The notes below the pieces were generated by a model. That model was not told the DNA's origin. It saw only the letters and a program-made list of their open reading frames with translations, and ran no database searches. Positions 1-33,740 of a DNA stretch of 33,740 nt are shown here, piece after piece. Positions within the stretch are counted from its first letter, which is position 1. Each line of letters starts with the position of its first letter. Made by a program: the position numbers and the translations under genes. The stretch covers positions 1-33,740 of IMG/VR virus record IMGVR_UViG_3300017613_000318; one strand, given 5' to 3'. This DNA comes from a virus.

Positions 1-2
1 AG

Positions 3-884
3 GGACAAAAAGGATTCCAAGGTGCTGAAGGTGCTGGGGCTCAAGGTAACCAAGGGGATACAGGAGCGCAAGGTGATACAGGTGCTCAAGGTGATACAGG
101 TGCTCAAGGATCTGATGCAAACAACCTAGGCAGCATTAACCAAACACTAGCATCAAACCGAACAATTGATGACGGTAATAATGGTCGCCTATTCTTTATT
201 GATCTAGAATCTGCGGGTAAGAAGTCGCAGGTCTTAATGAACCCAACAGTTCCGAGCATTCTCATCCAAGCTAATGACACAGGTGGGGGAAATATTTGCG
301 GATACACAGTAGGATCAACAAATATTAATCTAACCTTTACCGGGACAGCAGACCTCAGAGTAAACGCTGATCCTGGTACTGCTGGGCAAGTTATAAAATC
401 TAATGGCACAGGTTCTGCTCCTACCTGGGAAGATTCTGGAACTACTATCAAGTTGCTTAGTGCTAAGTATTCAGGTACTGGGATTATTCCCACAACGTAT
501 ACTACACTCAATTACGACACTCCAGGCTTAAATACAGGTAGTGTAACTTATTCAACGGGCGAGTTTACTATACCCGCAGGATTAAATGGATACTATGCAG
601 AAGTTAATTCACAATTTCTTGCAACAAATGCGGCAAACAACCGAGTGGAATTAGGTATGTTACTCCAGAAAGACACAGGTTCGGGGTATGTTACCATATG
701 TCAGATGGACAACTATGTAGCGAGAAACAACTCGTACAACGATGGCGGTATTGTTTTAAGCTTTGTGGACCCCACTGCTGTAGCTACAAGCGATAAATAC
801 AGAATCCAGGTTCGACGAGTAGGAGCAAATATGAGCTTTGACAATGCGGGTACTGTGATTTCCTTTAAGTTTTTTAGCCCGTAA
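3..884 (+). CDS. Collagen-like tail fibre/adhesin with C1q-like head (5' partial)
   Basis: The reading frame is open from the left edge (first full codon at base 3), so the N-terminus lies outside the window. The visible part starts with about a dozen Gly-X-Y triplets (bases 3-113), including three identical GDTGAQ units and one imperfect step near bases 30-35. A linker follows, then a Ser/Thr/Gly/Asn-rich beta domain. The last ~120 residues (YSTGEFTIPAGLNGYYAEV to the FKFFSP end) look like the jelly-roll head of C1q/TNF-like proteins: a Gly-Tyr-Tyr strand, alternating hydrophobic strands and an aromatic C-terminus. In phages, collagen-like stalks with globular heads are normally trimeric fibre or receptor-binding proteins. 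The C1q assignment is by pattern only. The next gene, a glycosyltransferase, starts 14 bases after the stop. Confidence 0.75.
   Translation, partial: GQKGFQGAEGAGAQGNQGDTGAQGDTGAQGDTGAQGSDANNLGSINQTLASNRTIDDGNNGRLFFIDLESAGKKSQVLMNPTVPSILIQANDTGGGNICGYTVGSTNINLTFTGTADLRVNADPGTAGQVIKSNGTGSAPTWEDSGTTIKLLSAKYSGTGIIPTTYTTLNYDTPGLNTGSVTYSTGEFTIPAGLNGYYAEVNSQFLATNAANNRVELGMLLQKDTGSGYVTICQMDNYVARNNSYNDGGIVLSFVDPTAVATSDKYRIQVRRVGANMSFDNAGTVISFKFFSP
54..107 (+). repeat. Three tandem 18-bp repeats coding GDTGAQ
   Basis: Units lie at 54-71, 72-89 and 90-107. The last two are identical in DNA (GGTGATACAGGTGCTCAA); the first differs only at third codon positions. They are part of the collagen-like Gly-X-Y stalk, and in-frame copy-number change would lengthen or shorten the stalk. 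Confidence 0.85.
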
Positions 885-887
885 TAC

Positions 888-893
888 TATAAT
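888..893 (+). promoter_or_regulatory. Putative -10/late promoter element next to a start codon
   Basis: A perfect TATAAT lies only 5 bases upstream of the ATG at 899, within ATACTATAATTAAGTATG, whose ends ATACT/AGTAT are inverted repeats. A transcript starting 6-8 bases after the hexamer would begin at or inside the start codon. No good -35 hexamer is visible 16-18 bases upstream, which fits a T4-type late promoter (TATAAATA, no -35) better than a sigma70 promoter. Function is inferred. Confidence 0.45.
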
Positions 894-898
894 TAAGT

Positions 899-2149
899 AT
901 GAAGGATCATACTTTTAGTTTAATAACCCCTACGCATAACCCTAAGTATATATCAGAGCTATACGAAAGTATAAAAGGTCAGACGTATCAGGCGTGGGAG
1001 TGGGTTATTTGGGTAAATGGAAGTATTACTTCCGAGGACTTGCCTCAGGAAATTAGAGATGACTCTAGAGTAAGGATAGGATCTACTAATCTAGAATCCT
1101 CAAGTATCGGACAAATAAAACACTGGGCGTTTAGTATTGGGGCAGGGGATATTCTAGTTGAGGTTGACCATGATGATCTCCTGACTCCAGACTGTTTGGA
1201 AGAACTAAATGAAGCTTTTCAAGATGAAGAGGTAGGCTTTGTTTTCTCTGATGACGCTAAACTAGCGGAACAGTTTACTCCTTATAACAAAGCTTTGGGT
1301 TGGACTCATTATAAGCATGAGCACGAAGGTAGAGAGCTAACTGCCATGCGATCACCACAACCTAACTCCTGCTCGATCCAATATATATGGTATTCTCCAG
1401 ACCACGTTAGAGCTTGGAGAAAATCAGTTTATGAAGAGTTGGGAGGCCACAATCCAGAGTTTGATGTTTGCGACGATCACGAGCTTATGATTAGAACTTA
1501 CCTACATACCAAGATGAAGAAGGTAGAAAAGGTTCTATATCTTTATCGAATTGATGGAGAAAATACTTGGCTGGAAAGAGTTAAAAAAATCCAGGAAGTG
1601 ACAAAAGAGTTGGGTAGGAAATGCGCCAGGGATCTAGCTGAAAGAGAATGTGAGTTGCGTAACTTAATGAAGGTAGACCTTGGCGGCGGTCTTTTCCCTA
1701 GAGAAGGTTATGTAACTATTGATCAAAAGAACGGTGATATTATTGCCGATCTAAATGAAGGCATTCCTTTACCTGATAACTCTGTTGGTGTCCTTAACGC
1801 CAGTCACGTTATTGAGCATCTGAAAGACCCTTTGAAGACCATGACGGAGATTCACAGAGTTTTAGCTCATGGTGGCTGGGCTTTTATTGAGGTTCCTAGC
1901 ACAGACGGCAGGGGAGCTTGGCAAGATCCTACACATGTTAGCTTCTGGAATCAGAATTCCTTCTTTTATTACACTAGAAAAGAACAGGCTCAATTTATAT
2001 ACAACGATACCGTTCGGTTTATGGAGCGACGACTAGAGACGCATTATCCTAATGATTGGTATAAGAAAAATCATATACCTTGCGTCACCGCTTGGCTTGT
2101 GGCTCACAAAGATGATAGTGACCGAAGGATGGGTCCACTATCAATCTAG
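899..2149 (+). CDS. Glycosyltransferase family 2 - SAM methyltransferase fusion
   Basis: The protein has 416 residues in two domains. Residues ~5-235 are a GT-A family 2 glycosyltransferase: the N-terminal FSLITPTHN strand, and VDHDD (D90-D93) as the metal/nucleotide-sugar DxD-type site. Residues ~255-345 are a class I SAM-dependent methyltransferase of the type-11 kind: VDLGGG (259-264) as a degenerate glycine motif, an acidic D275, then ASHVIEHLKDP (301-311) and RVLAHGGWAFIEVP. Such fusions are known in glycan biosynthesis. Here the enzyme could modify host surface glycan or the adjacent fibre protein; the substrate cannot be read from the sequence. An in-frame stop at 890-892 pins the start to 899, which has no Shine-Dalgarno. 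The 3' end overlaps the minus-strand gene by 9 bases. Confidence 0.85.
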   Translation: MKDHTFSLITPTHNPKYISELYESIKGQTYQAWEWVIWVNGSITSEDLPQEIRDDSRVRIGSTNLESSSIGQIKHWAFSIGAGDILVEVDHDDLLTPDCLEELNEAFQDEEVGFVFSDDAKLAEQFTPYNKALGWTHYKHEHEGRELTAMRSPQPNSCSIQYIWYSPDHVRAWRKSVYEELGGHNPEFDVCDDHELMIRTYLHTKMKKVEKVLYLYRIDGENTWLERVKKIQEVTKELGRKCARDLAERECELRNLMKVDLGGGLFPREGYVTIDQKNGDIIADLNEGIPLPDNSVGVLNASHVIEHLKDPLKTMTEIHRVLAHGGWAFIEVPSTDGRGAWQDPTHVSFWNQNSFFYYTRKEQAQFIYNDTVRFMERRLETHYPNDWYKKNHIPCVTAWLVAHKDDSDRRMGPLSI

Positions 2150-2368
2150 CATATGATTCTGTTTAGCGGCTCTAAGTAAACGCCACATAAAGTTTTCTTT
2201 CAAAGTACCTACAGACATAAAGACGTTGTTCAGCTTCTTAACAACGTCTTCAGTTATCTTCTTGCCTTGTAAGACGCCTTTCAGGTCTTGAATGATCGCT
2301 GTGATCTCTGCTTTTTCGTCCTCGGATAGGGCGGCTAAACGCTTCTCAATTGTTTCTTTTGCTTTCAT
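2141..2368 (-). CDS. uvsW.1: UvsW.1-like small protein
   Basis: The 75-residue, charged, helix-rich protein (KETIEKRLAALSEDEKAEI, then a basic C-terminus) starts in an ATGA overlap with the stop of the upstream helicase gene, so the two are very likely translationally coupled. In T4, UvsW is followed by the separate 76-residue protein UvsW.1, a small helical protein studied alongside UvsW. Position, length and helical character match. Sequence identity to T4 UvsW.1 was not tested, so the name rests mainly on context. Its end runs 9 bases into the 3' end of the convergent glycosyltransferase gene. Confidence 0.6.
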   Translation of the reverse strand: MKAKETIEKRLAALSEDEKAEITAIIQDLKGVLQGKKITEDVVKKLNNVFMSVGTLKENFMWRLLRAAKQNHMLD

Positions 2369-3738
2369 AATAGGTTGACCGTGTGGCCCTCTCTTTCGTA
2401 GTGTCTCTTACGCGCCCTAGAATGCTCTCTAAGGTACTTTTCTTTATCCATGAAGTCGTACACATAAACTACGTCCTTCGTGTGGTGACGCCTTAGAGCG
2501 CGTCCTAGAGCCTGTAGTGTGGCGATCTCAGACTTCATTCCTCTTGCGTTGATAAAATGGGTAATTTCTTCGATGTTAACTCCGGTTTGAAGTATCTTAG
2601 TTCCAATGAGAACGCTAGATCCTCTAGCGTCTCTGAATCTAGATATACTTGAATACCTTTCTTCGATTGAATTGGCTCCTTCAAGAAACTGGCATCCTTC
2701 TCCAAATAGGTCTTCCAAGGTTCTTCCATGATCAAGTGATTTGGTAAGAACAAGGATACGGGCGTTTTTGTGTTTGCTTCTAATGTCATATACTATCTCT
2801 TTGATTATTTTATTTCTTTCTTCATTGTGTACAATATACTCATCATACACTTCCAAGTAACTCATCTCTTCGTCTAATCCACTAGCGTCATAGTCTCTGT
2901 TTATTACTTGGATGATTGGTTTAGTTAGTTTTCCTTCTTCAACTAGGCTAGCTGTGTCTACTACCTGTAGGACGGCCCCTAAGGACCCTTCTAGGTTATA
3001 TCTGCGAATGGGATCACTGGGAGGCGTAGCTGTGAATCCGAAGCGGTAGACGGCCTTAGGGAAGCTCTGGATGGCCGCTAGCGTTGTCTTCCCGTTAGAA
3101 AACTCATGGCACTCGTCCACCATGAGGACTTCTGTGTCGTTGAGGTGTGTGTCAAGTATGCGTTCAATACTCTGAACAGTACATAGCATGATATCACCCT
3201 GAACAAAACCTTCCCCGTAACACAAACCAACATTATCAAAGCCGCAAGCTTTAGTGAGAAAATCATATGTCTGAGTCAGTAGCTGCTTCGCATTAAACAG
3301 AATGACCATCTTTCTCCCCATCAAAGCCTTCACAAGACCTGCCATGATAAGCGTTTTACCTGATCCTGTGGGGGACTTGATGATCCCTCTCTTAGTATTT
3401 AGACCCTGAGCGATAAGTTCTTCCTGATAGTCATAAAAAGAAAATCCTTTTATTTCCGGGTTTTCTATTTCTTTGTCGCCCTCTACTGGGGTCACTATTA
3501 TGGAAGGGTCACAAGAAATCTTCTTTAAATCAGTAAGGAGCCTAGATAATAGTCCAGTACGGAAAACACCAGTACGAGAAATAAAGTGTGTTTTTCCATC
3601 CCACTGGCGTCTCTTGTAGGCGGGGGAGTATTCAGCACCAGGAGCTTTAAACGAATATAGATTAACCAGAGCCTGTAAAAGCTCTGGGTTGTCAGTCTTA
3701 ATAAGACTCTTTTGTACTCCGACTAGTATTTCCATCAT
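2365..3738 (-). CDS. uvsW: UvsW-like SF2 DNA helicase
   Basis: The 457-residue protein (T4 UvsW is about 500) has a small N-terminal domain (residues 1-95, with KRRQWDGKTHFI), as in UvsW, then the SF2 helicase motifs: Q-motif-like FYDYQEELI (~101-109), Walker A SPTGSGKT (122-129), DECH box (208-211), motif III FGFTATPP (233-240), motif V GTKILQTGVNIEE (~379-391) and motif VI QALGRALRR (409-417). In T4, UvsW branch-migrates and unwinds R-loops and stalled forks and drives recombination-dependent replication; it is a late protein there. It is transcribed divergently from the gp26-like gene with only 30 bases between starts. ATG codons at 3738 and 3735 are both possible starts; no Shine-Dalgarno is seen. 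UvsW.1 follows in an ATGA overlap. Confidence 0.9.
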   Translation of the reverse strand: MMEILVGVQKSLIKTDNPELLQALVNLYSFKAPGAEYSPAYKRRQWDGKTHFISRTGVFRTGLLSRLLTDLKKISCDPSIIVTPVEGDKEIENPEIKGFSFYDYQEELIAQGLNTKRGIIKSPTGSGKTLIMAGLVKALMGRKMVILFNAKQLLTQTYDFLTKACGFDNVGLCYGEGFVQGDIMLCTVQSIERILDTHLNDTEVLMVDECHEFSNGKTTLAAIQSFPKAVYRFGFTATPPSDPIRRYNLEGSLGAVLQVVDTASLVEEGKLTKPIIQVINRDYDASGLDEEMSYLEVYDEYIVHNEERNKIIKEIVYDIRSKHKNARILVLTKSLDHGRTLEDLFGEGCQFLEGANSIEERYSSISRFRDARGSSVLIGTKILQTGVNIEEITHFINARGMKSEIATLQALGRALRRHHTKDVVYVYDFMDKEKYLREHSRARKRHYEREGHTVNLL

Positions 3739-3741
3739 ACT

Positions 3742-3747
3742 ATTATA
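3742..3747 (-). promoter_or_regulatory. Putative minus-strand -10/late element for uvsW
   Basis: On the minus strand TATAAT is followed by AGT and then ATGATG, inside ATACTATAATAGTATG, a near-perfect palindrome (ATACTAT-A-ATAGTAT). It closely resembles the element before the gene at 899. A transcript starting 7 bases downstream would begin at the second ATG. Promoter activity is inferred. Confidence 0.45.
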
Positions 3748-3748
3748 G

Positions 3749-3754
3749 TATAAT
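3749..3754 (+). promoter_or_regulatory. Putative plus-strand -10/late element for the gp26-like gene
   Basis: A second TATAAT, in the opposite orientation to the uvsW element and separated from it by one base (3748), precedes an AGGAG ribosome-binding site (3756-3760) and the ATG at 3769. The back-to-back arrangement implies that divergent transcription would compete at this spot. Function is inferred. Confidence 0.45.
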
Positions 3755-3768
3755 TAGGAGTTTTATTT

Positions 3769-4485
3769 ATGCAATCTAAAGAAGATATAATCAACGATAT
3801 CCTTAAAGATATCCCAACAGACACTACGATTCGGGTTGAACTACCCTCAGAGTGTAAAACATATAATATTGACGAGTCGGATATTATAACACTTCGACCC
3901 ATGACATTCGAGGATGAGAAGAGTATTGTGGGGTCTAAAGGGGACGACCCAGTTAACCTTCTTCTCGACAGATGCTTGGAAGGCATTAAGGTTATGGACC
4001 TTCTTCCTATGGATAAGCTTTACCTTATCATGAAGCTTAGGGAAATTTCATACGGAGACGACTACGATACCGTTCTTATTTGCGATCACTGCAAGGCAGA
4101 AAACCCTACAAAAGTAAAGCTTTCTAGCCTGAATGTTAACCCTGTACCTGACGATTTCGTAGACCCTATCACAGTATACTTGCCTACTGTAAAAAGGGAA
4201 GCAAAAGTAAGGCTACCCAGGGTTAGAGACGAAAAGACTTTATCAGATACGACAACTTCGTTAAATCAAATCTGGAGATTTGTTCAAGAAATTGATGGGC
4301 ATTCGGATAAATCCATTGTTGCCGCCGTTGTAGACAAGCTTCCATTGGTAGATATAAAGACCATTCTAAAGGCTTTCGATACCGATTATGGCCTTGATAC
4401 CAAGGTAAAGCTTCAGTGTAAAGATTGTGGGGGGGTCTCAATTCTTGAGCTACCAATAAACTCAAATTTTTTCGGCGTGAGCTAG
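3769..4485 (+). CDS. 26: T4 gp26-like baseplate/tail assembly chaperone
   Basis: The 238-residue product has the hallmarks of the T4 gp26-type 'T4 baseplate protein' family: LRPMTFEDEKSIVG (42-55), then a helical segment DPVNLLLDRCLEGIKVMDLL with LPMDKLYLIMKLREISYG (79-96). Two CxxC pairs, C105/C108 and C217/C220, probably form a split zinc ribbon. In T4, gp26 helps assemble the baseplate hub but is not kept in the finished virion. The start is supported by AGGAG 8 bases upstream. The last codons carry a slippery sequence leading into a 61-codon -1 extension. The normal product stops at 4483-4485. Confidence 0.75.
   Translation: MQSKEDIINDILKDIPTDTTIRVELPSECKTYNIDESDIITLRPMTFEDEKSIVGSKGDDPVNLLLDRCLEGIKVMDLLPMDKLYLIMKLREISYGDDYDTVLICDHCKAENPTKVKLSSLNVNPVPDDFVDPITVYLPTVKREAKVRLPRVRDEKTLSDTTTSLNQIWRFVQEIDGHSDKSIVAAVVDKLPLVDIKTILKAFDTDYGLDTKVKLQCKDCGGVSILELPINSNFFGVS
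4464..4473 (+). promoter_or_regulatory. Putative -1 programmed frameshift site
   Basis: In the frame of the gp26-like gene the bases read tcA AAT TTT TTC. This contains two overlapping X-XXY-YYZ slippery heptamers, A-AAT-TTT (4464-4470) and T-TTT-TTC (4467-4473). A -1 slip at either leads into CGG CGT GAG and 57 further open codons. The normal stop is 10 bases downstream. A weak hairpin (ATCAA/TTGAT, 4486-4499) follows; no strong stimulatory structure is obvious. Confidence 0.7.
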
Positions 4486-4655
4486 ATCAAGTAATTGATT
4501 TAGATTCTCTTCTTCTAGAAGCCTATATATTGGTGAAGCGGGCTGGATTTAGTTATTCGGATGTAAAAGCCATGACCCGTACAGAAAGAACTATCTTTCT
4601 AAAACTCCTCAAAGAAGACGTTGAGAGGGAAGCAGATGCAATTAAACGGAACTAG
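4470..4655 (+). CDS. -1 frameshift extension of the gp26-like protein
   Basis: After a -1 slip the gp26-like protein (234 residues to the site) would gain 61 residues, giving about 295. The extension begins FRRELDQVIDLDSLLLEAY, continues LVKRAGFSYSDVKAMTRTER and ends AIKRN before TAG at 4653-4655. It is helical, charged and protein-like. The frame opens only at 4449 (TGA at 4446-4448) and has no ATG until codon 35 of the extension, so independent initiation is unlikely. Without it, about 150 bases would be the only sizeable noncoding gap in the region. The GFSYSDV...ER layout resembles the short C-terminal T domains of tail assembly chaperones, which recruit the tape measure (inference). Its end overlaps the next start by 20 bases. 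Confidence 0.7.
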   Translation, partial: FRRELDQVIDLDSLLLEAYILVKRAGFSYSDVKAMTRTERTIFLKLLKEDVEREADAIKRN

Positions 4656-5586
4656 CTTAGTAGACAGAAACAATAGACCCACTGTATTACAGAAGGTGGG
4701 CCTTCGAGCCTTTTTCATAAATGATGGCGAGTACGTTGATCCGTATGATATTAGTGCGGTCACCATCTTTGACAAGTCTGCTAACTTTACCCCAAGCACT
4801 ATATTAGATGACAACTTGATTGCATCTGGTATTGACACTAGTATAGTTCGTATGAACTTTGCTCCTTCGGGAGAGGATGGGGGGTTCCCTGCCCAAGACC
4901 CATCAGGCTACAATCCTAGCACCGACATCACTTCTACTAGCGGAGTATATCGCATTGCTAAAGGAGAGTATGTTGTCGTTCTTGACGGCACCCAAAACAT
5001 AAGTGGAGTTTATAACTTACATGGTGATTCTACGGTAATCCCCAATACGGCTAGTGCGGTTAAGGATTACATTGATGTCTGGACGGTTATGTTGGCTGAG
5101 GGTTCAACCTACCAATCTCTTATAAACGACTTCCACCTTTATGATGATACTTTCTTTGTTACTACTCAGCCCATAATTCTAACTGCTAGTAATAAACTAA
5201 TAAACAAACACATAGTCTTGGGGTCTAAAGAGAATATCAAAGTTACCACTGAAATCACAATCAACAACAGAGATATAGACAGCAGCGTAAAAAACCTCTT
5301 CAAAGATTCTGCGGTCATCAATCCTAAGATGCTAATTGAGAAGCTTAACGAGGGCACCCCCACACTACCTGCTCACGTTACTGTTTCTGGTTACGCCGAT
5401 ACTAGCGCACTCATAGACATCACCTCTGACAACACAATGGTATTTAATTTTGATACCACTACATTAGCCACGCACGCTAATGTGGCAGACTTTGGCGGCT
5501 TGATCGGTCAGTACAGGATAACTGTTAAGTACAATCTTCTTAACGAAGTAATTGTCACGCCACCTCTATACTTCACAATAAGTTAA
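4636..5586 (+). CDS. Probable virion structural protein, unknown
   Basis: The product is 316 residues from ATG 4636 (MQLNGTSLVDRNNRPTVL), preceded by GAGGGA at 4624-4629. An in-frame TTG at 4621 is a poorer choice because it has no ribosome-binding site. The protein is rich in beta-strand patterns, Thr/Ser/Asp and Asn, and lacks Cys, a signal peptide and membrane segments, like many phage virion proteins. I see VSGYADTSALIDIT (~257-270) and a C-terminal strand GLIGQYRITVKYNLLN (~294-309) but cannot name a family. It lies between the gp26-like chaperone and the primase, with its 3' end overlapping the primase end by 14 bases. A tail or neck accessory role is plausible but not shown. Confidence 0.75.
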   Translation: MQLNGTSLVDRNNRPTVLQKVGLRAFFINDGEYVDPYDISAVTIFDKSANFTPSTILDDNLIASGIDTSIVRMNFAPSGEDGGFPAQDPSGYNPSTDITSTSGVYRIAKGEYVVVLDGTQNISGVYNLHGDSTVIPNTASAVKDYIDVWTVMLAEGSTYQSLINDFHLYDDTFFVTTQPIILTASNKLINKHIVLGSKENIKVTTEITINNRDIDSSVKNLFKDSAVINPKMLIEKLNEGTPTLPAHVTVSGYADTSALIDITSDNTMVFNFDTTTLATHANVADFGGLIGQYRITVKYNLLNEVIVTPPLYFTIS

Positions 5587-6568
5587 CTTGGTTGTGCATC
5601 TTGTACTTAAAATCATAAAGCGCAAGATTATCATCTAAGTGATGAGTGAGGTCCACCCCATTCTGGTGGGCCTCATTCCAATCTTTATACCCTGAAGGCG
5701 GACGGCAAACGAAGAACTCATCCATAAGTCTCTCCTTCCTAAGCCTATCAAACGCCTCGAACCCTCGCTCGCCCGCACTGTCATCGTCAAAGGCGAGCAT
5801 GATATCTCCCTCGAAGGTAGACAGCATCTCAGCCTGTCTAGGGCTAACAATGTTCTTCATCGTGGCAGTAGCATTGATTCCCTGTAGCTGGAACGAGATG
5901 GCATCCAGAGGCCCCTCACAGACAACTAGGAATTCCATGTCGTCTCTATAGGGGTAAAGGATGTCAGATGACTTAGGAGCGATCTCAGTAGACGGGTTTA
6001 GGTACTTCGGCTTCTCATCTCCCAGGGCGCGGGCCTGGAAGTAGAACACGATACCGTCTCTGGTGAAAGGGATGATGATCCTGTTGGCAAACTTACCCTC
6101 TTTGCACAGGAAGTATTCGGCCTTTGTTTCGTTTACCTCAGTGAATAGCTTTCGTTCGTACAGGATAGACCATGCTTTGAGCACATCAGGGTCTTCAGAA
6201 AAGCCGGAAGTGATATTTAGAGGTAGCAGCTTACTGGTATCTAGCTCAAGTTTATTCTCCTTAGGTATAACACCCAAGGGAACAGGCTTACCTAGGTAAG
6301 CAAAGTTTTTAATGATGAGTTCTTTCTGGGCGCGGAAGTAAGGTATACCCTGCAAGTGAGAGTACAAGCTAATAAAGTTTCCGTTCCTTCCAGTCTTAAA
6401 GCACTGCCACAGACCACTATCTACATTGACAGAGCAATGCTTTTTGTAGTCATTCTTTATAAAAGGAGACTCCATGATAAATTCACGGTCATTAGCTGAT
6501 AAACGTCCAATATCCGAGAAATTCTTGGTAAGGAAGTCTCTAATAAACTGAGGTGAAATCATGTACAT
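5573..6568 (-). CDS. 61: DnaG/T4 gp61-type DNA primase
   Basis: The 331-residue product matches T4 gp61 in length (342). The N-terminal ~75 residues carry HCSVNVDSGLWQCFKTGR (44-61), a partial zinc-finger/CHC2-like segment with fewer Cys/His ligands visible than usual. The catalytic toprim domain shows CEGPLDA (217-223, with the metal-binding Glu218) and the acidic cluster FDDDSAGERG (260-269), followed by KDWNEA (295-300), a common primase signature. It would make RNA primers for lagging-strand synthesis with a gp41-type helicase that is not in this window. The start at 6568 shares its bases with the start of the divergent nuclease gene; a second ATG at 6562 is also possible, and no Shine-Dalgarno is evident for either. 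The 3' end overlaps the convergent gene by 14 bases. Confidence 0.88.
   Translation of the reverse strand: MYMISPQFIRDFLTKNFSDIGRLSANDREFIMESPFIKNDYKKHCSVNVDSGLWQCFKTGRNGNFISLYSHLQGIPYFRAQKELIIKNFAYLGKPVPLGVIPKENKLELDTSKLLPLNITSGFSEDPDVLKAWSILYERKLFTEVNETKAEYFLCKEGKFANRIIIPFTRDGIVFYFQARALGDEKPKYLNPSTEIAPKSSDILYPYRDDMEFLVVCEGPLDAISFQLQGINATATMKNIVSPRQAEMLSTFEGDIMLAFDDDSAGERGFEAFDRLRKERLMDEFFVCRPPSGYKDWNEAHQNGVDLTHHLDDNLALYDFKYKMHNQVNLL
6561..6568. promoter_or_regulatory. Palindromic double start codon ATGTACAT
   Basis: The 8-bp palindrome holds the ATG of the nuclease on the plus strand (6561-6563) and the ATG of the primase on the minus strand (6568-6566). The nuclease start is backed by GAGGTG at 6550-6555. 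Promoters for each gene must lie inside the other's coding sequence or further away. Confidence 0.7.
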
Positions 6569-7346
6569 AAATACTATATCCGAATCAAAGTATCAAACTT
6601 TTAAACAATGCCAATTGAAATACTGCTTCCGCTACGTAGACAGGCTACCTGAGCCTGAAGAGGCCAACACTGAAGCCCTGCACTTCGGCTCTTACATCCA
6701 CAAGGTTCTAGAGGATGGCGTAGAAGCCAAGACTCAGGACGAGATGGAGCAGATCGCTGAAGAAGTAAAGGGCACATGGACTATATCAAAGAAGTATGAG
6801 GGTAAGGATTCTATCTGTTTCCGTAACTTTCTTGAATTCAATGCTGGTCTTGAAGGAAGCATAGCTACGGAGCTTGTATTCCAAGTCCCTGTAAAGGAGG
6901 ACATTACGCTCAATGGGGTCATTGACCGAGTGATCAAAGGTAAGGACGGAGGATATCTGGTAATCGACTACAAGACCTCTAAGAGAGAGAAGAGCAAGGT
7001 GGATCTATACCAGGACTCACAGTTGAAGGGTTATGTGTACGCTATTAGTAAGCTATACGATGTGCCCATTAAGAATATTGTGGCTGCACATTACTACCCC
7101 TTGACTAACAACTTTGTACACGTTCAGTACAGTGTACCACAAATCAACGCTCATGTCAAGAACATCGTTGATGAGGTCTGGAAGATCAGGAAGAAAAAGA
7201 AGCCTGAACTTAAGCCTAGCAGGAATGAGTTCTGCAATTGGTGTGCTTACAAAGGTCTATGCCCTGAGTATAATAATCCTCAAACCTGCACAAAGAAGTT
7301 TGAGGAACTAAAGTCTAAGAAGAAATCTTCAAAGAGCCGAAAATAA
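6561..7346 (+). CDS. PD-(D/E)XK nuclease with Fe-S cysteines (RecB/Cas4/AddB-like)
   Basis: The 261-residue product shows the core of the RecB-like nuclease superfamily: FGSYIH (42-47), a Glu in TELVFQVP (103-110), GVIDRV (119-124), the catalytic IDYKTS (135-140; D136, K138) and the QLKGY motif (154-158). An N-terminal Cys (C17 or C22) plus C225-x2-C228-x5-C234 near the C-terminus (FCNWCAYKGLCP) matches the four-cysteine arrangement that holds a 4Fe-4S cluster in AddB and Cas4 nucleases. The C-terminal tail is Lys-rich. It probably processes DNA ends or branched intermediates in recombination-dependent replication, fitting its place beside primase and near uvsW. It begins at GAGGTG-backed ATG 6561 and its end overlaps the convergent minus gene by 32 bases. 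Confidence 0.85.
   Translation: MYINTISESKYQTFKQCQLKYCFRYVDRLPEPEEANTEALHFGSYIHKVLEDGVEAKTQDEMEQIAEEVKGTWTISKKYEGKDSICFRNFLEFNAGLEGSIATELVFQVPVKEDITLNGVIDRVIKGKDGGYLVIDYKTSKREKSKVDLYQDSQLKGYVYAISKLYDVPIKNIVAAHYYPLTNNFVHVQYSVPQINAHVKNIVDEVWKIRKKKKPELKPSRNEFCNWCAYKGLCPEYNNPQTCTKKFEELKSKKKSSKSRK
6573..6578 (-). promoter_or_regulatory. Putative minus-strand -10-like element for the primase
   Basis: On the minus strand TATAGT lies 4 bases upstream of the primase ATG at 6568, inside the nuclease coding sequence. It is one mismatch from TATAAT and repeats the start-abutting layout seen before uvsW and the gene at 899. It is a weak call on its own. Confidence 0.3.
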
Positions 7347-7611
7347 AAGGTCTGTAGATGTCTATATCTATTGTATAGAAGAAGTTAAGAACCTGCTCTT
7401 GTGAGTATTTACATTTCTTAGTAAGATAATTAAAAAGCATTTCCTTCTTAATAGGCTTCTGTTTATTCATTGAATCAAGAAGTTTAAGCTGGAAATGCTT
7501 TATAAATTTTTCACTATACTTATGTCTCCACTTCTCTGTAAAGGCATTACTTAGTGTATGATTTATTAAATCAAGAAAGTCTACTATCTCTATGTCTATG
7601 TTTTTGTTCAA
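7315..7611 (-). CDS. Small hypothetical protein, 98 aa
   Basis: No family is recognised with confidence. The protein is Lys/Phe/Ile-rich and predicted helical (MNKNIDIEIVDFLDLINHTL, then EKFIKHFQLKLLDSMNK). Its C-terminal part, KKCKYSQEQVLNFFY followed by DIDIYRPFI, loosely recalls the helical layout of the T4 late co-activator gp33, but the similarity is weak and I would not name it. The only upstream start is TTG at 7611 with AGG about 8 bases before it, which is unusual; the next in-frame ATG is far downstream. Its 3' end overlaps the nuclease gene by 32 bases in the opposite orientation. Confidence 0.6.
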   Translation of the reverse strand: MNKNIDIEIVDFLDLINHTLSNAFTEKWRHKYSEKFIKHFQLKLLDSMNKQKPIKKEMLFNYLTKKCKYSQEQVLNFFYTIDIDIYRPFIFGSLKISS

Positions 7612-7620
7612 TGTTTAACC

Positions 7621-7636
7621 TATATACTAATATATA
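7621..7636. promoter_or_regulatory. Symmetric AT-rich element between divergent genes
   Basis: TATATACTAATATATA has perfect 6-bp arms around CTAA and lies in the 35-bp gap between the 98-residue minus-strand gene and the long plus-strand tail operon. Either strand offers -10/late-promoter-like hexamers (TATATA, TATATT). It is the natural candidate for the promoter of the ~26-kb tail operon. Inferred. Confidence 0.4.
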
Positions 7637-7646
7637 AGAGATTGGA

Positions 7647-7988
7647 ATGAGGTTTTTTTCAGCACAAATTAAGAAATTTTTGTCTCAAGTCGCAGTATCT
7701 AGCGACAAGAGAGTACATATTGTTCCTAAATCTTCAGCAGGTATTACCCCAGGGGATCTAGTATTCTTTAGGTATTTTAGTAAATACGTTGTATTGCTTG
7801 TGGTATCTCCTGTGGTGAAAGATGCAAAAACGGGTAATAGGTTGTTCACAGCATTTAAGGTCCCGTTCTCTGGGAATTACACTTCAGATTCCCTCACTGA
7901 TCTATATAAAAATAAGGAGCTTCCTACAAAAAATTACCGGACATATATATTGTCTAAGATTCAGGGTCCTATCAGGAGGATAAAGTAA
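7647..7988 (+). CDS. Small conserved-type phage protein, 113 aa, unknown
   Basis: First gene of the tail operon. The basic protein begins MRFFSAQIKKFLSQVAV and has a compact beta core, ITPGDLVFFRYFSKYVVLLV followed by NRLFTAFKVPF, then a basic tail QGPIRRIK. The GDLVxFRY...LxV layout suggests a small barrel-like domain, but I cannot assign a family. A weak GAG (7638-7640) sits 6 bases before the ATG. The stop overlaps the tape measure start (TAATG), so the two are probably translated together, suggesting a role in tail assembly. Confidence 0.7.
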   Translation: MRFFSAQIKKFLSQVAVSSDKRVHIVPKSSAGITPGDLVFFRYFSKYVVLLVVSPVVKDAKTGNRLFTAFKVPFSGNYTSDSLTDLYKNKELPTKNYRTYILSKIQGPIRRIK

Positions 7989-9841
7989 TGGTATTACAGA
8001 CAGCTATAGAAGGTTTAAATGCAACCGTAGGTAAGGCTATTGGAAGGATAGAGAATGCCATAGCCATATCAGATCAGGCGCAAAAGGCAAGCTTGGCTTT
8101 GGGTCAAAGTCTAGCTGGAGGAAGTCGCACTCTTGATAATTCAATACGAGATCTAAAAGGCTCTTTCGGAAATACACTCCAAGCTCAACTGGTTGCGTTG
8201 AATTCTGGACTTCAGGGGAATGTCGCAGGGATAGGTAAACTTATAAACCAGCAGCAGCTTACCGGGGGCAACTTTAAAGCTACTGCTAGAAGTTTGGCTA
8301 CTTTTGAGTTAGCTTTAGGACTAACAAAAGATCAGCTAAATAGTTTAGCTGTAGCGACTATAGAGACCGGAAAGAAGTATGGAGTTAGCACAGATAAGCT
8401 AATAGCTTCTATCGACTCCTTCTCAGAAAATTTCGCTGCTTTAGAGTTGGCTGGGATGGGAGAAGGATTTACTAATGCTGCTATGAAAATATCGGCTAAA
8501 GTAGGCCCAGCGGTAGACAAACAGTTAGGATCTGTATTCAGGTTTCTTACTGATCCTTCGGTGGAGGCTTTGGCTAAAAAGAGTGCTTTAGGGCTAGGAA
8601 ACTTTATGGAGAACTTGGGACCAAACCCGACCTCGGCTGCTCTTGAGGCTGGTCTCGCACGCGCAGCGCAGCACATTGAAAACATGACGGGCGACACTAG
8701 TAAGTTTTTCGCTGGTACGGGGATAGTTGAAAAACGATTCGGAAAAGTTGCTACTGATATAGTTATCGTCAACAGAGCTTTAAATAAGAGGCAAGAGATA
8801 GAAGCACGAAATCAAGGAGAGTTCTTTGATCAGATTTCCGTGTTAAAGAATCAGATCTTAGCGCCTTTAGATAAGTTGTTTTCTGATGAACTGTTCCCCA
8901 AAGTAAAAGAATTTGTTGATTTGCTTGGAAGAGTAGCAAAACCTATTATTGAAAACATAGAAAGTAGAATAAGAAAGTTCTTGTCTGATCCCGTGCTGGC
9001 TATAGGTAATTTTGTAAAGAATTTAGACAAAGTTCAAGTAGGGTTTACTAAAGTAATAAATGGTATGATTACTGGTGTAAATATTATGACTCGGGGGATG
9101 CTCAAGTTCGTAGAACAGTTAAACGAAGTTTGGACAATAGACATGCTTCCTGATTCTGCGGTAGAAATGTCTAAGGCAATAGAAAAAGAAAGATCTGGGG
9201 TGTCCGCAAAAACGGGCGTAATAGCAGAACTAAAAGAGTCGATAAGTCTCCTGAGGACAGGCGACCCCCTCGACGGGTTTTTAGATGAAGACCAACTTAT
9301 GACTGCCCTTGTGAACGCTCTAGAAAGAGTACCTGATGATATACAAATTCAGGTCAGCAACGCAATGCTTCACGGAGGGAAAACTAAAGAGGAAGCAGAT
9401 CAGCTACGGATCAAACTTCTACAGGACCACCTAGTTGATTTAACTAAGGATAGAGATGCTGCTTCTACAGCACTAAAAAAACAAGAAGCTATTTTAGCTG
9501 ATTATTTTACGCATATGGCCGACAAAGTAGAACTTGAGCACTTTGAAATTATAGAAAATAGATTTGCTAAGGCACATGGAGAGATGTTAGGAGACATTGC
9601 TAGTAACACCGCAGACACGGCAGAGAACACAAGAAAGGAAGATGACCTTGCTGACAGTCTACCCTTCATGTTAGACCAGTCAATTATTTCCTTAGGAGAT
9701 GCTTTACTAGCTATAACTAGAAGAGCAGTAGAGGAGCCTGACCCTCTACAAGAAGCCATGCTATCTGAGCTACAATTTCAGTCCCGTTCAATAATGTCAT
9801 CAAGAAATATGCTAGTGCCTAGAGGGGCTAGACTTAAGTAA
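7988..9841 (+). CDS. Tail tape measure protein (gp29-like role)
   Basis: The 617-residue protein is almost entirely amphipathic helix, rich in Ala/Leu/Lys/Gln, with heptad-like stretches throughout (for example IENAIAISDQAQKASLALGQ, LAGMGEGFTNAAMKISAKVG). No enzyme motif is seen. The size is close to T4 gp29 (590); at about 1.5 angstrom per residue it would give a tail of roughly 90-95 nm. The position just before tube-initiator, gp53, hub and spike genes, and downstream of the gp26-like chaperone, supports the role. A strong AGGAGGA ribosome-binding site lies in the end of the upstream gene. Sequence identity to gp29 is not evident, so the call is structural and positional. Confidence 0.75.
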   Translation: MVLQTAIEGLNATVGKAIGRIENAIAISDQAQKASLALGQSLAGGSRTLDNSIRDLKGSFGNTLQAQLVALNSGLQGNVAGIGKLINQQQLTGGNFKATARSLATFELALGLTKDQLNSLAVATIETGKKYGVSTDKLIASIDSFSENFAALELAGMGEGFTNAAMKISAKVGPAVDKQLGSVFRFLTDPSVEALAKKSALGLGNFMENLGPNPTSAALEAGLARAAQHIENMTGDTSKFFAGTGIVEKRFGKVATDIVIVNRALNKRQEIEARNQGEFFDQISVLKNQILAPLDKLFSDELFPKVKEFVDLLGRVAKPIIENIESRIRKFLSDPVLAIGNFVKNLDKVQVGFTKVINGMITGVNIMTRGMLKFVEQLNEVWTIDMLPDSAVEMSKAIEKERSGVSAKTGVIAELKESISLLRTGDPLDGFLDEDQLMTALVNALERVPDDIQIQVSNAMLHGGKTKEEADQLRIKLLQDHLVDLTKDRDAASTALKKQEAILADYFTHMADKVELEHFEIIENRFAKAHGEMLGDIASNTADTAENTRKEDDLADSLPFMLDQSIISLGDALLAITRRAVEEPDPLQEAMLSELQFQSRSIMSSRNMLVPRGARLK

Positions 9842-10770
9842 TGAAAGCAATAAGAGATAGAAAATTACCAGAGAGATCAAAATTAGTTTTTGAATTTCCT
9901 GTACCTCAGGTAGGCGGGGGTAACTTTAGAATAACACTACCCTTCTTTGAGAATATTAAGATTACAGAAAACAAAAGAGCTAAGTATCAGAAGTATGATT
10001 TAATCTCAAGGTCGAGCCAATTATATTCCTACTTAGGCGCTGACTCAAGAAAGTTTAACTTAGAGTTTGTTATGAGTTTCCCGCATATCTTAGAGGAGCA
10101 CGGAGGAAGCCAATTAGAGTATTTAGATTTTGTAGAAAGTGAAGACCCCTGGGCACAAAAGAAACAATTCTTTTCTGCGGCGGACGGATCTTTTGGGAGC
10201 ATAGGAACTAAAATTCAAAATAACTCCCAAAGAATTAGGGATAACTTTATAGCGTCTCTTGGATCAGAAAAAGATATAGGCAAGCACTTTACTTCAAGCC
10301 TCTTCTCAGATACGGTAGAAAATGTATTAGGAGTACAACCAGCAGCAGGAATCCAAACTTTAGCGTTGTTTGCTTTCGCTAATGAAATTAAAGGTCAAGA
10401 GGCCGTAAGCCAACATGATAAGATAATTGATTTGGTAATGTATTGGACAAACATAATTAGGTCCTCTGTACTAAACAATTCCGAAAACCCATTATATGGC
10501 CCCCCCGTAATTAGGATAAATCACGGAATACTATTCCAGAACATCCCTTGTATTTGTACAAACTACTCTATTGAGCCAGTAGAAGAAGGTGGGTATGATG
10601 TAGCTACTTTAATGCCTAGACGTATAAGATATACTATGAATTTAGAAGAAATTCGCGCCGGAGACTTCGGTAAGTTTACTCCAGGAACTAAAATAAAGCA
10701 AGATAACATTTGTGGTTGGGAAGCAGTAGTTAGCAACCCTCACCAAAGCGTTGACCCAGGCCAGCTATGA
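9841..10770 (+). CDS. Tail tube initiator/baseplate cap-like protein
   Basis: The 309-residue product carries, at residues ~33-80, the pattern LPFFENIKITENKRAKYQ followed by LYSYLGADSRKFNLEFVMSF. An ITE-(S/N)K start, a short Tyr segment, then a Tyr-x-Gly/Ser-x-Ser/Ala-R-x-x-x-L strand is typical of the tail-tube initiation and LysM-associated baseplate proteins of contractile phages, which do the job of T4 gp48/gp54. The C-terminal half has IRINHGILFQNIPCICTNYS, another strand-rich module often seen in these proteins. It sits between tape measure and the gp53-like gene; the start overlaps the preceding stop (TAATG). The exact equivalent (gp48 or gp54) is not resolved. Confidence 0.6.
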   Translation: MKAIRDRKLPERSKLVFEFPVPQVGGGNFRITLPFFENIKITENKRAKYQKYDLISRSSQLYSYLGADSRKFNLEFVMSFPHILEEHGGSQLEYLDFVESEDPWAQKKQFFSAADGSFGSIGTKIQNNSQRIRDNFIASLGSEKDIGKHFTSSLFSDTVENVLGVQPAAGIQTLALFAFANEIKGQEAVSQHDKIIDLVMYWTNIIRSSVLNNSENPLYGPPVIRINHGILFQNIPCICTNYSIEPVEEGGYDVATLMPRRIRYTMNLEEIRAGDFGKFTPGTKIKQDNICGWEAVVSNPHQSVDPGQL

Positions 10771-11075
10771 AGAAGAATGATCCTTTATACGGCCCTTATT
10801 CCGTAGATGTTTCCTCTGTTATTCACAGGGATGCTGAAGTAACTACTATAGTAAATACAAAAAAATTCGATTCTATGTTAGAGGATCTAGACACTGCCTA
10901 TGATTATGAGGTGGGGTTTGTTCCTGCGGGATTCGAGCATAGGCCAGACTTAATAGCAAACGTATTTTACGGATCTCCTGCTAACTGGTGGCTGTTGATG
11001 CTAGTGAATGGGATAAGTGATCCCTTTGAGGGTTTTAATGTTAGAGATAGGATATTGATACCAAAAATAAAATGA
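10767..11075 (+). CDS. 53: gp53-like baseplate wedge protein (LysM-like)
   Basis: The 102-residue protein shows the gp53/LysM signature: HRPDLIANVFYGSPANWWLL (58-77), NGISDPFEGF (81-90) and DRILIP (94-99). The conserved order is Asp-Leu-Ile-Ala, Phe/Tyr-Gly-x-Pro, Trp-Trp, Asp-Pro-Phe, then a short ILIP strand. In T4, gp53 links baseplate wedges around the hub; T4 gp53 is about twice this length, so this is a minimal version. The start is in an ATGA overlap with the preceding gene and the stop is in an ATGA overlap with the next. Confidence 0.75.
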   Translation: MKKNDPLYGPYSVDVSSVIHRDAEVTTIVNTKKFDSMLEDLDTAYDYEVGFVPAGFEHRPDLIANVFYGSPANWWLLMLVNGISDPFEGFNVRDRILIPKIK

Positions 11076-13378
11076 GTGTAGCTGTTTCGAATGTAATTGT
11101 TTCTCAAGATCTAGACGCCTTAAATAACTTTTTAGATGGCTTAGATTCAGGGACTCCAATGAAAAATTTAGTAGATCAGTTTAACTCGTCTACTGGAGAA
11201 AATAAGCTATTGTTCTCTAGCTATAATAATCCCAATTTCATATCTTTTGAGCATGTTACAATGGATTCTGAGATTGAAAGTACACTAGAGTTTATAGACC
11301 CTAGGAATGAATTCGAAGAAGTATTTTTAAACAGCGGTTCTGTGTATGACGATATGGCGAACTTTATTAAAGAATCTGATTTGCCCTCTGAAAATATAAC
11401 AAAAGAGTTGCTAGGTGGTGTAGTATCCAGAGTATTTTTTGTGGCTTTTGGCTTGTCCGATAAAGCAACTTCTTGGTCCTCTGCACAAAGAATGTTTTTG
11501 TCTAATGTTCAACTTGATCCGAAGCTAGGAAGAAAAATTACTTTAAAACTGGTGTCACTACCTAGACCTTTAGGCAAAGACCGAAGGCTAGGAGCTTACA
11601 ACGAATTGATTGATTTGGATTCTTTAGGATTGGAAATAGACTGTGATGGTTATTCAGATAAAATAAATGTACTAGATCATTATCTTTCGGGAGAAATTCT
11701 ATATGGCCGTAAAGATGTAGATCCCCTCATAGACTTACATGCCTTAGTTGTTGACACCGTATACGATTACTTAAGGAAAGCAACTAATGGAGCAAATGTT
11801 ATTGTCCTATTGCCTGATATAAATAAAATATGTTCTGATGGAATAGCGGCTGCTAAAAAAGAAGTAATTAGCAAGCTTGATATTGCTTATTATCCGAAAA
11901 TTTACCAAGTAGAAAATACACTTTCTTGGATTAAAAAGTTTTTAAATAGAATCAATATGTTCTTAGACATTAAAACTCCAGACAAAGAGGGTATTGATGT
12001 TAGGGTGGAATCTTTTGCTTCTAAAACTAGATTCCGGGGGGATACCGCTAAAGCAGGTGAGAGTCTTTATAAGACATCCCTCTACAGAGCCCGGATGTCT
12101 TCCTACAAGGAAGAAAACATTCCTGATTTAAGAAAACCTTTAACTGATTTAGTCAAGGGAATAAATAATCAAGCCACCAATAACTATAAGATAAATCCAG
12201 TTCTATTTAGTGAGGCAGACACCAGAATTACCGATGGTGTTTGGTCTTTACTAAATGTAAAATCAATAAACAATAAAAATAAGTGGAAAGAAAACAGTCC
12301 CACGGTGATATTTGGGGACACTAACATGATCATTGATATTCTGTACGGCCAAAAAGAAAAGAATACAAGCGCCCCTCTCTACAAAGGAACAAAAGAGGAT
12401 TTAGATAAATCGTACAAGTTTAGGGTCGCTTCCATATTTGAAAGAGATGAGGATGATCTAACTCCTTTGGGTAGAGCATCACAAGTACCTGATCAATTTG
12501 GTTATACGGACGAGTTGTTTGATGAAGCTAACAAGACTACGATAAAAGAAAAAAAGATTCCAATCTTCACCTACAATACTGATGACCCTAATATCTTAGA
12601 TATTAATTATTCCGATGAGGGACAGTATTTTGCATTACTTAACAACTCTTTTCAGAGAAACGTAGGTAGAATTGCTACAACAGCAGCGGACGGAGGAGTG
12701 CCTTTGAGAATTAGGGATCATCTTATACTTACTAAGGCGGCGTTAATGACTGCTATATTAACATCCAAAGACTCAGCGTTTGGTACGGTCTTAAGTAACG
12801 ACGAGATTATTGGACAAGTAATTAGAAAAGTCTCACCTCAGCTTTTAAAGGAGATATCACCTAGAGAATCTGTCGCGGATTTAATTCCTTATATTACTGA
12901 TTTAGTGACTAGCATTGATAGTAGAAAAAGCTTAACAGTAAAAATTAGAAGTGAGATAAGAACACATCCGACTGCTATATTACAAAACTTCGCTGACAAT
13001 TTAGCTCAACAAGTAAAAACTGTAACAATAAAGACATTACCCTTCTTTCATCTGTCTTGTAGAGGAATAACTCTACAATCTCCCTGTGTAGTTTTCGCTC
13101 AAGACGTTCCTGTTCTCGCTCAACAAAGACAGCCAAGAACAAGATTTAATAACTTTTTATCCGGGCTCTATAATATAGTAGGGTTTAGGCATAAGATAAA
13201 TACTAAAGAAGCACAGTCTGAGTTTGTTCTTATTGGAGCCGACATAGGACCTAGGGACGATATAAAGCCTGGAGGAGTTAAAGAAGAAGTTGATGAGGGT
13301 GAAGAAACACATAAACTAATTCCAAAACTTAGCGCAAGCCCGCCCGCCCCATCGGACCCATCTAAAAGAAATAGTTAG
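11072..13378 (+). CDS. Putative baseplate hub protein (gp27-like, enlarged)
   Basis: At 768 residues it is about twice T4 gp27 (391). The N-terminal region contains FISFEHVTMDSEIESTLEF (~55-73) followed by DP, a strand pattern seen in hub proteins of the gp27/gpD type, and the gene sits directly before the spike gene. The middle is helical and mixed, with a Lys/Asp-rich insertion (~390-500). The C-terminal ~120 residues include LPFFHLSCRGITLQSPCVVF (~656-675), followed by an acidic tail ending in Pro-rich APSDPSKRNS. No lysozyme or protease motif is seen. The hub call is from position and the N-terminal pattern; another large baseplate role is possible. Confidence 0.55.
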   Translation: MSVAVSNVIVSQDLDALNNFLDGLDSGTPMKNLVDQFNSSTGENKLLFSSYNNPNFISFEHVTMDSEIESTLEFIDPRNEFEEVFLNSGSVYDDMANFIKESDLPSENITKELLGGVVSRVFFVAFGLSDKATSWSSAQRMFLSNVQLDPKLGRKITLKLVSLPRPLGKDRRLGAYNELIDLDSLGLEIDCDGYSDKINVLDHYLSGEILYGRKDVDPLIDLHALVVDTVYDYLRKATNGANVIVLLPDINKICSDGIAAAKKEVISKLDIAYYPKIYQVENTLSWIKKFLNRINMFLDIKTPDKEGIDVRVESFASKTRFRGDTAKAGESLYKTSLYRARMSSYKEENIPDLRKPLTDLVKGINNQATNNYKINPVLFSEADTRITDGVWSLLNVKSINNKNKWKENSPTVIFGDTNMIIDILYGQKEKNTSAPLYKGTKEDLDKSYKFRVASIFERDEDDLTPLGRASQVPDQFGYTDELFDEANKTTIKEKKIPIFTYNTDDPNILDINYSDEGQYFALLNNSFQRNVGRIATTAADGGVPLRIRDHLILTKAALMTAILTSKDSAFGTVLSNDEIIGQVIRKVSPQLLKEISPRESVADLIPYITDLVTSIDSRKSLTVKIRSEIRTHPTAILQNFADNLAQQVKTVTIKTLPFFHLSCRGITLQSPCVVFAQDVPVLAQQRQPRTRFNNFLSGLYNIVGFRHKINTKEAQSEFVLIGADIGPRDDIKPGGVKEEVDEGEETHKLIPKLSASPPAPSDPSKRNS

Positions 13379-13382
13379 TGAT

Positions 13383-14525
13383 ATGAAAGAGGAGATACAA
13401 AAAACAGAAATTCGAATGGCAGAGGTACGAGCACGCTTTGACCATAATCAGACAGGAGTGTTTTACGCTGGAATAGATGGGATTAGCGACGGTGCATCTT
13501 TAATGATTAACTATGTTAGCCCTTATGGTAGTGCTGCAAAGGCGGGATTTATTGGAGTTCCAGAAGTAGGCGCAAGCATTTTAGTGTGTAAGCCTTCAGG
13601 AAGCAACGAATGGTTTTATATTGGATCTACGTTTCTTCCTGAGGACAAAAAACAAGGCGAAGATACTCCAACAACCCCACCCTTCTCCAGGGTTGATCCA
13701 AAAATCAACAAGGTGTCGGGTGTACCTGCTAAGGTACTTCTCCACGGCAATAATGGGCAAGGGCTAGAGATTTCAGACGAGCAGGATGGAGAAACTACTA
13801 ACAATATCAAGACTGAGCTTACCTCATCAAACGGTAAGAAGATTACCATGCACGATAGCCCAGGCATTGATTCTATAAAGATTGACTCAGGAAATAATGC
13901 CAGCATCACGTTAACTCAAAACCCAGATAACCCGCAGAAGAGCGCAGCATCTATTGAAGTAGATTGTAATGGCCCTCAGCTTCATATTAGCAGAGAGTCG
14001 GACTTGGAAATGAAAGTATTAGGTGGGGGACGAGAGCTTAATATTCAGAACAATGCTAACGGCGTGGCTTGGGGTAACTATCAACATGCTAACCCCATAA
14101 ACCCCTGCGGAAATGTTAATATTCAAAGCAGTTACGGTGACGTAAATATTATGTCTAAGTCTCCAATCATTAGTAGAGTTTTTATAGAAACTCTAGACTC
14201 TGCTGGAGGCGCTCAACTAATTCAATTAAAAACAAACGGCCCTACGGGGACGATAGTGTTAAAGACGGCTGGAACTTTAGCAATTGATGCGGGAGAGGTA
14301 GCCATTCAGTCCGCTGGAAACATAGCTATGGGGTGTAACGGAGTCTTTAGTGTCCAGGCTCTAGGCGGTGTTGCGGCAGAAACGCCAGCAAACATAGATT
14401 TAGAGGGCGAGAAGGTTAATCTAGCTCCGGGCTCGGCTCCGATTATTCCTGTAGAACCAATAATTGCAACTAGAACAGCATCACCCCTAAATAACAATGA
14501 TTACTTCGGTAGAGGATTAGAATAG
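13383..14525 (+). CDS. 5: Baseplate central spike protein (gp5/gpV-like)
   Basis: The 380-residue product has an N-terminal OB-fold of the gp5/gpV kind: VRARFDHNQTGVFYAGIDGI, INYVSPYGSAAKAGFIGVPE, GASILVCKPSGSNEWFYIGS (residues ~14-82). Next comes a Gln/Asp-rich linker, then a long strand-repeat region (~130-350) with short hydrophobic strands between turns (GTIVLKTAGTLAIDAGEVAI, QSAGNIAMGCNGVFSVQALG), typical of the trimeric beta-helical needle. No lysozyme domain is present between OB-fold and needle, unlike T4 gp5, so another enzyme must open the cell wall or none is used. The Cys pair near the needle end is unremarkable. No separate PAAR tip gene is visible nearby. Confidence 0.82.
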   Translation: MKEEIQKTEIRMAEVRARFDHNQTGVFYAGIDGISDGASLMINYVSPYGSAAKAGFIGVPEVGASILVCKPSGSNEWFYIGSTFLPEDKKQGEDTPTTPPFSRVDPKINKVSGVPAKVLLHGNNGQGLEISDEQDGETTNNIKTELTSSNGKKITMHDSPGIDSIKIDSGNNASITLTQNPDNPQKSAASIEVDCNGPQLHISRESDLEMKVLGGGRELNIQNNANGVAWGNYQHANPINPCGNVNIQSSYGDVNIMSKSPIISRVFIETLDSAGGAQLIQLKTNGPTGTIVLKTAGTLAIDAGEVAIQSAGNIAMGCNGVFSVQALGGVAAETPANIDLEGEKVNLAPGSAPIIPVEPIIATRTASPLNNNDYFGRGLE

Positions 14526-14526
14526 T

Positions 14527-17214
14527 ATGGCATCATTCGACGTAGATACATTTTTAACAGCGCAAGGCCAGACAGGAGCAGGGCCTGTACAAGCTTTGGG
14601 TATGGCTTATGGTGTACCCAGTTGTATGCTCAACCTTGCGGGTGACGTATTAAGTCTGCTGCCGACTCCTGTATTAGTTTCTATGAACCTTGCTACCCAA
14701 CAAGGTAAAGCGAAAGCTAATGAGATAATACAGAAACTGTTTAGGATTCTTCAGTTCGATTTAGGTATCATAACCTTTGATACGGAAACGGGAACATTTC
14801 AGTTTGGACTCGATGACGGGTGGCTGGGTATTCAGGCTGGAGCGTTAGGAGAAATTCTAGGGCTAATAAATGGGTTATCCGCGTTTGGGGCTCAAATTTA
14901 TCAAAATGTAAATGCTGCTATAGATCAGGTAGAGGCGATAATAGATTGCGTTGGTTCTTTTGGGGATTACATGTCGGCAAAAGATCCTGGGTATGCGGCC
15001 AATCAGCTTTCACCAGAAGAAAGAAGGGCGAAGGTAGAGAATAAGTATGCGGGCGGTATTGCTGCCGCGAATACTGCGAAAGACTTTATCGAAAAAGCTG
15101 ACGCTCTGGAGGATAGAATCAACGCTATACTTAAGGCAAGACAGGATGATCCTTCTTTAGAGCCTGTGTTTAGAGATGACGCAGAGTTCGGCTTGAGTGG
15201 ACTTAACACGGCCTCCCCTATTGATCCCGGTCTTCAAGACGAGGACGGGGTATTCCGACTTACGTTTGGTCCGCCAGAGACAGTTACAGGCCAGTATATA
15301 TTAACTCAAAATGGACTTTATTATGATTCTCAGTCAGGTGGGTTAGACCCTATCTTAACTTCCATTTCAGGTGTTATTCCTGTTGGTGATCGGTGGAGGT
15401 ATGATTACGATCCTAACCTAGGAGGCAAAGGTGAGAAGATTGGAATAGACTCTCTAAACAAGTTTTCCGATAACATATTTGATATAAATAAGGTAGACGA
15501 TAGCTTAGGACTACAAGAGTATTACGACCAAGATCATTTCCTTCAGGTGGTAAAGCAACAAAGAGATAAGCTTGTTTTTGATTTATCCGCAGATTTAAAA
15601 GGGTACATAGACGAATACGGAGAATCATCCACCATAGTCCTTAATCAAAAGCAGCTAATTATTTCTGAAATAGCTAATCATAATGATAAGCTAAACAGAA
15701 GAAAAAAACAAATTGAAGTCGCAGTTAAAGCCCCACAAATTTATGGGGGAGAAACGCAACCTCTTTACGGTCCTGGTGAAGTACCAATTAATGATTTCTC
15801 TTACTTAGCGGACTATAATCTTCAGGTAGACCTAGAGAAGCAGAGGGCTCTTGTATTTGAGCAAGCTGATGTAAACGGTATAGTTCTTCCTATTAATCCT
15901 AAATTTGTTCGTTCAAGCCCTAAGCCTAGATCACTAAGTTACGAGCATCTAAACGTACCGACCATAGGCCGAGGCAGTATAATTTATGCCCCTTCCTCCA
16001 CAGACAATACGGAAGCTACTGTTCTATCTTTAACGGATAATATTGTAACGGATGGTTTGTTCTCTATCTACAACTTTTTAGACACTAATTTAGAGTTACC
16101 TTCGTCAACTAATTTTACGACTACTAACTGTGCAACAGAGGACACTTACAATAACGCTCAATTAGTTGGGACCTCTAGAAAAAATATCTTTGTATCAGGT
16201 TTAGCTATACCTTACCTGGAGGGGGTTACCAAAAATAAGAGCACGGATACTGCCGCCGCATCAGCCCTAGGAAGTTTTGTCAAGCTCCCAGACACTAAGG
16301 AATATCAGAGCCTAACTTACTCACCTTCCGGGTTTAGTATGGAGTGCTGGGTGCATGTACCAAACATTACTGACGCGGAAGAGGGGTGGCTTAGTGAAGG
16401 GGCTTCTTCTCTAACAAAGGTTCTTTTGGCTTCTGAAAATGTAGGAATAAAAGAAGGCTTCTCTAACCTTGATCGAATGGGAAATATAAGAGATTTGGAT
16501 AAGTTACCGAACGATAAGGGAGCCCAACTAGTGCGAGGATTAGTTTGTGGGTTTACTCGTGATCGAAGAATAACACAAGACTCAACTCCTGCTGATCCGG
16601 TAGGGTATAGCAATAGTAATGCTGACAACGATCCTGTATCTTCTCTAAGTTTCTTTATTGCCCCTACAATATCCAGAGACGCCTCTTCAGCATCATTTAT
16701 TAATAATGATGAGTGTGAGGACTACCCTACTTTTCACAAAATGAAAGTGGACCTCTCCTCCAGTAAGTTCGGGGATGTATCGTCTAACTTTGTTCTAATA
16801 GGAATTACTTGCAGCCCAGAAAAAAATGAGGTTAGCATGTATGCAGATGGAACTCTCATAGCAACGTCTTCCCTCTCGGAGGTATTTGGCGTAAACGCTA
16901 ATAGCTGCCCTTCCCTGCCTAACTTTAAGCAGGTTAACAGCTTCGAGTATTCTGTTTCTACGGTAGACGGACCCTCTATACTGAAGCAAGGGCCTCTACT
17001 TAATCCTTTCTATACTCCTTGGATTGTAGGAGGAGGCTATACAGATGGCATGTATTTCCGAGGTAACTTTATGGGTGGGGATAGAGGAGGCATAACTAGT
17101 GGTCTTCGAGGTCATGTGGGAAGCCTCAAATTTTACTCTAAAGCACTAGATAGTAAAGAGGCAAAGAAAAACTTTGATGCTCAACGGGGCTTTTTCAAAA
17201 ACATTAAAATCTAA
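14527..17214 (+). CDS. Large baseplate-associated structural protein with LamG-like C-terminus
   Basis: The protein has 895 residues. The N-terminal ~160 form helical, partly hydrophobic segments (ALGMAYGVPSCMLNLAGDVL, GWLGIQAGALGEILGLINGL). A charged helical part follows (residues ~160-460). From ~597 to the end the pattern is a concanavalin A/LamG jelly-roll: YSPSGFSMECWVHVP, VSMYADGTLIATSSL, GLRGHVGSLKFYSKALDSKE and the closing AKKNFDAQRGFFKN. LamG domains usually bind glycans. AGAGGA at about 14510-14515 precedes the start. It sits between spike and gp25, inside the baseplate gene block, so it is probably a baseplate or peripheral structural protein. I know no T4 counterpart at this position. 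Confidence 0.75.
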   Translation: MASFDVDTFLTAQGQTGAGPVQALGMAYGVPSCMLNLAGDVLSLLPTPVLVSMNLATQQGKAKANEIIQKLFRILQFDLGIITFDTETGTFQFGLDDGWLGIQAGALGEILGLINGLSAFGAQIYQNVNAAIDQVEAIIDCVGSFGDYMSAKDPGYAANQLSPEERRAKVENKYAGGIAAANTAKDFIEKADALEDRINAILKARQDDPSLEPVFRDDAEFGLSGLNTASPIDPGLQDEDGVFRLTFGPPETVTGQYILTQNGLYYDSQSGGLDPILTSISGVIPVGDRWRYDYDPNLGGKGEKIGIDSLNKFSDNIFDINKVDDSLGLQEYYDQDHFLQVVKQQRDKLVFDLSADLKGYIDEYGESSTIVLNQKQLIISEIANHNDKLNRRKKQIEVAVKAPQIYGGETQPLYGPGEVPINDFSYLADYNLQVDLEKQRALVFEQADVNGIVLPINPKFVRSSPKPRSLSYEHLNVPTIGRGSIIYAPSSTDNTEATVLSLTDNIVTDGLFSIYNFLDTNLELPSSTNFTTTNCATEDTYNNAQLVGTSRKNIFVSGLAIPYLEGVTKNKSTDTAAASALGSFVKLPDTKEYQSLTYSPSGFSMECWVHVPNITDAEEGWLSEGASSLTKVLLASENVGIKEGFSNLDRMGNIRDLDKLPNDKGAQLVRGLVCGFTRDRRITQDSTPADPVGYSNSNADNDPVSSLSFFIAPTISRDASSASFINNDECEDYPTFHKMKVDLSSSKFGDVSSNFVLIGITCSPEKNEVSMYADGTLIATSSLSEVFGVNANSCPSLPNFKQVNSFEYSVSTVDGPSILKQGPLLNPFYTPWIVGGGYTDGMYFRGNFMGGDRGGITSGLRGHVGSLKFYSKALDSKEAKKNFDAQRGFFKNIKI

Positions 17215-17681
17215 TGGCAGCTAACAGCACAGTTTTCCGGTTCGGAGAAAGACCAACTAAGTATGAAGAGCAAGCTCCCAGAGCCAAGCGGCAGGAGATT
17301 TATGGCCTTACTTTTCCTTTGGGGCTCGATAGAGATTCCGGTGGATTTTTTAAAAAGAACAGTGGCAGGAAAATGATTCGACAAGCTGTTGCACAATTAC
17401 TTAGAACTGAGAAAGGAGAGAGGCTGATGCTTCCTAACTTCGGGTGTAATTTGCGTAAGTTTTTATTCCAACCAATTACACAAGAGTTATTCAGCAATAT
17501 AAAAGAAACTATAGATACCTCTTTTAGAAACTATATTGTTGGGGCAAGGCTCTTGAAAGTTGCGGTTTTTGAGACAGGGGAGTATGATGCTGCTGGGGGG
17601 AACCAGCTTAGAGTAGTTTTATCTGTACAGCTATCGACAGACGACTTGGAAGTATTTGACGTAGAGGCAAAAATAACATGA
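17214..17681 (+). CDS. 25: gp25-like baseplate wedge subunit (P2 gpW family)
   Basis: The 155-residue product carries the gp25/GPW signature: IYGLTFPLGLDRDSGGFF (29-46), IRQAVAQLLRTEKGERLMLP (55-74) and FGCNLRKFLFQPI (76-88). Conserved Thr-x-x-Gly-Glu-Arg and Pro-x-Phe-Gly residues are intact. gp25 anchors the baseplate inner ring to the sheath initiator. It is slightly longer than T4 gp25 (132) because of a basic N-terminal tail. The start is in a TAATG overlap with the preceding stop, and the stop overlaps the next start as ATGA, so the three wedge genes 25-6-7 are coupled. Confidence 0.92.
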   Translation: MAANSTVFRFGERPTKYEEQAPRAKRQEIYGLTFPLGLDRDSGGFFKKNSGRKMIRQAVAQLLRTEKGERLMLPNFGCNLRKFLFQPITQELFSNIKETIDTSFRNYIVGARLLKVAVFETGEYDAAGGNQLRVVLSVQLSTDDLEVFDVEAKIT

Positions 17682-19273
17682 ATTTTTCTGGAACTATACA
17701 ATCGGACTTTATGAAACTAGCCCCTATCGCTCTTAACCGAAGAGTAGATCTGGTGAATTTCGCGGCCACAGACTTTTTGTCTTTAAGAGATTCTCTTATT
17801 GATTATGTTAAGGCGGTATACCCCGACGAGTATAAGTATTTTGTAGAATCAGACCTAGGTATGATGTTTATAGAATTAGCAGCTTACATGGGAGCGGTCA
17901 TGTCCATGAAGGCTGACATGCTTGCTAACGAGAATTACTTAGCGACCGCCAAACAACGAGCTAGCGTAAAGAAACTTCTTGAGCTAATAGGAATTAGAAT
18001 GAGAGGCCCGCTGTCTGCCGCTGCTGACGCGCAAATAACTTTTGAGGATGATTTATCTACGTTAAGTTCCCTTAGCATAGGGCCGTCCCAGAGGACCTTT
18101 ACCATACTGTCCCCAGAAGACGGGGCGAAAGTAACTTACACGTTATACAAAGTTGTTAATGGTTTAGTGGATCAGGCTACGAGAAATGCTACTATTGTTT
18201 TGGACCCCTCTGTCGAGGGTATAGGTACAGAAAAGAACGTGTTTCAGAACTTGGTAGTTCAAGAAGGATCCTTAGTAGTTGAGGTCGGAGAGTTTGCGGC
18301 ATCAGAAGGACAAAAAACTATTACCGTAACAGACGGACCCGTAGTAGAGGGCAGTGTGGAAGTATTCATTACATCTCCTAATGTTGATTCTGGTGGAGCC
18401 TACAGTGAGGTAGATAGTATTTATTTTGCGTCTGGGGCCAGCGATAAGATTTTTGAGATAGTTTACGACGAATTTTACAACGCCACTGTAGTATTTGGTA
18501 CAGGGGTAGCAGGAATATCTCCTCCTGACTCGGCTCAGTATACCGTATCCTATAGAGTAGGTGGGGGGACGCGAGGAAACTTAGAGAAGAGGGCTTTAGC
18601 AACTTCTGTAGTTGGAGCCAAAAGCGGCGCTTCTTACCCAGGCACCCTTACAAATACTTCAAAAGCTACGGGAGGGGCTAATGCGGAGACCGTGGAACAT
18701 GCTAAGAAGTACGCTCCGCTTACTTTTAGAAGACAAGACAGGCTAGTCACGTTAACTGATTACTCTACTTTTGCGAATACGTTTATAAGCTCTTTTGGAA
18801 CAGTAGGTAAGGCTACAGCAGCAACTAGGAACGCTTACTCCTCAGCGAATACCATAGATATTTATCTCCTTGAGAAAGCCAGCGATCTTCAGCTACAAAG
18901 AGCAACAAGTAACTTTAAAACCCAGCTTGTGGCTGCAATAAACGAGAAGAAGATGATGACTGATGACGTAGTTATTGTGGATGGTCTTATAAGAACATTG
19001 GACTTAGTTTGCACTATACGCATTGACGAAGAGCAGTTAGAGAATGAGGACGTTATTAAGGCTAAGGTAAGAAACAAAATTCTAAACTACCTTAGCATAG
19101 ACAACACAGAGTTTGGAGAAGACTTGATAGTTTCTGATCTGAACAGACAAATCTTCGAAGTTAACGAAGTTAGGTTTTCTACTCTAGATAACGTAGACCA
19201 AGATATAAGAATAGATTTTAATGAGATCATTCAGCTAAACAACTTAACTATCAATGTGGAATACTTAAAGTAA
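17678..19273 (+). CDS. 6: gp6-like baseplate wedge protein (P2 gpJ family)
   Basis: The 531-residue protein shows the gpJ/gp6 N-terminal signature: TDFLSLRDSLIDYVKAVYP (30-48), ESDLGMMFIELAAYMGAVMS (57-76), then ADMLANENYLATAKQRASVK. A helical core follows, then a beta-rich middle with a GTGVAGISPP turn, and a C-terminal region (~345-530) containing TLTDYSTFANTFISSFGTVG, typical of gpJ-like proteins. T4 gp6 is 660 residues. gp6 dimerises to form the baseplate inner ring. Gene order gp25-gp6-gp7-like equals P2 W-J-I. Confidence 0.9.
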   Translation: MNFSGTIQSDFMKLAPIALNRRVDLVNFAATDFLSLRDSLIDYVKAVYPDEYKYFVESDLGMMFIELAAYMGAVMSMKADMLANENYLATAKQRASVKKLLELIGIRMRGPLSAAADAQITFEDDLSTLSSLSIGPSQRTFTILSPEDGAKVTYTLYKVVNGLVDQATRNATIVLDPSVEGIGTEKNVFQNLVVQEGSLVVEVGEFAASEGQKTITVTDGPVVEGSVEVFITSPNVDSGGAYSEVDSIYFASGASDKIFEIVYDEFYNATVVFGTGVAGISPPDSAQYTVSYRVGGGTRGNLEKRALATSVVGAKSGASYPGTLTNTSKATGGANAETVEHAKKYAPLTFRRQDRLVTLTDYSTFANTFISSFGTVGKATAATRNAYSSANTIDIYLLEKASDLQLQRATSNFKTQLVAAINEKKMMTDDVVIVDGLIRTLDLVCTIRIDEEQLENEDVIKAKVRNKILNYLSIDNTEFGEDLIVSDLNRQIFEVNEVRFSTLDNVDQDIRIDFNEIIQLNNLTINVEYLK

Positions 19274-22200
19274 TGGGAGATAGTAACAAATATACACCTA
19301 ACCCTAGAAAGTTCTACAAATCTAATTTTGTAGAACTTTTAGAACTATTAACTCCGCAGATGTATGTTACGGATGATTTGGCTTTAAGTGGTAAAGAAAT
19401 TAATCCTTTGTCTAAAATCGTAAATACTCATTTACAGGTAGCAAAAAACTTTTCTGACATACTATCTTTATCTTCCATTGCAGGAACACAAACCAGCGAG
19501 CTAAGTTCTATAAATGGCATAGCACAATATTTTGTAAAACAGAATGACTTGACGAAGGTGACTACTCAAAGCTTTAGAGAAAAGATTCTTCTCCCCCTGG
19601 GTGTTAACTATTCTGATTTCGATACTAATGCACAGTACAAATCCTTCTTGTCGTCAAACTTACTTCCTAAGATAATCCCCCCAGGCGTGAGCACTCCAGG
19701 AACTATTGAAGACTATGTAAGTGAGTTGTCTGCTTACACAAACAACAGCGATGCCAGCAGTATCCATAACTATTTAGTAGATAACCTTGGGTGGTTTTAC
19801 TTCTTAAACTCTTCCGGTTTAGGGGGATTAGATTACTCACCTTCTTCCTTCGTACTAGACGGGTTAGACTCTTTGTTCCTAGGAAACACTCTAGAGACCG
19901 TTGATGGGGTCAAAGGTTTAACTGAGTACCTGTGGAAAAATGTAGAAGCGTGTTCTTTTGGAAGCTATATTCCTATAGATTATCTATCCGGCTCCGCAGA
20001 CGCAGTAGTAGATCCTAGTGCAGGAGAAGTGGCAACTTATACTAGCGGTACACAACGCTTAGATACTCTAAAAACACTACTCGATGTTATTTATTCGCCG
20101 CTAGCTTTAGACAGGCAAGACTACAAGGTAAAAGAATCATTCGACAACTTTATAGAAGCTGACATAATATCGGAAGACTTAGTATCCAAAGGTCCTCATA
20201 GAAAAATTTTAAATGCTTTAGGGTTTCATTTCGCTGATATTTCTAATCAGGTAGAAAATATAAAGTACATTTATGATATTGAGGATGTAGAGCAGGAAAA
20301 CATTAAGTACATTGCCGACTTAGTTGGATACAAGTTAAGAGGGAATCAGTCAAATAAATGGAGACATCAGCTTCGCGTAGCTGCGGACATTTACAAAAAG
20401 TCTGGTACTCAAAAGGCTCTACGATCTGCACTTAATGCAATTGTTGTTAACAGTATTTTAGACATTGATAGTAAGATTGTTCCTCTCTGGGAATCTTATG
20501 TGCCCTTTCTAATTTGGTACGCTCTGGGTACAGGATCACCGTTATTCAAGAACTTAAAAACTTGGACTCCCGAGACTGCTAAGAATTCAGGAGTGGTTTC
20601 GTACAGCAGCAGCAGCCTAGAAGATAATTTAAAACTAACTACAGACTCTATTCTTTTAGATCTAGCTTCTGCTTTCCCGAGTAACTTTAAATTTTTTGGA
20701 AAGGAGTTTCCTTTTCCTAGATTCTACTATTTAAATGAAGACGGTACAAAGGGTGAGTTATATACCGTTGTAGGCGACCCGAAGATGGAGCCCTGGCACG
20801 CTCACACAGTAACCGGCCCAGGATACTTAGCCATTCGAAGGCAAGCTGTAGAGTTCGGTGAGGAGGCTCTGTGGGACCGTGCTGTAGGCCCTGGACCTTT
20901 CGGTGAAGGTGTGTACATGGCTGGAAAGAGACACCCTCTGGGCCTAGAGAGGCCAACCTACTTGCTTTTTGAAGGAGACCCAGAGTTCTTATTCAGCTAC
21001 AGAGGAAGAGTTAACTATCCCATGCCTCCATTTGAGGAAGTAAAATACTATAGGGACTCTATTGTCAGCAAGCCTCTAGCTAATTTTTTAGTAGATAGGT
21101 TAAAGTGTTTTCAAGTAGAGCCTAATTTTGCTGAACAGGTAGGAGAATTCATAGTAAGTGCTGCGGTAACGTCCAATACTAACATAGGTTCTCTAAACGA
21201 GTTTCTAATGTTCTTCGACTCAGTACAGAATCCACCTAATTATGATGATGTTCTATTAAGTATTTCGGACTATGAGAAGAACTTACTTAGCCTATGGAAC
21301 GGTAAGTCATCTCACATATTCTTAGATTTCGATGAAACGAGTTTTGATTTTAGAAAATCAACACTAGAATCAGATTCTAAGTATGCCTTGTATGAGGCGG
21401 CGCGAGTTGCTCAAGAGTACAGCCCCGCTCATACTATACCAAGAGTAAACCTTAACGCTAGCGCAGTAGATGAGTTTATTGCATCAAGTACAAACTTCCT
21501 TTATGCTGGGCTGGACAGTGACGACACCCGCGCGGGATACTCCTCAGGGTCTGTTTTGGGGAATGCAGAAATTAGTGGAGTCTTAATTGGATCATCTCCT
21601 TTTGATCCAGGAAGAAATGGACACAAAACTTTTAAGAGGGATCGTGTCAATAATTTTGAGAAAGACTTAAGTTCTACGGATAGTATAGTTGGTCCTGCTA
21701 GGAGAGCACTTAGACGCAGGAACTTTAGGTATTTACTTCCCGAGCAAGGGTATTACGACAGAACGGGATTTAACGGTCCTGTTAGTTACGACCCTTCTGT
21801 ATTAGAACAATCTATGCCTGGCTCATTAGGAGAACTAACTCTAGGTTATGTAGCTTCAGCAGGAAAGTTTTTTCCCGTAGAAGATCACACAAACGTATCA
21901 GGCGTGTGGCATATATGTGAAGGCTTGAACTCAACTAATACTTTTTCTGGCGTAGACACAAGTAACACTTTTCCTTACAGGGGAACTAGAGTTGTTGGAT
22001 CAGATGCCAAGAACGAAAATATAATTTCTGCTACTGATCGCTATGTTGATCGAGACCAGACCCCGAAGATTATAAGAGCAATGCATTCTTTACTAGAAAA
22101 CAAGTCTAAGACTTACGCAAAACTCCAGATTGATCAAGACGCTTCTTCCTACTCATCAGATTCTTACTGGAAGAATCAAGTTCAGAGCTTTTCCAATTCA

Positions 22201-23634
22201 GCTATAGCTAGTGGTTATTCTATAAACTCTTACTCTGATTACGAAAACTTTTCGTTCGGTAGGGGACTTCAGAATGTATTTAAAGATTATTGCTTAAGCT
22301 TTGGGGCACACAATTTAGGACCTGTAGTACAAGATAAAACAGGCGGTAATATTTTTGCTCACGTTTTCGGAAAAGCCTTATTCAATTCTGATTTTGAAAT
22401 CATAGGTGCTAATGGACAGCCGTTCGTACAAAGAACATTAAAGCAATCTTTTCCAATTAATAAATCTACGGTATGGTCAGACTCTGGCGCAGGAACCTTT
22501 ATAGCAAGTAGTCTGGAAGAAGCAGTAGTCCCTCTTGTAGGAAGCTATGTTAGTGGTCAAGCATTTGATTACAGAAATGCAACTATACTAAGCGGTATTG
22601 AGTTTTGCGATATATCAGGAGCACCTAGTAGAAATCAGTTTCAGGTTATTGATATAGACCCAAGCTCGTTTGTTCACGGTAGAGATAATTACTTTGTGAA
22701 TAATCCTGTAGTTAAGTGTAAGTCTGTCGGAGGTTTACCCAGACTGCGTTTTGATGTTTCCTCTTATGGAGATATGCCCAACCTATTAAACTCTCAACAT
22801 CACTTTAAGCTAAACATAAAGGCTCTAGTAGCAGACGAGTCTAGATATGAATTAGGTGGAGGTAGAGTTGGGGTCTGGATTCACACGGAACCAGAAGAAG
22901 ATTTAATGTGGTCTTGGACTCCTAACGGGAAATGGACGCCGACAAGGATAGAGGAACTAAGCATTGATCAAGTAAAGAGCCAGCTTAGTCACGTTTATAG
23001 CTTCCCAAAAACTGTTTTTAATTCTGTGGGAGATTCTTGTTTAAATTCACTAAAGCCTACTACTAGTGGCGTAAATGATAAAGGCATAACTCTACTTAAG
23101 GAAGAGTTTTTACACAATATACAAGTAGACTTTGACACTAGAAACTTTACTATATTTAACAACTATGAGTATCTTGATATTATAAATAAGACAGAAGCTC
23201 AGTTTCTTATAACAGATCAGGTCCACAAAAATAGAAACTACGTTGTAGAGGTTTTCTTCTTACCTAATAATGATTATAACAAATATCTTCTTATAGATTC
23301 TATAGACTTACAAGATGCCACTCTAAGGTATGAGGCTGGACTATCTACAGGGTTTGGTATAGAGACTAGCGGTATACCACTTAGGCCGTTTGTAGAAGAA
23401 TTTAAATACGAGATAAATAAAGAAGAGTTAGCTAGTATTCTTAGCTTCTATAATGGATTAACAGGTATTAGGTCTGGAGAGAACACAACTACATTAGCTT
23501 CCAGAGATGCTAGTATAACTTCTGGTGTCATGGAGCTTAGTGGTGGCAGCAGAATATCGTATAGAGTAAATCCCGAATGGGTCTCAAATACTAAGTCAGG
23601 AACACAGTATACAGAAGTGGAGTTCGATAACTAA
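19273..23634 (+). CDS. Giant gp7/gpI-like baseplate wedge protein
   Basis: At 1453 residues it is longer than T4 gp7 (1032). Residues ~340-395 carry the tail protein I motif: YIADLVGYKLRGNQSNKWRH (~346-365) and RVAADIYKKSGTQKALRSAL. The N-terminal ~100 residues are helical (YKSNFVELLELLTPQMYVTD). The central part includes YRGRVNYPMPPFEEVKYYRD and EYSPAHTIPRVNLNAS (~715), the latter typical of gpI/gp7-type wedge proteins. The C-terminal third is beta-rich and probably carries extra attachment domains. It follows gp6 in a TAATG overlap. T4 gp7 forms the outer arm of the baseplate wedge and links to peripheral proteins; the large size suggests an extended outer baseplate (inference). Confidence 0.75.
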   Translation: MGDSNKYTPNPRKFYKSNFVELLELLTPQMYVTDDLALSGKEINPLSKIVNTHLQVAKNFSDILSLSSIAGTQTSELSSINGIAQYFVKQNDLTKVTTQSFREKILLPLGVNYSDFDTNAQYKSFLSSNLLPKIIPPGVSTPGTIEDYVSELSAYTNNSDASSIHNYLVDNLGWFYFLNSSGLGGLDYSPSSFVLDGLDSLFLGNTLETVDGVKGLTEYLWKNVEACSFGSYIPIDYLSGSADAVVDPSAGEVATYTSGTQRLDTLKTLLDVIYSPLALDRQDYKVKESFDNFIEADIISEDLVSKGPHRKILNALGFHFADISNQVENIKYIYDIEDVEQENIKYIADLVGYKLRGNQSNKWRHQLRVAADIYKKSGTQKALRSALNAIVVNSILDIDSKIVPLWESYVPFLIWYALGTGSPLFKNLKTWTPETAKNSGVVSYSSSSLEDNLKLTTDSILLDLASAFPSNFKFFGKEFPFPRFYYLNEDGTKGELYTVVGDPKMEPWHAHTVTGPGYLAIRRQAVEFGEEALWDRAVGPGPFGEGVYMAGKRHPLGLERPTYLLFEGDPEFLFSYRGRVNYPMPPFEEVKYYRDSIVSKPLANFLVDRLKCFQVEPNFAEQVGEFIVSAAVTSNTNIGSLNEFLMFFDSVQNPPNYDDVLLSISDYEKNLLSLWNGKSSHIFLDFDETSFDFRKSTLESDSKYALYEAARVAQEYSPAHTIPRVNLNASAVDEFIASSTNFLYAGLDSDDTRAGYSSGSVLGNAEISGVLIGSSPFDPGRNGHKTFKRDRVNNFEKDLSSTDSIVGPARRALRRRNFRYLLPEQGYYDRTGFNGPVSYDPSVLEQSMPGSLGELTLGYVASAGKFFPVEDHTNVSGVWHICEGLNSTNTFSGVDTSNTFPYRGTRVVGSDAKNENIISATDRYVDRDQTPKIIRAMHSLLENKSKTYAKLQIDQDASSYSSDSYWKNQVQSFSNSAIASGYSINSYSDYENFSFGRGLQNVFKDYCLSFGAHNLGPVVQDKTGGNIFAHVFGKALFNSDFEIIGANGQPFVQRTLKQSFPINKSTVWSDSGAGTFIASSLEEAVVPLVGSYVSGQAFDYRNATILSGIEFCDISGAPSRNQFQVIDIDPSSFVHGRDNYFVNNPVVKCKSVGGLPRLRFDVSSYGDMPNLLNSQHHFKLNIKALVADESRYELGGGRVGVWIHTEPEEDLMWSWTPNGKWTPTRIEELSIDQVKSQLSHVYSFPKTVFNSVGDSCLNSLKPTTSGVNDKGITLLKEEFLHNIQVDFDTRNFTIFNNYEYLDIINKTEAQFLITDQVHKNRNYVVEVFFLPNNDYNKYLLIDSIDLQDATLRYEAGLSTGFGIETSGIPLRPFVEEFKYEINKEELASILSFYNGLTGIRSGENTTTLASRDASITSGVMELSGGSRISYRVNPEWVSNTKSGTQYTEVEFDN

Positions 23635-24731
23635 TGAGAGGCGAAGTAGAAGTTTGGAGCGGAGATAAATTAATCCTTAAGGAAGCTAACATGCTAACGG
23701 ATGGAGCGGGGGAATTATTAGCAGATATTATGACAGTATCTCCTTCCCTTGCTACTGTAGATGACTCCTCAACGCAAGCTATCCTAGACGCTTCCAACTA
23801 TACTATTCAAGCTATATCTTTTGGAACTGCTTCGGAAGCCTTTACTTCCCAAGGTTTTGGTAGGGGTCTTGAAGTAGGAAAGGCTGAATTTCTTTCCGGC
23901 GCTCCGGGCTACGGGATATTTTCCATTGGTGGCTGGAATACCGTCGCCGCCGCCACAAGACCAGACGCAGAAAATACAAATAAGTATTACCCTACTAATT
24001 CTTTATTTCCAATACCTCCTAGTCCAACTTTAAAACAACTAGAGTTAGAAACAAATATTAGCTCTGTTCCTGGAGAGTTTTTTGATGATGATTTAATTCC
24101 TGTTAGTTCTTTATTCCCAGGCAACGGGCAGCATGTTAATTTTATGCCTTCTTCTATAAGAGAAGCTGTAACGCAAGGAACACCTTTAAGTGGATCTTTT
24201 AATAGTTTTTTTGTAGGAACTTTGATGGGTAGTTATCCTGCGGGAATATCAGAGAGGGGAGTCCAAATCCCTCCTACAGTGGGTAGACTATACTACAGAA
24301 AAGAAGGAGAAGATCCTTCGCCTTTTTCCCTGTCTTTAGTAGATGGTAGCTACCCAAACGAAGCTAGTTCTATGGATGTTTCCGGGTTCATAACCAGTGT
24401 CACGGGAACGGATACTACATTAGGTTTAACTACTTCTTCAAACGCTTCTTTTGCTTCTAATGGAACTCTGGAGTATTCAACTACTTTATCCAAAGATGAT
24501 GTGGCCTCCCTGCATTTGTTCGGTGGAATTTATCATCTAGGTCTTTGGACCATAGATATGCAAGAGTCTCTTTGTAACGGAAATACACCACCCTTTGCGT
24601 TTAGTGTACTAGATAACCCTAGAAAATACAAACTGTTTTGCCGGAAGGGAGTAGCCAAAGACTTAACTTTCATTGAAGACGTAGAACAGTACGCTGATTT
24701 AACTATCAAATGGAGGCTTCACTTCCTATGA
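23634..24731 (+). CDS. Tail/fibre structural protein, paralogue A
   Basis: The 365-residue protein starts with a module GEVEVWSGDKLILKEANMLT, then DGAGELLADIM and NYTIQAISFGTA (~58-69). This 'G-x-hydrophobic strand, N-x-h-T/V-x-G-x-G-x-x-L, Y-x-I-Q-x-h-x-h-G' plan is common at the base of phage tail proteins. The C-terminus ends ADLTIKWRLHFL. Both ends match the next gene, so the two are tandem paralogues; this copy has about 150 extra central residues, rich in Pro/Ser/Gly. The role is probably a baseplate-bound short fibre or fibre connector. It overlaps the preceding stop by one base. Confidence 0.7.
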   Translation: MRGEVEVWSGDKLILKEANMLTDGAGELLADIMTVSPSLATVDDSSTQAILDASNYTIQAISFGTASEAFTSQGFGRGLEVGKAEFLSGAPGYGIFSIGGWNTVAAATRPDAENTNKYYPTNSLFPIPPSPTLKQLELETNISSVPGEFFDDDLIPVSSLFPGNGQHVNFMPSSIREAVTQGTPLSGSFNSFFVGTLMGSYPAGISERGVQIPPTVGRLYYRKEGEDPSPFSLSLVDGSYPNEASSMDVSGFITSVTGTDTTLGLTTSSNASFASNGTLEYSTTLSKDDVASLHLFGGIYHLGLWTIDMQESLCNGNTPPFAFSVLDNPRKYKLFCRKGVAKDLTFIEDVEQYADLTIKWRLHFL

Positions 24732-25333
24732 AAAACTTTACAGAAGAACTAGGTATCAATGGACACCTTACCATCATTAAGAAGATGAGTACGGGAGAGG
24801 AAGAAATTCTTCTTGACGACCCTAACGTAATTGTTTCGGGTATGGGCGTGGGCTTGTCTTATCTTTTCTCAGCGTCAGGTTCAAACGACGTTTTAGATTA
24901 TCAAATTCAAAAGTTTCAGATAGGTCTTTCCGGGCCTCCTGCTGGGGGAGTTACAAGTGCTATTACTGAGCTTTCTGGTCCGCTATCTTCTATTGCAGAG
25001 TATGGGACAGGAAGTAACTTGGCTATAGTTACAAAAGAACAGATTGTAGGTGCGGGGTTGCAATCAGGTAGAGTATTTGCTGAGATTCCTGCTAGTAAGA
25101 TAACAAGGATTAACGAAAATTCAGTTAGGTACACTTTAGTTGTAGACGAAGAAGCAGCAAACGGACTACAGAGAGGCGGGCAAGATGCTGCTATTAACGA
25201 GATCGGAATGTTTATGAAGAACCCTACGGGGTTTTCTTCTGATAGGCCCATCCTTGTTTGTTACAGGACTTTCAGTGATATAATAAAAACTATTGATTTT
25301 AGTTTAATTTTTAGGTGGACAATAAACTTCTGA
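24728..25333 (+). CDS. Tail/fibre structural protein, paralogue B
   Basis: The start is placed at ATG 24728, which forms an ATGA overlap with the upstream stop and has GGAGG at 24712-24716; an in-frame ATG at 24710 has no ribosome-binding site. The 201-residue product repeats the plan of paralogue A: GHLTIIKKMSTGEEEILLDD, PNVIVSGMGVGLSYLFSASG and YQIQKFQIGLSG at the N-terminus; INEIGMF and IDFSLIFRWTINF at the C-terminus. It is close to the minimal version of the fold. Function is presumed structural, at the baseplate periphery. Confidence 0.7.
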   Translation: MKNFTEELGINGHLTIIKKMSTGEEEILLDDPNVIVSGMGVGLSYLFSASGSNDVLDYQIQKFQIGLSGPPAGGVTSAITELSGPLSSIAEYGTGSNLAIVTKEQIVGAGLQSGRVFAEIPASKITRINENSVRYTLVVDEEAANGLQRGGQDAAINEIGMFMKNPTGFSSDRPILVCYRTFSDIIKTIDFSLIFRWTINF

Positions 25334-25334
25334 T

Positions 25335-28300
25335 ATGGCGTTTAACAAAGATGATATTTACACAAGCAGCGGAAGTGTAATGCTGTTTAACTCTTGGACG
25401 CCTTATGTGTCCAAGTTTGACACTAGTACCTTCTATAACTGGGAGCAGGATAACGTACCTCTTTATGATTTAGAGGAGAGGACTTATGAGCTTTGGGAAC
25501 AGGGTGGATTTGCTACATCCGCTGGAGTTCCTGGATTAGCTCTAACTGTATCCGCTGATGCCCCACAGCTTGTACTACAGCAAAACCCCAATATATTCAC
25601 AGACCTTAGTTCGGCTATAGCCGCTATACCAAAAGTTGTTCGCTTTCCCGTCTTAGTTGAGGTAGGAAATTTCCAAAACTTAGGTCCTTTGGAGTTACAT
25701 AACTTTAGGATAGAGGAAGAGGGATCTATTGAAATTATAAACAGAAACTTTTCTAGAACTTTCAACGCTTCTTCCGATGTTAGAACAGCCGCCGTGCCCT
25801 CTCAAGGACAGTACCTTACCCTCCCAACACAGATTAGCTCCTTAGATTTAAGTAACACCCTGAGGGATACGTCTTGTGTTCATATAAAAACTAGTGTCCT
25901 TTCCAGCGCGGGAGACCCTAGATTTAATAAAGTAAACTCAGTATTCTATCCTTCTCATAGTGAAAGAGCTACCCCACTTGCAGTAACTTTTACTGACGGA
26001 AACTTTAGATCCGCAACACCCAATCGTTTTAATCCTAATGTTTATGAAAACTTTGCTATAGACCCTACTATAAAAAGCTCCGACATTAGTTCAATTAATA
26101 CCAATACTAGTGTAAACTTAAAGAGACCTCAAGTGGCTGCTTCTACTGCACTTGGAGGTAATGTTTACGGGAATTCTTGCTCAAAGATTAGTGTAAAGAA
26201 TTGTGACGGTCCCATATATATTCGTAACTTTTTCTCTGATGGATTTGGTTCAAACAAAACAGGCATTGAAGTAGTTAACTCAAAAGTTCTTCTAGAGAAT
26301 TGTGCCGCAGTCAGGTCAACGGAAGCCGGATTCAAATTTAGTAACTCCGAGGTCACCTTATCCAGATCAGCTTTCGCTTACAGAAACTATAACTTCGAGG
26401 GAACAGGTGCCGGAAGAACGAGAGCAGAAAAATTTGGAACTGGCTTCCATTTTATAAATAGTGATGTAATAGTTAGTTCTTTACCTCTTGACGTAACTTC
26501 TACTGAAGTTGGAGACACAGGTGCTGAAGGCAGAGACGCAACTTTCATCGCTTCTCGTAACACTAGAGGTTTTGTTTTAGAGAATTCTAAGCTTAGGGGA
26601 GGGGTTAAAAGATCTTCTCCTGCCGCAGCAAGTACGGGAGGTATTGTTTGCTCTGAACTAAACACCAGCGCGGGCATAGTTCTAGAGAACGCTACAATAG
26701 ACCTCAAGGGGCTAATAGATGTTTATGCTAACAACGTAGGTATTACAGCGGATAACTCTGTCTTTAGATACGAGAACCTTACGGTAGACGGTAATCAAAC
26801 ACAAGGACTTGAAAGCTCTAAATCTACGATAACCTTCGATTCTGAAAACATTATGGAAGAGTCGGACAGAAGACAATTAGATTTTTCTGGTAACTCTTCT
26901 CATATAAAGCTGACGGGAAGTACATTCAAGTTTAAGATAAAAGAAGATGTTCCTAATCTATATGGAAACTCTTTCTTTAGAACTTCTTTCAGAGGAACTC
27001 CTGCTATTTTTGCTGATGCTAATTCTAATGTTGATTTAATCAAAGCATATATTGACGTTTCCGATGTTCTTAGTCTAGGAACAGTTTACGGTAGAGGTAT
27101 TAAAGCTTCTCAAGGTTCTGTAGTAACTTTAACAGGCGCTAAAGATGGCTCTACATTTATTGTTGGTCCCCCCGCGTACTCTTCCCAAAGAACCGTGGCC
27201 GGTGCTTGTGCTGATAATAACTCTACTATAAATTTTCACGGCCCTACGGCAATTGCTCAGTTCGGAGTAGACGTTCTAGCTAAAGACAATTCCGTAATGA
27301 ACTTTGAACCTAGAAGAATAAAGGGCACCTACACACCTGACGAAATTTCGTTTGGTTTAAGTGCTCAGGAAAACCATACTACTGTGGAGCTTCATTCTAC
27401 TCGCTCTTGTGTAGTGGCACAAAGAAATAGCACTATTAATGTAAGAGACCTAGGCGCTTTCACGCAGAATTGGCCTAGAACAACAGATGGATCAGCGATT
27501 TTAGAAGGGGCCGCTTATTCTCTGCAATATGAGAATTTAGTTTCAGGGGGATCTATGCAGTTTTTTGCTAACCCACAAGACGCTGCGGTTGAGACTACGG
27601 CTCAAACCATTCCTGCGGTGACTGTTCCCTTAACTTCAAATAAAAAATCAGGGTGCAATACTCTTTTAATTAATGATGGCGGTTTTGCCGGGGTCGTTAA
27701 TTGGGCGGAAAGAGAACAAACTTCTTTAGGGGGAGTATGTGTCAGAGTAGTCGAGGACAGTGTAATAAACGTACATAATACTCACTTCCTTCTACCGCCT
27801 AACGCGAGCCCTGCGGATGGTCTGTACTTCGACGTTAGTGGATCCGAGTGCGACAGGTTTAACATTTGGAATATCGCTGACAATTCAAGACTTAACGCAT
27901 CCTACTTATCTCTTAGCGGTATGCACCCCATAAGCTGCCTACAGCACGGCCCTAGTGCGATCTACTCAGGTACAGAGGGTATAGCTTTTGAAGCACTCTC
28001 AGGAACTCCAGACACGGGATCACTAAGTATTCTTGACGCATTCGGAGCCGGAAGTTCTTGCTGGGTCATTCCTCAAGGGGTGGATGTAAACTCAGACTTT
28101 GACAGATTCTCTCCAGTGTTTGCCAACTTAGGCTCTGACCTAGCCAAGGCGTACACTCAAGCGGGAATAAATGTCTCTTCAACAGAAGAGTATACTTTTG
28201 GAGTTTCCGGGGGATATAGCAATCGAGGTTTCTTCCGGCTTTACTGGTCACCAAAATCTAGTGCAAAGCTTTTGCAGGTCGATACCGATCCTAATGGAGT

Positions 28301-28715
28301 TAATTTTTCTGGAGCGGTTGGACCAGCGTATCAAATATTTTCACAAGGGTACAACTGCTCTGCTCCTCTTTCTGCAATCATTCCAGAAGGGTATACAAAT
28401 GCAAGTTCTGTAGCTCCTGACCTATTGAAACTTAGCTATGATAGTGACGGTGATGGAGTCTTTGATAAATTGTGGACTTCTGGTTTTTACTATTGTGCTG
28501 AGATGTTAGAGGAGAACCCTACACAGTGTATCCTTGACGAGTCGGCGGCAGATACTTTTGCTAACGCTAGGAATGCTAGTGTTGGTCTTGCAGGAAGACC
28601 TAGAAAGACTACCATTTACAACGACAGCACCGACAGGATAGGGGAATCTAACCCAGGTGATACAATAAGAGGTTTTAAATCAGCTTCTATCTTTGACCTT
28701 GCGAGGGACAACTAA
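25335..28715 (+). CDS. Right-handed beta-helix tail fibre/tailspike-like protein
   Basis: The protein has 1126 residues. The N-terminus carries an attachment-like motif EQDNVPLYDLEERTYELW (37-54) shared with the next gene. From about residue 280 to 830 short repeated strands with Asn and Ser turns (CSKISVKNCDGPIYIRNFF, GIEVVNSKVLLENCAAVRST, NSTINFHGPTA, NSTINVRDLGAF, DSVINVHNTHFLLPP) form a pectate-lyase-like right-handed beta-helix. No obvious catalytic Asp/Glu cluster stands out. Near the C-terminus a DSDGDGVFD loop (1036-1044) is a likely calcium-binding site. The Asn-ladder pattern is typical of phage tailspikes and host-glycan binding fibres. An adhesin role is inferred. Confidence 0.75.
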   Translation: MAFNKDDIYTSSGSVMLFNSWTPYVSKFDTSTFYNWEQDNVPLYDLEERTYELWEQGGFATSAGVPGLALTVSADAPQLVLQQNPNIFTDLSSAIAAIPKVVRFPVLVEVGNFQNLGPLELHNFRIEEEGSIEIINRNFSRTFNASSDVRTAAVPSQGQYLTLPTQISSLDLSNTLRDTSCVHIKTSVLSSAGDPRFNKVNSVFYPSHSERATPLAVTFTDGNFRSATPNRFNPNVYENFAIDPTIKSSDISSINTNTSVNLKRPQVAASTALGGNVYGNSCSKISVKNCDGPIYIRNFFSDGFGSNKTGIEVVNSKVLLENCAAVRSTEAGFKFSNSEVTLSRSAFAYRNYNFEGTGAGRTRAEKFGTGFHFINSDVIVSSLPLDVTSTEVGDTGAEGRDATFIASRNTRGFVLENSKLRGGVKRSSPAAASTGGIVCSELNTSAGIVLENATIDLKGLIDVYANNVGITADNSVFRYENLTVDGNQTQGLESSKSTITFDSENIMEESDRRQLDFSGNSSHIKLTGSTFKFKIKEDVPNLYGNSFFRTSFRGTPAIFADANSNVDLIKAYIDVSDVLSLGTVYGRGIKASQGSVVTLTGAKDGSTFIVGPPAYSSQRTVAGACADNNSTINFHGPTAIAQFGVDVLAKDNSVMNFEPRRIKGTYTPDEISFGLSAQENHTTVELHSTRSCVVAQRNSTINVRDLGAFTQNWPRTTDGSAILEGAAYSLQYENLVSGGSMQFFANPQDAAVETTAQTIPAVTVPLTSNKKSGCNTLLINDGGFAGVVNWAEREQTSLGGVCVRVVEDSVINVHNTHFLLPPNASPADGLYFDVSGSECDRFNIWNIADNSRLNASYLSLSGMHPISCLQHGPSAIYSGTEGIAFEALSGTPDTGSLSILDAFGAGSSCWVIPQGVDVNSDFDRFSPVFANLGSDLAKAYTQAGINVSSTEEYTFGVSGGYSNRGFFRLYWSPKSSAKLLQVDTDPNGVNFSGAVGPAYQIFSQGYNCSAPLSAIIPEGYTNASSVAPDLLKLSYDSDGDGVFDKLWTSGFYYCAEMLEENPTQCILDESAADTFANARNASVGLAGRPRKTTIYNDSTDRIGESNPGDTIRGFKSASIFDLARDN

Positions 28716-31300
28716 TGGCAGAACAAATTTACGAAGAGAGTGTTTTTAAGTTTACTGATCCAGTAAGATTATTCAAGGCTAATGATCCATACTACTTTGA
28801 GGTAGATAACATCCCCCTTAAACAGTTACAGGAAAATTGTCTCTGGCTTAAGGATCAAATCAGAAGAGACGTTATAAAGATAAGCAATGTTAAAAGAGTT
28901 GACATTGAAGAGCTAAGACCCTATGCTTTCGGAGGTGATCGTATTGTTAGGGTCAAGCCAGGGAGGTTTACCGCTAGGATAAACGATGCTTCTACAAAGA
29001 AGCCCCTGGCTTACTTAAGAAAGATATTAGGTCTGGAAGTGGGGGAGGTAGATGTGTATGAAGCTGCTCTTCCTAATCCTGGGACATTTTCCACGGAGAC
29101 AGAATCAGGTGTTAACGCTCTCTTAGTAGATGCACTAGATTCTTTCAAAAATAAATTGTCAGAAAGCTCCTTAGGTCTAAATGGTTTGGGGGAAAGATCT
29201 TTTACTTGGCCTGTAGTATCTCCAGACAGACCAGTAGACCAAAACGGAGTTTTTGTAGAAACACAACAGGATAGCGGTGCGTTAGGATACGATAGTCCGG
29301 GCATAGGAAGAGCTTCCTCACTTGTTCCTATGATCATTACGGAAGCTTTAGTATGGGCGAAAGCTAGAAATGCCATAGCGGACAGAATTACTCTTACTAC
29401 ATTCGACTACAATGATATTTTCAATGGATTTGCTACGCTCCCTAAGACAGAAAGCTTTTTTACTAGAGCTTGGAGGGGGGTTGCTAGAACAGCCATTGTA
29501 GACGTTTCTGAAGAGCTATCCATAGAGGTTCCTAATTTCTCTGACGACGATTTTAATTATATTGATGAGAACGGAGATGAAACTAGAGTAGACAATGTTT
29601 ACAACAGGGTCGATATGGTATTCATTTATAGTAAACCCGTGGACGCTAGTTCCACTACTATCCTAAAAGGTTCAGGCAAAGAAGTAATTACTAGGCCCAC
29701 TTTAGGTATTGTTCGAGGGGCCGGAATCAAAGCTAACTTAGAAGGAACACTAAACTATACAGACGATTATATTCAAAGCACGGGAGAAGATCACAAAATC
29801 ATGGCCTCTCCTGGGGACACGGAAAACAATGACATAGGATTCCTAGCCGCGTCAGCAAACGACATTGCTTATGACGTTCGTGGAAGTTTTCCCTCACCCG
29901 ACGACCTTTTAAATATAGCTCCACTTATTTCAGAGCAGCTTGAGAATGAGGCTTTTGAATTAGTAGGCCAATCTATTTTACCTGTAGCTTATGTGTGGGT
30001 AACTAGAGGATCGTCAGTTGTTTCTACGACTGACGTAGTAGACATTCGCCCGTTGTTTAGAACAGCGGAACTAACGTACAATGAGAGGGCAGGGATTGCT
30101 GCCGCTATGCCTCAACTGTCTCTAGCTAATCCTGCGGTAGGAAAGGCGCAGATGGATTATGAGATGCAGCGGCAATACAACGAAATCAATGGAAGGTTGC
30201 AAACTCTAGAGGTGGATGAGGAAGCTGGACTACCTACCGGAATGAGAACTATTGCGGGTGGATACATTTTCGGAGGGTGGAACTTTGGTCCTGAAGGGGC
30301 GATGTATGATTTTTATAGAAAAGTATTCTCTCAGGACTTAAACCCGGATAATGATTCTGAAGCTGCAATTAAGGATTATGTTAGGCAGAAATACGGACTA
30401 TCTAGGACAGGTTTTGATGTTCCAGCCTACCCTGACTGGGACTTAGCTGAGTGGGCTAATCTAAATTCAGATCTTGCTGAAATCGGAAAGTTTCCTAACG
30501 ACTATATAAACACCTTCTTTTCTCAATACGGAACAATTGCAAATGATAACCAAGCAGATGGAAGTATTATTGCTGGAGCGGCTAGAGAGTTTGTTGGTGA
30601 TGACGGGCTAAACTCTGCTGGAAACGCCCCGGAAAGGCAAATTCAATTTAGTAACGCAAGCCCAGCTAAGGGAACAGACCCGGATAACCTGGACAGGGTT
30701 CACTTCAGCTACATAAGTAAAAGAATAGAGTTTGATCGAGCGGCCTACCCAGGGATGATTGACTATACTGTAGATGTAAGTATGATTAACAGTATCCCAC
30801 AGATTACTGGAGCTAAAGGAAGCTCCTCAGGACAAATACTTAATAGTAATATCTTTGATGACCAAACAGAAGAGTCTGCTCGATATATTGGTAGCTGGGT
30901 AGAGAAGGGCGAAGACTATTTTATTATCTATGTAGCATTTGCTACGCACGATATTGGGGGTGCTAATGCTCAGTATGTTCAAGGGACATCATTAAGTTAT
31001 CAGCCTCTAGTTCCTGCTCCGCATACTTTCAGAAGGATAAGTAGTAACACTACGATTACCGCTAGTGAGCGTGGAGGGGAAAGATTCAGTAGTTTCCTTG
31101 TTCCCGTGCAAGACATGCTACGGAGTAATCCAAACCCGCAAACAGCAGGTAGATTTAATGGTTACTTAGGAAACCCCAGGATGGGAAAGTGTACTTACCC
31201 TACTGTTTCTTGGTCAATGAAAGCAGTTAATCAAAATGATGCTCCTTTCTTTTACGGAAATCTAAACACAAACAATGTAATCTCTCTTAACCAAGATTAA
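28715..31300 (+). CDS. Large tail/baseplate structural protein with shared N-terminal docking motif
   Basis: The 861-residue product begins with YYFEVDNIPLKQLQENCL (26-43), matching the beta-helix protein's motif (E-x-DN-[IV]-PL-x-x-L). A beta domain AFGGDRIVRVKPGRFTARIN (~72-91) follows, and further regions include LPVAYVWVTRGSSVVSTTDV (~425-444) and VVDIRPLFRTAEL, a pattern seen in phage structural proteins of the wedge and fibre regions. The middle-to-end part is helical and mixed, and the C-terminus has KCTYPTVSWSMKAVN. No enzyme motif is visible. It is coupled to the beta-helix gene by TAATG and followed 2 bases later by the Gly/Pro-rich giant. Probably part of the same fibre or outer-baseplate assembly. 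Confidence 0.65.
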   Translation: MAEQIYEESVFKFTDPVRLFKANDPYYFEVDNIPLKQLQENCLWLKDQIRRDVIKISNVKRVDIEELRPYAFGGDRIVRVKPGRFTARINDASTKKPLAYLRKILGLEVGEVDVYEAALPNPGTFSTETESGVNALLVDALDSFKNKLSESSLGLNGLGERSFTWPVVSPDRPVDQNGVFVETQQDSGALGYDSPGIGRASSLVPMIITEALVWAKARNAIADRITLTTFDYNDIFNGFATLPKTESFFTRAWRGVARTAIVDVSEELSIEVPNFSDDDFNYIDENGDETRVDNVYNRVDMVFIYSKPVDASSTTILKGSGKEVITRPTLGIVRGAGIKANLEGTLNYTDDYIQSTGEDHKIMASPGDTENNDIGFLAASANDIAYDVRGSFPSPDDLLNIAPLISEQLENEAFELVGQSILPVAYVWVTRGSSVVSTTDVVDIRPLFRTAELTYNERAGIAAAMPQLSLANPAVGKAQMDYEMQRQYNEINGRLQTLEVDEEAGLPTGMRTIAGGYIFGGWNFGPEGAMYDFYRKVFSQDLNPDNDSEAAIKDYVRQKYGLSRTGFDVPAYPDWDLAEWANLNSDLAEIGKFPNDYINTFFSQYGTIANDNQADGSIIAGAAREFVGDDGLNSAGNAPERQIQFSNASPAKGTDPDNLDRVHFSYISKRIEFDRAAYPGMIDYTVDVSMINSIPQITGAKGSSSGQILNSNIFDDQTEESARYIGSWVEKGEDYFIIYVAFATHDIGGANAQYVQGTSLSYQPLVPAPHTFRRISSNTTITASERGGERFSSFLVPVQDMLRSNPNPQTAGRFNGYLGNPRMGKCTYPTVSWSMKAVNQNDAPFFYGNLNTNNVISLNQD

Positions 31301-31302
31301 GG

Positions 31303-33740
31303 ATGTCAGAATCTACGTTCGGTTGCGGACAATTCCTGCCCGGAAGAGGTCCTTTTAATTTTCCCGACTTCATTGAAGGAGGAACTACTAATGGTGGTGA
31401 CCCTCCTGACCCAGACCCTCCGGGCACTAAGACTGAAGCTGATCCAACTGACCCTCCTGTTGTAGATCCCGGCGGGGGTGGCCCAGTCCCAGGCCCTATA
31501 CGTCCACAAGGTCCCCCTGGCGGGGGGGGAGGAGGTGGAGGCGGCGGTGGCCCAGGAACCCCTATAACGCCCGCTCCTGGCCCGGCAGGGCCTGTATCTC
31601 CAGGAGGTCCTACCTCTCCTGGTCCAATACGGCCTCCTGGCCCGCCAGGGGGCGGGCCAATAAACAGAATTTGTCGGTGTGTAATTAAAGGTGCCCCTAG
31701 TTATTCTCTTCCTAGACCAAAAGCTGACGGATCTACTAGCTATTCTGCGCGCTTCACACAAGTGTGTACGCAACTTCCAGCAGGTTCGACAGACACAAAT
31801 GATGCGGTCGCAGCGACAGCTATTTTAGCTGATTTTCCTACTGCAACCGGAATTTTTAGAGAGGGTGCAGGAGTAAGTTTTGCTGATTGTAACACTAGAA
31901 CACTATATCTACCAAAATGTGATGGATCCTGTAGCGTTCTACAATTTTTCTTCAGTGTTCCTGGTGGAGGGTTTCAAAACTCAACAGACCCTGGTCCTGT
32001 AGACCCTGAGCCTCCCAGACCCGGACCAATAAGCCCTATACCTACGAATACCGGAGGTGGAGGTAACGGGGGAGTAACAGGCACAGGTCCTCAGACGGGC
32101 TCCGCTCCTCCAGTAAATCCTCCTATTGGTGAGGGTAGCCCTTTTACTCCCTTACCCCCGCAAAAACCAATAGGGCCTATATCTCCTGGAGCACCTCCAG
32201 CGGAACCTCCTGGACCTGGACCCATTGCGGTAGAACCTCCTGGAAATGGTGGAGGGGGTGGAGGAAACGGAGGTCCAAGATCCGGGACGCCTATCGCTCC
32301 ACAAGCCCCAGGCCCAGGCCCTTCTATACTAGATGGTAACACCGGAGGCGGTGGTGGTGGGGATCCGATAGGCAACCTACCATCGGCTGATGAGCAGCCC
32401 ATTTCAAACTTTGTTGGTGGGGGTATACTAGGAAGAAGTAGTCAAAACGATTTAGACAATTTGTATAGTAATTTGGGGACTACTAGCTCTATAGATTTGG
32501 GAGACGAAAGAATATCTAAAGAAATTCTTTTTAGAAGGCCAAGTGGGTTTGAAGACGAAGAGATATTCTTCGACGACACTCCGAAAAAAGGTGTATTCGT
32601 AGTCAACACTAGTAAGTTTACTGACCTGTTTGACACCATTATAGACAGTAATGTCCTTTACCTTTTAGAAAATCAATCTACCTTTGGCGATTGGGATAGT
32701 AAACGAAGCGGTGGAGTTACTCCAGAGACAGTCTACAGTAGTCTGAATAAAGAAACAAAAGAAATACTATCTAACATCTTAAATTATGATCGGTCTCCTT
32801 TAAGCACAGGACAAATATTTAATTTAATTGGAAGTAGGATATTAGATGGTACGATTTCTAAAGTAACGAAAGGTAGTTTGTCTAGGTTAGTCAAACAAAA
32901 AGAAATCCCTTTAGTAGTTACTCGAAGCCGATCAGATATAGTAAACGAAACCTTTGCTTTGGGTCTTATTGAAAAGAACTTTTATTCCTTAGATCCTAGT
33001 GCATATTCAGGAAGAGCAAGGCAGACTTTAAAGAATAAAAAAGTTCTAGCCAGTGACGTTGACAGGTTTATTACTGTTATTATCAATGGACAAAGCCAGA
33101 GATACTATGTTGAGGACGATGATACTTTTATAAACAGAAGCTCATTATCACTTCAAGATGGAGATTACTTTGACATTACTTTAAGTGGAGAAACCAGTAG
33201 GTTATACGCTGAATCAGAAAAAGACCACACTTACTTTGTCCCGGAGAAAACTAGACAGATAGCGTTGAAAATTCTGGGGGCAGACCCGTACAGAATGCTT
33301 ACTGTCAGTGGAGATCCTAGTGGTATTGAGTTAGACTATTCTCTATCTTCTCCTAGAGAAAATATTTATTTCCTTAGCTGCGTACTAAGTTCAATTACCA
33401 CAGAATCTACGTTGTCTAATACAAGACATGTAAAGTTAACAAATGCTAAGTATGAGTATGTTAGTCTAGATAAGATAGATGAAATAAACGAGTATATCAA
33501 ATACAAAAACAATCATCAAACTTTTATCCTTGACGATGAAGACCTGCTTCTTGATTATGTTGAAGGAACAGGGGAACTTTTCTTATCACAAAATGATGTG
33601 ATTGTGGAATCACCAAAAGAAAATAAAACTATGCCTCTGTTGACGAGGCAGATTCCTTGGTACATTTTGCTTTATCCAACAAATAAAGTAGAGAATAATC
33701 CTTTTAACGCAAAATCTCAAATTGTAAATGTAACACCCTC
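31303..33740 (+). CDS. Gly/Pro-rich giant structural protein (3' partial)
   Basis: The frame starts at ATG 31303, two bases after the previous stop, and stays open to the right edge (812 codons, no stop). Residues ~26-118 and ~227-370 are Gly/Pro-rich with many PGP, GPP and polyglycine runs (one run of 11 Gly). Between them lies a compact Cys-containing domain (~120-225, starting RICRCVIKGAPSYSLPR and including CDGSCSVLQFFFSV) with about seven Cys. After ~370 the protein becomes ordinary mixed helix/strand without low complexity. Polyglycine and collagen-like segments are used in some phage adhesins (e.g. the polyglycine II lattice of S16 gp38). The role here is unknown, probably a virion adhesin or fibre. 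Confidence 0.8.
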   Translation, partial: MSESTFGCGQFLPGRGPFNFPDFIEGGTTNGGDPPDPDPPGTKTEADPTDPPVVDPGGGGPVPGPIRPQGPPGGGGGGGGGGGPGTPITPAPGPAGPVSPGGPTSPGPIRPPGPPGGGPINRICRCVIKGAPSYSLPRPKADGSTSYSARFTQVCTQLPAGSTDTNDAVAATAILADFPTATGIFREGAGVSFADCNTRTLYLPKCDGSCSVLQFFFSVPGGGFQNSTDPGPVDPEPPRPGPISPIPTNTGGGGNGGVTGTGPQTGSAPPVNPPIGEGSPFTPLPPQKPIGPISPGAPPAEPPGPGPIAVEPPGNGGGGGGNGGPRSGTPIAPQAPGPGPSILDGNTGGGGGGDPIGNLPSADEQPISNFVGGGILGRSSQNDLDNLYSNLGTTSSIDLGDERISKEILFRRPSGFEDEEIFFDDTPKKGVFVVNTSKFTDLFDTIIDSNVLYLLENQSTFGDWDSKRSGGVTPETVYSSLNKETKEILSNILNYDRSPLSTGQIFNLIGSRILDGTISKVTKGSLSRLVKQKEIPLVVTRSRSDIVNETFALGLIEKNFYSLDPSAYSGRARQTLKNKKVLASDVDRFITVIINGQSQRYYVEDDDTFINRSSLSLQDGDYFDITLSGETSRLYAESEKDHTYFVPEKTRQIALKILGADPYRMLTVSGDPSGIELDYSLSSPRENIYFLSCVLSSITTESTLSNTRHVKLTNAKYEYVSLDKIDEINEYIKYKNNHQTFILDDEDLLLDYVEGTGELFLSQNDVIVESPKENKTMPLLTRQIPWYILLYPTNKVENNPFNAKSQIVNVTP
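31522..31529 (+). repeat. G8 homopolymer inside a polyglycine run
   Basis: Eight consecutive G lie in the 11-Gly coding run of the right-most gene. Such tracts can slip during replication, so the frame of this gene could vary between virions, or the tract length could be a sequencing error. The frame is intact as given. Confidence 0.7.
31639..31658 (+). repeat. Strong GC-only inverted repeat in coding sequence
   Basis: GGCCCGCC and GGCGGGCC form a perfect 8-bp all-GC stem with the 4-base loop AGGG. No T-tract follows, so it is not a classical terminator. It lies in the codons of the first Gly/Pro-rich stretch, just before the Cys-containing domain. Confidence 0.6.

Follow-up and report, generated by a model that had tools for sequence, protein, structure and literature searches.

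The gp26-like gene of an uncultured phage of the T4-type myophage lineage very probably encodes a tail assembly chaperone (TAC) made in two forms, TAC-N and TAC-NC, by -1 frameshifting. The gene is located in a 33,740-nt stretch of viral DNA (IMG/VR record IMGVR_UViG_3300017613_000318, positions 1 to 33,740), hereafter called the window. Coordinates of the relevant features are collected in Table 1.

In their 2022 work, Vladimirov, Gautam and Davidson are said to have described frameshifting as apparently conserved in several T4-like groups, T4 using genes 26 and 51. A frameshifted chaperone in a T4-like phage is not new in kind; it was proposed in 2022, as cited in PMC10885494 and PMC12846349, in a paper on the TACs of T4-like phages (Vladimirov, Gautam & Davidson, Virology 2022, 566:9-15, doi 10.1016/j.virol.2021.11.003). 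With reference to this paper, PMC12846349 mentions that TAC-N genes of T4-like phages contain polyT signals for -1 frameshifting, and PMC10885494 mentions some T4-like phages that do without frameshifting and encode the long form in a fused gene apart from the short TAC gene. According to the original prediction, a gp26-like protein made in two forms would tie the T4 system to the lambda G/GT scheme. The tie is supported by the present analysis; it is not new, judging from how these two articles cite the 2022 paper. Added here are an uncultured clade in which start codons that could compete with frameshifting are nearly absent, a variant in SP-15-like phages with the extension in the +1 frame, and a synonymous-invariant 12-nt element, GAAGCCTATATA.

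Table 1. Features of the gp26-like locus and its surroundings in the window.
Feature	Position	Strand	Remarks
ACTATTATAG, putative promoter	3739..3748	+	conserved upstream of the gp26-like gene
gp26-like gene, proposed TAC-N (short form)	3769..4485	+	238 aa; zero-frame stop TAG 4483-4485
Slippery heptamer A_AAT_TTT	4464..4470	+	upstream, optional; in phase for -1; 50/64 loci
Slippery heptamer T_TTT_TTC, proposed core slip site	4467..4473	+	in phase; T_TTT_TTY in 64/64 loci
-1 frame extension, proposed TAC-C, gp51 C-terminus-like	4470..4655	+	61 codons and TAG 4653-4655; predicted long form 295 aa
Candidate stimulatory hairpin	4479..4508	+	starts 5 nt after slip site; common to close relatives only
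12-nt element GAAGCCTATATA	4518..4529	+	codons GAA GCC TAT ATA inside the -1 extension
Next gene, conserved tail-region protein	4636..5586	+	same position in relatives; ATG 4636, GAGGGAAG upstream
Candidate tape-measure protein, presumed client	7988..9841	+	617 aa; position, length, fast divergence

Slip site, open frame and their conservation

The gp26-like reading frame ends with the codons TCA AAT TTT TTC GGC GTG AGC TAG, nine bases separating T_TTT_TTC from the stop. The two slippery heptamers are nested, and slippage on either would yield the identical 295-aa product. Read from 4470 to 4652, the -1 frame encodes FRRELDQVIDLDSLLLEAYILVKRAGFSYSDVKAMTRTERTIFLKLLKEDVEREADAIKRN, and it overlaps the next gene (probable start ATG 4636) by 20 nt. 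The earliest possible starts within it are TTG 4530, GTG 4533 and ATG 4572, all without a Shine-Dalgarno sequence. These coordinates bear out what the original prediction had described: nested in-frame heptamers shortly before the gp26-like stop, a -1 frame open for 61 codons and leading to a product of about 295 residues, no usable start in this frame, and an end inside the start of the next gene. In 21 genes of the window, 65 in-frame X_XXY_YYZ heptamers were counted, and only at 4464 and 4467 does the -1 frame run on for at least 20 codons past the stop.

Taken singly, the extension could be a decayed gene or a gene split by a sequencing error, with no programmed event: one 57-codon open -1 frame beyond a stop arises by chance with p ~0.02, which is low yet not negligible for one sequence. 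The same junction, however, is present in 64 contigs and in cultured phages, under purifying selection. Because of this conservation, decay or error is already refuted as an explanation and keeps practically no probability.

The locus set consisted of the window and 63 IMG/VR relatives with 36-96% protein identity, among which 55 loci were unique. T_TTT_TTY was found in phase, 10-25 nt upstream of the gp26 stop, in all 64 loci. The -1 frame was open for 53-63 codons, with a similar extension sequence pattern, in every one of them, which removes a chance origin of the open frame. At the slip position, TTT followed by TTC or TTT stands after an NNT codon in 64/64; TTC accounts for 22% of other Phe codons. 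Since A_AAT_TTT was retained in only 50 of the 64 loci, the T-run is taken as the core slip. Both heptamers had originally been proposed as slip sites; of the two, T_TTT_TTY is the invariant slip and A_AAT_TTT is optional. In several members (e.g. L048 and L053) a stop in the -1 frame lies directly 5' of the T-run, so any shift must happen in the run or later.

Selection on the extension was assessed by a codon-based analysis, giving a median dN/dS of 0.235 in the -1 frame versus 0.81 and 1.72 in the shifted frames; these values are approximate, synonymous sites being near saturation between distant pairs. Read in the -1 frame, the extension evolves under purifying selection. Of the checks proposed beforehand, the comparison of related phages showed heptamer and -1 frame kept in every window relative (64/64), and the ratio of synonymous and non-synonymous changes pointed to purification (dN/dS 0.24). 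Neither a closed -1 frame nor a lost heptamer, the pattern named beforehand as refuting, was found in any window relative.

A start codon is absent from the first 20 extension codons in 48 of the 55 unique loci, and frameshifting is therefore the evident route to the extension. Cyanophage annotations imply another route: ribosomes would re-initiate downstream of the gp26 stop and translate the extension from a small gp51 gene of its own, without fusion. The P-SSM2 -1 reading frame, annotated as gp51, has an ATG two bases past the gp26 stop, and in KVP40 a short gp51 is annotated separately. Re-initiation is nevertheless very unlikely, given the scarcity of early starts in the window clade. Moreover, these groups keep an invariant, slippery T-run where Phe-Phe could be encoded with TTC, as it is in T4, and T4 gp51 is a physical fusion of both parts.

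Protein identity, gene neighbourhood and proposed function

The gp26-like protein matched PF12322 (T4_baseplate, E=1.8e-19) and phrog_150 (baseplate hub, E=3.2e-24). The extension matched the C-terminal half of the phrog_634 profile (baseplate hub assembly catalyst, T4 gp51; E=0.0013). Using hhalign, it was aligned with the cyanophage -1 extensions (E=1e-5) and with the T4 gp51 C-terminus (E=0.0017). As judged from these profile comparisons, the extension and the T4 gp51 C-terminus (phrog_634) are homologous. The alignment with products encoded next to gp26 that had been suggested at the outset thus yielded homology both to this C-terminus and to the cyanophage extensions.

AlphaFold2 models of the window gp26 (pLDDT 87) and of a T4-like gp51 (pLDDT 84) have a similar order of secondary-structure elements. 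The gp51 model carries three added C-terminal helices (residues 206-248), corresponding to the -1 extension, which is itself predicted to consist of about 60 residues of helices. In Foldseek searches, the window gp26 model matched gp26 of SP-15, Aeromonas phage 25 and CP220, and the viral gp26 proteins to which the two models were linked are partly the same. No relevant PDB match to the window gp26 was obtained by sequence or by fold. The T4-like gp51 model also matched, weakly, the fold of BFVD entry A0A0A0YVM8 (Citrobacter phage Moon, 545 aa), a much longer protein that is already named 'Tape measure chaperone' and may be a fusion.

Related contigs of the same group carry Gp23 (8 of 14) and the T4 portal (11 of 14), and the window, a 33.7-kb fragment, is therefore from the T4-type myophage lineage. 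A scan of genome contigs for a host clue gave only five matches, all distant. In most of the clade the gene order is helicase(-), TAC(+), unknown(+), primase(-), exonuclease(+), 113-aa(+), 617-aa(+). The 617-aa protein encoded from 7988 is likely the tape measure, as suggested by its position, length and fast divergence (25-37% identity among relatives); profile searches gave no family match for it. Four genes lie between the TAC and this candidate in the window and its relatives, whereas in SP-15 and Listeria phage LIS04 the two are adjacent, the gp26-like gene lying between the tail tube and a large tail protein (annotated as tape measure in LIS04). The ORF at 899-2149 combines two domains, a family-2 glycosyltransferase and a methyltransferase.

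In lambda, the short form G binds the tape measure, and the extension of the long form GT recruits tube subunits. For the window, most ribosomes would stop at 4483 and release the 238-aa TAC-N. A fraction of the ribosomes at TTT-TTC of T_TTT_TTC, possibly also at AAT-TTT, would shift back by one base, read past the stop and append TAC-C, giving the 295-aa TAC-NC; both the slippage and the proportion of ribosomes undergoing it are what we infer from the locus. By analogy with lambda G/GT, the short form would coat the tape-measure protein (probably the 617-aa protein) and keep it soluble, and the extension of the long form would recruit tail tube subunits.

The long form could also be made for another purpose, the pair serving baseplate-hub assembly, the classical role of T4 gp26 and gp51, and not tape-measure chaperoning. 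A T4 review lists both proteins as hub assembly chaperones, gp51 being essential and of unknown function (PMC3004832), and the roles overlap in T4, where the hub is assembled together with the tape measure (gp29). Against a hub role stand the position of the gene beside tape-measure genes in SP-15 and LIS04, the architecture with two forms and the assignment as TAC published in PMC10885494 and PMC12846349, and we consider it improbable.

Candidate RNA signals and promoters

The 60-nt fold from 4479, which includes the candidate hairpin, has a free energy of -13.7 kcal/mol (z=-1.6), and strong downstream hairpins were seen in several members (the window, L007 and L061). In pseudoknot-free folding (RNAalifold and single-sequence folds), no downstream pairing shared across the clade was detected. 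An Rfam search gave no match, and no SD-like stimulator was found upstream of the slip. The lack of a conserved downstream RNA structure and of such a stimulator counts against the reading as a frameshifted chaperone, as does the location of the gene away from the presumed tape measure.

The element GAAGCCTATATA sits 44 nt downstream of the slip. Its codons are nearly synonymous-invariant in unique loci (GAA 46/46, GCC 50/52, TAT 51/54, ATA 52/52), and the codons flanking it use several synonyms, in relatives reaching down to 36% protein identity. No conserved pairing that explains this invariance was found. A late promoter for the next gene would be the simplest guess. A tentative and rather unlikely proposal is that the element acts as a novel type of frameshift stimulator, or as a late promoter inside the extension by which TAC-NC synthesis is coupled to expression of the next gene.

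Upstream of the gp26-like gene, ACTATTATAG is probably the promoter of this phage group for the operon, to judge from its conservation; CTATTATAG precedes gp26 in nearly all relatives inspected. As a shared promoter of the tape-measure operon, CCTATATA was rejected: it is present in close relatives only, others having a TATATAATA-like sequence. Motifs resembling TATATAATA recur in relatives upstream of the ORF at 7647 (window region 7600-7647).

Comparison with T4, cyanophages, SP-15-like phages and lambda

In P-SSM2 and S-PM2, TTTTTTC lies ten nt before the gp26 stop and the extension is in the -1 frame; the P-SSM2 annotation lists the two parts separately as gp26 and gp51. IMG/VR relatives of P-SSM2 gp26 carry TTTTTTC at the same place in 80/80 cases, and in two of these 80 cyanophage-type loci the contig stops before the extension can be read through. 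TTTTTTY is also present in phiM12, KVP40, Aeh1 and HTVC008M, and a weaker -1 extension without the standard heptamer was found in ViI. The roseophage NC_012697 was left out of the phage comparison. In huge phages of the LR756511 type (L069, L190-L192), T_TTT_TTC precedes the gp26 stop by 43-70 nt, and from this heptamer the -1 frame is open into a gp51-like extension; L070, L193 and L194 have the extension in the +1 frame instead. That cyanophage gp51 has only ~20% of the usual length and resembles the gp51 C-terminus was noted in 2010 (PMC3037559). Many annotations of PF12322 'baseplate hub' and short 'gp51' proteins in cyanophages and metagenomes probably denote one TAC with a -1 frameshift.

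No standard heptamer is present in ViI, in SP-15-like phages or in the T4 group, the last of which has gp51 as a second, full-length paralogue. Among eight phages tested, two PF12322 genes (26 and 51) were found in T4 only. Their products are paralogous (hhalign E=2.3e-15), and T4 would produce the same pair from them, 26 giving the short and 51 the long form. Wherever gp26 of the T4 group was readable, Phe-Phe is kept as TTC TTT after a codon ending in G or A, which is not slippery. The T4 group is thus a natural control, the slip being kept where needed and lost where a fused paralogue exists. T4 gp26/gp51 and the window locus share the fold, the short/long logic and, by homology, the gp51 C-terminus that corresponds to the -1 extension; they differ in that T4 has two divergently transcribed paralogous genes, with TTC TTT and no slip in gp26. 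The window clade supports the published view in which T4 genes 26 and 51 correspond to the two members, short and long, of a frameshift pair.

SP-15, LIS04 and Streptococcus phage GXN1 (L066 4700-4920, L067 and L068) have a homologous short form and a gp51-like C-terminal extension that is likewise out of frame. Unlike in the window, this extension is in the +1 frame, and the gp26-like genes share NCC CGA near the stop in place of a conserved in-phase T-run heptamer. This arrangement suggests a +1 (or -2) frameshift chaperone in these phages of Gram-positive hosts, which is not annotated as such.

Lambda gpG/gpGT offers an analogous arrangement, a short chaperone with a minor frameshifted long form and a near-terminal -1 slip. 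The lambda slip sequence, G_GGA_AAG, is a different one, and the likeness lies in the working scheme, without a sequence or fold match here.

The closest counterparts are the T4-like TAC-N/TAC-NC pairs of cyanophages and KVP40, which have in common with the window clade a PF12322 short form, a gp51-like extension in the -1 frame and a poly-T slip just before the stop. The window clade differs from them in being uncultured, in carrying the nested A_AAT_TTT in most members and in its unusual gene order, with helicase, TAC, unknown, primase and exonuclease genes ahead of the tail genes. It also differs in that its gp51-like extension mostly lacks a start codon of its own, which makes it a clean natural case with frameshifting as the evident route.
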